Positions 1 through 53,917 of a stretch of DNA of 53,917 nt are shown piece by piece. The notes under the pieces were generated by a model that was not told the origin of the DNA, searched no databases, and worked only from the letters and a program-made list of their open reading frames with translations. Numbering within the stretch: position 1 is the first letter of the stretch; every line of letters begins with the position of its first letter. A program made the position numbers and the translations under genes. The stretch is from positions 1-53,917 of the forward strand of contig JAOPYI010000143.1 in NCBI GenBank assembly GCA_025964675.1, written 5' to 3'. The stretch is from Sphaerisporangium sp. Its GTDB lineage: Bacteria; Actinomycetota; Actinomycetes; Streptosporangiales; Streptosporangiaceae.

Positions 1-50
1 CCCCGGTGGGAGAGTCCAGCCGGGTGTGCGGAGCGGCGCGTCGGGGCCCG

Positions 51-56
51 TACGAT
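51..56 (+). promoter_or_regulatory. Putative -10 box of a leaderless promoter
   Basis: TACGAT matches the actinobacterial -10 pattern TAnnnT. It lies 6 nt before the GTG chosen for the aldo/keto reductase, and no ribosome binding site precedes that GTG. This spacing is what a leaderless transcript would have. The -35 region is not obvious. Confidence 0.45.
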
Positions 57-62
57 CGCATT

Positions 63-1040
63 GTGGAAAAGCGTGAACTGGGCAGAACAGGCAGGCAGGC
101 CGGCGTCGTCGGCCTCGGAGCGTGGCAGCTGGGCTCCGACTGGGGCGAGGTCGGGGAGGACGAGGCGCTGGCCACGCTGAGCGCCGCAGCCGACGCCGGG
201 GTGACGTTCATCGACACCGCCGACGTGTACGGCGACGGCCGCAGCGAGCAGATCGTCGGCCGGTTCCTCAAGGAGCGGCCGGGCCTGACGGTCGCCACCA
301 AGATGGGCCGCCGCGTCCCGCAGGAGCCCTCGGCCTACACCCTGGACAACTTCCGCGCCTGGAACGACCGGTCACGGGCCAACCTCGGCGTCGACACCCT
401 CGACCTGGTGCAGCTTCACTGCCCCCCGACCGGGGTGTACTCCGATCCCGCCGTCTACGACGCCCTCGACACCATGGTCGGGGAGGGACGGATCGCCGCC
501 TACGGGGTGAGCGTGGAGACCTGCGAGGAGGCGCTGACCGCCATCGCGCGGCCGAACGTCGCCACGGTGCAGATCATCCTCAACGCCTTCCGCCTCAAGC
601 CGCTGGAGCGGGTCCTTCCCGCCGCGGCCGAGGCCGGGGTCGGGATCATCGCGCGGGTGCCGCTGGCCAGCGGGCTGCTGTCCGGCCGCTACGACGAGCA
701 CACCAGCTTCGCCGACGACGACCACCGGGCGTACAACCGCCACGGGGAGGCGTTCGACGTCGGCGAGACCTTCTCGGGCGTCGACTTCGCCACCGGCCTG
801 AAGGCCGTGGAGCGGCTCAGGCCGCTGGTGCCCGAGGGCATGACGACCGCCCAGTTCGCGCTGCGCTGGATCATCGATCAGCCCGGCGTCAGCGTGGTGA
901 TCCCCGGGGCGCGCAACGAGCGGCAGGCCGAGGGCAACGCCGCCGCCGCCGCCCTGCCCCCGCTGGACGACGCCACCCGGGTGGCCGTCGCCGAGGTCTA
1001 CGACGAGCTGATCCGGCCCCAGGTCCACGACCGCTGGTAG
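63..1040 (+). CDS. Aldo/keto reductase
   Basis: A 325-aa NAD(P)H-dependent aldo/keto reductase, a cytosolic TIM-barrel enzyme reducing aldehydes or ketones. The catalytic tetrad is visible: Asp and Tyr in FIDTADVYG, Lys in VATKMG and His in DLVQLHCPP. The C-terminal cofactor-binding stretch VSVVIPGARN is also present. The frame is open from position 6, but the protein aligns from the GTG at 63 (VEKRELGRTG), which sits just after a TAnnnT box, so I chose that start. It ends 40 bp before the oppositely oriented DUF4037 gene. Substrate unknown; the family call is firm. Confidence 0.9.
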   Translation: MEKRELGRTGRQAGVVGLGAWQLGSDWGEVGEDEALATLSAAADAGVTFIDTADVYGDGRSEQIVGRFLKERPGLTVATKMGRRVPQEPSAYTLDNFRAWNDRSRANLGVDTLDLVQLHCPPTGVYSDPAVYDALDTMVGEGRIAAYGVSVETCEEALTAIARPNVATVQIILNAFRLKPLERVLPAAAEAGVGIIARVPLASGLLSGRYDEHTSFADDDHRAYNRHGEAFDVGETFSGVDFATGLKAVERLRPLVPEGMTTAQFALRWIIDQPGVSVVIPGARNERQAEGNAAAAALPPLDDATRVAVAEVYDELIRPQVHDRW

Positions 1041-1061
1041 GCACTCACGCCCCCGTGCCCT

Positions 1062-1095
1062 CCACGCGGCCATGGTTTCTCACCGTGGCGCGTGG
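1062..1095. terminator. Shared hairpin between convergent genes
   Basis: Two arms of 14-15 nt (CCACGCG-GCCATGGT and ACCGTGG-CGCGTGG) pair around a TTCTC loop with one bulged G. The hairpin lies after the aldo/keto reductase and overlaps the stop codon of the converging DUF4037 gene. There is no T-run on either side, so it is a plausible but unproven bidirectional terminator. Confidence 0.5.
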
Positions 1096-2123
1096 ACGGC
1101 CCGGGCGAGCGCCAGCGACCGGCCGGAGTCGGCCAGCACGTCGGTGCTGTCGCAGAACTGGTCAACCGAACCCGCGTGCGACAAGGACCGCATCGAGGGG
1201 CCGACCGTGGCCAGCAGCGCGTCGGCGAACCGTCCCGCGCCGATCACACGGAACGGGCGGTCGAAGTACGCCCGCACCGAGGCGTCCAGCGGCTCGGTGA
1301 GCGCCAGGCGGTTGTGCAGCGCGGCCACCCGCTCGTAGGCGCGGCCCAGATGCCGCTCGCGTTCACGCCAGCCCCGGGCCGAGAGCGCCGCCGCGAACAT
1401 CTCCCCCAGCTCTGCCGACCCCGACAGCCGGGCGAACGCGCTGCCCAGCCACTTGGCGTACGGCGGGTAGCGGCGCCGCATCAGCAGGCACAGCCGCATC
1501 AGGTCCTCGACGAGGCGGGCGGTGACCACCACCGACCCGAGGTCGTCCCCCACCTCCCCGCAGCGGCCGGGGAAGCTCTCCATCTGGGCGACGCGCCGCC
1601 ACTGGCAGGCCAGCACGTACCGCCACACCTCGCCGGGATACCAGCGCAGGTTGGCCCGGGCCCTGCCGAGCTCGCCGAGCCCGTCGTGGAACACCTCGCC
1701 GCTGGTCACCTCCGCCAGGCGCTGCCACGACACCCCGAGCCAGTCGGCCGTGGTTATCTCGCCGCGCGGGTCGAACCCGAGCTGGGCCCGCGCCCACGAC
1801 CCGAACCCGGTGACGACGACGCCGCGCCGCACCGGGTGGCGGTCGGAGCCGAACGCCGTGGGATACCCCTGGAACCGCTCGGGCAGCCGGTCGTCCAGCC
1901 GGGCCGACAGGCTCGCCGCCACAGAGGGCTCCACGAACACCAGCACCCGGGGGCCCCAGTCGTGGTCGGCCGACCGCTCGGTGTCGAAGGCCAGCACCTC
2001 GGAGCCGGGGCCGATCAGCGCGGCGCCGTGGGGGACCTCGCCGATGAGCGGCTGGACGACCTCTATGTAGAACGCGCGCGACAGCTCGCGGCCGGGGACG
2101 AAACCAGGAACGAAATCGGACAT
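1080..2123 (-). CDS. DUF4037 domain-containing protein
   Basis: A 347-aa protein that I assign to the DUF4037 family, whose members resemble nucleotidyltransferases; the exact reaction is unknown. Visible features are an acidic N-terminal region (VLAFDTERSADHDWGPR) typical of the nucleotidyltransferase-like part, and a helical C-terminal half with YPPYAKWLGSAF, usual for the family. No signal peptide or membrane segment is seen. Three in-frame ATGs occur near the start (2156, 2141, 2123); I prefer the last (MSDFVPGF), but this is uncertain. It lies downstream of purB on the same strand with a 232-bp gap and is probably transcribed alone. Confidence 0.7.
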   Translation of the reverse strand: MSDFVPGFVPGRELSRAFYIEVVQPLIGEVPHGAALIGPGSEVLAFDTERSADHDWGPRVLVFVEPSVAASLSARLDDRLPERFQGYPTAFGSDRHPVRRGVVVTGFGSWARAQLGFDPRGEITTADWLGVSWQRLAEVTSGEVFHDGLGELGRARANLRWYPGEVWRYVLACQWRRVAQMESFPGRCGEVGDDLGSVVVTARLVEDLMRLCLLMRRRYPPYAKWLGSAFARLSGSAELGEMFAAALSARGWRERERHLGRAYERVAALHNRLALTEPLDASVRAYFDRPFRVIGAGRFADALLATVGPSMRSLSHAGSVDQFCDSTDVLADSGRSLALARAVHAPR

Positions 2124-2355
2124 CACTCCATCACTGTGCATGGCGATGTGTTTCACTTCACCTGGTTTTCCGGTGCCCCGGGCGGCGGGTGACGCGCTGC
2201 CCGCTGTGCGGCCGACCCGCCAGGCCCTTCACCGGCCCGCGCGACGTACGGCAGACCCCGGCCTCACCCCGGGCTCCATGCCCTGAGCCGCCCACACGAT
2301 CAGCAGGTCGTCCCCGACGCTGCCACCACGTCACCCAACCGGGTCAGCTCACGGA

Positions 2356-3786
2356 TCACAGGATGGCGCCGGGACGATATGCGGCGGCCTCCGGGTAGCG
2401 GGCGGCCACCGCGCCGATCCGCGACACCACCTCGGCGACCTGCCCGGCTGCGGCACCGGTGAACGGCGCCGGGTCGGCCAGCAACGCCTCCAGGGCGGCC
2501 CGGTCCAACGGGAACCGCTCGTCGGCCGCCAAGCGCTCCAGCAGGAGGTTCGGCGCGCCGCTCTCGCGCATCGCCAGCGCCGACGACACGGCGTGCTCCT
2601 TGATCAGCTCGTGCGCGGTCTCCCGGCCGACCCCCGCCCGCACCGCCGCCATGAGCATCTTGGTCGTCGCCAGGAACGGCAGGTAGCGCTCGAGCTCCGC
2701 CCCGATCACCGCCGGGAACGCGCCGAACTCCGACAGCACCGTCAGCATGGTCTCCACCAGCCCGTCGAAGGCGAAGAACGCGTCGGGAAGCGCCACCCGG
2801 CGCACCACAGAACACGACACGTCACCCTCGTTCCACTGGTCGCCCGCCAGCTCACCCGCCATCGAGGCGTAACCGCGCAGCACCACCGTCAGGCCGTTGA
2901 CGCGCTCGCAGGACCGGGTGTTCATCTTGTGCGGCATCGCGCTCGACCCGACCTGGCCCTCCTTGAATCCCTCGGTGACCAGCTCGTGCCCCGCCATCAG
3001 GCGGATCGTCTTTGCCAGGCTGGACGGCGCCGCCGCGAGCTGCACCAGCGCCGTCAGCACCTCGTAGTCCAGCGACCGGGGATACACCTGCCCGACGCTG
3101 GTGAAGCCCGTGGCGAACCCCAGGTGGCGCGCCACCCGCTCCTCCAGCCCGGCCAGCTTCGCCTGGTCGCCCCCGAGCAGGTCGAGCATGTCCTGCGCGG
3201 TGCCCACCGGGCCCTTGATGCCACGCAGCGGGTAGCGGGCGATGAGCTCCTCCAGCCGCGCGAACCCCACCAGCAGCTCGTCGGCCGCCGTGGCGAACCG
3301 CTTGCCGAGCGTGGTTGCCTGCGCGGCCACGTTGTGGGAACGGCCGGCCATCACCAGGCCGGAGTGCCCGGCCGCCAGCTCTCCAAGGCGGGCCAGCAGC
3401 GCGACGCACCGGTCCCTGACCAGGACCAGGCTGTCGCGGACCTGCAACTGCTCGACGTTCTCCGTCAGGTCGCGCGAGGTCATGCCCTTGTGGACGTGCT
3501 CGTGCCCGGCCAGGTCGTTGAACTCCTCGATGCGCGCCTTCACATCGTGGCGGGTCAGGCGCTCCCGCTCGGCGATGGAACCGAGGTCGACCTTGCCCGC
3601 CACGGCCTCGTAGTCGTCGACGACCCCGGGCGGCACCTCCACGCCCAGCTCGGCCTGTGCCCTGAGCACGGCCAGCCACAGCCGCCGCTCCGCCACCACC
3701 TTGTGCTCGGGCGACCACAAGGTGGCCAGCTCCGGCGAGGCGTAACGGGCGGCGAGGACATTGGGGATACGCGGCTTGGCGGTCAC
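2356..3786 (-). CDS. purB: Adenylosuccinate lyase
   Basis: A 476-aa member of the fumarase/aspartase superfamily. PurB catalyses two fumarate-releasing steps of purine synthesis, SAICAR to AICAR and adenylosuccinate to AMP, as a cytosolic homotetramer. Visible signatures are GHEHVHKGMTSRD with the conserved His and TS residues, and the family loop SSAMPHKMN near residue 285. The length is normal. The start is a GTG giving MTAKPRIPNVLAARY, the usual N-terminus of actinobacterial PurB. No other purine gene is adjacent. The identification is firm. Confidence 0.95.
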   Translation of the reverse strand: MTAKPRIPNVLAARYASPELATLWSPEHKVVAERRLWLAVLRAQAELGVEVPPGVVDDYEAVAGKVDLGSIAERERLTRHDVKARIEEFNDLAGHEHVHKGMTSRDLTENVEQLQVRDSLVLVRDRCVALLARLGELAAGHSGLVMAGRSHNVAAQATTLGKRFATAADELLVGFARLEELIARYPLRGIKGPVGTAQDMLDLLGGDQAKLAGLEERVARHLGFATGFTSVGQVYPRSLDYEVLTALVQLAAAPSSLAKTIRLMAGHELVTEGFKEGQVGSSAMPHKMNTRSCERVNGLTVVLRGYASMAGELAGDQWNEGDVSCSVVRRVALPDAFFAFDGLVETMLTVLSEFGAFPAVIGAELERYLPFLATTKMLMAAVRAGVGRETAHELIKEHAVSSALAMRESGAPNLLLERLAADERFPLDRAALEALLADPAPFTGAAAGQVAEVVSRIGAVAARYPEAAAYRPGAIL

Positions 3787-3868
3787 GTTGCCTCAGTCTA
3801 TTGGGACCGGCGCCGCCATCCCCCTACGGGGCCCGCGACGCGTCCGCGCGGGCCCCAGGCTTACCGGC

Positions 3869-6800
3869 CTACCGGGAGGCGAGGGCCTGCTCGTCGTACA
3901 CCGTCACGTCCGGGTCCGGCGTCGTCCTGGACCGCCGCCCGCGGAAACGCTCCTTGGTGCGCTCGACGATGGTGTACAGCGTCGGAACCAGCACCAGCGT
4001 GAGCAGCGTCGAGGACACCAGGCCGCCGATCACCACGATCGCCAGCGGCTGCGAGATGAACCCGCCCGACCCGGTCAGCCCGATCGCCATCGGCGTCAGC
4101 GCGCAGATCGTCGCTATCGCCGTCATCAGGATCGGCCGCAGGCGGCGCCTGCCGCCCTCCACGACCGCGTCGACCACGCCCAGGCCCTGCTCGCGGTACT
4201 GGTTGATGAGGTCGATCAGCACGATCGCGTTGGTCACCACGATGCCGATGAGCATCAGCATGCCGATCAGCGCCGGGACGCCCAGCGGCGTGTCGGTCAA
4301 CCGCAGCAGCCCGATGGCGCCGGTGGCCGCGAACGGGATCGACACCAGCAGGATCAGTGGCTGCACGAAGCTCCGGAACGCCGCCACCATGATCATGAAC
4401 ACGATAGCGATGGCCGCCAGCATCGCCAGGCCGAGCTGCGCGAACGCCTTACTCTGGTCCGCGCTCACCCCGCCGATGCTGTAGGTCACACCGGCGGGCA
4501 GCGTCAGCGACTTCATCCTGTCGGTGATCTTCGTTGTCACGCTGCCCAGGTCGCTCGCCGTCGCGGCCGCCGACACCGACGCCGTACGTTCGCCGTCCTT
4601 GCGCGTGATCTGCGTCGGGCCGCCGACCTGGCGCACCTCCGCCACGCTCGACAGCTTCACCAGGCCCGACGCCGACGGCAGCTTCAACGCCCGCACCGCC
4701 GCCAGGTCCTTCGGGGCGTTCCCGCCCGCACGCAGGATGATGTCGTTGGCCCGGCCGTCCAGCGTGATCTGGCCGATCGGCGCGCCACGGAACGCCTGCG
4801 CCACCACCTGCCCGATCCCCGCCTCGGTCAGCCCATGGGCAGCCGCCTTCTTCCTGTCGACGCTGACGTCGACGCGGGGCGCGCTGGCTTCCAGGTTAGA
4901 CGTCACGTCACGCAGCCCGTCGATCTGCCTCATCGCCGCCAGCACCGTGTCGGCACCCGACTTCAACGCCGACAGGTCCGGCCCCTGAAGGACCACCTCG
5001 GCCCGGTCGGAGGCGAACCCGCCACCCCCCTGCCCGCCGACGGTCACCTCGCCCACGTCGTGCAGCCCGGCAAGCCGGTCGCGCAGGGTCTGCTCGAGCA
5101 GCGGAGTGTCCACGCCCTGGGCCACGGTGACCGAGAACGACGCCTTGTCGGCCGAACCCCCGACGCCACGGGAGAACGTTCCCCCCGAACCCACGTTGAC
5201 CTGGTACGACGCGATGCCGCTGATGCCGGACAGAACGTCCTCCACCCTCTTGGCCGCCGCGTCGGTGGTCGCCAGATCAGTGCCGGCCGGCATCTTCTGG
5301 TTGACCGAGATCGTGTCGTTGCCCGAGGAGTCGATGAAATTGGTCTTCAGCCCCGGCGCCAGCGCCAGCGTCCCCACGAACACCGCGAACCCGATCAGCA
5401 ACGTCACGAACCGGCGCCGCGTCGCGAACCTCAGCACCGGAAGGTACATACGCTGAAGAGGGCTGCGCAGCTCCTTGGCCTCCGCCTGCGCCCGTACGAC
5501 CCGGGCCTCCTCCTGCGAGAGCCTCGGCGCCTTCAGGAACCAGTACGCCAGCACCGGGATCACCGTAAGCGCCACCAGCAGGGACGCCAGCAGCGCCACC
5601 GTCACCGTGACAGCGAACGGCGCGAACAGCTGGCCGATCATCCCGCCCACGAAGGCGATCGGCAGGAACACCGCCACCGTGGTGAGCGTCGACGCCGTCA
5701 CGGCGCCGCTGACCTCGCGCACCGCCGCCAGCACCGCCCCGCGCTTCTCCTCGCCGTATCCGAGGTGCCGCTTGATGTTCTCGAGCACCACGATGGAGTC
5801 GTCCACCACCCGCCCGATCGCGATCGTCAGCGCGCCCAGCGTCAGCAGGTTCAGCGAGTAGTCCCCGACCCACAGCGCGATCAGCGCGATGATCACCGAA
5901 AGCGGGATCGACACGGCCGTCACGATCGTCGAGCGCAGCGACAGCAGGAACAGCAGGATGACGATCACCGCGAAGACCAGGCCGAGCAGGCCCTCGATGG
6001 ACAGGTCCTCGATGGACCGCTCGACGTACGGGGCCTGGTCGAAGACAACCGTGATCTCAGAGGCGTCGCCGAGCGCACGCGTGAGCCCGGCCACCTTGCC
6101 GCGCACGTCGTGGGAGATCCGCACGGCGTTGCCGGCGGGCGTCATCGTGACCGACATTCCGAGGCTCGGCTTGCCGTCCGTCCGCGTCACCGTGGTCGCG
6201 TCGGCGGGCTTCTCCTCGATGGTCGCGACGTCCCCGAGCTTCACCGGCTTGGGGGCGGCCGGAGCCGCCTGCGCCACGGCCGGAGCCCTGACCTGCGCCT
6301 GGACAGGCTGCCCCTGCGCCCGCGACGGCTGCTGGGGCAGCGCCGCCGGCGCCTGCGGCGTCATGTAGAGGTTCTTCAGGTCGTCGATGGTGGAGATCCG
6401 CCGGCCGATCTGCACGGTCAGCGACTTGCCGTCCTGGGTGAGGCTGCCAGCCGGGATCGGCGTGCCGTTGGCCCGCAGAAGGTCGGGGATCGCCGCCGGA
6501 GACAGGCCGAGGAACGCCATCTTCAGCAGGTTGGGTGTGATGACCACCGTCTGCTTGCCGGCGCCGGTCACCGAGACCTCGCGGACCCCGGTGACACCCT
6601 GCAGCTCCGGAACCGCGATCCGCTCCAGCTTGTCCAGCATGCCTCGCTGGTCGCCGCCGTCACTGACGGCCAGCACCATCACCGGGATGTCGTCGGTGTT
6701 GCCCGCCACCACCGTCGGATCGACGCCGCTCGGGAGCTGGGGACCGAGCCGGTCGACCGCCTGCTGCAGCTTGCCGACCGCGGCCTCGATGTCGGTGCCA

Positions 6801-7093
6801 TACTCGAACGACACCTGGATCTGCGCCACGCCCTCCCGGGACGTCGACGTCACCTCGGTGACACCGGCGAGGCCCTGCAGGCTGTTCTCGATAGGCTTGG
6901 TCACCTGCTCCTCGACGATGTCGGGAGAGGCACCGGCAAAGGGCGCCACGACGAACGCACCCGGAAACGACAACGAAGGCAGCAGCTGCTGCTTCAACGA
7001 CGGGATCGCGAAGGCACCGAACGCGCTGATCACAACCGCGACCAATATGACGAGGCTGCGGCTGGCGAGACTCAGCCTGGCCAAAGCGGTCAT
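3869..7093 (-). CDS. RND-family (AcrB-like) efflux transporter
   Basis: A 1074-aa inner-membrane proton-driven transporter of the AcrB/HAE1 type. The duplicated RND layout is visible: one TM near the N-terminus, a large extracytoplasmic domain, a TM block, a second extracytoplasmic domain and a final TM block. The proton-relay motif GRVVDDSIVVLENIKRHL has its Asp pair near residues 431-432. I use the internal ATG at 7093 (MTALARLSLASRSL) because the first TM follows directly; the frame is open to 7147. A Pro/Ala/Gln-rich insert (about AQGQPVQAQVRAPAVAQ) lies in the first extracytoplasmic domain. There is no adjacent membrane-fusion protein, as is usual in Gram-positives. A divergent MarR gene is the likely regulator. 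Substrate unknown. Confidence 0.9.
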   Translation of the reverse strand: MTALARLSLASRSLVILVAVVISAFGAFAIPSLKQQLLPSLSFPGAFVVAPFAGASPDIVEEQVTKPIENSLQGLAGVTEVTSTSREGVAQIQVSFEYGTDIEAAVGKLQQAVDRLGPQLPSGVDPTVVAGNTDDIPVMVLAVSDGGDQRGMLDKLERIAVPELQGVTGVREVSVTGAGKQTVVITPNLLKMAFLGLSPAAIPDLLRANGTPIPAGSLTQDGKSLTVQIGRRISTIDDLKNLYMTPQAPAALPQQPSRAQGQPVQAQVRAPAVAQAAPAAPKPVKLGDVATIEEKPADATTVTRTDGKPSLGMSVTMTPAGNAVRISHDVRGKVAGLTRALGDASEITVVFDQAPYVERSIEDLSIEGLLGLVFAVIVILLFLLSLRSTIVTAVSIPLSVIIALIALWVGDYSLNLLTLGALTIAIGRVVDDSIVVLENIKRHLGYGEEKRGAVLAAVREVSGAVTASTLTTVAVFLPIAFVGGMIGQLFAPFAVTVTVALLASLLVALTVIPVLAYWFLKAPRLSQEEARVVRAQAEAKELRSPLQRMYLPVLRFATRRRFVTLLIGFAVFVGTLALAPGLKTNFIDSSGNDTISVNQKMPAGTDLATTDAAAKRVEDVLSGISGIASYQVNVGSGGTFSRGVGGSADKASFSVTVAQGVDTPLLEQTLRDRLAGLHDVGEVTVGGQGGGGFASDRAEVVLQGPDLSALKSGADTVLAAMRQIDGLRDVTSNLEASAPRVDVSVDRKKAAAHGLTEAGIGQVVAQAFRGAPIGQITLDGRANDIILRAGGNAPKDLAAVRALKLPSASGLVKLSSVAEVRQVGGPTQITRKDGERTASVSAAATASDLGSVTTKITDRMKSLTLPAGVTYSIGGVSADQSKAFAQLGLAMLAAIAIVFMIMVAAFRSFVQPLILLVSIPFAATGAIGLLRLTDTPLGVPALIGMLMLIGIVVTNAIVLIDLINQYREQGLGVVDAVVEGGRRRLRPILMTAIATICALTPMAIGLTGSGGFISQPLAIVVIGGLVSSTLLTLVLVPTLYTIVERTKERFRGRRSRTTPDPDVTVYDEQALASR

Positions 7094-7138
7094 AGACCTG
7101 GACCTTCCGGGGGGTGAGAGGCGTAAGAGTTCGGGCAA

Positions 7139-7194
7139 TGCTAACACTTCGCGTCATACGAATATTTAGCACTGTGGTGAACTCCTGGTAACCT
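7139..7194 (+). promoter_or_regulatory. marR promoter with inverted hexamers, likely MarR operator
   Basis: The divergent region between the RND and MarR genes carries TGCTAA (7139-7144) and its inverse TTAGCA (7166-7171). TTAGCA could be the -35 of a promoter whose -10, TAACCT (7189-7194), follows after 17 bp. An AT-rich core with TTCG and CGAA half-sites lies between the hexamers. This is where a MarR dimer controlling both genes would bind; no experiment is implied. Confidence 0.4.
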
Positions 7195-7213
7195 GACACA
7201 GCCCGGGCGAAAG

Positions 7214-7669
7214 GTGAAAGTGGACGAGAGAGAAGAGCTGATCGCTCGGATCGGCGAGTCGCAGCACTCCCTCGGGCGCGCCTTCGCCCATGACCGCTCG
7301 ACGCCACTGCTCGCCGTCAACCTGACCATGCAGCAGCTCAAGGTCGCCCTCATCCTTGCCCACCGCGGCTCGGTCTCCGGCCAGGAGTTGGCCCACTCCC
7401 TCGGCACCGGCCTCGGCACCGTCACCGGCATCGTCGACCGCCTCGTCGCCCAAGGGCTCGTCACCCGCCGCGAGGACCCGAGCGACCGCCGCGTCCGCAG
7501 GGTCGAGCTCTCCGACGCCGGGCGGCGCATGACAGAGGAGCTCGCCGACGCGGGCCTCACCAGCTACCGCCGCCTGCTCGATCGCCTCGACCTCGACACC
7601 CTCCGCCAGCTCGAAGGCGTCATGCGCAAGCTCCGCGCGGCCGCCGTCGAGCTGTACGGCGCCTGGTGA
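7214..7669 (+). CDS. MarR-family transcriptional regulator
   Basis: A 151-aa winged-helix regulator. The HTH and wing are clear: SGQELAHSLGTGLGTVTGIVDRLVAQGLV, split here as helix region plus recognition helix, then the wing RREDPSDRRVRRVELSDAG with the DxR motif. The gene is divergent from the RND transporter with a 120-bp shared control region, the usual layout for a MarR repressor relieved by a transported compound. GTG 7214 is used; a second GTG at 7220 is possible. The stop codon is 14 bp before the ATG of the SDR gene, so the two may be co-transcribed. Confidence 0.88.
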   Translation: MKVDEREELIARIGESQHSLGRAFAHDRSTPLLAVNLTMQQLKVALILAHRGSVSGQELAHSLGTGLGTVTGIVDRLVAQGLVTRREDPSDRRVRRVELSDAGRRMTEELADAGLTSYRRLLDRLDLDTLRQLEGVMRKLRAAAVELYGAW

Positions 7670-7683
7670 TAACTTCTCGCCCC

Positions 7684-8478
7684 ATGCACCCCCCACCGCA
7701 CACGCAGGAGAGCTACCTGGAGCGGCTCTTCTCACTGTCCGGCCGCACCGCCCTGGTCACCGGCGGCAGCTCCGGCATCGGGTACGGCATGGCCGAGGCA
7801 ATCGGCCGCGCGGGGGCCGCCGTAGTGATCGTCGCCCGCAGGGAACCCGAGCTGGCCGGCGCCGAGGCCCGCCTGCGCGACCACGGGGTGCGCGCGGCGT
7901 CCGTCAGCGCCGACCTCGGCGACGCCGAGGCCGTCCAGCGCGTGTGCGACCAGGCTGCCACGTTCTTCGGCGAGATCGACATCCTGGTGAACGTCGCGGC
8001 CAACAACATCCGCCGTCCCATGGGCGAGCTCACCCCCGGCGACTACGACCTCACGATGCGGGTCAACGTCACCGCCCCCTACCTGCTCGGCCAGCACTTC
8101 GGCCCGCGCATGGCCGCTCGCGGCTGGGGCCGCATCATCAACGTCGGCTCCCAGCAGTCGATCAGCGCGTTCGGCGACAGCGGCGTCTACGGCGTCAGCA
8201 AGGCCGCGATCACCGGGCTCACCCGATCCCAGGCCGAGGCGTGGTCACGGCACGGGGTGTGCAGCAACACTGTCGTGCCGGGGTTCGTGCTCACCCCGCT
8301 CACGGCGCCCGCGCAGGCCGTCCCCGGCCGCGTCGAGGCGCTGGCCGCCCGCTCGATGGCCGGCCGCAACGGCCTGCCCGCCGACTTCGCCGGAGCCGCG
8401 GTCCTGCTGGCCGGCGACGCCGGCGCCTACCTCACCGGACAGACGATGTATGTCGATGGTGGCTTCTCTGTGCATTAG
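7684..8478 (+). CDS. SDR-family oxidoreductase
   Basis: A 264-aa short-chain dehydrogenase/reductase, an NAD(P)-dependent cytosolic enzyme. The Rossmann motif TGGSSGIGYG, a VNVAANN stretch at the usual NNAG position, and the catalytic Ser and YGVSK (Tyr-x3-Lys) are visible. The C-terminal MYVDGGFSVH is typical of the gluconate 5-dehydrogenase-like branch, so a polyol or sugar-acid substrate is possible but unproven. The ATG at 7684 is preceded by TAACTT 8 nt upstream and no ribosome binding site, suggesting a leaderless start. An in-frame GTG at 7666 overlapping marR is the alternative. Confidence 0.88.
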   Translation: MHPPPHTQESYLERLFSLSGRTALVTGGSSGIGYGMAEAIGRAGAAVVIVARREPELAGAEARLRDHGVRAASVSADLGDAEAVQRVCDQAATFFGEIDILVNVAANNIRRPMGELTPGDYDLTMRVNVTAPYLLGQHFGPRMAARGWGRIINVGSQQSISAFGDSGVYGVSKAAITGLTRSQAEAWSRHGVCSNTVVPGFVLTPLTAPAQAVPGRVEALAARSMAGRNGLPADFAGAAVLLAGDAGAYLTGQTMYVDGGFSVH

Positions 8479-8508
8479 CTGCGCGCCTTTACAAAGTACA
8501 TGATCAAT

Positions 8509-8539
8509 TTGACTTGGAGCGTGCTCTCGGGTCGAGACT
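8509..8539 (+). promoter_or_regulatory. MerR-type promoter with 19-bp spacer
   Basis: A -35 box TTGACT (8509-8514) and a -10-like GAGACT (8534-8539) are separated by 19 bp, longer than the normal 17. The spacer contains the palindrome GAGC-GT-GCTC. The long spacer with a central dyad is the signature of promoters untwisted by MerR-family activators. No merR gene is adjacent, so the regulator would act from elsewhere. It lies about 55 bp upstream of the aldo/keto reductase start. Confidence 0.5.
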
Positions 8540-8596
8540 GGAAGGCATGGACGAAGGAACCGTCGCCGTGCGCAACAGCATCCAGGAGAGCAACGT

Positions 8597-9580
<984 letters not shown>

Positions 9581-9682
9581 GGAAACCGGGGAGCGGCGAG
9601 CACGCATGCCCACTGGCCGGACTGGCCTGTCCACCGCTGGGACGCCCTGCACGAGCACTACGTCGCCGAGCACGGCTCCTGA
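9581..9682 (+). pseudogene. Possible remnant of a C-terminal coding segment
   Basis: In the same frame as the aldo/keto reductase, directly after its stop codon, 33 sense codons run to a TGA at 9680. They have protein-like composition (HAHWPDWPVHRWDALHEHYV) rich in Trp and His, unlike intergenic noise. No start codon or ribosome binding site is visible. This could be the tail of a deleted gene or a coincidence; I do not recognise the family. Confidence 0.2.
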
Positions 9683-9825
9683 TCGGCCGCTGAGGGTCCA
9701 AACGCTCCGGCTCACCAAGGCCTGTCACGGCTTGTGCAGAAATTGTGACATTTAGTGGTGATTTTCCCAGGGCTTTTGCGGGACGTCACTCCTGGCGCGC
9801 GATGCTCGTTGGGGAGGAGGTGCCC

Positions 9826-10320
9826 GTGACGCACAAGACGACTCGGCCACGCATCGTCGTGGGCGTGAGCCACTCCCCCGCGGCGACCGCCGCACTGCGA
9901 TGGGCGCTCGGCGAGGCCCGGTTGCGAGACGCGGTGATCCAGCCCGTGCACGCCTGGCAGTGGTCGGGCCAGCACCGGGCCTCGTACGCGCCGATGGGCA
10001 GCTGGCGCTCGCATGACGAGGAGTACGAATCCGCAAGGGAGGAGACACGCCGCATCGTCGCCCGCCTGGCTCCTTCGATCGAACCCATCCTCGCGCACGG
10101 CCCGCCCGCCCAGGTGCTGCTCAACCACTGTCAGGACGCCGAGATGCTGGTGCTCGGCATCCGCAGGCCCGAGGCGGGCGCGCCCGTCGCCGCCACGCCT
10201 GTGCTCGCCGCGTGCGTGATCGGGGCCCCCTGCCCCGTGGTGGTCGTGTCACCCCACGCCGTGCCCGCGTCGGCGTTCCACCCGTACGACGTGACCCTCA
10301 GCGGGGCGCCGACCCGGTGA
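9826..10320 (+). CDS. Universal stress protein family
   Basis: A 164-aa single UspA-like domain, recognised from RIVVGVSHSPAATAALRWAL at the N-terminus and PCPVVVVSPHAVP at the end. The start is GTG 9826 with a strong GGGGAGGAGG ribosome binding site 5 nt upstream, not the earlier in-frame ATGs. The usual ATP-binding pattern G-x2-G-x9-G(S/T) is degenerate here: GIRRPEAGAPVAATPV lacks the final G(S/T), so the protein may not bind ATP. Its 3' end overlaps the converging WYL regulator gene by 23 bp. Likely role in stress or dormancy, by family only. Confidence 0.8.
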   Translation: MTHKTTRPRIVVGVSHSPAATAALRWALGEARLRDAVIQPVHAWQWSGQHRASYAPMGSWRSHDEEYESAREETRRIVARLAPSIEPILAHGPPAQVLLNHCQDAEMLVLGIRRPEAGAPVAATPVLAACVIGAPCPVVVVSPHAVPASAFHPYDVTLSGAPTR

Positions 10321-11296
10321 GCGGGCCCCCGTACATGGCCGCGAGCTGCGACACCGTGGAGGCCATCGCCTCGCGCAGCTCGGGCGGGCCGAGCACCTCC
10401 AGGCTCGCGCCCATGCGAAGCAGGAGCCAGCAGGCGTGCCTGACCGACTCGACCGGTAGCCGCAGCACCGTCCAGCCGTCCTCGCCGGGCGGCCCGGCCG
10501 CCGCCAACGCCGCCTCCGCCGGCCGCGTGCCCGCCGTGACACGGAGCAGCGCCTCCGCGCCGGGCGCCAGCCGTACGGTCGCCTCGGCGGTGTACATGCG
10601 GTCGCGGAAGTCGGCGGCGTAGGACTGCCAGAACTGCGCCAGGTCGAAGCCCTCGGGACGGGCGAAGCGGTCAGGCAGCACATCGGCCGAGACGATGCGC
10701 GAGACGCGGTAGGTGCGCGGCGCCGCACCCTCGGGGGCCGCGACCAGGTACCACGAGCCTCCCTTCAGCACCAGGCCGTACGGGCGGACCTGCCGCACCA
10801 CCTCGGTAGGGCCCCAGCGGCGGTAGACCATGCGGATCACCCGCCCCTCCCACACAGCGTCGGAGACCTCGCCGAGGTAGGGCACGTCGTCGGCGTCGCG
10901 GTACCAGCCGGGCACGTCGAGCAGGAACCGCTCGCGCATGCGGGAGGCGTGCGAGCGCGGCTCGGGCGGCAGCGCGGCGAGCAGCTTGAGCTCGGCGGCG
11001 GCGGCCACGTCCGCGAGACCCAGCTCGGCGGCCGGGCCGGGGAGCCCGGCCAGGAACAGCGACGAGGCCTCCTCGGTGGTCAGGCCGTTGAGCTGGGTGC
11101 GGTAGCCGTCGAGGAGCTGGTAGCCGCCCGCGGGACCCCGGTCCGCGTAGACCGGGACACCGGCCGACGACAGCGCCTCCACATCGCGGTATACCGTCCG
11201 CACCGACACCTCCAGCTGCTCCGACAGCTGGGCGGCCGTCATCCGGCCGCGCGTCTGGAGGAGCAGCAGCAGGGACAGCAGCCGGCTCGCGCGCAT
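10298..11296 (-). CDS. HTH/WYL-domain transcriptional regulator
   Basis: A 332-aa YafY-like regulator. The N-terminal HTH of the DeoR type (TAAQLSEQLEVSVRTVYRDV) is followed by the linker GVPVYADRGPAGGY. The WYL ligand-sensing domain contains PYGLVLKGGSWYLVA and RTYRVSRI, and a C-terminal extension domain follows. Start at ATG 11296 (MRASRLLSLL). Divergent from the DeoR regulator with a 54-bp gap, which contains a small ATTTG-C-CAAAT dyad that may be its own operator. Target genes unknown. Confidence 0.88.
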   Translation of the reverse strand: MRASRLLSLLLLLQTRGRMTAAQLSEQLEVSVRTVYRDVEALSSAGVPVYADRGPAGGYQLLDGYRTQLNGLTTEEASSLFLAGLPGPAAELGLADVAAAAELKLLAALPPEPRSHASRMRERFLLDVPGWYRDADDVPYLGEVSDAVWEGRVIRMVYRRWGPTEVVRQVRPYGLVLKGGSWYLVAAPEGAAPRTYRVSRIVSADVLPDRFARPEGFDLAQFWQSYAADFRDRMYTAEATVRLAPGAEALLRVTAGTRPAEAALAAAGPPGEDGWTVLRLPVESVRHACWLLLRMGASLEVLGPPELREAMASTVSQLAAMYGGPLTGSAPR

Positions 11297-11336
11297 GCCC
11301 CCAGTGTCCCTGATTTGCCAAATTAACACTAAGTCT

Positions 11337-11348
11337 GTTCATATGAAC
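11337..11348. promoter_or_regulatory. Perfect palindrome, probable DeoR-type operator
   Basis: GTTCATATGAAC is a perfect 12-bp palindrome ending 2 nt before the ATG of the DeoR-family gene and 40 bp from the divergent WYL start. Its position fits autorepression of the DeoR/MFS operon. The assignment to the adjacent DeoR protein is inference. Confidence 0.5.
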
Positions 11349-11350
11349 GT

Positions 11351-12103
11351 ATGGATCGGTTGCGGGCAATAATGGACGCCTTAAGGACAGCCGACAGCGT
11401 GTCGGTCGCGGAGCTCGCGTCCGAGCACGGCGTCTCGGAGATGACCATTCGAAGAGACCTCGACGAGCTGGCCCAGCAGGGCGTCGCCCGGAGGATCCGG
11501 GGCGGGGCCCAGAGCCTGCTGCTGCGTGGTGAGGAGCCCCCCTTCGGCGTACGCGAGCACGAGGCCCCCGAGGACAAGCGCCGCATCGCCGCCGAGGTCG
11601 TGGGCCTGCTCGCCGACGGGGAGGCGGTCGTGCTCGACGGCGGCACCACGACGCTGGCGGTCGCCCGCGCCGTCCACGACCGCAGGCTGACCGTGCTCCC
11701 GCTGTCCGTCCAGGCGATCCAGGCCCTCAGCGGAGCCCACCGCATACGTCTGGTGCTCCCCGGCGGCGAGGTGCGGCACGGCGAGCTGAACATCACCGGG
11801 CCCCTGACGGTGAGCACCATCGCGTCCCTGCGCTTCGACACCGCGATCATCGGCTGCTGCGGCCTCTCGGCCGAGCACGGGCTGACCGCGCACGACCTGG
11901 AGGACGTCGCGGTCAAACAGGCCGCCATCGCCTCCGCCCGCCGCGTCATCGTGGCGGCCGACTCCTCGAAGTTCCGCCAGACCGCCTTCGCCACGGTCTG
12001 CCCGCCCGGCCGCGTCGACGTGCTCGTCACCGACGCCGGCATCCCCCGCGACCAGCACGACGCGTTCACCGCCGCCGGCGTGACCGTCCGCGTCGCCGCA
12101 TGA
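11351..12103 (+). CDS. DeoR-family transcriptional regulator
   Basis: A 250-aa sugar-phosphate-responsive repressor. The N-terminal HTH (SVAELASEHGVSEMTIRRDL) carries the DeoR recognition helix. The effector domain has the ISOCOT-type motif VLDGGTTTLAVARAV and the conserved Asp-Ser-Lys-Phe (ADSSKFRQTAFA). Its TGA overlaps the ATG of the MFS gene (ATGA), so the two are translationally coupled and the MFS transporter is the likely target. The palindrome at 11337 is the likely operator. The sugar is not evident. Confidence 0.9.
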   Translation: MDRLRAIMDALRTADSVSVAELASEHGVSEMTIRRDLDELAQQGVARRIRGGAQSLLLRGEEPPFGVREHEAPEDKRRIAAEVVGLLADGEAVVLDGGTTTLAVARAVHDRRLTVLPLSVQAIQALSGAHRIRLVLPGGEVRHGELNITGPLTVSTIASLRFDTAIIGCCGLSAEHGLTAHDLEDVAVKQAAIASARRVIVAADSSKFRQTAFATVCPPGRVDVLVTDAGIPRDQHDAFTAAGVTVRVAA

Positions 12104-13347
12104 CCGTCCTCGCCGAGCGCGGCCCCGCGCTGCGCCGTGCCCGCGTCGCGGTGTGCGTCATGTTCCTGATCCCCGGTATCGCCATCGGCGTGTGGACGGC
12201 CCGCATCCCCGCGCTGAAGGAACGGCTGGCGCTCGGCGACGGGCAGCTCAGCCTCGCCCTGCTCGGCATCGCGGCGGGCGCGCTCGCCGGCATGCAGATC
12301 GTCGGGTACCTCGTCGACCGCTACGGCAGCGGCCGCGTGATGATCCCGCTGGCCTTCGCCCAGGCCGCCGTGCTGCTGCCCCCGGCCGTGATGCCGGACC
12401 TTCCCGCCCTCGCCGCCTCGCTGGCGCTGTTCGGCGCCGTCCACGGGATGCTGGACGTGTCCATGAACGCCGGCGCGGTGGAGGTCGAACGGGCGTGGGG
12501 ACGACCGCTCATGTCCTCCTTCCACGCCGTGTTCAGCATCGGCGGCTTCCTCGGCGCCGCCGCCGGCGGCCTGTTCGCCCACGCGGGGATCGGCCCCTGG
12601 CCGACCTTCGCCGCGACCGCCGCCCTGCTCGCGGCCCTGGCGGCCCTCGCCGCCCGGTGGGCGCCGAAGACCACGCCCGAGGGTGGCACACGGCCCGGAC
12701 GGGAGCCGGGAGGGCGCGGCGGTTCCGGGGGAAAGGTCCAGGGAGTTCTGCTCCTGGGCGTGCTCGCCTTCTGCTGCATGATCGGAGAGGGCGCCTCCGC
12801 CGACTGGGGGTCGGTCTACCTGCGCGAGGACCTCGGCAGCTCGGCCGGGTTCGCCGCCACCGCGTACGCCGCCTTCTCGATCATGATGACCGCCGGCCGC
12901 CTTGCCGGTGACCGCCTCGCGACCCTGCTCGGCCCGGTCGCGCTGGTCCGCTGCTGCGGGATGCTGGCCGGGGCCGGGCTGTCGGCGGCCCTGCTGATCG
13001 GCCATCCGGTGGCCGGCGTGATCGGGTTCGGTTGCTTCGGCGCCGGGCTCTCCTGCATCGTCCCGCAGGTCTTCTCCGCGGCCGGCCACCGCGACCCGGC
13101 TCGCGCCGGGCAGGCCCTCGCCCGGGTGGCCAGCCTCGGCTACCTGGGCTTCCTCACCGGGCCCGTGCTGATCGGCGCCCTGTCGGAGGTGCTGGGCCTG
13201 CCGCGCGCCCTGGCGATCCCCGCGGTGCTCGCCCTGTTCGTGGCCCTAGCCGCCCCGGCCGTACGCAGAGCCACAGCCGCACGCGAGGCCCCGGGGGGCT
13301 CCGGGGAGGAGGCCGGGGGCCGTACGGCCGACCGCGCCACCGGCTAG
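12100..13347 (+). CDS. MFS transporter
   Basis: A 415-aa major facilitator with about 12 hydrophobic segments, resembling the YbjJ-like branch. The N-terminal TM carries PGIAIGVWTARIPALKERL, and the loop DRYGSGRVM is the loop 2-3 motif. A central cytoplasmic loop (about residues 190-210) is Gly/Arg-rich. The C-terminus is a charged Gly/Glu tail. It is coupled to the DeoR regulator by a 4-bp overlap, so a sugar or related metabolite is the likely cargo, in or out. It converges on the next gene with a 21-bp gap. Confidence 0.85.
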   Translation: MTVLAERGPALRRARVAVCVMFLIPGIAIGVWTARIPALKERLALGDGQLSLALLGIAAGALAGMQIVGYLVDRYGSGRVMIPLAFAQAAVLLPPAVMPDLPALAASLALFGAVHGMLDVSMNAGAVEVERAWGRPLMSSFHAVFSIGGFLGAAAGGLFAHAGIGPWPTFAATAALLAALAALAARWAPKTTPEGGTRPGREPGGRGGSGGKVQGVLLLGVLAFCCMIGEGASADWGSVYLREDLGSSAGFAATAYAAFSIMMTAGRLAGDRLATLLGPVALVRCCGMLAGAGLSAALLIGHPVAGVIGFGCFGAGLSCIVPQVFSAAGHRDPARAGQALARVASLGYLGFLTGPVLIGALSEVLGLPRALAIPAVLALFVALAAPAVRRATAAREAPGGSGEEAGGRTADRATG

Positions 13348-13368
13348 GAAAGCCGGGCGGTCACCCGG

Positions 13369-14124
13369 TCAGATCGCCTGCCCGCTGTCGTCGCCGGGCA
13401 GGGAGGGTCTCGGGGAGACGACGCCGCTGTCACCCGGGGAGGGGATCGGCGACGGCTTCAGGGTGTCGCTGGGCGAGGGCAGGGGCGGCGGCGTCGGCAC
13501 GAACATCGTCGGCGGGAGCGGGCGGGAAGGCGGCGGGATCTCGTCGCCCCGGCCCAGCAGCAGCCACGTGATCGCCCCGGTCAGCGTCAGCAGCGCCACA
13601 AGGACCGACAGGGCCACCAGCACGGCGCGCCGGGTCTCGGTCGGCGGCGGCGCGGGCGGCGGCGGGAGCGGAATCGCCGGCGCCCGGTCGCCCAGCCAGT
13701 AGGGCACGAAGTCGGGCCCGTGGGACTCCCCGATCAGAGTGCCGCTGACCAGCACCGACTGAAGGAACCACCCCGCGCCCGGACCGGCCGCCGTGTACGG
13801 AACCGCCACCCACGGCGCCGGCCCGTCGTCCATCGCGATGACCTGCGGCGCGCCGGCCGCACCCCGGCCCCAGGCGCGCGCCACCCAGCCGCGCACGCCG
13901 CCACGCGCGGGCGCCGCCTGGCGGATCGCCATGAGGAACCGCTCTCGGGCTGCCGCGTCGAGGGCCGCGCCCCGTGTCAGCAGCGCGATGGAAACCGCGC
14001 GGCCGTCGGCCTCCTGCGCGAGGTAGACGAACCCGGTGGCGAGCGCCTGGAGCCGCGCCTGCACGACGTAGGCTCCGAGCCGGGGAGGGTCGCCGTACTG
14101 GAGCGGAGTGGCCACGCCTGCCAT
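13369..14124 (-). CDS. Membrane-anchored degenerate kinase-like protein
   Basis: A 251-aa protein of unknown function. The N-terminal part (GDPPRLGAYVVQARLQALAT, then FVYLAQEADGRAVSIALL) follows the order of an actinobacterial Ser/Thr kinase N-lobe. The Gly-rich loop is gone and the position of the ATP-binding Lys (usually VAVKxL) reads VSIALL. No catalytic HRD or DFG motif follows. After about residue 140 come a Pro-rich linker, one TM helix (VLVALSVLVALLTLTGAITW) and a Pro/Ser-rich extracytoplasmic tail of about 65 residues. ATG 14124 is preceded by GAGGTG and is preferred over upstream ATGs. It is divergent from moxR with a 74-bp gap. Confidence 0.7.
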   Translation of the reverse strand: MAGVATPLQYGDPPRLGAYVVQARLQALATGFVYLAQEADGRAVSIALLTRGAALDAAARERFLMAIRQAAPARGGVRGWVARAWGRGAAGAPQVIAMDDGPAPWVAVPYTAAGPGAGWFLQSVLVSGTLIGESHGPDFVPYWLGDRAPAIPLPPPPAPPPTETRRAVLVALSVLVALLTLTGAITWLLLGRGDEIPPPSRPLPPTMFVPTPPPLPSPSDTLKPSPIPSPGDSGVVSPRPSLPGDDSGQAI

Positions 14125-14198
14125 GAAAGCACACCTCGACATCCGGCTCACCGTGACGGTGCCGTGCACCTTTGCGCCGTGTTTGATGGAATGGCCGC

Positions 14199-15227
14199 AT
14201 GACCGTTGCGGAAGAGCGCAGTGACGGAGCCGGGCCGGACGAAGGTGCCGACGCGGACCTCCGTCTCCTACAGCAGTCCCTCACCGAGGTCCGGCGCGTC
14301 ATCGTCGGCCAGGACCACATGATCGAACGGCTGCTTGTGGCGCTGCTGGCGCGCGGTCACTGCCTTCTCGAAGGCGTGCCGGGCGTCGCCAAGACCCTGG
14401 CGGCATCCACCCTTGCCACCGTGGTGGGCGGCACGTTCGCCCGCATCCAGTTCACCCCGGACCTCGTGCCGAGCGACATCGTCGGCACCCGGGTGTACCA
14501 CCCGTCCAGCGAGAGCTTCGACGTCGAGCTCGGGCCGGTGTTCGTCAACTTCCTGCTCGCCGACGAGATCAACCGGGCCCCGGCCAAGGTGCAGTCGGCG
14601 CTGCTGGAGGTCATGGCCGAGCGGCAGGTGACCCTCGCGGGGCGCACCCACCCGCTGCCCCGGCCCTTCATCGTGCTGGCCACGCAGAACCCCATAGAGT
14701 CCGAGGGGGTGTATCCCCTACCGGAGGTGCAGCGTGACAGGTTCCTGTTCAAGGTGCGGGTCGTCCATCCCACCGCGAGCGAGGAGCTGGAGATCCTCCA
14801 CCGGATGAGCGTCTCCCCGCCGCTGCCCGGCCGGGTGCTCGACCCGGCGCGGCTGCTGGCGCTGCAGAAGCTGGCCGACCAGGTGTCGGTCCACCAGCTC
14901 GTCGCCGACTACGTCGTGCGGCTGGTGATGGCGACCCGCTCTCCCGCCGAGTACGGGCTGCGCGACCTGGAGGAGGCGATCGAGATCGGGGTCAGCCCAC
15001 GGGCGACGCTCGGCCTGGTCGCGGCCGGGCGCGCGCTGGCGCTGCTGCGCGGACGTGACTACCTGCTCCCCGACGACGTGCGCGACGTCGCCGTGGACGT
15101 CATGGGGCACCGCCTGATGCTGACCTTCGACGCGCTGGCCGACGGCGTCGACACCGAGGATGTTGTGCGCCAGATCCTGGCCTCGGTGCCGCCTCCGCTC
15201 GTCGTCTGGAACCAGGCCCAGCGGTGA
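14199..15227 (+). CDS. MoxR-family AAA+ ATPase
   Basis: A 342-aa AAA+ chaperone-like ATPase. Walker A is EGVPGVAKTLAAS (GxxGxxKT type), Walker B is LLADEINRAPAK, and sensor 1 lies in VLATQNPIESEG. The C-terminal helical lid follows. MoxR proteins act with VWA-domain partners to mature or insert metals into target complexes, and here the DUF58 and VWA genes follow with overlapping codons. The stop TGA overlaps the next GTG by 4 bp. The ATPase call is firm; the client is unknown. Confidence 0.93.
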   Translation: MTVAEERSDGAGPDEGADADLRLLQQSLTEVRRVIVGQDHMIERLLVALLARGHCLLEGVPGVAKTLAASTLATVVGGTFARIQFTPDLVPSDIVGTRVYHPSSESFDVELGPVFVNFLLADEINRAPAKVQSALLEVMAERQVTLAGRTHPLPRPFIVLATQNPIESEGVYPLPEVQRDRFLFKVRVVHPTASEELEILHRMSVSPPLPGRVLDPARLLALQKLADQVSVHQLVADYVVRLVMATRSPAEYGLRDLEEAIEIGVSPRATLGLVAAGRALALLRGRDYLLPDDVRDVAVDVMGHRLMLTFDALADGVDTEDVVRQILASVPPPLVVWNQAQR

Positions 15228-16210
15228 CCGCACCTCAGGGCCCTGAGGAGGCGGCCGGGCGCGGCAGGAGCCCCGAGCACGCCCTGAGGCGCCTGGAGCT
15301 GACCGTGGTACGCCGCCTCGACGGGCTGCTCCACGGGCAGCACCAGGGCCTGCTGCCGGGCGCGGGCAGCGAGCTCGGGGACAGCAGGATCTACGTGCCC
15401 GGAGAGGACGACGTTCGGCGCATGGACTGGTCGGTGACCGCCCGCACCACCGTCCCGCACGTCCGCGACCTGGTCGCCGACCGCGAGCTGGAGACCTGGG
15501 TGCTGGCCGACCTGTCGCCGAGCATGGACTTCGGCACCGCGCACATGGAGAAGCGCGACCTGGTGATCGCCGCGGTCGGCGCCATCGCCTTCCTGACCAG
15601 CCGCATCGGCGACCGCTTCGGCGCGTACGTCATCCACGGCGACGAGATCCACCGCCTGCCCGCCCGCACGGGCCGTCCGGCGATGTACGCGCTGCTGCAG
15701 ACGTTGATGGACGCGCCCAGGGGCATGCCCGCGCCCGGCCCCACCCGCCTGGCCGAGGCGATCGAGCTGCTCGCGAAGGCACGGCGCAAGCGGGGCCTGC
15801 GCGTGATCGTGTCCGACTTCCTCGATCTCGGGCCGGGGGGCGACCCTCTGGCCGAGCGTGAGTGGGAGCGGCCGATACGCCGCCTGGCCGCCCGCCACCA
15901 GGTGCTGGCCATCGAGGTCGTCGACCCGCGTGAGCTGGATCTTCCCGACGTGGGGCTGATCGCCCTCACCGACCCCGAAACCGGGCGAACGCGCGAGGTC
16001 CACCTCTCCCCCAGGATCCGCCGCGACTACGCCGAGGCGGCGGCCGCGCACCGGGAGGCCAACCGGGTGGCACTGCGCCGCTGCGGGGCCGGCCACCTGG
16101 TGCTGCGCACCGACCGCGACTGGGTGTACGACATCGCCCAGTACACGCTCAGGCACCGGCGCACCGCCCACCTCGCGGGGCGGCATCCCACCAGGAGGGC
16201 AGGCGCGTGA
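15224..16210 (+). CDS. DUF58 domain-containing protein
   Basis: A 328-aa cytosolic protein of the DUF58 family, whose members resemble VWA domains and partner MoxR ATPases. Family hallmarks are [19 protein letters not shown] and the MIDAS-like [12 protein letters not shown]. It starts with GTG inside the moxR stop (GTGA) and ends the same way over the next gene, so the three are one translationally coupled operon. This copy has no TM segment, unlike many DUF58 proteins. Confidence 0.9.
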
Positions 16211-17154
16211 TCTTTCTGTCTCCGGGCTGGCTGTGGCTGTTCGCGGCGCTCGCCCTGGTCGTTGGCGCATACGTCTTCATGCAGTTCGCCCGCCGCAGGT
16301 ACGCCGTGCGGTTCACCAACCTGGCGCTGCTGAGCCTGGTCGCCCCAGAACGGCCGGGATGGCGGCGCCACGTGCCCGCGGCGCTGTTCCTGCTGATGAT
16401 GAGCCTCCTCGTGGTGGGCGCCGCCCGGCCGGCCGACGCCACACGGGTGCCGAGGGACCGGGCGACGATCATCGTCGCGGTGGACATCTCGCTCTCGATG
16501 GAGGCCGCCGACGTCTCTCCCACGCGGCTGGTCGCCGCCCAGCAGGCCGCGCAGCAGTTCGTCAAGGATCTGCCTGAGCGGTTCAACGTGGGTCTGGTCT
16601 CCTTCGCGCGCTCGGCCGCGGTCGTCATCTCGCCCACCACCGACCACCTGGCCGTGATCACCGCGATCGGAAACCTGTCCACCCGCCCTGGCACCGCCAT
16701 CGGCGAGGCGGTGTTCAACTCTCTGGACTCCGTGCGCTCCTTCGACCAGCGGGCCGTCACCGACCCGCCACCGTCGGCGATCGTGCTGCTGTCCGACGGC
16801 GACAACACCTCGGGCCGCTCGGTCAACGAGGCGATCCAGGCGGCGGCCGGCCTCCACGTGCCCGTCTCCACCATCGCCTACGGCACGCCGGACGGCACGG
16901 TGAGCATCGACGGCCGCGACGTCCAGGTCCCGGTCAACAAGACCACGCTGCAGTCCCTGGCCGACGGCACCAGCGGGCGCGCCTACTCGGCCGAGTCGGG
17001 AGACCAGCTGCGCGAGGTCTACAGCCAGATCGGCAGCTCGCTGGGATACCGCATCGTGCACCAGGAGATCGGGCAGTGGTTCACGGTCGCCGGCATCCTC
17101 GTCGGCCTGCTGGTCGCCGCCGCGACCATGCTCCTGGGGTCACGACTCCCCTGA
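16207..17154 (+). CDS. VWA-domain membrane protein (BatA-like)
   Basis: A 315-aa protein with two N-terminal TM helices (about residues 2-20 and 54-73), a von Willebrand A domain and a C-terminal TM (about 285-312). The complete MIDAS is present: DISLS in [12 protein letters not shown], a Thr in the middle segment and the distal Asp in [10 protein letters not shown]. This BatA-type layout, with moxR and DUF58 upstream, suggests a membrane complex that uses metal-dependent protein contacts. The start GTG overlaps the previous stop by 4 bp. Confidence 0.9.
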
Positions 17155-17292
17155 CCACGGCGGCCGTACTCCTGGGCGGAGTAGGCCGGCGCGGGATGTC
17201 GCACGGGCGAGCCGGCGCGATCATGGTGTGGTGGCGTACGCCGCTGCCGGCATGGTGGACCCGCCCGATCACGACCACCGCCCCGCGGTTGG

Positions 17293-17298
17293 TAACGT
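17293..17298 (+). promoter_or_regulatory. Putative -10 box of a leaderless promoter
   Basis: TAACGT lies 8 nt before the GTG (17307) chosen for the RsmC-like methyltransferase, with no ribosome binding site between them. Confidence 0.45.
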
Positions 17299-17306
17299 CT
17301 CTGCAC

Positions 17307-17981
17307 GTGACGTCCAAGGGGGCACATTACTTCGAGGAGCGGCCCGGCGCGGCCGCCCGTCCCGGCACGGTCGACGTGGTCCTGCCCGACCTGCACCTGC
17401 GTCTCGCCACCGACAGCGGCGTCTTCTCCCCGAACCGGCTCGACCCGGGCACCCGGGTGCTGCTGGAGAGCGTGCCGCCGCCTCCCCAGGAGGGTGACCT
17501 GCTCGACCTCGGCTGCGGGTACGGGCCCGTCGCGCTGACCATGGCGTCGCGGGCGCCGGAGGCCACGGTGTGGGCGGTGGACGTCAACCGGCGTTCGGTG
17601 GAGCTGTGTGAGCGGAATGCGCAAGCCGCCGGCCTTTACAAAGTAAGATCAGTGCATGTGGACGATGTCCCGCCCGGCGTGCGGTTCTCGGAGATCTGGT
17701 CGAACCCGGCGATCCGCATCGGCAAGCCCGCGCTGCACTCCATGCTGACGCGCTGGCTCGACCGGCTCGCCCCGGGCGGGGCGGCCTATCTCGTGGTGCA
17801 GAAGCACCTCGGCTCCGACTCCCTGCAACGATGGCTCGGCGACCACGGCTGGGCCACGACGCGGGTGGCGTCCCGGTCGGCCTACCGCGTGCTCCGGGTC
17901 GCCGCGCGCGCCTCCACGACCCAGGTTTCGGTAGATGACGTGTCCCCAGGTGGCGGCGCCACGAACGACGAGGAGCGATGA
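17307..17981 (+). CDS. RsmC-like class I SAM methyltransferase
   Basis: A 224-aa methyltransferase of the RsmC/RlmG (MTS) family, which makes N2-methylguanosine in ribosomal RNA. The N-terminal HYFEERP and VFSPNRLDPGTRVLL and the SAM motif LLDLGCGYGPVALTMAS are standard. The catalytic NPP(F/Y/I) motif reads WSNPAIRIGK, so the second Pro is Ala, which is unusual. The frame is open upstream to 17076, but homology begins at GTG 17307, placed after a TAACGT box. It is followed 7 bp later by the TrmH-like gene. RNA target inferred. Confidence 0.85.
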   Translation: MTSKGAHYFEERPGAAARPGTVDVVLPDLHLRLATDSGVFSPNRLDPGTRVLLESVPPPPQEGDLLDLGCGYGPVALTMASRAPEATVWAVDVNRRSVELCERNAQAAGLYKVRSVHVDDVPPGVRFSEIWSNPAIRIGKPALHSMLTRWLDRLAPGGAAYLVVQKHLGSDSLQRWLGDHGWATTRVASRSAYRVLRVAARASTTQVSVDDVSPGGGATNDEER

Positions 17982-17988
17982 GCGCCCG

Positions 17989-18540
17989 ATGAGCACAGAC
18001 ACCCGCAGGCAGCTGCGCCCGACCGACGTCAAGCGGCTCAACCGCACCTGGCGCCGGGGCACCGAGAACCGGCTGTCGCTGATCCTGGAGTCGGTCACGG
18101 GCCCGTTCAACATCGGCTCGATCTTCCGCACGGCCGCCGCCTTCGGCGCCGACCAGGTCTGGCTCGCCGGGAACGCCACTCCGCCCACCAACCCCAAGGC
18201 GCAGAAGACCGCGCTCGGCACCGACCGGCTGGTCACCTGGCACGAGCCGGTCCCCCCCGTGGAAGCCGTACAGTCGGCCAAGGACGACGGCTACACCGTG
18301 ATCGCCGTCGAGCTCACCGGCGACGCGGTGCCGCTCCACCAGGCCAGGCTGGACCGCGACGTGTGCCTGGTGCTCGGCAACGAGGACCACGGCTGCTCCC
18401 CCGCCCTGCTCGAGGCCGTCGACGAGGTCCTCTACATCCCGCAGGTCGGCCGGGTCGGCTCCTTCAACGTCGGCGTCGCCGCCGCCATCGTCCTGGCCGA
18501 GGCCCGCCGCCAGGAATGGTCATCGGCCCCCACCGGGTGA
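17989..18540 (+). CDS. TrmH-family RNA 2'-O-methyltransferase
   Basis: A 183-aa SPOUT-class enzyme that methylates ribose in tRNA or rRNA. It shows the three SPOUT motifs: NIGSIFRTAAAFGADQVWL, then LVLGNEDHGCSPALLEAVDE, then YIPQVGRVGSFNVGVAAAI, which form the trefoil knot and SAM site. It starts at ATG 17989, just after the RsmC-like gene, with GAGGAGCG upstream. Two RNA methyltransferases in tandem suggest joint expression. Closest in style to TrmH (tRNA Gm18), but the substrate is not proven. Confidence 0.88.
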   Translation: MSTDTRRQLRPTDVKRLNRTWRRGTENRLSLILESVTGPFNIGSIFRTAAAFGADQVWLAGNATPPTNPKAQKTALGTDRLVTWHEPVPPVEAVQSAKDDGYTVIAVELTGDAVPLHQARLDRDVCLVLGNEDHGCSPALLEAVDEVLYIPQVGRVGSFNVGVAAAIVLAEARRQEWSSAPTG

Positions 18541-18615
18541 ACAACGGCCGCAGTGCTTCACCGAGCAGGGTCGAGGTGCTGGGGGCGGCAGCGCTGTGGC
18601 CGGTCATAGGTACGT

Positions 18616-18645
18616 TTGTGACCCAAATGTTCATGGGCGTAGGCT
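18616..18645 (+). promoter_or_regulatory. Putative housekeeping promoter
   Basis: TTGTGA (18616-18621) and TAGGCT (18640-18645) are separated by 18 bp and lie about 35 bp upstream of the GTG of the glycerophosphodiester phosphodiesterase gene. The boxes are fair matches to the primary sigma factor pattern. Confidence 0.45.
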
Positions 18646-18679
18646 GACGTGGCAGCCTACAAGGGGGATACTCCTGCTC

Positions 18680-19483
18680 GTGCAGCACCGCTTCCCGTTT
18701 CTCGACCACCCCGGCCCGCTGGCCTTCGCCCATCGCGGCGGGGCCGCCGAGGGCCGGGAGAACACCATGGCCGCCTTCTCCAGGGCCGTCGAGCTGGGGT
18801 ACACCTACCTCGAGACCGATGCCCACGCGACGGCCGACGGCGTGCTGCTCGCGTTCCACGACCACACGCTCGACCGCGTGACCGATCGCCACGGCCGCCT
18901 GGCCACCCTGCCGTACCGCGAGGTGCGCCGCGCCCGCATCGGGGGCGTGGAGGAGATCCCGCTGCTCGAGGACCTGCTCGGCACCTGGCCGGACGTGCGG
19001 GTCAACATCGACGTCAAGGAGGCCCAGGCGATCGGCCCGCTGGCGGAGGCGATCCGCCGCACCGGCGCCTACGACCGGGTCTGCCTGACCTCGTTCTCCG
19101 ACATGCGGCTGGCCAGGGCCCGCATGGCCGTGGGCCGCCCCGTCTGCTCGGCGCTCGGGCCGCGCGGGGTGGCACGGCTGCGCGCCGCCGCCCTCGGCTC
19201 GGGGTACGGCCGCCTGCTGGGCGGCCTGGCCAGGGAGGGCATCCCCTGCGCGCAGGTGCCCGTAGGCTTCCGCGGGATGCGGGTCACCACCCGGGCCCTG
19301 GTCCGTACGGCTCACGCCCTCGGGATGCAGGTGCACGTGTGGACCGTCGACGAGCCGCGCGTGATGGAGGGCCTGCTCGACCTCGGGGTCGACGGCATCA
19401 TGACCGACAACATCTCGGGCCTGCGGGACGTCCTCAGCTCCCGGGGCCAGTGGCACCCACGCCGGCCCGCCGCGCACGCGTGA
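18680..19483 (+). CDS. Glycerophosphodiester phosphodiesterase
   Basis: A 267-aa TIM-barrel enzyme that hydrolyses glycerophosphodiesters to glycerol 3-phosphate and an alcohol. The catalytic and metal-binding elements are visible: AFAHRGGAAEGRENTMAAF, LETDAHATADGVLLAFHDHT, the Lys-Glu in NIDVKEAQ, and VHVWTVDE near the C-terminus. No signal peptide is seen, so it is probably cytosolic. The start is GTG 18680, 11 nt after GGGGGA; upstream in-frame codons lack family similarity. Confidence 0.92.
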   Translation: MQHRFPFLDHPGPLAFAHRGGAAEGRENTMAAFSRAVELGYTYLETDAHATADGVLLAFHDHTLDRVTDRHGRLATLPYREVRRARIGGVEEIPLLEDLLGTWPDVRVNIDVKEAQAIGPLAEAIRRTGAYDRVCLTSFSDMRLARARMAVGRPVCSALGPRGVARLRAAALGSGYGRLLGGLAREGIPCAQVPVGFRGMRVTTRALVRTAHALGMQVHVWTVDEPRVMEGLLDLGVDGIMTDNISGLRDVLSSRGQWHPRRPAAHA

Positions 19484-19550
19484 CCTCGCGCGCGGCACGC
19501 GCCATGACCACCTGACCCTTTGCCCATCCCCCGTGCCCAGGAGCCCCCCC

Positions 19551-20897
19551 ATGACCATCTCCACCGTCGCCCAGGACCCTCCCGAGACGAGAAAGCGCGA
19601 GCAGCGGGGCTGGTACTGGTACGACTTCGCCAACTCGGGCTTCCAGACGACGGTCATCACGGTCTTCCTCGGCCCGTACCTCACCACGCTCGCCGAGAAG
19701 GCCGCGGGCGGGCAGGACGGGTTCGTCGGCTTCCTCGGCTTCGACTTCCGCGCCAAGGCTTACTTCTCGGCCATCGTGACCATGTCGGTGGTCCTGCAGA
19801 TCGTGATCATGCCGATCGCCGGCGCACTGGCCGACCACACCGGCCGCAAGAAGGAGCTGCTCGCCGTCTTCGCCTACCTCGGCGCGGCGGCGACCCTCGG
19901 CTTCTACTTCGTCTCCGGCGACGCCTACGTGCTGGGCGGGGTGCTGTTCATCGTCGCCAACGTGGCGTTCGGCGCGGCCATGGTCGTCTACAACTCGTTC
20001 CTGCCCCAGATCGCCGGCCCCGAGGAGCGGGACGCCGTCTCTTCGCGAGGCTGGGGTTTCGGCTACCTCGGCGGCTTCCTGCTACTCGCGGTGAACCTGT
20101 TCCTCTACCAGGGCAGCGGCATCGACCAGGGCCTCGCGGTGCGCATCAGCCTCGCCTCCGCGGGCCTGTGGTGGGCCGTCTTCACCGTGATCCCGCTGCT
20201 GCGGCTGCGCAACCGCCGGGTCGCCACCCATGACGCCACGCCGCTCCGGGCCGTCGGCGGCAGCTTCCGCCAGCTCGGACGGACCATCGCCGACCTGCGC
20301 CGCTACCCGCGCACCCTGCTCTTCCTGCTCGCGTACCTGATCTACAACGACGGCGTGCAGACGGTGATCTCGTTCTCGGCGACCTACGCCGACCAGGAGC
20401 TCGGGCTCGGCAAGAGCGTGCAGATCACGGCGATCCTGATGGTGCAGCTCGTCGCCTTCTGCGGGGCCCTGCTGCTCGGATGGCTCGCGTCGCGGTTCGG
20501 CACCAAGCGCACCGTGCTGGTCAGCCTCGTGGTCTGGACGGGCGTCGTCGCGGTGGCGTACTTCCTGCAGAAGGGCGCCGCCATCCAGTTCTTCGCCATC
20601 GCGTTCCTGATCGCCATCGTGCTCGGCGGCACCCAGGCCCTGTCGCGGTCGCTGTACTCGCTGGTGATCCCGGGGGGCAGGGAGGCGGAGTACTTCAGCC
20701 TGTTCGAGATCAGCGACAAGGGCTCGGCGTTCCTCGGATCGTTGACGCTGACCCTGGCCCTCCAGCTGACCGACAGCTACCGCCTGGCGATCCTGTCCCT
20801 GGTGATCTTCTTCGTGATCGGCTTCGCGCTGCTCACGGTGGTCAACCTGCCCCGGGCCATCCGCGAGGCGGGCAACGAGGTGCCCGCGAATATCTAG
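19551..20897 (+). CDS. UMF1-type MFS transporter
   Basis: A 448-aa membrane protein with about 12 TM segments. The N-terminal WYWYDFANSGFQTTVITVFLG contains the YDwANS signature of the UMF1/Atg22-like family, known mainly as amino-acid exporters. The loop ADHTGRKKEL is the MFS loop 2-3 motif, and GGTQALSRSLYS in TM 9-10 is family-typical. ATG 19551 is used (MTISTVAQ), with AGGAGCC upstream. Substrate unknown. Confidence 0.88.
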   Translation: MTISTVAQDPPETRKREQRGWYWYDFANSGFQTTVITVFLGPYLTTLAEKAAGGQDGFVGFLGFDFRAKAYFSAIVTMSVVLQIVIMPIAGALADHTGRKKELLAVFAYLGAAATLGFYFVSGDAYVLGGVLFIVANVAFGAAMVVYNSFLPQIAGPEERDAVSSRGWGFGYLGGFLLLAVNLFLYQGSGIDQGLAVRISLASAGLWWAVFTVIPLLRLRNRRVATHDATPLRAVGGSFRQLGRTIADLRRYPRTLLFLLAYLIYNDGVQTVISFSATYADQELGLGKSVQITAILMVQLVAFCGALLLGWLASRFGTKRTVLVSLVVWTGVVAVAYFLQKGAAIQFFAIAFLIAIVLGGTQALSRSLYSLVIPGGREAEYFSLFEISDKGSAFLGSLTLTLALQLTDSYRLAILSLVIFFVIGFALLTVVNLPRAIREAGNEVPANI

Positions 20898-20991
20898 CGA
20901 GGAGGACGCTCCCACCCGTAAAGCCACGAAGATCAGCTTTGCGATACCAAGGGCCCGAGGCGGAAAGCGCGATTGGATCACCCCAAGGGTG

Positions 20992-21017
20992 GGAATCCAT
21001 CCACGGTATCAAGCGTT
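20992..21017 (+). promoter_or_regulatory. SigR-type promoter of rbpA
   Basis: GGAAT (20992-20996), an 18-bp spacer, then GTT (21015-21017) match the consensus of the thiol-oxidative-stress sigma factor SigR (GGAAT-N18/19-GTT). In Streptomyces rbpA is a known SigR target, so position and gene agree. The start of transcription would be about 50 nt upstream of the rbpA ATG. Confidence 0.8.
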
Positions 21018-21071
21018 GTAAGCCGTGGAGACCCACCCCTCACAAATGGGGCCCTCAGGAGGCATTGAAAC

Positions 21072-21416
21072 ATGGGCGAGCGTGCACTTCGCGGTACCCG
21101 GCTCGGAGCCACCAGCTACGAGAACGACCGCAACACCGATCTGGCCCCGCGCCAGGAGGTGCCATACACCTGCCCGAAGGGCCATCGCTTCGACGTGCCC
21201 CTTGCCGCGGAGGCGGAGATCCCGGCGACATGGGAGTGTCGCAGTTGCGGCGCCACCGCCCTAAGAGTGGATGCAGAGCAGCCTCAGCAGAAGAAGGCCA
21301 AGCCGCCGCGCACCCACTGGGACATGCTACTGGAGCGTCGCACGATCGAGGACCTCGAAGAGGTTCTCAACGAGCGTCTGGCGATCCTTCGGGCCCAGCG
21401 GCGCAGGAGCGCCTGA
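21072..21416 (+). CDS. rbpA: RNA polymerase-binding protein RbpA
   Basis: A 114-aa actinobacteria-specific transcription factor that binds the principal sigma factor and RNA polymerase and stabilises open complexes. It starts MGERALRGTRLGATSYENDRN in pieces typical of RbpA, has a zinc-ribbon-like core with Cys in YTCPKGH and CRSCGAT, then the basic linker and the sigma-interacting segment RTHWDMLLERRTIEDLEEVL. The AGGAGG ribosome binding site ends 9 nt before the ATG. A SigR promoter lies upstream and a strong terminator follows, so it is monocistronic. Confidence 0.97.
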   Translation: MGERALRGTRLGATSYENDRNTDLAPRQEVPYTCPKGHRFDVPLAAEAEIPATWECRSCGATALRVDAEQPQQKKAKPPRTHWDMLLERRTIEDLEEVLNERLAILRAQRRRSA

Positions 21417-21451
21417 GCCGACAGCGGCGCGCGAGCGCCGAAGCCATCGGT

Positions 21452-21494
21452 GCCTTCGGGCCACCCTCGGGTGGTCCCGGAGGCGCCCCTTTTT
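21452..21494 (+). terminator. Intrinsic terminator of rbpA
   Basis: A 15-bp stem (GCCTTCGGG-CCACCC with GGGTGG-T-CCCGGAGGC, one bulged T) closes on a tiny loop and is followed within 5 nt by TTTTT. It stands 35 bp after the rbpA stop and before the converging fxsA gene. Confidence 0.85.
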
Positions 21495-21536
21495 GTGCCT
21501 GCCGGCTTAGCGCCGAGTGGCCGTCCGCGCCGCCTC

Positions 21537-22100
21537 CTAGCCGTTCCCCGGAGGCCTCAGGGACTGCCGTCCGGGCCCGTCGCCGCGCGCCCCCGGCCCC
21601 CGATCGGTGGGCTTCTCGTCGTCCACGACCTGCCCGCTGACCACCCGCGGGCCGCCAGGGGCGGATGCGCCGGGCCCGCCGCCCGCCCCGTGGGGCGGGA
21701 ACATCGCCCCGAAGGGCGTGCCCGAGGCCATGACGCGCACGCGGCGGCCGAGGAACCAGCTCAGGCCACGCCGCGCGATCGGGCGGGTGAACGGCAGGAT
21801 CAGGAAGAATCCCGCGATGTCGGTGAGGAAGCCCGGGGTCAGCAGGAGCGTGCCGCCCGCCACGACCAGCGCGCCGTCGGCGAGCTCGCGGTCGGGCATC
21901 CGCCCCGAGTTGAGGGCCTCACGCAGGGCCCGCCAGGCGCGCCGCCCTTCCAGCCGCACGAGCCAGGCCCCGAGCAGGCTGTCGAGGATGAGCAGGCCGA
22001 CGGTCTGCCAGCCGCCGATCACCTGGCCGATCTGGATGAGCACCCAGATCTCCAGCACCGGCACGACCAGGAACGCTAGGAACAACAGCACACGGAGCAT
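21537..22100 (-). CDS. fxsA: FxsA family membrane protein
   Basis: A 187-aa small membrane protein. The family pattern is clear: VVPVLEIWVLIQIGQVIG in TM 1, a second TM (TVGLLILDSLLGAWLV), the GALVVAGGTLLLTPGFLTD segment and the LPFTRPIARR end of the domain, then a disordered Gly/Pro-rich tail. FxsA in E. coli affects F-plasmid exclusion of phage T7; its normal role in actinobacteria is unknown. ATG 22100 (MLRVLLFLAF) is chosen over an upstream in-frame start because the TM begins there. Third in the leftward lnt-ppm-fxsA group, 120 bp after ppm. Confidence 0.88.
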   Translation of the reverse strand: MLRVLLFLAFLVVPVLEIWVLIQIGQVIGGWQTVGLLILDSLLGAWLVRLEGRRAWRALREALNSGRMPDRELADGALVVAGGTLLLTPGFLTDIAGFFLILPFTRPIARRGLSWFLGRRVRVMASGTPFGAMFPPHGAGGGPGASAPGGPRVVSGQVVDDEKPTDRGPGARGDGPGRQSLRPPGNG

Positions 22101-22220
22101 GGCTTCATCATCACCTCGCGACGTACAACGCCCGGACCGGACCCGGTGGTTCCCCACTCCGGGCGTGCTCTGCGGCCGGTTCGCTCACGGCGCGGCCGCC
22201 GGAAGCCTCAGGCGGCCCGC

Positions 22221-22964
22221 TCAGCGGCCTCTCCTGAGGCGGCGTGGCAGGCCGGCCAGGCCCCACAGGGTGACCCGCCACAGAGCCTCGGCCACGACGG
22301 CGCGGCTCATCTTGCTCGCCCCGACCGCGCGATCGACGAACGTGATCGGCACCTCCACGACCCGCAGGCCCTGCCTGATCGTGCGGAGCGTCAGGTCGAC
22401 CTGGAAGCAGTAGCCCTGGGACTCCACGTCATCCAGCCCGATCTTCTCCAGCGTCGAGGCGCGGTAGGCGCGGAAGCCGGCCGTGGTGTCGCGGACCGGC
22501 AGGCCCAGCATCAGGCGGGCGTAGGTGTTGGCGCCCCGCGACAGGATCTCCCGCGAGACCGGCCAGTTGACCACCTTGCCCCCCGGCACCCAGCGTGACC
22601 CGATCACCAGGTCGGAGCCTTTAGACAGTGCGTCGAGGAGCAGGGGGAGCTCCTCGGGCTTGTGGGAGCCGTCGGCGTCCATCTCGACCACCACGTCGAA
22701 GCCCTCGGCCAGGCCCCAGCGGAACCCGGCGATGTAGGCGGCGCCGAGCCCCTGCTTGCCTGGGCGGTGCAGCACGTGGATGTGGTCGTCGCCCGCGGCC
22801 AGTTCGTCGGCGATGGCGCCGGTGCCGTCGGGACTGTTGTCGTCGGCGACCAGCAGGTGGGCATCCGGGAGCGCCGCGCGTAGCCTTCCGGCGATCATCG
22901 GCAGGTTCTCGCGCTCGTTGTACGTGGGAACGATGACGAGCACCCGCCCGAGGATCCGCTCCAT
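22221..22964 (-). CDS. ppm1: Polyprenol monophosphomannose synthase
   Basis: A 247-aa GT2-family enzyme that transfers mannose from GDP-mannose to polyprenyl phosphate, feeding lipomannan synthesis and protein O-mannosylation at the membrane. Motifs: [42 protein letters not shown] (metal-binding DxD) and [14 protein letters not shown]. There is no TM domain. Its ATG shares one base with the TGA of lnt (TGATG), so the two are translationally coupled; in Mycobacterium tuberculosis the equivalents are fused into one protein. Confidence 0.93.
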
Positions 22965-24616
22965 CACCCGTCCTTTTCTTTGGTGTCGTCCTGTTGTGGC
23001 ACCGCCCGCCGGCGCGGGAGCGCGGCGGCCAGGGCACCGGCCCCGATGAGGAGCAGCACCCACTCCGGCCACGCCCCGACCCGTGTCGCGATGGTCTCGC
23101 CCGTCCGGACCGGGACGCTGACCACGGCCGCGTCCGCGACCCGTTCCGCCGTGTGCCAGCGCACCTCGCCGCCGGGGTCGACGTAGGCCGAGATGCCCGT
23201 CGTGGCGGCGATGACCACCGCGCGGTCGTGCTCCACGGCGCGCAGCTGCGACATCGCCAGCTGCTGCGGCGGAAGGTTGGTCATGGCGTAGGTGGCGTTG
23301 TTGGTCTGCACCACGATCGGGCTGCCGCCCGCGAGCACGGTGCCGCGCACGATGTCGTCGAAGGCGACCTCGTAGCATTCCACCGCGCCCACCGTCACCG
23401 GTCCCATCCTGAGATCGCCGTCGCGGGTGCCGGCCAGCGACTGGAGGCCGACCAGGTTGATCCGCTTGATGAACTTCACGAGCAGGTCTCTGAAGGGGAC
23501 GAACTCGCCGAACGGCACAAGTTTTCGCTTGTCATAGTAAGCGCCCGGACCGGTGGCCGGGTCCCAGACGATGCCACGCGTGTATCTGTGCCGCCCGTCG
23601 GATGAGCGGACCACGGCGCCCACCAGCACGGGAACGCCAATGTCGCGCACCGCCGCGTCGATGAGCCCGTAGGCGTAGGGGCTGTTGTAGGGATCGATGT
23701 CGGTGGAGTTCTCGGGCCACACCACGATGTCGGGCCTGGCGACCTTCCCGGCCCGCACCGCCTGTGCCAGCGCGTGGGTCCTGTCGGCGTGGTTGCGCAG
23801 CACGACGGCGGGCTCGTCGCCGAGGAAGCCCATGCCCACGCCGGGCACGTTGCCCTGGACGACGCCGACCCGCACGGTCCTCGCGGCCTCGGCGCCGGGC
23901 CTCGGCACGGCGTAGGCCAGCAGGGGCACAGCCACCACGCCCGCCAGGAGCAACGCGATCTCGCGGGTCCGGCGCCCGGGCGCGAGCCGTACGGCCAGGA
24001 GGGCGAGCAGGGCGCCGCAGAGCACCACCGCGAAGGAGACCAGCGGCGCGCCGCCCAGCGCGGCGTACGGCGTGAAGACCGACCGCCCCTGGCTGAACGC
24101 CACCCGAACCCACGGGAAGCCGCCCACGGGGAACAGCCCCCGGGCCCACTCCTGCGCGACCCACAGCGCGGCCACCCACAGCGGCCAGGCGCGCAACCGG
24201 GTGACCAGGGCGACGGCGGCCGACATCGCGGCGAAGAACAGGCTCTCGACCCCGACCAGGATCAGCCACGCGTCGTCGCCGATGGGCCGCACCCAGGCGA
24301 GCGCGGGGATCAGGAACGCGGCGCCGCCGAGGTATCCGAGCCAGGCGGCCCGGCGGGCGCGGGCGCCGTACACCGCGAGGGTGAGCAGCGCGACGCCGGG
24401 CGGCGCTAGGAACCACAGTCCGATGGGGGGGAAGGCGAGGAAGAGCAGCACCCCTCCGGCGAGGGAGGCGGCCGGCCGCCAGAGGGCAGGCGAATGAGGC
24501 AGGGCGCCGGGAACGGCCGGCGCCCGCTCGTTGTCCTGCACCGTTTGCTGGGCCACAGGGGCGGGGTCTCTTCTCGCGGGTCCATCGGGTAACCACCGAA
24601 CGCTACCGCTAGGCAC
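22964..24616 (-). CDS. lnt: Apolipoprotein N-acyltransferase
   Basis: A 550-aa membrane enzyme that adds the third acyl chain to the N-terminal Cys of lipoproteins. An N-terminal block of about 7-8 TM helices is followed by a nitrilase-like domain. The catalytic Glu-Lys-Cys triad is visible in [24 protein letters not shown] and [14 protein letters not shown]-terminal TM precedes the charged tail. The start is GTG 24616, which has GGAG 6 nt upstream; an in-frame TTG at 24628 is the other option. It is coupled to ppm, whose product is stimulated by Lnt in mycobacteria. Confidence 0.9.
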
Positions 24617-25131
24617 ACCACGCTCCAACCGCCGGGCGGGCGCGGCGCCGAAAGATCACGCATGGTGATCCCTGGGTCTCCCCTGTTTCAAGGGGAACCC
24701 AGGAACCACTCTGCGGCTCTGGCACGGGACGGGAAGAGGGCCCGGACTACCCTTCGGACCGGATCCGTCCCGTCGGCGGCGGGCGCGGAATTCCGTTGTC
24801 TACTGGGTGTCCAGGCCCCTCCCGGGTCCAACCCCCCATCCGGCTGGGGTGCCCCGACTCGACGGAACGCCAGCGCTGCGCCTGGTTGAGCGGACGGAGT
24901 CGTGCTCCGTCGTGACGCAGAATCCGACGATGTCTGAAGACGGCCAACCGGTAGTCCCGTGCTGGACTGTCCAGCAAACTACCGACCTCAGCTCAGATGT
25001 CAACCGTGTCCCGATCAGCGGAAACACCAAGTTTTCGCAGGTAGGACAGGAGACGTGAGTGCCGTCAATGCCGTCATGTGGACCGATGAGCGCTTATGGC
25101 GCACGCTTGGCTCGCGTGGCCCGCGACTCCG
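24617..25131. other. 515-bp intergenic region between helD-like gene and lnt
   Basis: Both flanking genes run leftward. The region holds a strong hairpin (24671-24703) and a small dyad TGCTGGA-CTG-TCCAGCA (about 24960-24976). Short open frames on both strands have no ribosome binding site or protein-like composition that I trust. The lnt promoter should lie here, but I cannot point to it. Confidence 0.4.
24671..24703. terminator. Strong stem-loop upstream of lnt
   Basis: CCTGGGT-C-TCCCCT pairs with AGGGGA-ACCCAGG around a GTTTCA loop, a 13-bp stem with one bulge. There is no T-run on either strand. It could end the helD-like transcript or sit in the lnt leader; which one is open. Confidence 0.4.
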
Positions 25132-27432
25132 TCAGGGCGCAAGCGTACTATCGCATCGGGCCAGCACGGAGGGCAGCTCGCCGGTGTGGACGACGCCAAG
25201 CCTGCTGGTCGCGCGGGTCAGGGCCACGTAAAGATCGCTGGCGCCGCGTGGCGACTCGGCAAGGATCTCCCCCGGTTCCACGACGATCACCCCGTCGAAC
25301 TCCAGGCCCTTGGCGTCGGACACGGTGAGCACGGCCACCGGCGCCTCCAGCGCGTCGGCGCCCGGCCCCGCCACCGCGCCGGGCACGGAGGAGGTGACGG
25401 CCTGGCCCAGCTCGGCCGCGCGGGTCTCGGGGACGATCACCACCAGCCGCCCGCCTTCGACGATCTCGCCGGTCACGATGGGTCCCAGCTCAGCCGTGCC
25501 CTCCACGCGGCGCGCCCAGGGCCGCACGCCGGTCTCGCGTACCGACTCCGGCGCCTTGAGGTTCGGGCCGACCAGCTCCAGCACGTCCGCCGCGACGGCC
25601 ATCAGCTCGACGGGGGTGCGGTAGTTCACGGTCAGGGTCTCCTCGCGCCAGCGCCCGCCGGCGTAGGAGTCGAGGACCTGTCTCCAGGAGGCGGCCCCCG
25701 CCATCGACCCGGTCTGGGCGATGTCCCCGACGATGGTCATGGAACGGTTGGGGCTGTGGCGCATGAGCATCCGCCACGCCATGGCGGACAGCTCCTGCGC
25801 CTCGTCCACGATGATGTGCCCGTACGCCCAGGTGCGGTCGGCCGCGGCGCGCTCGGCGGTGGTCAGGTGGACTTCGTCGCCCCGGTGCCTGGCCGCGAAC
25901 CGCTCGGCGTCCATGATGTCGGACATGCCGGTCAGCTCCAGGACCTCGCGCGCGTAGGTCAGCTCGAAGTCGCGCTCGGCCTCCTCGGCGCGCCGCGCGG
26001 CGGCGAGCTCCTCCTCGGCCTGCAGCGCGGCGGCGCGCAGCACCCCCGCGTCGATGTCGCCGAGCAGCTCGGCGGCCTCGTCCAGCAGCGGCACGTCGGC
26101 CTCGGTCCAGTAGCCGCCACCGCGCGGGGCCTGCCGGAACAGCGCGTCCTGCTCGGCGGCGGTGAGCCCGGCGTACGCCATCCGCTCGCGTGAGCCGAAC
26201 AGGCCGATGAGGAGCTGCTGGGGGGTGAGGTAGGGCCACAGGCGGTTGAGCGCCGTCTTCACGGCGGGCTCGGTGCGCAGGTCCTCGCGCAGGTCGGCGA
26301 GGTCCTCCTCGTCGAGCATGCCCCGGCCGAGCGCCTTGGCCGCCTGCCTGGCCAGTGCGTTCAGGATGTGGCGGACGAAGACCGCCCTGGCCTGGTTGTG
26401 CGGGCGGCGGCTGCGCGACGCGCGGTTCCTGGCCGCGTCGCAGGTGTGCTGGTCGAGCCGGAGGGTGTACGCGCCGAGGTCGATGTCGATCGGGTGCCGG
26501 GGCACCCGCTGCCGGTCCCGGACGGCCCGGGCCACCACGTCGGCCATGTGGGACGCGCCCTTGACCGCGGCGGCCTCCGCGGACTCGCGTGCCGTGGCGG
26601 TCACACCGGGGTACAGCTCGGCCACTGTGGACAGCAGGACGTCGGTCTCACCGAGGGAGGGCAGCACCTGTTCGATGTAGCGCAGGAAGGTGAGGTTAGG
26701 GCCGACGATCAGGACGCCGCGGCGTGCCAGCCGCTCCCGGTGGGTGTAGAGCAGGTAGGCGGCGCGGTGCAGGGCGACGACGGTCTTCCCGGTGCCCGGG
26801 CCGCCCTGGACGACCAGGATGCCGTTGAGATCGCTGCGGATGACGCGGTCCTGCTCGGCCTGGATGGTCGCGACGATGTCACGCATGCGGCCGGTGCGCT
26901 TCTCGCCGAGGGCGGCCAGCAGGGCGGCCTCGCCGTTGAGCGTGGCGCGGTCGGCCTCGGTCAGCCGGGCGAGGTCGAGCAGGTCGTCGTCCACGCCGAT
27001 GACGCGCCGTCCCCTGGTCTGCAGGTGGCGCCTGCGTGTCACACCCATGGGAGTGGCGGGTGTGGCACGGTAGAACGGCTGGGCGACCGGGGCGCGCCAG
27101 TCGATGAGCAGCCGCGCCTGGTCGTCATCCGACAGACCCAGGCGGCCGATGTACAGGGGCTTCTCGCCCGTCAGGTCGAGGCGCCCGAAGCACAGGCCGT
27201 TCTCCACGGCCCACAGCCGGGCCAGCCGCTCGGAATACATGCCGGCGAAGGAGTCGCGCTCCGAGCGGTTCTGGTGGGTGCCGCCACCGCCCTGGGCGAG
27301 CACACCCTCGAGCTGCCCGTTCGTGCGCGCGCGCAGCAGGTCGAGCCGCTCGTACAGTCCGGTGACGTACTCCTGCTCCTTTGCGAGCTCGATTTGACGG
27401 GTAGCCCCTAGTTCATTATTATTGGTAGTAAT
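25132..27432 (-). CDS. HelD-like RNA polymerase-associated helicase/ATPase
   Basis: A UvrD/Rep-superfamily protein of the HelD/HelR type, 766 aa if it starts at an ATT codon. HelD proteins bind RNA polymerase, push secondary-channel and main-channel arms into it and recycle stalled or rifampicin-bound enzyme. Visible: Walker A VVQGGPGTGKTVVALHRAAY near residue 210, Walker B-like HIIVDEAQELSAMAW, SMTIVGDIAQTG, and the C-terminal helicase motif DLYVALTRATSRLGVV. The first ordinary start is GTG 27303, but conserved coiled-coil sequence (ELAKEQEYVTGLYERLDLLR) continues in frame upstream with no ATG, GTG or TTG. ATT 27432 has GGAG 6 nt before it. A one-base loss near an ATG at 27416 is the alternative. 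Confidence 0.85.
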   Translation of the reverse strand: MTTNNNELGATRQIELAKEQEYVTGLYERLDLLRARTNGQLEGVLAQGGGGTHQNRSERDSFAGMYSERLARLWAVENGLCFGRLDLTGEKPLYIGRLGLSDDDQARLLIDWRAPVAQPFYRATPATPMGVTRRRHLQTRGRRVIGVDDDLLDLARLTEADRATLNGEAALLAALGEKRTGRMRDIVATIQAEQDRVIRSDLNGILVVQGGPGTGKTVVALHRAAYLLYTHRERLARRGVLIVGPNLTFLRYIEQVLPSLGETDVLLSTVAELYPGVTATARESAEAAAVKGASHMADVVARAVRDRQRVPRHPIDIDLGAYTLRLDQHTCDAARNRASRSRRPHNQARAVFVRHILNALARQAAKALGRGMLDEEDLADLREDLRTEPAVKTALNRLWPYLTPQQLLIGLFGSRERMAYAGLTAAEQDALFRQAPRGGGYWTEADVPLLDEAAELLGDIDAGVLRAAALQAEEELAAARRAEEAERDFELTYAREVLELTGMSDIMDAERFAARHRGDEVHLTTAERAAADRTWAYGHIIVDEAQELSAMAWRMLMRHSPNRSMTIVGDIAQTGSMAGAASWRQVLDSYAGGRWREETLTVNYRTPVELMAVAADVLELVGPNLKAPESVRETGVRPWARRVEGTAELGPIVTGEIVEGGRLVVIVPETRAAELGQAVTSSVPGAVAGPGADALEAPVAVLTVSDAKGLEFDGVIVVEPGEILAESPRGASDLYVALTRATSRLGVVHTGELPSVLARCDSTLAP

Positions 27433-27521
27433 GTGAAGCTCCGGGCCTTTTTTGCTCTTTATGTTTAATGTGACGACAAGGCCTCAGAATAGCAGATCCA
27501 CGACGGGTCCTCCCGTTCTCT

Positions 27522-27546
27522 ACGCCGCCCTTCGAGGCGGCGTTTT
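27522..27546 (+). terminator. Hairpin with T-run on the plus strand
   Basis: ACGCCGCC and GGCGGCGT form a perfect 8-bp stem around CTTCGA, followed by TTTTCGTTT. It has the form of an intrinsic terminator reading rightward, yet no recognisable gene precedes it on that strand. It would protect the ROK promoter from read-through or end an unseen short transcript antisense to the helD leader. Confidence 0.55.
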
Positions 27547-27592
27547 CGTTTCCACACCACCGGAGTCCTGCCACGTCAGCGCACTCCCGGCC

Positions 27593-27622
27593 CGCTACCA
27601 ACCTGGTCACAGGTTGGTAGCG
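27593..27622. promoter_or_regulatory. 13-bp perfect inverted repeat beside the ROK promoter
   Basis: CGCTACCAACCTG and CAGGTTGGTAGCG are perfect inverses separated by GTCA. The element ends 4 bp before the -35 box of the ROK promoter. No T-run follows, so a protein-binding site for a dimer is more likely than a terminator. The binding protein is unknown. Confidence 0.55.
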
Positions 27623-27626
27623 CCTA

Positions 27627-27655
27627 TTGACCCCGTTCCGGGACGTGCCTGTACT
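27627..27655 (+). promoter_or_regulatory. Putative promoter of the ROK/sugar operon
   Basis: TTGACC (27627-27632) and TGTACT (27650-27655) are 17 bp apart. The predicted transcription start falls at about 27662, at the edge of the ROK-type palindrome, as expected for a repressed sugar promoter. Confidence 0.5.
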
Positions 27656-27663
27656 TTCCTTAC

Positions 27664-27686
27664 AAGTTAGGAAGCTTTCCTAACTT
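27664..27686. promoter_or_regulatory. ROK-type operator palindrome
   Basis: AAGTTAGGAA and TTCCTAACTT are perfect 10-bp inverses around GCT. The site covers the predicted transcription start of the ROK gene, a position where bound repressor blocks transcription. Autoregulation by the adjacent ROK protein is the simplest reading; it is inference. Confidence 0.65.
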
Positions 27687-27743
27687 CCGTCCGGAACGGT
27701 CCCGTGCATGGTCGCGCCGGCGGCTCGACCGAGGAGCGCCGCA

Positions 27744-28946
27744 GTGAACACCCAGCCGGGGACGCCGAGCCTGTTGCGGGCGATCAACGATCGTGCCGCT
27801 CTGCAGGTCCTGCTGGAGCGCGGGCCGCTCACCCGTCCCGAGCTCGGGGCGCTCACGGGCCTGTCCAAGCCCACCGCGTCGCAGCTGCTGTCGCGGCTGC
27901 AGAACGCTGGGCTGGTCGTGCTGGACGGCATCCGCGAGGGCCTGCCCGGACGTACGGCCGAGCTGTACCGGATCAACCCGGCCGCCGCCCACGTCGCCGC
28001 GCTCGACGTGACCCCGGCGCGGATAGCCGCCTCGGTGGCCGACATCACCGGAGCCGTGATGGCGGAGTACCGCCTGCCGACCCCCGGCAGGAGCGCCGGT
28101 GACGTCGTGCAGAAGGTGCGTGCCGCCGTCGGCGGAGCATGCCTGCAGGCGGGGGTCGACCCCGCGGCCCTGCACCGGGTCGTCATCGGCATACAGGGTG
28201 CCGTCAACCCGGCCACCGCCCGGCTCGGCTACGCCGCCCACATCCCCGGCTGGCACATCCCCGACCTGGTGGCGACCCTACGGGACGGGCTCGGCGTGCC
28301 GGTGGACGTCGAGAACGACGTGAACCTCGTCGCGCTGACCGAGCAGGCCCACGGCATCGCTCGCGGCCACGAGGACTTCGTCCTGCTCTGGGCCGACGAG
28401 GGCATAGGAGCCGCCCTCGTCCTCGGCGGAAGACTGCACCGGGGCGCCACCGGAGGCGCCGGCGAGGTCGGCTACATGCCCACGGTCGGCGCGCCGACCT
28501 CCAGGGAGACCGGGAAGCGGGGCGACCACGGCTTCCAGGCCCTCGCCGGCGGCCCCGCCGTCCTGAGGCTCCTGCGCTCGTACGGCCTGCGCGGCGCCGA
28601 CCCGGCGCAGGCCGTACGAGGCGCCGTACGGGACGCCGCGCTGGGAGGGAGCCGCGGCGAGCGCGCCGCGCGGGCGCTGCGCGAGGTCGCGGCGCGCCTG
28701 GCCATGGGGCTGGCGCCGATCACCGCGGTGGTCGACCCCGAGATCGTGGTGCTGACCGGGGGCATGCTGCTCGCCGGGGGCGACGTGCTGTCCGAGCTCG
28801 TCGAGCAGGAGCTGCACGCGCTGACCTTTCCCCGTCCGCCCGTGCGGATGTCCACCGTCGAGAGCCACCCGGTGCTGACCGGCGCCCTCGGCCTCGCCCT
28901 CGCCACGGCCCGTGACGAGGTCTTCAGCTCGACCGTCCCCTCATAG
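27744..28946 (+). CDS. ROK-family transcriptional regulator
   Basis: A 400-aa repressor: an N-terminal winged HTH (LTRPELGALTGLSKPTASQL) followed by a ROK sugar-kinase-like domain with VPVDVENDVNLVAL and VLLWADEGIGAALVL. The Cys-rich zinc motif of ROK kinases is not conserved (the region reads VGAPTSRETGKRGDHG), so it is a sensor rather than a kinase. GTG 27744 has GAGGAG 7-8 nt upstream and is chosen over an earlier in-frame start. It heads a rightward operon of ABC transporter, GH4 and kinase genes, 38 bp before the binding protein, and probably senses the imported sugar or its phosphate. Confidence 0.92.
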   Translation: MNTQPGTPSLLRAINDRAALQVLLERGPLTRPELGALTGLSKPTASQLLSRLQNAGLVVLDGIREGLPGRTAELYRINPAAAHVAALDVTPARIAASVADITGAVMAEYRLPTPGRSAGDVVQKVRAAVGGACLQAGVDPAALHRVVIGIQGAVNPATARLGYAAHIPGWHIPDLVATLRDGLGVPVDVENDVNLVALTEQAHGIARGHEDFVLLWADEGIGAALVLGGRLHRGATGGAGEVGYMPTVGAPTSRETGKRGDHGFQALAGGPAVLRLLRSYGLRGADPAQAVRGAVRDAALGGSRGERAARALREVAARLAMGLAPITAVVDPEIVVLTGGMLLAGGDVLSELVEQELHALTFPRPPVRMSTVESHPVLTGALGLALATARDEVFSSTVPS

Positions 28947-28984
28947 ACCCTCCTGATCACGACCACCCCCTAGGAGGCATCCCC

Positions 28985-30316
28985 GTGAAATCACGTCTGC
29001 TGCTCGTCGCGGCCGCAGGACTGGCCGTCTTCGTGTCGGCCGCCTGCACGGCGGGCACCGAGAACGCGCCCAAGGTCCCGGCGGCGGGAGGCACGCCGGA
29101 CAAGCGGCCGGTCACGATCACCATGTGGCACGGCTTCAGCGCCGACAACGAGCTCAAGGCGTTCGACGACGCCCTGGCCGGGTTCGAACAGAGATATCCG
29201 TGGATCACCGTCAAGACGACGAAGGCCGTCCAGGACGACCAGATCATCCAGGCGGCGCGCGGCGGCAACCCTCCCGACGTGGCGCTGTCCTTCACCACCG
29301 ACGATGTGGCGACCTTCTGCAAGACGGGGATCTTCCAGGACCTGAAGCCCTACCTGGCCGCGAGCGGGATCGACGAGTCGATCTTCCCCAAGGTGATCGC
29401 GCAGTACACCCAGTACGAGGGCAAGCGCTGCGTGATGCCCATGCTCGCCGACACCTACGGCCTGTACTACAACACGAAGCTCATGAACGGCGCCCAGCCG
29501 CCGAAGACGCTCTCCGAGCTGACGGCCCTCGCCAAGAAGCTCACCGTGCGTGACGCCCAGGGCGACATCAAGGTCGCGGGCTTCGTCCCGAGCAGCCAGA
29601 TGTACGAGAACGCCCCGATCCACACCGGCACGATGGTCGGCGCCAAGTGGACCAACCCGGACGGCACCTCGGCGATCGGCTCCGACCCGGCGTGGAAGCA
29701 GCTCATGACCTGGCAGAAGGACCTGGTCGACTGGTTCGGGTACGACAAGCTGGAGAAGTTCCGCAAGAGCCTGGGCGATGAGTGGTCGGCGGACAACCCG
29801 TTCATGAAGGGCAAGGTCGCCATGGCGGTCGACGGCGAGTGGCGCAACGCCATGATCGCCTCCGACGCCAAGGACCTCGACTACGGAACCGCCCCGCTTC
29901 CGGTGGCCGACGACAAGCCCCAGCTCTACGGGGGCGGCTTCATCGCCGGCACGGTCATCGGCATCCCGCGCGGGGCCAGGAACCCCGAGGCGGCCTGGGA
30001 CCTGGTGAAGTACCTCACCACCGACACCGACGCCCTGGTGAGCCTGTCCAACGCGCTGCGGAACGTCCCCAGCACGCTGCCCGCCCTCCGGTCGCCGAAG
30101 CTCGAGAAGGACGCCAACTTCCAGACGTTCCTCGACATCTTCGCCAATCCCAGCAGCAGCACGCTGCCCGCGCACATCAACTCGGTGTTCAACCAGCAGA
30201 CGCTGCAGGAGGCGCAGATCAAGTGGGAGTCCGGCCGGGCGCCGGACCTGGGCGCGGTGCTCACCGAGGCCGACAAGAAGATCGACGACAAGCTCAAGCT
30301 GACCTCGGGCGACTGA
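28985..30316 (+). CDS. Sugar ABC transporter substrate-binding lipoprotein
   Basis: A 443-aa lipoprotein of the carbohydrate-binding (MalE/UgpB-like) cluster. The signal peptide ends in a lipobox, VSAAC, with Cys21 as the lipidated residue. The mature part has ITMWHGFSADNELKAFDDAL and QAARGGNPPDVALSFTTDDV typical of extracytoplasmic sugar receptors. The start is GTG 28985 with AGGAGG upstream. It feeds the two permeases that follow (4-bp gap, then overlap). Specificity cannot be read; the GH4 enzyme downstream suggests a disaccharide or glycoside. Confidence 0.93.
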   Translation: MKSRLLLVAAAGLAVFVSAACTAGTENAPKVPAAGGTPDKRPVTITMWHGFSADNELKAFDDALAGFEQRYPWITVKTTKAVQDDQIIQAARGGNPPDVALSFTTDDVATFCKTGIFQDLKPYLAASGIDESIFPKVIAQYTQYEGKRCVMPMLADTYGLYYNTKLMNGAQPPKTLSELTALAKKLTVRDAQGDIKVAGFVPSSQMYENAPIHTGTMVGAKWTNPDGTSAIGSDPAWKQLMTWQKDLVDWFGYDKLEKFRKSLGDEWSADNPFMKGKVAMAVDGEWRNAMIASDAKDLDYGTAPLPVADDKPQLYGGGFIAGTVIGIPRGARNPEAAWDLVKYLTTDTDALVSLSNALRNVPSTLPALRSPKLEKDANFQTFLDIFANPSSSTLPAHINSVFNQQTLQEAQIKWESGRAPDLGAVLTEADKKIDDKLKLTSGD

Positions 30317-30320
30317 TCAC

Positions 30321-31286
30321 ATGGCGACGACGACGATCGGGCGCCGAGGGAACGCGGTGCCGGCCGGGCGGAAGGGCCGGCACCGCGGGAGCCTCATGGC
30401 GCTGCTCTACCTCTCCCCCTGGCTGGCCGGTTTCACCGTATTCTTCGCGTACCCGCTCATCGCGACCGTCTACTTCTCCTTCCAGCGCTACGACCTGTTC
30501 ACCCTCGAGCCGGTCGGGTTCCTGAACTACAGGTACTTCTGGCAGGACGAGGCGGCCTGGACGTCCATCAGGAACACGTTGTGGCTCGTCGTGGTGATGG
30601 TGCCGCTGCGGGTGCTGTTCGGCCTCGGCGTGGCGCAGCTCGTCACCAAGCTGAAGGCGGGCGTCGGGTTCTTCCGCACGATCTTCTACCTGCCGTCGCT
30701 GGTACCGCTGGTCGCCGGGACGCTGGGCTTCGTGTTCCTGCTCAACCCGGGTACGGGTCCGGTGCCCACGATCCTCTCGGCGCTCGGCATCCCCTCGCCG
30801 GACTGGTTCGGCGACCCCTCCTGGTCCAAGCCGGGGCTCACGCTGCTCTCGCTCTGGTCGGTGGGCGACCTCATGGTCATCTTCCTGGCCGCCCTGCTGG
30901 ACGTGCCCAAGCAGCTCTACGAGGCCGCCGCCCTGGACGGCGCGGGACCGTGGCAGCAGTTCTTCCACGTCACGCTGCCGGTGATCCGGCCGGTGCTCAT
31001 GTTCGCCACAGTCACTGGGGTGATCCAGACGCTTCAGTACTTCACCCAGGCCATGGTGGCCGCCCGGGTGGCGTCGGGGTCCACCGACTCCGCCGGGTCG
31101 GTCTTCACCCCCGGCTACCCCGACCAGTCCACCCTCACCTTCCCCGAATGGCTCTTCCAGGAGGGCTTCCGTGACTTCGCGATGGGGTACGCCTGCGTTC
31201 TGGCGCTGATCCTTTTCGCGGTGTCGATGGTGTTCACGCTCTTCCTGCTCCGCCAGTTCCGGGGCCTCGCCGAGGAAGAGGCATGA
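30321..31286 (+). CDS. Sugar ABC transporter permease (MalF-like)
   Basis: A 321-aa inner-membrane subunit with six predicted TM helices. The cytoplasmic EAA loop that contacts the ATPase is EAAALDGAGPWQQFFHVTLP. TM 1 follows a basic N-terminus (GRKGRHRGSLMALLYLSPWL). It begins 4 bp after the binding-protein stop and its TGA overlaps the next ATG (ATGA), so the permeases are coupled. Confidence 0.92.
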   Translation: MATTTIGRRGNAVPAGRKGRHRGSLMALLYLSPWLAGFTVFFAYPLIATVYFSFQRYDLFTLEPVGFLNYRYFWQDEAAWTSIRNTLWLVVVMVPLRVLFGLGVAQLVTKLKAGVGFFRTIFYLPSLVPLVAGTLGFVFLLNPGTGPVPTILSALGIPSPDWFGDPSWSKPGLTLLSLWSVGDLMVIFLAALLDVPKQLYEAAALDGAGPWQQFFHVTLPVIRPVLMFATVTGVIQTLQYFTQAMVAARVASGSTDSAGSVFTPGYPDQSTLTFPEWLFQEGFRDFAMGYACVLALILFAVSMVFTLFLLRQFRGLAEEEA

Positions 31287-32170
31287 CCGTTACCCTCACG
31301 CCGTCGCCCACGGCACGCAAGGCCGGCCCGCGACGGCGACGTGACCACCGCAGGCGGGCCACGTTGCAGTGGATCGCCACCCACGCGCTCGCCATCGCCC
31401 TCGCGATCATGTTCCTCGGCCCGCTGGTCTTCATCGGCCTGACCGCCGTCATGACCGACCACCAGGCGCTCACCTCGCAGCTGTGGCCGTCACGGTGGGA
31501 GTGGAGCAACTTCGCCGACATCTTCGTGAAGGCGCCGCTGCTGACCTGGATCGTCAACACGCTGATGTACTCCATCCTCGCCACCGTGTTCATGCTGGTG
31601 TCGTCGATCCCGGTGGCGTACGCGCTGGCGAGGTTCCGCTTTCCCGGCCGCAAACTGGCGTTCCTGCTGGTCATCACCACCATGATGCTGCCGCCGCAGG
31701 TCGTGGCCGTGCCGATCTACCTCATCTGGGCGCGGTTCCACCTGACCGGGACGCTGTGGCCGCTGATCCTGCCCATGCTGCTCGGGGACGCGTTCTCGAT
31801 CTTCCTGCTGCGGCAGTTCCTAGTGACGATCCCGAGGGAGTACTCCGACGCGGCGCGCGTGGACGGCTGCGGCGAGTTCCGCACGCTGATGCGGGTCATC
31901 CTGCCGATGGCACGGCCGGCCATCGCGGCGGTGGCGCTCTTCCAGTTCTTCTACTGCTGGAACGACTACTACGGGCCCCTGCTGTACGCGGGGACGGACA
32001 CCTCCCACTGGACGCTGTCGCTCGGCCTCGCGTCCTTCAGGGCCGTGCACCGGGTGCAGTGGAACCTGACCATGGCGGCTACCCTGCTCGCCATGGCACC
32101 GGTGATCGTCGTTTTCTTCTTCGCCCAGAAGGCATTCATCGAGGGCGTAAAGCTGACAGGAGTCAAGTGA
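31283..32170 (+). CDS. Sugar ABC transporter permease (MalG-like)
   Basis: A 295-aa permease of the MalG type with six TM helices. The EAA loop reads DAARVDGCGEFRTLMRVILP. It starts within the previous stop codon and its own TGA shares one base with the ATG of the GH4 gene (TGATG). No ATPase gene is present in the operon; in actinomycetes a single MsiK-type ATPase encoded elsewhere usually energises such transporters. Confidence 0.92.
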   Translation: MTVTLTPSPTARKAGPRRRRDHRRRATLQWIATHALAIALAIMFLGPLVFIGLTAVMTDHQALTSQLWPSRWEWSNFADIFVKAPLLTWIVNTLMYSILATVFMLVSSIPVAYALARFRFPGRKLAFLLVITTMMLPPQVVAVPIYLIWARFHLTGTLWPLILPMLLGDAFSIFLLRQFLVTIPREYSDAARVDGCGEFRTLMRVILPMARPAIAAVALFQFFYCWNDYYGPLLYAGTDTSHWTLSLGLASFRAVHRVQWNLTMAATLLAMAPVIVVFFFAQKAFIEGVKLTGVK

Positions 32171-33444
32171 TGAAACTCGCCGTTGTCGGGGGCGGCTCCA
32201 CCTACACGCCGGAGCTGATCGACGGATTCGCCCGCCTGCGCGACGATCTGCCGCTGTCGGAGATCGTGCTCATCGACCCCGACGAACGGCGCCTGTCCCT
32301 GGTGTCGGCGATGGCGTCGCGGATGCTCCTGCGGGCCGGTCACCCGGCCACCGTCAGCACGGCCACCACCATCGAGGACGGGGCCGCCGGGGCGCAGGCC
32401 GTGCTGCTGCAGCTCCGGGTCGGCGGGCAGGCGGCCCGCAACGTGGACGAGACGCTCCCCCTGGAATGCGGGTGCGTCGGGCAGGAGACGACGGGCGCGG
32501 GCGGCCTCGCCAAGGCGCTGCGCACCGTGCCGATCGTGCTGGACATCGCCGAGCGGGTGGCCAAGGCGGCCCCGGACGCCTGGATCGTCGACTTCACCAA
32601 CCCGGTCGGCATCGTCACGCGGGCGCTGCTCCAGGCGGGGCACCGGGCGATCGGCCTGTGCAACGTGGCGATCGGCTTCCAGCGCCGCTTCGCCGCCAAC
32701 CTCGGGGTCACGTCCGACCGGATCTCGCTCGGCCACGTCGGCCTCAACCACCTGACCTGGGAGCGGGCCGTCTACCTGGACGGACAGGACGTGCTGCCCC
32801 GGCTGCTCGCCGACCACGGCGAGGAGATCGCCGGCGACATCGGCCTGCCCGCGCCGCTCATCCGCAGGCTCGGCGTCGTGCCGTCGTACTACCTGCGCTA
32901 CTTCTACGAGCACGACGCCGTGGTGGCCGAGCAGAGGTCCAAGCCGTCGCGCGCGGCCGAGGTGGCTGCCATGGAAGAGTCGCTGCTCGCGATGTACGCC
33001 GACCCCGCGGTGGACACCAAGCCGCAGCTGCTGGAGAAGCGGGGCGGCGCCTTCTACTCCGAGTCCGCGGTCGCGCTGATCGCCTCCCTGGTCAACGACC
33101 GGGGCGACACGCAGGTGGTCAACCTGCGCAACGACGGCACGCTGCCGTTCCTCGCCGACGACGCGGTGATAGAGGTGCCCGCCCGCGTCGGATCCTCCGG
33201 AGCGGTGGCGCTGCCCGTCGAGCCGGTGGAGCCGCTGTACGCCGGGCTCATCGCCCACGTCAGCGCGTACGAGTCGCTGGCCCTCCAGGCCGCATTGCAC
33301 GGCGGCGTGGACCGGGTCACCGACGCGCTGCTGGCCAACCCGCTGATCGGGCAGGCCTCCCTGTCGGCGGACCTCGCCGAGCGGCTGGTCGCCGCCAACC
33401 ACGACTTCCTGCCCTGGGCCGGCGACGGGGCGGTGCGCGCGTGA
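32170..33444 (+). CDS. GH4 family glycosidase (6-phospho-beta-glucosidase-like)
   Basis: A 424-aa NAD+ and Mn2+-dependent glycoside hydrolase of family 4, which cleaves by oxidation at C3 and elimination. The NAD site KLAVVGGGSTYTPELIDGF, the GQETTGAGG segment, the metal-binding Cys in LCNVAIGFQ and His in GLNHLTW, and the catalytic Tyr region SYYLRYFYEH are visible. Many members read CNVP where this has CNVA. GH4 glucosidases act on 6-phospho-sugars, yet the importer here is an ABC system and not a PTS, so phosphorylation would have to come from a kinase such as the next gene. Coupled to both neighbours. Confidence 0.9.
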   Translation: MKLAVVGGGSTYTPELIDGFARLRDDLPLSEIVLIDPDERRLSLVSAMASRMLLRAGHPATVSTATTIEDGAAGAQAVLLQLRVGGQAARNVDETLPLECGCVGQETTGAGGLAKALRTVPIVLDIAERVAKAAPDAWIVDFTNPVGIVTRALLQAGHRAIGLCNVAIGFQRRFAANLGVTSDRISLGHVGLNHLTWERAVYLDGQDVLPRLLADHGEEIAGDIGLPAPLIRRLGVVPSYYLRYFYEHDAVVAEQRSKPSRAAEVAAMEESLLAMYADPAVDTKPQLLEKRGGAFYSESAVALIASLVNDRGDTQVVNLRNDGTLPFLADDAVIEVPARVGSSGAVALPVEPVEPLYAGLIAHVSAYESLALQAALHGGVDRVTDALLANPLIGQASLSADLAERLVAANHDFLPWAGDGAVRA

Positions 33445-34424
33445 GGACGGTGCTCGCTGTCGACGGGGGCAACAGCAAGACCGACGTCGCGCTGGTGGCC
33501 GAGGACGGCTCGGTCCTGGCCAGAGGGCGGGGAGCGGGGTTCGTCCCGCAGAGCGCGGGCGTGCCCGCCGCCATCGACGTCGTCGGCGACACCGTACGGC
33601 TCGCGCTCGGCACCGGCGCGCTGCCGCCGTACGCGGACCACGTCGCGGCGTACGTGGCCGGCGCGGACCTCCCGGTCGAGGAGGAGCTGCTGCGCGAGGA
33701 GATCCTGGCGCGGGGGTACGGCCGGCAGGTCGTGGTGGGCAACGACACCTTCGCGCTGCTGCGCGCCGGAGCGTCCGAGCCGTGGGGCGTCGCGGTGGTC
33801 TGCGGGGCCGGGATCAACGCGGTGGGGATCTCACCGACCGGCGAGGTGGCCAGGTACCCCGCGCTCGGCAAGATCAGCGGTGACTGGGGCGGCGGTCTCG
33901 GGCTGGGCGAGGAGGTGCTCTGGCACGCCGTGCGCGCCGAGGACGGCCGGGGTCCGGCGACCCTGCTGCTGGAGGTCGTCCGCCGGTACTTCGGCACCCG
34001 CCAGGCCGAGGACGTCGTGCTCGGGCTGCACTTCGGGGACCTGCGTGCGGAGCGGCTCCAGGGCCTGGTGCCGGCACTGTTCGCGGCCGCGGCCGAGGGA
34101 GACGCCGTCGCAGTGGGGCTGGTGGAACGCCAGGCCGACGAGGTGGCCGTCATGGGAGTGGTGGCCATGCGCCGCCTCGGCCTGCTCTCGCAGCCCTGCG
34201 AGGTCGTGCTCGGCGGCGGGGTACTGACCGCCCGCGACCCGCTGCTGTCCGCCCTGGTCCAGGAGAGGTACACCGCGCAGGCGCCGCGCGCCACGCTGGT
34301 GGTCGCCGACGTGCCGCCGATCGTCGGCGCCGCGCTGCTCGGCCTCGACCGCCTCGGCGCCGGGCGCGCCGCACGGGACCGGGTGCGGACGAGCTTCACC
34401 GAGGCAGTGTCCGCGCCGGTCTGA
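33441..34424 (+). CDS. BadF/BadG-type sugar kinase (N-acetylglucosamine kinase-like)
   Basis: A 327-aa ASKHA-fold kinase. The N-terminal phosphate loop LAVDGGNSKTDVALV, the central VVCGAGINAVGI and GKISGDWGGGLGLG, and the adenosine motif VVLGGGVLTARDPLL match the BadF/BadG/NagK group. Members in sugar loci phosphorylate amino sugars or glucose. GTG 33441 overlaps the GH4 stop (GTGA), so glycosidase and kinase are co-translated. Either it phosphorylates the imported disaccharide before GH4 acts, or it phosphorylates a released monosaccharide. Confidence 0.88.
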   Translation: MRTVLAVDGGNSKTDVALVAEDGSVLARGRGAGFVPQSAGVPAAIDVVGDTVRLALGTGALPPYADHVAAYVAGADLPVEEELLREEILARGYGRQVVVGNDTFALLRAGASEPWGVAVVCGAGINAVGISPTGEVARYPALGKISGDWGGGLGLGEEVLWHAVRAEDGRGPATLLLEVVRRYFGTRQAEDVVLGLHFGDLRAERLQGLVPALFAAAAEGDAVAVGLVERQADEVAVMGVVAMRRLGLLSQPCEVVLGGGVLTARDPLLSALVQERYTAQAPRATLVVADVPPIVGAALLGLDRLGAGRAARDRVRTSFTEAVSAPV

Positions 34425-34434
34425 GACACCACGC

Positions 34435-34468
34435 GCCGCGGACACCCCTGGACGTGGGCACCCGCGGC
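34435..34468. terminator. Hairpin between convergent kinase and Lrp genes
   Basis: GCCGCGG and CCGCGGC are perfect inverses 20 bp apart, with further CCC/GGG pairing inside. It lies in the 50-bp gap between converging genes. There is no T-run, so terminator function is only plausible. Confidence 0.4.
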
Positions 34469-34474
34469 CTGCGG

Positions 34475-34930
34475 TCAGGAGGTGCCGACGGTCAGGTCGG
34501 GGGTGCGGTGCTCGTACGGCGTGCTCAGCACGATGGTGGTACGGGTGGAGACGTTCGCCGAGGCCCTGATCTGCTGGAGCAGGTGCTCCAGGGCGATCGG
34601 GGACCGCACCCGCACCTTGAGGATGTAGCTCTCCTCGCCCGCGACGCTGTGACAGGCTTCGATCGCGCTCAGGTACTCGAGCTTCTCGGGCGCGTCGTCG
34701 GGAGCTGAGGGGTCGATGGGCTTGATCGACACGAATGCTGTGAGCGGGAGGCCGATGGCGTCGTGATCGACCAGGGCCGCGTAGCCGCGTATGACGCCGC
34801 GCTTCTCGAGCCTGCGCACCCGCTGGTGCACGGCGGACACCGACAGGCCGGTCTCCTTGGCGAGGTCGGTGAAGCTCATCCGGCCGTCCGCGGCCAGTAG
34901 CGTCACGATTTGGCGATCGATCTCCTCCAC
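34475..34930 (-). CDS. Lrp/AsnC-family regulator
   Basis: A 151-aa regulator: N-terminal HTH (SFTDLAKETGLSVSAVHQRV) and a RAM ligand-binding domain ending TIVLSTPYEHRTPDLTVG. Such proteins respond to amino acids or small nitrogen compounds. GTG 34930 (VEEIDRQIVTLLAADGRM) follows TAGCGT by 7 nt with no ribosome binding site, suggesting its own leaderless promoter. It lies 82 bp after the molybdenum hydroxylase genes on the same strand and may regulate them; that is inference. Confidence 0.9.
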   Translation of the reverse strand: MEEIDRQIVTLLAADGRMSFTDLAKETGLSVSAVHQRVRRLEKRGVIRGYAALVDHDAIGLPLTAFVSIKPIDPSAPDDAPEKLEYLSAIEACHSVAGEESYILKVRVRSPIALEHLLQQIRASANVSTRTTIVLSTPYEHRTPDLTVGTS

Positions 34931-35012
34931 TCCGTAAACGCTAGCGCTCCCCGGGCCCGTTTCGTCACTCAAGCGGTTACGGCATGGTCCCAACCGGATA
35001 CACCCCCGCCAC

Positions 35013-35552
35013 TTAGAGCTGATCGGGGGAAGCCGGGCGAATGGCCGCAGTGGAGCCTGTCTGGGATCGTTCGGGCGGTTTCCGGGTGTCCTGTAACAAG
35101 GCACGCTGGATCGCGCGTCGGATGGGCTCGTACCCGGTGCAGCGGCACAGGTTGGAGGTGAGCAGCTCGCGCAGCCGCTCGGGGTCGGCGGCGATCGTGG
35201 GGTCGGACTCCAGCGCTCCCGCGGCGAGCATAAGGAAACCCGGGGTGCAGAAGCCGCACTGGAGGGCATGCTCGGCGGAGAACGCCCGCTGCAACGGATG
35301 CGGCTCGCCGTCAGGGCCCGCCAGCCCCTCCACGGTGCGCACCGAGCGGCCGTCGCACTGCACGGCCAGCAGGAGGCACGACCGGACGGCCTCCCCGTCC
35401 ACCAGCACCGTGCACGCTCCGCAGACGCCGTGCTCGCAGCCAAGGTGCGTGCCGGTCAGACCGCAGTCCTCGCGCAGCACGTCGGCGAGGACACGCCGGG
35501 GTTCCAGGTCCAGCCGGTGCGCCCGGCCGTTCACGGTGAGCGCGATGTTCAT
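35013..35552 (-). CDS. Molybdenum hydroxylase small (2Fe-2S) subunit
   Basis: A 179-aa iron-sulphur subunit of the xanthine dehydrogenase/CO dehydrogenase family that passes electrons from the Mo site to FAD. The plant-type cluster is bound by CEHGVCGAC plus the downstream SC, and the second cluster by CGFCTPGF and CRCTGY; all eight Cys are present. A Pro/Ser tail of about 20 residues is extra. Its ATG overlaps the TGA of the medium subunit (ATGA). Last of the large-medium-small gene order. Confidence 0.93.
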   Translation of the reverse strand: MNIALTVNGRAHRLDLEPRRVLADVLREDCGLTGTHLGCEHGVCGACTVLVDGEAVRSCLLLAVQCDGRSVRTVEGLAGPDGEPHPLQRAFSAEHALQCGFCTPGFLMLAAGALESDPTIAADPERLRELLTSNLCRCTGYEPIRRAIQRALLQDTRKPPERSQTGSTAAIRPASPDQL

Positions 35553-36466
35553 CGCCGATCCCCTCCGGACAAGCGGCGCAGGTCCTCACACGCCTGGTTG
35601 AGCGCCCTGCCGACCAGGACGGCGATCACCTGCCGCTGGTAGGCGACGTCGGCGTACGGCCGGGCGCGGGGATCGGCGTCACACTCGGCGGCGATCCCGC
35701 CCGCCCTGGCGAACGGGTGGTGTTCGGGTGGTCCGGACAGCGGCCGCGCGGCCTCGGCGCCGACCAGGGATCGCTCGGCCGCGTATGCCCGCACCGGTGT
35801 GCCCGCGGCGTTGGCCAGGCCGATGCGGGCCTCGGTCACCACGCCGTCGAATACGGTCAGCGCCGCCATGACGGCGATCACGGCGAAAGAGGCCTGCGTC
35901 CGGCGGTGCTCGGCGAAACCGATCCCGGTCGTGTCCCCGAGCAGGGGGAGTCGCACCGCGGTGATCAGCTCCTGCCGGCGGCGCGCCGTCAGGTGGGGGC
36001 CGTGGAAGAAGTCACGGGCGCCGACCACGCGGGCACCGGTGGGACCGCGCAGCTCGATGCCGGCGTCCAGGGTGACGGCCATGGCGCACCACTCGGCGGC
36101 GGGATGTGCCCAGGCGAGGCTGCCCGCCATGGTGCCGAGGGCGCGGATCGGCGGGTGCGCGATGTGGTGGGCGGCGAGCGAGAGCAGCCGTCCGAGCGGG
36201 CCCGGAGCCACCTCGGGCGACTCGAAGTCGCGGTGGCGGGCCAGCGCCCCGACGTGCAGCGCGCCGTCCCGGACGTCCAGGCGGTCGAGGCCGCGTACGC
36301 GGTTGATGTCCACGACCAGGTCGGGGCGGGATCGCCGGTAGTGCAGTTCCAGCATCAGGCTCTGCCCGCCGGCGAGCACCTGCGCGTGCCGGCTGGTGTC
36401 CGCGAGGGCGTCCACAGCCTCGCGCACCGTGGCGGGCGCGAGGTAGTCGAAGGCGGCGGGCTTCAC
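35549..36466 (-). CDS. Molybdenum hydroxylase medium (FAD) subunit
   Basis: A 305-aa FAD-binding subunit. FAD motifs AGGQSLMLELHYR and ALGTMAGSLAWAHPAAEW (usually TIGGS/GG-A) are visible, with the C-terminal CODH_FAD domain following. GTG 36466 (VKPAAFDYLAPATV) overlaps the stop of the large subunit by 4 bp and is chosen over an upstream in-frame ATG lying inside that gene. It accepts electrons from the 2Fe-2S subunit and passes them to NAD+ or a quinone. Confidence 0.92.
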   Translation of the reverse strand: MKPAAFDYLAPATVREAVDALADTSRHAQVLAGGQSLMLELHYRRSRPDLVVDINRVRGLDRLDVRDGALHVGALARHRDFESPEVAPGPLGRLLSLAAHHIAHPPIRALGTMAGSLAWAHPAAEWCAMAVTLDAGIELRGPTGARVVGARDFFHGPHLTARRRQELITAVRLPLLGDTTGIGFAEHRRTQASFAVIAVMAALTVFDGVVTEARIGLANAAGTPVRAYAAERSLVGAEAARPLSGPPEHHPFARAGGIAAECDADPRARPYADVAYQRQVIAVLVGRALNQACEDLRRLSGGDRR

Positions 36467-38730
36467 CGGCCCTCCCCGGCGTGCGCCGCCTGCCACACGA
36501 CGTCCGGGGTGAGCGGCATGCGCAACAGGCCGGGGTCGGTGACCTCCAGCGCGTCGGCGACCGCGTTCACGATGGCCGGGGGCATGCCGATGCATCCCGC
36601 CTCCCCCGCCCCCTTGGCGCCCAGCCGCGTCGACGGGTTCGGGGTGATGGTCTCGGCCATGTCCAAGGGAGGCATCTCCGAGATGGTCGGAAGCAGGTAG
36701 TCCAGCAGCCCGTCACGCAGCAGCGGCACGCCGTCCTCGCCGTAGGGCACTCCCTCGTAGAGCGCCTGGCCGATCCCCTGCGCGACCGACCCCCGGGTCT
36801 GCCCGGCGACCACCATGGGGTTGACCACCACGCCGTAGTCGTCCACCGCGACGAGCCGCAGCACCCGCACGGTGCCGAGGTCCGGGTCGACCTGCACGAC
36901 GGCGGCGTGGGCGCCGAAGGGGAACGCCGTGTGGGCCCGGATGCGCTCGTCCACGCGCAGCGGGCCGGTGGCCTTCACAAGGTCACCAAGGGTCAGCTCC
37001 ACAGGCTCGCCGGCGCCGGAGCGCAGCGTGCCGCCGGACCAGGTCACCTCGCCGGGCGGCAGTCCCCACAGTCGCGCCGCGCGTTCCCTCGCCCGGCCGA
37101 TCAGCACGGTGGCGGCCTGCCGCAACGCCGCGCCGCCCAGCTGGGCCGAGCGGCTGGCGAACGAGCCCACGCCCTCGGCGACCTCGCCGGTGTCCCCCTC
37201 GATCAGCCGGACCCGGGACTCCTCCAGGCCGAGCGGACCCGCCACCAGCGAGCAGAAGGTCGTCTCGTGGCTCTGCCCGCTGGAGGCGGTCCCGCAGCGG
37301 GCGATCACCGTGCCGTCCGGGCACGCCTCGAGACCGGCGAACTCGTGCAGGCCGGCCGCCTCGCCGCCGGAACGCTCCACGTAGCAGGACAGCCCGATGC
37401 CGAGGGGCGCGGCGCCCGGTTCGGCCCGCCGCTGGGCCTGCTCGGCCCGCCACCGGCCGTAGTCGAGGGTCTTGAGCGCCAGGTCGAGCGCCGCTGAATA
37501 GTTCCCGCTGTCGTAGCGGCGGCCGGTCGGGGTCTCGTACGGGAAGCGCTCGGGAGGGATGAGGTTGCGCCGCCGCAGCTCCGCCGGGTCCATGCGCAGC
37601 CGGTGCGCCAGCAGGTCCATCGACCGCTCCACGGCGTAGGTCGCCTCCGGCCGGCCTGCGCCTCGGTAGGGATATGTCGGCGTCGTGGTGGTCAGCACCG
37701 AGCGGACGGTGGCGTGCACCAGCGGCGTGGTGTAGGCACCGGTGGCCATCGAGGCGGTGAGCATCGGCAGACCCGCTCCGAGCTGCGGGTAGGCTCCCAC
37801 GTCGGCGTCGATGTTCAGCTCGAACGCGAGCAGCCGCCCATCGGCGTCGGCGGCCAGCCGGACCCGCTGGTCCTGCCCCCGGCCGCGGGTGGCGGCGACC
37901 AGCGACTCGGCGCGGTCCTCGATCCACCGGATCGGCCGGCCCAGCTTGACGGCCAGGAAGGCGGCCGTGACGTACTCGGGGAAGGTCGCGCTCTTCGACC
38001 CGAACGCGCCGCCGCTGTCCGGTACGACCACCCGGATCCGCTCGGCGGCCAGGCCCAGCACCCTTGCCAGCTCGTCGCGCAGCCGGTGCGGCGCCTGATG
38101 CGAGCACCATATGGTCAGCCGGCCCCCCTCGGGTACGGCGAGGAACGCCCGGCATTCCATCGGGGAGGGCAACAGGAGCTGCTGGCGGTACCGTGCCTCG
38201 ACCACGACGGCCGCCTCCCGCCAGACGGCCTCGTCGATCGGGGCGCCGGCCGATCCCTCCAGCGCGACGTTGTCCCGGCCGTCGAACAGGGTCACCGAGC
38301 CGTCGAGGGCCTCCACGGTCGACACCGCGGGTGGCAGCGGGTCGATGCGCACGCCGACCTCGGCCGCGCCGTCCTCGGCCCGGTAGCGGTCTGCTCCGAT
38401 CACCACGGCGACGGCCTCGCCGGCGTAGCGCACCCTGTCGGTGGCCAGCGATGGCCATTCGCGCCCGGCCACCGCCTGCGGCGTGGACAGATCCGTGAGA
38501 GCCGCGCGGGGAACCGCGGGGAGGTCCGGCAGGTCGGCGGCCGACCAGGCGCCGATCACCCCGGGCACCCGGCGGGCTGGCGCGCAGTCCACCTCGCGCA
38601 GGCGGCCGTGCGCGACGGCGCTCCGTACGAACGCCGCGTCAAGGCACTTCGGCACGACGATGTCGGCGACGTACCGGCCGCGGCCGGTCAGCAACCGCTC
38701 GTCCTCCCGCCTCGTCCAGCCATGCCACAC
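36463..38730 (-). CDS. Molybdenum hydroxylase large (molybdopterin) subunit
   Basis: A 755-aa catalytic subunit binding the molybdopterin-cytosine cofactor. Recognised from TRREDERLLTGRGRYVADI, PDSGGAFGSKSATFPEY, the loop TYPYRGAGRPEATYAVE and the catalytic Glu in AKGAGEAGCIGMPPAI. The loop lacks the AYRCSFR motif of true aerobic CO dehydrogenase, so an aldehyde, purine or N-heterocycle is a better substrate guess. GTG 38730 has GGAGG 5-6 nt upstream; the frame is open further but without similarity. First gene of a three-gene overlapping operon; no cofactor-insertion (coxD/F or xdhC) gene is adjacent. Confidence 0.92.
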   Translation of the reverse strand: MWHGWTRREDERLLTGRGRYVADIVVPKCLDAAFVRSAVAHGRLREVDCAPARRVPGVIGAWSAADLPDLPAVPRAALTDLSTPQAVAGREWPSLATDRVRYAGEAVAVVIGADRYRAEDGAAEVGVRIDPLPPAVSTVEALDGSVTLFDGRDNVALEGSAGAPIDEAVWREAAVVVEARYRQQLLLPSPMECRAFLAVPEGGRLTIWCSHQAPHRLRDELARVLGLAAERIRVVVPDSGGAFGSKSATFPEYVTAAFLAVKLGRPIRWIEDRAESLVAATRGRGQDQRVRLAADADGRLLAFELNIDADVGAYPQLGAGLPMLTASMATGAYTTPLVHATVRSVLTTTTPTYPYRGAGRPEATYAVERSMDLLAHRLRMDPAELRRRNLIPPERFPYETPTGRRYDSGNYSAALDLALKTLDYGRWRAEQAQRRAEPGAAPLGIGLSCYVERSGGEAAGLHEFAGLEACPDGTVIARCGTASSGQSHETTFCSLVAGPLGLEESRVRLIEGDTGEVAEGVGSFASRSAQLGGAALRQAATVLIGRARERAARLWGLPPGEVTWSGGTLRSGAGEPVELTLGDLVKATGPLRVDERIRAHTAFPFGAHAAVVQVDPDLGTVRVLRLVAVDDYGVVVNPMVVAGQTRGSVAQGIGQALYEGVPYGEDGVPLLRDGLLDYLLPTISEMPPLDMAETITPNPSTRLGAKGAGEAGCIGMPPAIVNAVADALEVTDPGLLRMPLTPDVVWQAAHAGEGR

Positions 38731-38797
38731 GAGGCCCTCCCCCGCAGACCGCGTCTCTGGCTCAACACACCTACCCTCCCCAAACCACCACAAACCG

Positions 38798-38811
38798 GGC
38801 ATACCTATGCC
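38798..38811. promoter_or_regulatory. Small perfect dyad between the hydroxylase and sirtuin genes
   Basis: GGCATA-CC-TATGCC lies 67 bp upstream of the molybdenum hydroxylase start and 41 bp upstream of the sirtuin GTG on the other side. It could be an operator for either. Short, so possibly chance. Confidence 0.25.
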
Positions 38812-38851
38812 GTGTTCCATCGGACCGAGGAACGTGAGGCAGCATGGAAGG

Positions 38852-39685
38852 GTGATCGAGGGTACGGACATGCTGGCGAAGCTGCTGGCCGACGGCGATG
38901 TCGTCGTGCTGAGCGGCGCGGGGATCTCCACCGAGTCCGGCATCCCGGACTACCGGGGACCGACCGGGGCGCTGACCCGGCACAGCCCGATGACCTACCA
39001 GACGTTCATCGGCGACGCGGTGGCGAGGCGGCGCTACTGGGCCCGCAGCCACGTCGGATGGCGCACGATCGCCCGGGCGACGCCGAACGGCGGCCACCGC
39101 GCGGTCGCGCGCCTTCAGCGCCAGGGCCTGGTGGCGGGCATCGTCACCCAGAACGTCGACGGCCTGCACCAGGCGGGCGGCGCCCGGGCGGTCGTCGAGC
39201 TCCACGGGAGCCTGGGCCAGGTGGTCTGCCTGGGCTGCGGAGCCCCGAGCCCGCGGGCGGAGCTGGACCGCCGCCTGAGGTGGGCGAACCCCGGGTTCGA
39301 CGCCCGGATCACCGCGATCAACCCCGACGGCGACGCCGACCTGCGCGACGAGGAGATCGACGGGTTCCAGCTGGTCGGATGCCAGGAGTGCGACGGCGGG
39401 ATGCTGAAGCCCGACGTCGTCTTCTTCGGGGAGACCGTCCCGGCGGAGCGGGTGAGGGAGTGTTTCGCCCTCGTGGAGAGCGCGCGGGTGCTGCTCGTAC
39501 TGGGCTCGTCGCTTACGGTGATGTCGGGCCGGCGGTTCGTGCTGCGGGCCGCGAAGCTCGGCATTCCCGTGGCGATCGTCAACCAGGGCCCCACGCGCGG
39601 GGACGGCTACGCGACCCTCACCGTCGACGCTCCGCTCGGTGTGGTGCTTCCCGAGATAGCCCGTCTCACCGGCACGCCGGCTTGA
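38852..39685 (+). CDS. Sir2-family NAD-dependent protein deacylase
   Basis: A 277-aa sirtuin that removes acyl groups from lysine using NAD+. Motifs: VVLSGAGISTESGIPDYRGP, the NAD-ribose motif TQNVDGLHQAGG, the catalytic His in VELHGSLG, and the zinc site CLGC with CQEC after a longer insert. The final LGSSLTVMSG is the second NAD motif. GTG 38852 is used; an in-frame ATG at 38870 with GAGG 8-9 nt upstream is nearly as good. Divergent from the molybdenum hydroxylase operon. Confidence 0.92.
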   Translation: MIEGTDMLAKLLADGDVVVLSGAGISTESGIPDYRGPTGALTRHSPMTYQTFIGDAVARRRYWARSHVGWRTIARATPNGGHRAVARLQRQGLVAGIVTQNVDGLHQAGGARAVVELHGSLGQVVCLGCGAPSPRAELDRRLRWANPGFDARITAINPDGDADLRDEEIDGFQLVGCQECDGGMLKPDVVFFGETVPAERVRECFALVESARVLLVLGSSLTVMSGRRFVLRAAKLGIPVAIVNQGPTRGDGYATLTVDAPLGVVLPEIARLTGTPA

Positions 39686-40060
39686 GGGACGGCTGTACCG
39701 CTCCTTGCCCTGGAGCGATGGGTAAGGTCAAAGGGCATCCACGGTTCGCGGCCGGGGTACCTTTCACCACAGGAGCGCGTACTGCTGGGGGCATTGCAAA
39801 GATTGCGCCTGGGTAAAGCTGGGTTCGGCCACAGGGGGAGCTGAATTCGTCTCTCCGTTTTTTGGCAATCTCCGCGTCAGCCATCCCCCATCGGCGATTC
39901 AACCCATCGTCGATCAGGGGCCATCGAATCAAACCTGTGGCAATGACGTGGGCACCGATCCGGAATGTCGCCGCTCTACCGGCGTCGTGGTCAAGTCAAA
40001 CCGCTGCCATTAGCGTCCTATCCTAGGATATTGGACTGCTGACGGAAGGCCGGCCACGGA
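39686..40060. other. 375-bp intergenic region before the histidine kinase
   Basis: No gene is recognised. A plus-strand frame ending at the TGA near 39842 reads protein-like near its end (SPQERVLLGALQRLRLGKAG) but lacks a start codon and a ribosome binding site, so it may be a gene remnant. The GC content falls here. A 12-bp palindrome lies at 40019-40030. Confidence 0.35.
40019..40030. promoter_or_regulatory. Perfect 12-bp palindrome upstream of the histidine kinase
   Basis: TATCCTAGGATA is self-complementary and lies 30 bp before the ATG. Its right half contains TAGGAT, a fair -10 box, so a bound dimer would cover the promoter of the kinase gene. Confidence 0.4.
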
Positions 40061-41494
40061 ATGGGTGTGCGTGAGCGCTATCCAGTCAAGGCTCGATTCC
40101 TGCTGTTCCTTGGCATTGTGGTGGCGGTGCTGGGCACATTGATGTCGGGGATACTCATGTTCACCGTTCACCGCATGGCCACCGACTCCCTCACCAACAC
40201 CGTCACCGCCGCGGCGACCGAGGTCGCCGCCCTCATCCCGCGGGGACAGGTGCAGACTCCGATCCCCGATGGCGTGGTCCACTACATCCAGGTCATCAAC
40301 TCCCAGCACAGGGTCGTCGCCGCGACCAAGGAGCTGCTCGGCCGCCCGCCCATCGCAAGCTTCGTACCGTCCAACGTCGAGAACGAGAGCACTTCGGTGG
40401 TCTGCGGCCGGGTTTTCCCCTCCGGTCAGTGCCAGCTGGTCGTCGCCGTGCAGGCCATCGACAACGGGAAACTGTGGACCATCTACGGCGCCGCCCCCAT
40501 GATCCCGTTCTACGTCGATCCACTGCTGGCCATGTTCATGGTCAGCGGCATCGTGCTCACCGTCGGGCTCATCATCTTCTCGAGCTACCGGATCGTCGTC
40601 GGTTGCCTGGAGCCGGTGGAGACCATACGGGCCAACCTGCACGACCACAGTCCCGCACGTCTGGGCCACCGGATACCGGTGCCGTCGGCCAGCCACCGTG
40701 AGGCCCACGACCTGGCCAACACGGTGAACCACACGCTGGACCAGATTCAGTCGATGATGGAGGGGCAACGCCAATTCACCTTCGACATCTCCCATGACCT
40801 GCGCAGCCCGATCACCGCCATGCGGGCCCAAGTGGAGGATGCGCTGCTCGCCCCGCTGGAGGTGGACGTCTCCAGGATGGGCCATGCCCTGCTAGCCAGC
40901 CTCGATCGCCTGCAGGCCATCGTTAGCGACCTGCTGATGCTGGCCAAGCTGGACGCCGGGATACCCACCTCACGCGAACCGGTGGACCTGGCCGATCTGG
41001 TCACCGCCGAATGCGATCGCCCCCACTCCGGCAAGGACATCGTGTGCGAGCCGGGCCCCGCCGTCGTGGTGAACGGCGACCGGTTACGGCTCGCACGGCT
41101 GGTCAACAACCTCGTCGACAACGCCGTACGGCACTCCAGCTCCCGGGTCACGCTCCGGGTGAGCCGTCAACCGGGCGACCTCTCGGCCGGCGCGCGTCTC
41201 CCCGGGCTCGCGGTCCTGGAGGTCCTCGACGACGGCGGGGGAGTTCCTCCCGTTGATCGCGATTCGGTGTTCAAGCGGTTCATCCGGCTGGAGGAGGGAC
41301 GCAGAAGAGATCCCAACGGCACCGGACTCGGCCTGCCCATCGCCAGGCAGATCGCCGAGTGCCACGACGGCACCTTGACCATCGAGGACAGCCTTCAGGG
41401 CGCGCGGTTCGTCCTGCGGCTTCCCCTGGCCATGGAGACGGCGCCATTCAGAGGTGTGAGGGAACGACGAGGTGAGCCGACCCATGCGGAGTAA
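40061..41494 (+). CDS. Sensor histidine kinase
   Basis: A 477-aa membrane sensor kinase. TM 1 (about residues 11-34) and TM 2 (about 152-176) enclose an extracytoplasmic sensor domain with two Cys (VVCGRVFPSGQCQ) that could form a disulphide. A HAMP linker follows. The H-box FDISHDLRSPIT places the phosphorylated His at 245. The N-box NNLVDNAVRHS, the G1 motif DDGGGVP and the G2 motif GTGLGLPIA complete the ATP domain. No response regulator gene is next to it, so it is an orphan. It overlaps the next small gene by 23 bp at most. Confidence 0.92.
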   Translation: MGVRERYPVKARFLLFLGIVVAVLGTLMSGILMFTVHRMATDSLTNTVTAAATEVAALIPRGQVQTPIPDGVVHYIQVINSQHRVVAATKELLGRPPIASFVPSNVENESTSVVCGRVFPSGQCQLVVAVQAIDNGKLWTIYGAAPMIPFYVDPLLAMFMVSGIVLTVGLIIFSSYRIVVGCLEPVETIRANLHDHSPARLGHRIPVPSASHREAHDLANTVNHTLDQIQSMMEGQRQFTFDISHDLRSPITAMRAQVEDALLAPLEVDVSRMGHALLASLDRLQAIVSDLLMLAKLDAGIPTSREPVDLADLVTAECDRPHSGKDIVCEPGPAVVVNGDRLRLARLVNNLVDNAVRHSSSRVTLRVSRQPGDLSAGARLPGLAVLEVLDDGGGVPPVDRDSVFKRFIRLEEGRRRDPNGTGLGLPIARQIAECHDGTLTIEDSLQGARFVLRLPLAMETAPFRGVRERRGEPTHAE

Positions 41495-41729
41495 TCGTTC
41501 AGGCACCGAACCGACGACCGCCCGAAGCGCCCTTGGCCTGAGAGCGATCTTGTCGGGAATCGTGCTGCCCATCGCGCTGGCGCTCACGGTCCTGTTCATC
41601 TACGAGGCGGCGACGACACGTGCGGGTATCTGGCTGGCCGAAGCGGTCGTCGCCGCGGCGGTGACAGTGATCGCGGCCGTCGACCTACTGATGATCAGGC
41701 GCAGAGCCCGCCAGCGCGGCCGGTCGTAG
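41472..41729 (+). CDS. Small two-TM membrane protein
   Basis: An 85-aa protein I do not recognise. It has a basic N-terminal tail, two TM helices (about residues 25-46 and 53-74) and a very basic end (IRRRARQRGRS), so both termini are probably cytoplasmic. Its GTG lies inside the 3' end of the histidine kinase gene (ATG 41484 is possible), so it is probably co-translated and could associate with the kinase. Function unknown. Confidence 0.6.
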   Translation: MSRPMRSNRSGTEPTTARSALGLRAILSGIVLPIALALTVLFIYEAATTRAGIWLAEAVVAAAVTVIAAVDLLMIRRRARQRGRS

Positions 41730-41755
41730 TCGCGGGGTGCGGTGGAGACCGTGCG

Positions 41756-41772
41756 GGCCGGCACGGCCGGCC
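41756..41772. terminator. GC-rich hairpin between convergent genes
   Basis: GGCCGGC-ACG-GCCGGCC is a perfect 7-bp stem in the 95-bp gap between the small membrane protein and the converging DUF305 gene. No T-run follows. Confidence 0.4.
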
Positions 41773-41824
41773 GCGACGACGACGCGCTCCCTCCCCGGCC
41801 GGGCGCTCTCCGAAACGGGACAGC

Positions 41825-42397
41825 TCAGTTCAGTTGCCCGAGCATCTGCTTGATCTGAGCCGTGCGGGACTGGTCGATCCGGTGGGCCAGGCTCTTGACC
41901 TCGGCGTTGGTCCCCGTACGGACCTCCGTGCGTGCCATGTCGATGGCATTGGTCTGGTGAGCGATCAGCACGTTGAGGAACGTGCGCTCGAAATCGGTGC
42001 CGTTCATCGTCCTCAGCGAGGCGATGTCCTCGGGGCTGGTGACGTGCAGCCCGCCGTGTGCCTGGTGGGCGTGGGGGTCCGCGGCCAAGGAGCGCCCCCA
42101 GCCGAGCAGCCACGCGGTCATGGTCCGCACCTCATCACGCTCGGTGGCCTCGACCGCGGCCGCCAGCGTCTTCACGTCGGCTCGCACGGCGCGGGTCCTG
42201 GCCAGGGCGGCCATCTCCATCCCCTGGCGCTGATGCGGGATCATCATCTGCAGGAACATCACATCCGCGGCGTCGACGGCTCCCGTCGCGGCGGGGATCG
42301 AGGTGCCGGCCCCCGTCCGCGAGGCGGTGGCGGCGCCGCAGGCCGGCAGCGCCGGCAGGCTCATGGCGACGACGAGGGCGAGCGCGGCGCGTCTCAT
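41825..42397 (-). CDS. DUF305 lipoprotein
   Basis: A 190-aa exported protein. The signal peptide ends in the lipobox LPAC (Cys20). The DUF305 ferritin-like helical domain carries paired metal-type motifs: MMIPHQRQGMEMA and, later, VLIAHQTNAIDMA, plus a His-rich loop ADPHAHQAHGGLH. Family members are linked to copper and other metal handling outside the cell, which fits the His/Met pattern but is inference. It is transcribed leftward from the region shared with the ThuA-domain gene. Confidence 0.85.
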   Translation of the reverse strand: MRRAALALVVAMSLPALPACGAATASRTGAGTSIPAATGAVDAADVMFLQMMIPHQRQGMEMAALARTRAVRADVKTLAAAVEATERDEVRTMTAWLLGWGRSLAADPHAHQAHGGLHVTSPEDIASLRTMNGTDFERTFLNVLIAHQTNAIDMARTEVRTGTNAEVKSLAHRIDQSRTAQIKQMLGQLN

Positions 42398-42466
42398 GTG
42401 TTCCGCCTCTCTGGATCGGTGTGTACGCGAGGTCGGGTGACCGGCCAGGACAGGGGAGGAATATAA

Positions 42467-42479
42467 AGGAAACCTTCCT
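42467..42479. promoter_or_regulatory. ROK-like operator core
   Basis: AGGAA-ACC-TTCCT is a perfect 5-bp dyad followed by A, sharing the core AGGAA-N3-TTCCTA with the ROK operator at 27664-27686. It lies 70 bp upstream of the DUF305 gene and 210 bp upstream of the secreted ThuA protein. Confidence 0.35.
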
Positions 42480-42549
42480 ACGGGTGAATAGGCCCGTGAT
42501 TGCCCTGTGGCCGCCCAGCATGGTGGGTCTTAGCAAGATCGTGACAATC

Positions 42550-42579
42550 TTGTAAGAACTGTGTAAATTACTGTATTCC
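42550..42579 (+). promoter_or_regulatory. Putative promoter of the ThuA-domain gene
   Basis: TTGTAA (42550-42555) and TATTCC (42574-42579), 18 bp apart, with TG directly before the -10. The -35 overlaps the right arm of the CAAGAT/ATCTTG dyad, which may be an operator. The leader would be about 100 nt. Confidence 0.4.
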
Positions 42580-42688
42580 AGACGTGATCCGAGCCGGCAT
42601 CCTCCGGTCGCGCCACATGCACCGACGGCAACAGCGCGCGGCGGGCGCCTTGCCTGACTGACTCCCCCCAGGTCAGGAAAGGAACGCG

Positions 42689-44566
42689 ATGTCATCACTC
42701 CCGTGGTGGTGGACCAGGTCGCACACCACGACCGTCCCGATCCCCGCCGCGACCCCTCGCCGTGACGTCTCCGGCGCGGTCCCTCACAGTGACACCTCCG
42801 GTGCCGGTCCGAGCCATCCGGCGCGCGGATCCTCGGCGGGTCCCGCCGACCGGCGACGCCTCCTGCCGCGAACGCTCCGGCGCCTGGCCCTGGCGTCGGC
42901 GGCACTCGTCGCGGCCGCTGCCACGCTCTTCCCGACCGCGGCCGGGGCCGCCGACTACAAGGTGCTGGTGTTCTCCAAGACCGCCGGCTTCCGCCACGAC
43001 TCCATCCCCGCCGGCGTCCAGGCCATCCGCGACCTCGGGACGAGTGGCGGCTTCACCGTCACCGCCACAGAGGACGGCGCCGCCATCAGCACCGCGAGCC
43101 TGGCCCAGTACAAGGCCGTGGTCTTCCTCAGCACGACCGGTGACATGCTCGACGGCACGCAGCAGGCGGCCCTGCAGTCCTACGTCGACGGTGGCGGCGG
43201 CTTCGCCGGCATCCATGCCGCGGCGGACGCCGAGTACGGCTGGCCGTACTACGGGCAGCTCGTCGGCGCCTGGTTCGCCAGCCATCCCAACATCCAGCAG
43301 GCGACAGTCAGGACCGAGGACCGCGCGCACGCCGCGACCTCGCACCTCGGGCCGTCCTGGTCCAGGACCGACGAGTGGTACAACTACCGCGCCAACCCGC
43401 GCTCCGCCGTGCACGTCCTGCAGAATCTCGACGAGGGAAGCTACAGCGGCGGGTCCATGAGCGGCGACCACCCCATCACGTGGTGCCACCCGCAGGGCGC
43501 GGGCCGGTCCTTCTACACCGGCCTCGGCCACACCCAGGAGTCCTACGCCGATCCCGCCTTCAGAACGCTGCTGCTCGGCGGCATCGCCTACGCCGCCGGA
43601 GCGGTCAAGGCCGACTGCCGTCCTGAGAACGGGTACACGGCCATCTACAACGGTTCCACGAACGGCTGGTCGCAGGCGGGCCCCGGCTCGTTCACCAACA
43701 CGGACGCCACGCTGACCTCACGGGACGGCCTGGGAATGCTGTGGTACAGCGCCAAGGAGTACCACGCCTACTCGCTCAAACTCGACTGGAAGATGGACGG
43801 GGACGACAACTCAGGCGTGGTCGTCGGCTTCCCCGCCTCCAGCGATCCGTGGTCGGGGCTGAACAACGGTTACGAGGTGCAGATCGACGCCACCGACACG
43901 CCCGACAAGACGACCGGGTCGATCTACGGGATCAAGTCGGCCGACATCGCGGCGCGCGACGCGGCGCTCAACCCGCCGGGACGGTGGAACACCTACGAGC
44001 TGCTCGTCGAGGGCGAACGGCTGCAGGTGTTCCTGAACGGCGTGAAGATCAACGACTTCACCAACACCGACCCCGTACGCTCCCTCCAGCAGGGCTACAT
44101 CGGCATCCAGAACCACGGGACAGGCGACGAGGTGTCCTACCGGAACATCCGTGTCAAGGAGCTCGGCGGCGGTGGCGGCTCGGTGACCGTTGAAGGAGAG
44201 GCCTACACGTCCAACTCGGGCGTGCAGCAGGCGGACCACGCCGGGGCCAGCGGCGGAAAGACGCTGGGGTTCATCAACAACGGCGACTGGACGGGCTACT
44301 CCTCGGTCGACACGTCGGGGGCGAAGAACTTCAGCGTCCGCTTCTCCTCGGCCGGCTCGGGGGGCGCCATCCAGATCCGCTCTGGCTCGGCGACCGGCAC
44401 CCTGCTCGGCTCGGTGAACGTGCCGGTCACCGGCGGCTGGGAGACCTTCCAGACCGTCTCCACCACGCTGACCGGATCGGGGTCGGGACCGCTGTTCCTG
44501 GTCTTCACCGGCAGCGGCGGCAACTTCCTGTTCGACGTCGACACGTTCACGCTCAGCAAGGTCTGA
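42689..44566 (+). CDS. Secreted ThuA / DUF1080 / CBM6 multidomain protein
   Basis: A 625-aa exported carbohydrate-related protein. After an unusual 55-residue N-terminal extension comes a signal peptide (basic RRLLPRTLRR, hydrophobic core, AAGA-A cleavage near residue 87). Residues about 90-305 form a ThuA-like domain (KVLVFSKTAGFRHDSIPAG, GFAGIHAAADAEY). Residues about 314-488 form a DUF1080 concanavalin-like domain (3-keto-glycoside hydrolase family; DGDDNSGVVVGFP). A Gly linker leads to a CBM6-type sugar-binding domain (about 495-625; EGEAYTSNSGVQQADHAGAS). Likely acts outside the cell on oxidised or plant-derived sugars; activity unproven. A strong terminator follows. Confidence 0.88.
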   Translation: MSSLPWWWTRSHTTTVPIPAATPRRDVSGAVPHSDTSGAGPSHPARGSSAGPADRRRLLPRTLRRLALASAALVAAAATLFPTAAGAADYKVLVFSKTAGFRHDSIPAGVQAIRDLGTSGGFTVTATEDGAAISTASLAQYKAVVFLSTTGDMLDGTQQAALQSYVDGGGGFAGIHAAADAEYGWPYYGQLVGAWFASHPNIQQATVRTEDRAHAATSHLGPSWSRTDEWYNYRANPRSAVHVLQNLDEGSYSGGSMSGDHPITWCHPQGAGRSFYTGLGHTQESYADPAFRTLLLGGIAYAAGAVKADCRPENGYTAIYNGSTNGWSQAGPGSFTNTDATLTSRDGLGMLWYSAKEYHAYSLKLDWKMDGDDNSGVVVGFPASSDPWSGLNNGYEVQIDATDTPDKTTGSIYGIKSADIAARDAALNPPGRWNTYELLVEGERLQVFLNGVKINDFTNTDPVRSLQQGYIGIQNHGTGDEVSYRNIRVKELGGGGGSVTVEGEAYTSNSGVQQADHAGASGGKTLGFINNGDWTGYSSVDTSGAKNFSVRFSSAGSGGAIQIRSGSATGTLLGSVNVPVTGGWETFQTVSTTLTGSGSGPLFLVFTGSGGNFLFDVDTFTLSKV

Positions 44567-44580
44567 CGGTCGGACATCCG

Positions 44581-44608
44581 GCCGCGGAGGGCTCCGGCCC
44601 TCCGCGGC
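44581..44608. terminator. Strong bidirectional terminator hairpin
   Basis: GCCGCGGAGGGC and GCCCTCCGCGGC are perfect 12-bp inverses around TCCG, 14 bp after the ThuA-domain stop and 83 bp from the end of the converging YjbR gene. No T-run follows, as is common in GC-rich actinomycetes. Confidence 0.7.
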
Positions 44609-44690
44609 GCGCCCCGACCAGCCGAGGCCCGCCGTACGTCCGCGCCGCTCCGACGAGCCCTCGTTCAGGCCGATCACACGTGGCTCGAAG

Positions 44691-45035
44691 CTAGCGCCCG
44701 GCCTCGTGGGCCTCGACCAGCTCCTTGGGCGCCGTCAAGCACCATGCCTCCGTGACCAGCTCGAACAGCTCATCCGAGTCGATCTTCGCGAGCCGCACCA
44801 CGACCCACCCGAACCGGCCTGCGGTGAACTGGACCTCGAACACCTCCGGACGCTCCGCCACCAGCGCCATCTGCTCCTCGATCGTGGCCTTGAGGCCCAC
44901 GGTAACCGTCTTCTCCCACAGGTAGCCGAAGCCCTTGCCGCGCACCTTCAGCGAGGTCCAGCCGCCGCCGTCGCTCTGCTCGACCTCGGGGAGCCTGCCC
45001 AGCATCTCAAGGAACTCCTCAACATTCACGCCCAT
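44691..45035 (-). CDS. MmcQ/YjbR family DNA-binding-like protein
   Basis: A 114-aa cytosolic protein of the MmcQ/YjbR fold (CyaY-like, sometimes called DUF419). Recognised from FLEMLGRLPEVEQSD, the RGKGFGYLWEKTVTVGLK strand region and FGWVVVRLAKIDSDELFEL. The biochemical role of this family is not established. ATG 45035 (MGVNVEEF) is chosen; an in-frame ATG at 45068 is less likely. Confidence 0.8.
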   Translation of the reverse strand: MGVNVEEFLEMLGRLPEVEQSDGGGWTSLKVRGKGFGYLWEKTVTVGLKATIEEQMALVAERPEVFEVQFTAGRFGWVVVRLAKIDSDELFELVTEAWCLTAPKELVEAHEAGR

Positions 45036-45143
45036 GGCCCACATGTACCAGAGCGCTCTGACATTCATCCCGCGCGGGGCACCACGGCGAGTGCCGGGGC
45101 GCCCGGTCAGGGACCCGATGGGCGGCGGCCGAACCGGAGTGGC

Positions 45144-45941
45144 TCATACCTCGCTCGCTATGCCGCGTACCGCCCAGGCCCTGGCGGTGAGCGGAATAGA
45201 GCCATCCAGGCCGAAGGGCAGGCGGCCACGCAGCAGGTCGTGGAGCGCACGACGGCGCTCGTCGGTCAGGGACATGAGGTACCCGGGGGCCGGACCTTGG
45301 CCGCCCAGGAAAGGCCTCCAGTAGTCGTCGAAATCGGCGAACACGGTCGGCACCTCAATGGCCTGGACCGTTACGTCATCCATACCGGCATCCGCCCACA
45401 GTTCGGAGAGGGACTCCGGCCGGCACATCGGGAAGCGCCGGCCCTCGTCCAACTCGGCTGCGGCAGGGTCGAGGGCGCTGGCGGCATCCCAGAAGTACCG
45501 CAGCATCGCCATGCCCTCGGCGTAGTCCCAGACATAGGTAGCGGCCACACCGCCCGATACGGCGACCCGGGCGAACTCGGCCGCGGCGCGGCCCGGGTCG
45601 GGTACGAAGTTGAGCGCCAACCCGCTGACCACGGCGTCGAATCCGCGGTCGGGAAACGGCAGTGCCCGTGCGTCGCCGGCGCGGAAGCTTGACCGCGTGT
45701 CAACGATCCGAGCACGAGCGTTGGCCAGGAATCCCTCGGAGGTGTCCACGCCGACGACATCGGCGGGGTCCGCGAGGGCCAGTACCGTCCCGGTCAGCGC
45801 CCCGGTGCCACAACCCACATCCAGCCAACGCCTGCCCGCGGGCAAGTCGAGCCAGTGCAGAAAGGCTTCCGCGACGGGGCGACTCCACCGGCCCACGTAT
45901 GCCTCGTATGCGTCGCCAACAGACCAGACATCTTGCGCCAT
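45144..45941 (-). CDS. Class I SAM-dependent methyltransferase
   Basis: A 265-aa small-molecule-type methyltransferase of the UbiE/COQ5-like group. Motif I WLDVGCGTGALTG, the acidic VGVDTSEGFL, and motif post-II ALPFPDRGFDAVVSGLALNF are intact. The start at ATG 45941 (MAQDVWSVGDAYEAYVGRWSR) matches the usual N-terminus; upstream in-frame ATGs exist at 45953 and 45992. The acceptor is unknown. It stands 75 bp after the P450 gene on the same strand, so the two could be co-transcribed. Confidence 0.85.
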   Translation of the reverse strand: MAQDVWSVGDAYEAYVGRWSRPVAEAFLHWLDLPAGRRWLDVGCGTGALTGTVLALADPADVVGVDTSEGFLANARARIVDTRSSFRAGDARALPFPDRGFDAVVSGLALNFVPDPGRAAAEFARVAVSGGVAATYVWDYAEGMAMLRYFWDAASALDPAAAELDEGRRFPMCRPESLSELWADAGMDDVTVQAIEVPTVFADFDDYWRPFLGGQGPAPGYLMSLTDERRRALHDLLRGRLPFGLDGSIPLTARAWAVRGIASEV

Positions 45942-46068
45942 GGTGGCGAGCATACGACCGCTGCCTGTTCCCGGTTTCCGCTTCGCACTCATGTGCCGCT
46001 GACCATGCGCTACTCGCGGTCCGCAGCGGGCAGCGCGGGAACGGTCCTGTGAACAGGAAGGGCCGGAC

Positions 46069-47457
46069 TTAGCCGGGGGCGCTTGAGCGCGACCATGAGC
46101 GATGCGTTCCCATGGCCGCCTCAGGGCGGTGTGTCGGCGCGGTGGTCCGCACGTTGGCCATGATGAAGCCGCTTCGCGGTGCGGTCGGCATCCGCGTCAA
46201 CGGGTACCGCAGGTCCTGCGCGGGAACGTCGTAGTGCAGCCGGGTCAGCATCCGGGTGGCTGCCTTGAGGAGCTCGACGGCGACCCTCTCCCCGGCGCAG
46301 CGGTGCCCGGTGGCCGGGTCGCCGCCGCCCTGCGGGACGAAGGCGAAGGGGTCGGGTTCCCGGCCGGCGAACCGGTCGGGGTCGAAGCGGTGCGGGTCCC
46401 GCCACAGGGCGGGGTCGTGACATGTGCCGTAGACGTCCAGCACTACCATGCGGCGGCGGCGGACCCGTCGCCCCCGCCAGTGGAAGTCCCGCCGGGCCCG
46501 ATCACCCAGGGCCGGAGCGAACGGGTAGAGGCGGCGAACCTCGTGGGCGAACGCCTCCAACAGGTCCTCCTTCCCCTCGGCCAGCCGGGCACGCCACTCG
46601 GGATGATCGTGCAGCGCCAGCGCGGCGAAGGTGACGAACCAGGCCACCGCGACGGTGGGGCGGACGATGTTGAGAAGCTCCACCGCGGCGGTCCGCACGT
46701 CCAGCGGCTCGCCGTCGAGGTCCCGGTGGGACGCGACCACCTGCAGCGGGCTGCCGACCGGTGGGTTGAGTCGTCCTGCGCGGACCTCGCGGACCAGGCG
46801 CCGGGCCCACGGCTCGGCCCGCAGGCGTGCCAGGCGGGCGCGCAGCTGACGAGGCCCGAAGCTACCGAACCCATCCACGATCCGGGCCAGGTCTCGCGCC
46901 CGGGACGCGGCCTTGGCCGGCTTGATCGGGATGCCGGCCCAGGTGAACGCGGTCTCCCCGAGGGTCACCACGGCCTGGTCGAACAGGACGACGCGGCCGG
47001 ACTCCTCCCAGCGACCGGCCGCCGCCTGCCATCGTTCGGCGGCGATCTCCGACAGCGCGGCCAGGGCCGCGGGGTCGGCGGTCACCGACAGGAACATGGC
47101 CTTGCGGTGCCGGTGCTCCTCCCCGTCGAGGAGGTGCACGGCGCCCTCACCGAACAGCGTCCGCCGGATCGGGCGCGGCACCATCCTCGCCTGACGGACC
47201 TTTGAGCCGTCGTAGAACAGCCGCGCCGCCTCACGGCCGCGCATGCACAGGGCCCGCCGGCCGAACAGCCGTGTCTCGAACGTATCGGTGTTCCAGCGCT
47301 GGAAGCGGCGCACGAAGAAGGTGTAACCCTCGGCGAGGAACGCGACGCTGCGGTCCAGCACCGTCCGCGTGGGGACGCCGCCGTTCCGCACCTCGCCACG
47401 CCGGCCGAGTCGTTGTTTCCTCATATCGTTGCCGTACCCGGGGCCGCCGGTAGCCAT
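46069..47457 (-). CDS. CYP152-type P450 fatty-acid peroxygenase/decarboxylase candidate
   Basis: A 462-aa cytochrome P450 of the CYP152 peroxygenase family, which uses H2O2 directly on long-chain fatty acids. The haem loop VPQGGGDPATGHRCAGE places the Cys ligand at 387. In the I-helix, NIVRPTVAVAWFVTFAALAL keeps the Arg-Pro pair (R266, P267) that binds the substrate carboxylate in place of the usual acid-alcohol pair. The haem-distal segment LFGEGAVHLLDG aligns Phe102 and His108 with Phe79 and His85 of OleT, whereas the hydroxylases P450-BSbeta and P450-SPalpha have Gln at the His position. It may therefore form terminal alkenes as well as hydroxy acids. ATG 47424 is an alternative start. Confidence 0.9.
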   Translation of the reverse strand: MATGGPGYGNDMRKQRLGRRGEVRNGGVPTRTVLDRSVAFLAEGYTFFVRRFQRWNTDTFETRLFGRRALCMRGREAARLFYDGSKVRQARMVPRPIRRTLFGEGAVHLLDGEEHRHRKAMFLSVTADPAALAALSEIAAERWQAAAGRWEESGRVVLFDQAVVTLGETAFTWAGIPIKPAKAASRARDLARIVDGFGSFGPRQLRARLARLRAEPWARRLVREVRAGRLNPPVGSPLQVVASHRDLDGEPLDVRTAAVELLNIVRPTVAVAWFVTFAALALHDHPEWRARLAEGKEDLLEAFAHEVRRLYPFAPALGDRARRDFHWRGRRVRRRRMVVLDVYGTCHDPALWRDPHRFDPDRFAGREPDPFAFVPQGGGDPATGHRCAGERVAVELLKAATRMLTRLHYDVPAQDLRYPLTRMPTAPRSGFIMANVRTTAPTHRPEAAMGTHRSWSRSSAPG

Positions 47458-47514
47458 GCTGACGACGAAGTCAGCGTCGTCGCGCGCGGCCTCCGGACAC
47501 CAGGTCTCGCGTGT

Positions 47515-47718
47515 TCACGCCTCATGGGCCTGCTCGCCGTCTCTCGGCGTCCTCGTGGCCATCCGCCACCCGCCACCTTTGCACCCGTCAGGAAGCGGCG
47601 GAAACACATTGCCCTTGACGTCGGTCGACCAACGGTGGCCGTCTCCGGCGTCGCACTCGTAGATGCCGCTCTCCCGCACGTGCGTACCGGGATGGTGACT
47701 CTGTCCTGCTGCAGCCAT
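47515..47718 (-). CDS. Small Cys/His/Trp-rich protein
   Basis: A 67-aa protein I do not recognise by name. The core SGIYECDAGDGHRWSTDVKG, followed by NVFPPLPDGCKGGGWRM, has the Cys, His, Trp and Gly pattern of a small metal-binding or ribbon-like fold (two Cys, several His). It lies 57 bp upstream of the P450 start on the same strand, so the two are probably co-transcribed. Function unknown; composition and context support a real gene. Confidence 0.5.
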   Translation of the reverse strand: MAAAGQSHHPGTHVRESGIYECDAGDGHRWSTDVKGNVFPPLPDGCKGGGWRMATRTPRDGEQAHEA

Positions 47719-47801
47719 ACCAGCCGCCTACCCGGCCTGGTGTGCGGAGATGTCAGGCATTGCGGATCATTGGACCGGGCCAGGCATCGTGGATGCTTTC
47801 G

Positions 47802-48230
47802 CTACGGAAGAACCTCGGCCAGCTCTCTGGGCATGCTCGACTTGATGTCATCCCACTCGCCCTCGGTGACATAAAGCCTGAGAGCGTTGAGGACCGTTTC
47901 TATCAGCTGCTCGATACCGCCTTTGACCTCATAGGGAAACTCGCTTCGTACGCGGGCCAGGAACTCTTCTCTGCCCATTTTGACGGGGACACGGCTGGGG
48001 TCCCAGCCGTGGTAGTAGATGCCGCGGACCAGCATCGGGAGCTGAGCGCCGAGCTGCGCGGCCTCTTCGACGGTCAGGCGGTCACGCAATGCGTGCAGGA
48101 CCGCCCTCAAAGCGGCGTAGGACTGGTTCCGCCGTTCCTTCGGCCATCCGTACGCCTCTTCGATCTGCTTCAGCAGACGGTTGGTCTTGTCGACGGTGGT
48201 GTTGAAAGACGAGTAACCCGTTTCCGCCAT
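47802..48230 (-). CDS. DUF2267 domain-containing protein
   Basis: A 142-aa soluble protein of the DUF2267 family. The family pattern is clear: AYGWPKERRNQSYAALRAVL, HALRDRLTVEEAAQLGAQLP, then LVRGIYYHGWDPSRVPVK and the second helical half. ATG 48230 has AGGAGG 9 nt upstream. DUF2267 genes often stand near small heat-shock and universal stress genes, as here (Hsp20 0.8 kb away). Function unknown. Confidence 0.85.
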   Translation of the reverse strand: MAETGYSSFNTTVDKTNRLLKQIEEAYGWPKERRNQSYAALRAVLHALRDRLTVEEAAQLGAQLPMLVRGIYYHGWDPSRVPVKMGREEFLARVRSEFPYEVKGGIEQLIETVLNALRLYVTEGEWDDIKSSMPRELAEVLP

Positions 48231-48533
48231 CGGCTCTGCCTCCTGTCCATGCGGTTTGTGACTCGCGGCGCATCGTCGCGGTGCGTCACACGGCGAAGGG
48301 AAGGCTTCGCGCCCGCCGGCCGCGTGGAAGCCGCGATATCCGCGGTGGCGCTGTCTGAAGATCCGCCACGTGCGGTCATCGCGTCTGAACCATCGATGAG
48401 CGCGGCGGCTGGACGAACCGACCACTAAGCCGGCACGAGCACGTCGCATGACCCATTGCGTCCCCCTAACCTCATGCGAGATGTGGGGAATGGCGCACGG
48501 CACCCCTTGCCAGGGTCTGCCGCCGCCATGTGC
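48231..48533. other. 303-bp intergenic region upstream of DUF2267
   Basis: No gene is supported, although a frame is open through it. It holds a spaced dyad TGTGAC (48257-48262) and GTCACA (48285-48290) enclosing CGCG repeats, in the leader of the DUF2267 gene. The promoter for that gene should be here, but I cannot place it. Confidence 0.35.
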
Positions 48534-48773
48534 TCAGATCGGCTCCGAGGTCGCCTTCTCCGCCGCCTGATGCAAAGCGTCGGCCATGGCCAGGACGCCT
48601 TTGGGCTCGAAGACGAGCATGACCCGGCGTTCTTGTCCTGTGTCCCGGTCCACCGCGGCGACTTCCTGCACGACCACCCGGGCACTGATGGTGCCGTCCT
48701 CGGCGGGCACGTCCAGTGTGGCGACCCCGATGTCTACCTCGCGAGCGAACAGTTCTTCAAGGTCAACGGCCAT
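48534..48773 (-). CDS. Hypothetical small acidic protein
   Basis: A 79-aa protein without a recognised family. It is acidic, predicted beta-rich then helical (DIGVATLDVPAEDGTISARV, then VLAMADALHQAAEKA). The ATG is preceded 7 nt upstream by TAGCGT and no ribosome binding site, pointing to a leaderless transcript. It lies between DUF2267 and the divergent Hsp20 gene, so it may belong to the same stress response. Confidence 0.5.
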   Translation of the reverse strand: MAVDLEELFAREVDIGVATLDVPAEDGTISARVVVQEVAAVDRDTGQERRVMLVFEPKGVLAMADALHQAAEKATSEPI

Positions 48774-49038
48774 ATCTGCGACGCTACGTCCTGGTTCGGC
48801 GACCGTACACCTTGCCTACGCCTCGCCCGGTTAATGGTCTATCCAGCAATTGAGGCTCACCTCGCCGAGGCGGGGCCGGCGGGATGAGACCGGGTGTGGT
48901 TTCGATCGCCGTCGGGTATCTGTCACTGCGCAAGCAGCACTGTGCCGGCGGCCGCGCAGGTCGCGTTTCTCGATGGCCTCCTCGCGGGGACGAGGACGCC
49001 CATCCAAGCTTCTTCACCGATGACAACAGGGGGATGTC

Positions 49039-49533
49039 ATGACACTGCCGATGAGGCGCACCAGAGGTGGCCACCTGCACGGGGTCGAGCCGTCTCCGAT
49101 GCTGCGACGGGACGCTTTCGCCGACGTTCAGGACCTGCTCAACCGGATCGGATGGATGGTCCAGCAGACGGTCGACAACGAGGCCGAAGGTCCGTGGGTG
49201 CCCGTCGCCGAGATCGACGAGTCCGATGACGCCTACGTCGTCAAACTCGAGCTGCCCGGCGTCGGACCGGCGGACATCGAGATCGGGATCAGTGACCGCG
49301 AACTGTGCATCAACGGTGAGGTCCGTGAGCAGGAGGAAGGTTCCAACGCGCTACGGGTCCGGATGGGGCGGTTCCACTACCACACCTCACTGCCCTCCGA
49401 TGTGGACGAAGACAACGTGGACGCCTCAGTCGACGAAGGGGTCTTGACCGTGCGGATCCCCAAGGCCTCGCAAAGCCGGGCCCGTCGCATCGAGGTCGCG
49501 CACGGGCAATCCGAAGGCGCCGGGCGTACCTGA
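49039..49533 (+). CDS. Hsp20 family small heat-shock protein
   Basis: A 164-aa small heat-shock chaperone that holds unfolding proteins in large oligomers. The alpha-crystallin domain spans about residues 50-150: WVPVAEIDESDDAYVVKLEL at the start and the closing GVLTVRIPKA with the conserved GVL. The C-terminal tail is Arg/Gly-rich. ATG 49039 has a GGGGGA ribosome binding site 5-6 nt upstream. I see neither a CIRCE nor a HAIR element upstream, so control by HrcA or HspR is not supported. Confidence 0.93.
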   Translation: MTLPMRRTRGGHLHGVEPSPMLRRDAFADVQDLLNRIGWMVQQTVDNEAEGPWVPVAEIDESDDAYVVKLELPGVGPADIEIGISDRELCINGEVREQEEGSNALRVRMGRFHYHTSLPSDVDEDNVDASVDEGVLTVRIPKASQSRARRIEVAHGQSEGAGRT

Positions 49534-49602
49534 AAGGGACGGGGAGCGCCTGGCCCGCGAGATCGGCCACCGCCGCCACGGAGGGCCCTCCACGCCGGGG
49601 AC

Positions 49603-50652
49603 TCACGCAGCGGCGGTTTCGCGGCCGGGGAAGGTCGTCACCGGGCCGTTGACGGTGAGGTGTACGTGGGTGCCCGGATCAGGGGTGCGCGTTCCGCTGA
49701 CCCGGGCGGTGACGGTAGGGCCGTCCGGCTGGATCGTCATGGCGACGGTGGCGTCGTGGCCGAAGTAGGTCACCGCGCCGACCAAAGCGGGCACGCCCGT
49801 GCCGCCGTGGACGATCTCGATCTGCTCGGGACGGATCAGGACCTGGCCCTGCCCCTCCCCCGGCCCGCCGCGGACGCTGAGCACGCCGAGCGCGCACCGC
49901 GCCGTCCGGCCCGTTACGACGGCCGGCAGGAGCACCGCGTCGCCGACGAACCGCGCCACGGCGGAGTCGGCGGGGGTGGCGTACACCGCGCCGGGTGAGC
50001 CCACCTGTACCAGGCGGCCCTCCCGCATGACCGCGACCTGGTCGGCGAGGGACAGCGCCTCGTTCTGGTCGTGGGTGACCAGGAGCGCTGTCGCCCCGGC
50101 GGCGTGCAGCGCCTGCGCGACCGTCCGGCCGGTCGACAGCCGCAGGTTCGCGTCCAGGGAGGAGAACGGCTCGTCGAGCAGGACGACCGAGGGGTTCGGG
50201 GCCAGCGCCCGCGCGAGCGCGACGCGTTGCTGCTGGCCGCCCGACAGTTCGTGCGGGTACCGCTCGGCGGTGGAGGAGTGGAGCTCCACCAGGTCGAGCA
50301 GCTCGGCCAGGCGCTTCCGCGACCTTCGGGCGGCGGAGGGAAGGCCGAAGGTGATGTTGTCGGCGACGCGCAGATGCGGGAAGAGGGCACCCTCCTGCGG
50401 CACGTACCCGATGCGGCGCCGCTGGGGCGGGATGGCCGTATGCGGTTCGGACACCAGCAGGTCGCCGAAGGCGATCGTGCCCGCGTCGGGTGTGGTGAAG
50501 CCCGCGACCAGCCGCAGCAGGGTGGTCTTGCCGCAGCCGGACGGGCCGAGGATGGCGGTGAGAGCGCGGGCGGGCACATCGAGGTCGACGCCCGCCAGCG
50601 CCCGTACGGAGCCGAAGCTCTTGCTGAGCCGGCGGATGGTCAGGCCCGTCAT
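49603..50652 (-). CDS. Iron(III) ABC transporter ATP-binding protein
   Basis: A 349-aa FbpC-type ATPase. Walker A GPSGCGKTT, Q-loop, signature LSGGQQQRVALARAL, Walker B VVLLDEPFSSLD and the switch His in LLVTHDQNEAL are intact. A C-terminal TOBE-like domain (IRPEQIEIVHGG) follows. ATG 50652 overlaps the permease stop (ATGA). It energises import of ferric iron through the two-domain permease encoded upstream. Confidence 0.92.
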   Translation of the reverse strand: MTGLTIRRLSKSFGSVRALAGVDLDVPARALTAILGPSGCGKTTLLRLVAGFTTPDAGTIAFGDLLVSEPHTAIPPQRRRIGYVPQEGALFPHLRVADNITFGLPSAARRSRKRLAELLDLVELHSSTAERYPHELSGGQQQRVALARALAPNPSVVLLDEPFSSLDANLRLSTGRTVAQALHAAGATALLVTHDQNEALSLADQVAVMREGRLVQVGSPGAVYATPADSAVARFVGDAVLLPAVVTGRTARCALGVLSVRGGPGEGQGQVLIRPEQIEIVHGGTGVPALVGAVTYFGHDATVAMTIQPDGPTVTARVSGTRTPDPGTHVHLTVNGPVTTFPGRETAAA

Positions 50653-52172
50653 GTGGACCTCCTCGCGGTCGCGGTGAGCAGGTAGGTGGCCGGCGCGGAG
50701 ATGAGGACCATGAGCGCGGCGTACGGGGCGGCGGCTCCGTAGTCGACGTCTCGGACCTCGCTCCAGAACTGGGTCGCCAGGGTATGGGTGCCGGTGGGCG
50801 AAAGCAGCAGGGTCGCGGTCAGCTCGGTGACGACGGCGAGGAAGACCAGCGCCGCGCCCGCGCCGACACCCGGCGCCATCAGCGGAAGGGTCACCCGGCG
50901 CAGCCTCGAGATCGTGCCGGCGCCCAGCGAGTGCGCGACGTCGTCGAGGACGGGCTGCGCCTGCGCGACCGCCGCGCGTACGCTGACCACCGCTCGCGGC
51001 AGGAACATGATCACGTACGCGATGAGCAGGAGCCCCGTCGTCTGGTACGCCGGTCGCACGAACCGGATGGACACCGTGATCAACGCCAGCGCGACCACGA
51101 TGCCGGGCAAGGCGTTGCCGATGTACGTGCTGCGCTCGAGCGTGCTGCTCACCCGGCCTCGGTGGCGGACCGACAGCCATGCCACCGGGATCGCGCACAA
51201 CGTCGTCAAGAGAGCGGCCATCAGACCGAGCCCCAGCGCCGTGCCCGCGGTCTGCGCAAGGGTGCCTAAGGGGAACGCCGTGGAGGCGCCGACCACGAGC
51301 CAGCGGGCCAGGCTGCCCAGCGGGACGCCGAGCGCGAGAACGACGACGCCCAGCACGGCGAGCAGCGCGGGAGCCGACCACAGGCCAAGGCGTACGGGCG
51401 GGGCGATCCGCGCCGCGCCCGAGCCGAGGCGGGCGTAACGGCGCCGGCCCCTGAGCCGTAGCTCGGCGAGCAGCAGCACGGCGCAGCATGCCACCAGCAC
51501 GCCGGCCAGCATGTTGGCGGCCTGCGCGTCGTACGAGGAACGGTACTGGTCGTAGATCGCCGTGGTGAACGTCGGGAAACGCAACATCTGCAAGGCGCCG
51601 AACTCGGCCAGCAGGTGCAGCCCGACCAGCAGCGAGCCTCCGAGGACCGCGGGGCGAAGCTGCGGCAGCACGACACGGGCGAAGGCCGCCCACGATCCGA
51701 GGCCGAGCGAGCGCGCGGTCTCCTCGAGCGCGGGGTCCAGGCCCCGGAGGGTCGCGGCCACGGGCAGGTAGACCAGCGGGTAGTAGGACAGGGTCACGAT
51801 CAGCAGGGCTCCGCCGTAACCTTCCACGGCGCCGGTTACGGAGACCCACCCGAAGCTGGTGACGAACGCGGGGACCGCGAGCGGCGCGGCGAGCAGCACG
51901 TGCCAGACCCCGCGCCCCGGCAGGTTCGTACGGTGCACCAGCCAGGCCGCGGCCGTACCGAGCACAGCGCAGAGGATCATGCAGCCGAGCATGAGCTCTG
52001 TGGTGTTGACGAGCAGTTCCCCGACGCGCGGCCGCACGATCAGCCGCCAGGCCGCGCCCCAGCCGAGGCTCACGGTGTATCCCACGACGAACAGCAGCGG
52101 GATCGCGGCGATGAGGGCGACGGTCACGCACAGGGCGAGCAGCAGCGGAGGGTACGCCCCGTCACGGCGCAC
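50649..52172 (-). CDS. Iron(III) ABC transporter permease
   Basis: A 507-aa FbpB-type permease with two fused binding-protein-dependent transport domains (about 12 TM helices). Each half has an EAA-type loop, for example LEETARSLGLGSWAAFARVV in the first and LDDVAHSLGAGTISRLRRV in the second. It lies 35 bp after the binding-protein gene and overlaps the ATPase gene by 4 bp, forming one iron-uptake operon read leftward. Confidence 0.92.
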   Translation of the reverse strand: MRRDGAYPPLLLALCVTVALIAAIPLLFVVGYTVSLGWGAAWRLIVRPRVGELLVNTTELMLGCMILCAVLGTAAAWLVHRTNLPGRGVWHVLLAAPLAVPAFVTSFGWVSVTGAVEGYGGALLIVTLSYYPLVYLPVAATLRGLDPALEETARSLGLGSWAAFARVVLPQLRPAVLGGSLLVGLHLLAEFGALQMLRFPTFTTAIYDQYRSSYDAQAANMLAGVLVACCAVLLLAELRLRGRRRYARLGSGAARIAPPVRLGLWSAPALLAVLGVVVLALGVPLGSLARWLVVGASTAFPLGTLAQTAGTALGLGLMAALLTTLCAIPVAWLSVRHRGRVSSTLERSTYIGNALPGIVVALALITVSIRFVRPAYQTTGLLLIAYVIMFLPRAVVSVRAAVAQAQPVLDDVAHSLGAGTISRLRRVTLPLMAPGVGAGAALVFLAVVTELTATLLLSPTGTHTLATQFWSEVRDVDYGAAAPYAALMVLISAPATYLLTATARRST

Positions 52173-52207
52173 CCTCCCTCCCGCGATTTCGCGGAGCGCG
52201 GCGCCGG

Positions 52208-53254
52208 TCAGAGCAGGCCCGCCTGCTGCATCAGCTCGACCACCTTGGGCCCGTTGAGCGTCGAGACCTCGATGTCGGGCGGGCTCAGCTCGCTGAGCGG
52301 CTTGAGCTTGGGGTTGGTGGGCACCTCGGCGGAGATCGAGTATTCCATCGCGTGGCTACCCGCCAGCACCTGCTGGCCGTTCTTGCCGGTGAGGAACCTG
52401 ACCAGGGACTGGGCCTCGGCCTGGTGCTTGCTCGCCTTCAGCACACCCGCGCCGGACACGCCGAGGAAACCGCCGGGATCCTTTGCGGCGAAGAAGTGCA
52501 ACTCGACGTTCTTGCTGTTGGTGCCGGCCTCGGCACGGTCCTGGTACCAGTAGTAGTGGTAGATCACGGCCGCCTGTATCTCGCCGGCGTTGACGGCGCG
52601 CATCGCCGCCCCGTTCCCCTGGTAGATCTTCGCGTTGGCCTTGAGGCCCTTGAGCCATTCGGCGGTCGCGGCCTCGCCCTTGACCGCGAGCACCGCGCTG
52701 ACGACGGCCTGGAAGTCGGCGCCGCCCGCGGCGACGCCGAACCTGCCCTTCCACTGCGGCTCGGCCAGGTCCATGATCGACGCCGGCAACCGGTCCTCGG
52801 TGAGCTGCTGGGAGTTGTACGCCAACACCGACGAGCGCGCCGCGAACCCGACCCAGTCGCCGGTCGCCGGCGCGTACTGCTTGCCGACCTGGGCCAGGGT
52901 TGCCGGGTCCACCTTGGCGAAGCCGCCCTTGCCGGCGACCAGGGTCATCGCCGGAGAGTTCTCGGTGACGAACACGTCCGCCGGGGACGCGGGGCCCTCC
53001 TGGATGATCTGGTTGGCCATGTCGGGGTCCTCCCCCGACCGGATGTCCACCTTGATCCCGGTCTCCTTGGTGAACGCCTCGACCATGAGCTTCATCAGGT
53101 CCTCGTGCTGGGCGTTGTACAGCGTGATCGCCGCCTTCTCGGTCGAGCCCGCCGAGGCCGCCGAGCCGGGACCGTCGGTTGCCCCGCACCCGGCCGCCCC
53201 CAAGGCGGCCGCAAGCGCTCCCGCCACCAGCAAAGCCCGGCTGATCCCGCGCAT
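52208..53254 (-). CDS. Iron(III) ABC transporter substrate-binding lipoprotein
   Basis: A 348-aa FbpA/Idi-like receptor. A signal peptide ends in the lipobox LGAAGC (Cys23). The mature protein has ITLYNAQHEDLMKLMVEAF, DVFVTENSPAMTLV and the Tyr-rich iron-ligand region IYHYYWYQDR. ATG 53254 (MRGISRALL) is chosen; the frame is open upstream, across the iron boxes, to 53323. Two overlapping iron-repressor boxes precede it, so expression should rise when iron is scarce. Confidence 0.93.
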   Translation of the reverse strand: MRGISRALLVAGALAAALGAAGCGATDGPGSAASAGSTEKAAITLYNAQHEDLMKLMVEAFTKETGIKVDIRSGEDPDMANQIIQEGPASPADVFVTENSPAMTLVAGKGGFAKVDPATLAQVGKQYAPATGDWVGFAARSSVLAYNSQQLTEDRLPASIMDLAEPQWKGRFGVAAGGADFQAVVSAVLAVKGEAATAEWLKGLKANAKIYQGNGAAMRAVNAGEIQAAVIYHYYWYQDRAEAGTNSKNVELHFFAAKDPGGFLGVSGAGVLKASKHQAEAQSLVRFLTGKNGQQVLAGSHAMEYSISAEVPTNPKLKPLSELSPPDIEVSTLNGPKVVELMQQAGLL

Positions 53255-53270
53255 CCGTCTCTCCCCAAGG

Positions 53271-53299
53271 TTAGGCAAAGCTAAGTTAGGCCAACCTAA
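53271..53299 (-). promoter_or_regulatory. Overlapping IdeR/DmdR iron boxes
   Basis: Two 19-bp sequences offset by 10 bp (53271-53289 and 53281-53299) match the IdeR/DtxR consensus TTAGGTTAGGCTAACCTAA at 13 and 15 of 19 positions (the second read on the minus strand as TTAGGTTGGCCTAACTTAG). They lie 17-45 bp upstream of the iron-binding lipoprotein start, where an Fe-loaded repressor would block transcription. Confidence 0.75.
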
Positions 53300-53345
53300 G
53301 GCGTGGCGTCGCCCGGTGTCCAATCCCGCCTCTCCCGCGAAAACG

Positions 53346-53917
53346 TCAGGGCGAAGCGTCCTTGGTGAGGGCGCGGCTGATGACCAGGCGTTGGATCTGG
53401 TTGGTGCCCTCCACGATCTGGAGGACCTTGGCCTCGCGCATGAGGCGTTCGGCCGGGAAGTCCTCGACGTAGCCGTAGCCGCCGAGCACCTGGACGGCGT
53501 CGGTGGTGACCGCCATCGCGGCGTCGGTGCTCACGCACTTGGCCATCGCGGCGATGTGCGAAAAAGGCTGGCCCGCGTCCTTGAGCCAGGCGGCCTTGTG
53601 CACCAGGAGGCGCGCGCCTTCGATCTTGCAGGCCATGTCCGCCAGCATGAACGCCACGCCCTGGAACTCGATGATCGGCGTGTCGAACTGCTTCCGTTCG
53701 CAGGCGTAGGCCGCGGCCACGTCGAGCGCCGCCTGGGCGAGGCCGACGCTGGTGGCGCCGATGGTGATCCGCCCGCTGTCGAGCGCGCTCATGGCGACGC
53801 GGAAGCCGGTGCCCTCGCGATCGAGGAGGTTCTCGGCGGGGATCCGGGCGCCTTCGAGGACGAGCTCGACCGTGGGCGAGGCGCGCAGGCCCATCTTCTC
53901 CTCCTTCTTGCCGAAGG
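53346..53917 (-). CDS. Acyl-CoA dehydrogenase (partial, cut by window edge)
   Basis: The C-terminal 190 or so residues of an FAD-dependent acyl-CoA dehydrogenase, which introduces a 2,3-double bond into acyl-CoA. The frame runs off the right edge, so the N-terminal half is missing. Visible: GLRASPTVELVLEGARIPAE, the helical bundle with YACERKQFDTPIIEFQGV, QVLGGYGYVEDFPAERLMRE and the closing IVEGTNQIQRLVISRAL with the catalytic-type Glu in VEGTN. Chain-length preference cannot be read. It ends 92 bp from the iron operon start and is unrelated in function. Confidence 0.92.
   Translation of the reverse strand, partial: FGKKEEKMGLRASPTVELVLEGARIPAENLLDREGTGFRVAMSALDSGRITIGATSVGLAQAALDVAAAYACERKQFDTPIIEFQGVAFMLADMACKIEGARLLVHKAAWLKDAGQPFSHIAAMAKCVSTDAAMAVTTDAVQVLGGYGYVEDFPAERLMREAKVLQIVEGTNQIQRLVISRALTKDASP

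Follow-up and report, generated by a model that had tools for sequence, protein, structure and literature searches.

A CYP152-family cytochrome P450 of Sphaerisporangium sp. that combines His85 with Val170, predicted to form mainly 3-hydroxy fatty acids

A gene encoding a cytochrome P450, which its sequence indicates is a full-length member of the CYP152 family, was identified in a 53,917-nucleotide stretch of DNA from Sphaerisporangium sp. (the whole of the stretch that was analysed, hereafter the window). The protein is predicted to be an H2O2-driven fatty-acid peroxygenase, and has a pocket of the type Phe79/His85/Val170/Phe173/Ala292 (OleT numbering). Weighing these residues against published mutants and relatives, we consider it probable that the enzyme is a beta-selective peroxygenase making mainly 3-hydroxy acids, with a smaller and variable share of 1-alkenes. 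It adds a member to a known family, one whose useful trait is that it separates the determinants proposed for decarboxylation.

Identification of the P450 gene and its active-site residues

The preliminary description had placed a CYP152 P450 at 46069–47457 and given no strand; the gene lies on the minus strand as a complete frame of 462 amino acids, and a plus-strand reading of the same range contains stops. Family and full length were borne out by phmmer and by a match to Pfam p450, the latter covering the C-terminal part. The phmmer scores were 396–406 bits against P450-BSbeta-type chains, from residue 27 or 28 to 437–443 (best 9iy1, E 2e-120, and 1izo, E 1e-119, 403 bits; residues 27–438), and 285–289 bits against OleT chains. 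The NCBIfam model for CypC, NF053744, matched with 494.3 bits, below its curated cut-off of 600. Residue numbers are counted here from position 47457, the start of the 462-residue reading given earlier. The true start is probably residue 12 (position 47424, 33 bases after 47457), which would give a coding sequence at 46069–47424 (minus strand, 451 amino acids, with the TAA stop in the range). This start is preferred because the homologues in the loci of the five nearest relatives (L001–L005) begin with an ATG or GTG aligned to residue 12, and because its distance from the promoter-like box described below is constant.

The first alignment comprised the window P450, the structures of OleTJE (4l40), BSbeta (1izo), CYP152K6 (6fyj) and CYP152N1 (5yhj), the chains 8d8p, 8vwk and 8w1j (named 'Decarboxylase', 'Cytochrome P450' and 'Fatty acid decarboxylase' in the PDB, respectively) and 63 collected rows; left out of it were the duplicates L044–L046, the query itself (L027), a non-CYP152 P450 (L030) and the partial sequences L026 and L040. 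A larger alignment of 138 rows (8 references) included rows from extra searches with the 8d8p sequence. The residues to which the preliminary description had drawn attention are present, as checked by codon: Phe102 (47152–47154), His108 (47134–47136), Arg266-Pro267 (46657–46662) and the haem ligand Cys387 (46297–46299), all on the minus strand, align with Phe79, His85, Arg245-Pro246 and Cys365 of OleTJE. A different residue at the His85 position, which that description had proposed to look for, was not found, His108 being the aligned residue. Its statement that BSbeta and P450-SPalpha have Gln at this position agrees with the alignment, and Gln is also reported for P450-CLA (PMC5377825). The cysteine is conserved in 138/138 rows, as is the arginine of the carboxylate anchor, the proline following in 137/138. 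The window P450 thus has Arg-Pro at the point where monooxygenase P450s carry an acid-alcohol pair, as is typical of CYP152 enzymes (for the role of Arg-Pro see PMC6167049).

Two active-site differences between OleT and BSbeta have been described, at position 85 (His/Gln) and at position 170 (Ile/Val) (PMC5588734, PMC5343568). Position 170, omitted from the diagnostic residues given earlier, corresponds to Val194 (46876–46878, minus strand; codon checked), the BSbeta state. The stretch spanning the F-G loop, an extended form of which is counted as important for OleT-type decarboxylation (PMC13049924), has 17 residues in the window P450 and in BSbeta, 20 in OleT and 16 in 8d8p, 8vwk and 8w1j. 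At the OleT-292 position the window P450 has Ala314 (46516–46518, minus strand; codon checked), intermediate in size between the Gly of BSbeta and the Val of OleT, 8d8p, 8vwk and 8w1j, while alpha-hydroxylases have a Phe with a role in alpha selectivity (PMC6167049). Phe197 (46867–46869, minus strand) aligns with Phe173 of BSbeta and OleT; SPalpha, K6 and N1, which are alpha-hydroxylases, have Ala or Gly there. The combination of Phe173 with a residue other than Phe at 292 sets BSbeta, OleT and the 8d8p group apart from SPalpha, K6 and N1; it was found in 98 of 100 His85 rows and in 4 of the 38 other rows, and it places the window P450 on the beta side. Overall identity was 43.6% to BSbeta, 40.4% to SPalpha, 35.3% to OleT and 34.4–36.4% to 8d8p, 8vwk and 8w1j.

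Distribution of His85 and predicted products

At a threshold of E 1e-40 or better, 53 of the 200 genomes sampled from the window's family contained CYP152 sequences, as did 14 of 396 from its phylum; both counts include the genome to which the window belongs. His85 occurred in 96 of the 130 non-reference rows (78 with Val170, 16 with Leu, 1 with Ile and 1 with Ala); these rows include the window P450 itself and two identical to 8d8p and 8vwk, and as the window P450 and the 8d8p sequence served as queries the sample is biased to the His85 clade and the fraction is not a census. Even in a sample leaning to His85, such a count rules out the 'OleT-like signature' as a rare mark, and the Phe/His/Arg combination is, judging by the rows collected, clearly widespread in CYP152. 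The full set of His85, Ile170, Phe173 and Val292 was present in OleTJE as the sole row, in a sample that held no other OleT-type Firmicute sequences.

In a quick IQ-TREE analysis of 72 rows, the window P450 grouped with L001–L003 (SH-aLRT 99) and then with L004–L005 (98), and this query group adjoined a five-row group holding 8d8p, 8vwk and 8w1j (83) within a clade of 42 rows (96). A second tree was built from 113 rows, 18 near-duplicates and 7 divergent rows (L014, L024, L034, L041, L043, L117 and L118) having been removed from the 138. It contained an actinobacterial clade of 80 rows (99) with His85 in 79 and Gln in 1, and with Val170 in 67, Leu in 12 and Ala in 1; 8d8p, 8vwk and 8w1j fell in a nested Leu170 group of 12 rows. 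The query group and the 8d8p group were not closely paired in this tree, the order of the three main subgroups being left open. OleTJE and BSbeta fell outside the His85 clade in both trees. Because the minimum number of His/non-His changes at position 85 on the second tree was four, the trees suggest that His85 was gained separately in OleT and in the 80-row actinobacterial clade, with the caveat that the searches were short and without bootstrap, that OleT sits on a long branch, that the deepest splits are weak, and that the root was chosen by hand, two outgroup rows of the second tree not forming one side of any branch.

The preliminary description had taken Phe, His and Arg as a sign that the enzyme may make 1-alkenes. 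The assignment to CYP152, the Arg-Pro anchor and His85 all stand, whereas the step from there to OleT-like alkene making is weakened by Val170, by an F-G stretch three residues shorter than that of OleT, by an identity of 35% and by the separate His85 clade. His85 by itself is not diagnostic of alkene formation. For C16, decarboxylation/hydroxylation ratios of 0.19 for BSbeta, 0.30 for BSbeta Q85H and 3.32 for OleT were obtained by Rude et al. (as cited in PMC5377825; PMC5343568 also gives the values for BSbeta and its mutant). Replacement of Ile170 by Val or Leu in OleT led to loss of C14 decarboxylation (PMC5343568), and BSbeta Q85H/V170I reached a ratio of about 1.3 on C16 (PMC5588734). The BSbeta variant L78I/Q85H/G290I, apparently the chain 7wyg among the phmmer matches, was reported as a beta-hydroxylase with a beta/alpha ratio above 20. 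The proxies among these for the combination of His85 and Val170, BSbeta Q85H and L78I/Q85H/G290I, mainly hydroxylate; they are mutants of a 44%-identical enzyme. Searches of openly accessible papers, made with terms other than the residue pair, returned no assay of a natural enzyme reported to carry both. The residue rules themselves are disputed, since one study reported a loss of decarboxylation for OleT H85X mutants (PMC5343568) and H85Q made by another group gave a very similar alkene profile (PMC5377825). Two chains that the PDB names decarboxylases, 8d8p and 8w1j, combine a short loop with Leu170, so that neither a long loop nor Ile170 appears to be required. Residue 170 is also ruled out as a perfect switch by the genus that holds the exact 8vwk sequence (g489), in which eight of nine CYP152 proteins have Leu170 and the ninth, L136, which is more distant than the other eight, has Val170.

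The enzyme might nevertheless be mainly a decarboxylase that yields 1-alkenes by OleT chemistry, with hydrogen abstraction at C-beta, loss of CO2 and assistance by His108. This would be in keeping with the presence of Phe79, His85 and Arg245 together, with the membership of 8d8p and 8w1j in the same 80-row clade, with the formation of 1-pentadecene by CYP152 enzymes of Corynebacterium efficiens and Kocuria rhizophila (PMC5818669), and with an evolved BSbeta variant, cited for decarboxylation, whose Q85H and G290V changes come near the His and Ala found here (PMC10992877). Set against these are Val170, where OleT has Ile and 8d8p, 8vwk and 8w1j have Leu, the BSbeta length of the F-G loop and the small effect of Q85H alone on BSbeta, so that we regard alkenes as the main product as unlikely, while 1-alkene as a side product is plausible in the light of these comparisons. 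A predominantly alpha-hydroxylating enzyme, or one giving an even alpha/beta/alkene mixture as wild-type BSbeta does on C14 (about one third each; PMC5588734, Table 1), would fit the top bit scores, which were to BSbeta-type chains; we hold it to be quite improbable, as the alpha-selective SPalpha, K6 and N1 have Ala or Gly at 173 and Phe at 292 where the window P450 has Phe and Ala, and as Q85H in BSbeta lowered alpha-hydroxylation and raised beta-hydroxylation and alkene formation (PMC5377825).

For the favoured beta-selective peroxygenase, the known relatives suggest the following course. The carboxylate of the fatty acid would bind Arg266 and, acting as general acid, convert bound H2O2 into Compound I. 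C-beta rather than C-alpha would be positioned over the iron by Phe197 and the small Ala314, and it is from C-beta that a hydrogen would be abstracted. Hydroxyl rebound would then give mainly the 3-hydroxy acid, and a variable, smaller share might escape rebound with the aid of His108 and its waters, lose CO2 and leave as the 1-alkene.

Promoter-like site and neighbouring genes

A SigB-type promoter-like site, GCATGG-N14-GGGTAC (47434–47459, minus strand), ends 9 nt before the preferred ATG, and its -35 box overlaps the start codon at 47457. In Streptomyces, SigB-type promoters carry GNNT or GTTT as the -35 element and, at -10, a GGG that hardly varies (PMC8346170). In all six loci of the subclade (the window and L001–L005) a GGGTA(C/G) box ends 9–10 nt before the P450 start, a spacing implying, on sequence grounds, near-leaderless P450 transcripts. 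The strict GTTT form lies directly before the P450 gene in L001, L003 and L004, with L002 and L005 one base off in the -35 box. The pattern GTTT-N14-16-GGGTA occurred seven times in the loci of the five relatives (58,469 bases, for which a first-order shuffle gave an expectation of 0.075), three of the seven directly before the P450, and six times in 558,770 bases of 37 other CYP152 loci (0.63 per 58,469); the counts in the subclade reflect shared ancestry and are not independent events. A strict form ending in ATG was found twice in 61 genomes, once as the P450 promoter of the genome holding L001 (G447), and a reversed control pattern three times; the window's genome lacked this strict form.

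The loose form G..T..N13-14-GGGTA(C/T/G) occurred seven times in the window, where 4.0 were expected by chance, so the window's box was rejected as significant by itself. The case for the site rests on position and kinship because the loose form is near chance level, and the window's own copy is a weak candidate promoter for which its place and its relatives speak. The window's genome encodes two SigB/F/G-family factors scoring above the curated cut-off. The gene may, more tentatively than the catalytic steps above, be turned on by such a SigB-family stress sigma factor. Further sites of this type were observed elsewhere. A loose form, GTGTGG-N14-GGGTAT, by itself not rarer than chance, lies at 48894–48919 (plus strand) of the window, 119 nt before the ATG of an HSP20 gene. 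L004 has additional GTTT-N14-16-GGGTA sites at 1743 (+), 4302 (-) and 7383 (+) within one 13-kb locus, one of them directly before a Ser/Thr kinase gene; the set looks like a small stress regulon.

The P450 gene shares its strand with genes for a DUF2267 protein (47802–48503, true start probably internal), a 67-amino-acid Cys/His protein upstream (47515–47718; no Pfam or NCBIfam match), a generic class I methyltransferase downstream (45144–45992; identified by Pfam) and a YjbR protein; an HSP20 small heat-shock protein is encoded on the other strand (49039–49533, plus). The suggestion that the small Cys/His protein and the methyltransferase are partners of the P450 did not hold, as neither gave a tblastn match near the P450 in L001–L005, its five closest relatives. 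A further set of 20 stretches surrounding CYP152 genes in related genomes, each at most 19.9 kb long and three of them extending the loci L001–L003, likewise gave no match. No tblastn match for the YjbR protein or for the ORF at 48534 was obtained in the same loci and stretches.

An HSP20 gene accompanies the P450 in three loci, the window, L001 and L002, its arrangement varying among them, and a DUF2267 gene does so in the window and L002. Usp genes are present in L002, together with YflT, and in L004, so that HSP20 or Usp is near the P450 in four of the six subclade loci. None of HSP20, DUF2267 and Usp was found in L144, the longer stretch of L003. The stress neighbours do not characterise the family clade as a whole: among 17 other family loci, HSP20 and DUF2267 were matched in none and Usp in 2. 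The window's genome has three HSP20 genes. Divergent from and adjacent to the P450 in L004 (4632–5870, minus) and L005 (1098–2429, minus) is a gene for a flavohaemoglobin-like globin-reductase, with globin, FAD and NAD domains in L005 and a copy 81% alike in L004; its product might supply peroxide, or it might be a co-stress gene.

The 67-amino-acid protein has five more full or partial matches in the window's genome (contigs C108, C178, C309, C255 and C87; best three 84%, 69% and 61% identity), and weak matches in just 2 of 99 other family genomes; for the longer copies the DNA similarity spans about 200–260 bp. Third-position GC is 0.74–0.89 for the genes at 45144–48503 and mostly at least 0.9 in the larger genes around them. 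Together with the finding of a CYP152 gene in one of ten other same-genus genomes listed (45% identity), which rules out the P450 as a genus core gene, this lowered GC suggests that the P450, methyltransferase, 67-amino-acid protein and DUF2267 genes may form a laterally gained island. Close plasmid copies of the window P450 were ruled out, as the 99 plasmid records with CYP152 relatives all had less than 60% identity; with the 8d8p sequence as query, no plasmid match was obtained at E 1e-60. On plasmids such as those of Sulfitobacter (for example NZ_CP139712.1 and CP010861.1), several CYP152 relatives lie next to cation-transporter and lspA genes or overlap them. Elsewhere in the window, a three-domain protein with ThuA, 3-keto-disaccharide hydrolase and CBM6 domains is encoded at 42689–44566 (plus), and 2Fe-2S and molybdopterin subunits of a xanthine-dehydrogenase-type oxidase at 35013–38943 (minus).

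The surroundings also bear on the possibility that the natural substrate is a special lipid acid, for instance branched or hydroxylated, or the acyl portion of some secondary metabolite, in which case products formed from C12–C20 acids in vitro would mislead. BSbeta itself serves lipopeptide synthesis (PMC12405028) and the distribution of CYP152 genes is patchy, but a Pfam scan of 18 window proteins revealed no biosynthetic cluster and the carboxylate anchor is intact, and we give this possibility very little weight.

Comparison with known CYP152 enzymes

Which factor directs CYP152 enzymes to hydroxylation or decarboxylation is treated as unsettled in the literature (PMC13049924). In a natural clade that has His85 together with Val170 and a short F-G loop, the proposed determinants occur apart from one another without mutagenesis. 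It is conceivable, though we put it forward as a doubtful proposal, that the actinobacterial clade gained His85 independently and kept Val170 as a natural intermediate on the way from beta-hydroxylase to decarboxylase, a bulkier residue at 170 being a second, convergent step (Ile in OleT, Leu in 8d8p and 8w1j), and that the query subclade is driven by SigB. If so, release of alkene or 3-hydroxy acid in this subclade would be part of a stress response and not constitutive hydrocarbon making. The stress-type promoter of the relatives offers an initial clue, open to testing, to the conditions under which actinomycetes employ a CYP152. Should the enzyme prove an ordinary beta-hydroxylase, Phe/His/Arg should not serve to annotate alkene producers.

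With P450-BSbeta/CypC of Bacillus subtilis (CYP152A1, 1izo), which is among its top-scoring matches, the window P450 has in common Phe79, Val170, Phe173, the Arg-Pro pair and the F-G stretch of 17 residues. The two differ in Gln85 and Gly292 of BSbeta against His and Ala here, BSbeta lies outside the clade of the window P450 in both trees, and the score below the NF053744 cut-off and the pair His-Val in place of Gln85-Val170 set the protein apart from CypC equivalogs. A link to SigB may be a further likeness: a modelling study lists cypC among the genes controlled by SigB (PMC7824861), and the window P450 has the promoter-like site.

OleTJE of Jeotgalicoccus (CYP152L1, 4l40) shares Phe79, His85, Phe173, Arg245-Pro246 and Cys365 with the window P450, and has Ile170, Val292 and a 20-residue F-G stretch where the latter has Val, Ala and 17 residues. 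The OleT-type features Phe79/His85/Arg245 are thus present in the window P450, whereas Ile170, the extended F-G loop and a grouping with OleT are not; its identity to OleTJE lies below the about 60% or more taken for CYP152L, and the trees place it in a separate His85 lineage.

With 8d8p, which we take to be OleTPRN of Rothia, 8w1j and 8vwk the window P450 shares the 80-row His85 clade, Phe173 and a residue other than Phe at 292. They differ from it in Leu170, Val292 and a 16-residue F-G stretch, at 34–36% identity, and the window P450 lies outside their 12-row Leu170 subclade and inside the larger His85 clade. CYP152T1 (P450 KR) of Kocuria rhizophila is likewise actinobacterial and has His at the OleT-85 position (PMC5818669); it is listed as beta-hydroxy-major (PMC12284513), though it also forms 1-pentadecene (PMC5818669). 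If the genus holding the 8vwk sequence is Kocuria, this enzyme probably has Leu170 and yet is listed as mainly forming the beta-hydroxy acid.
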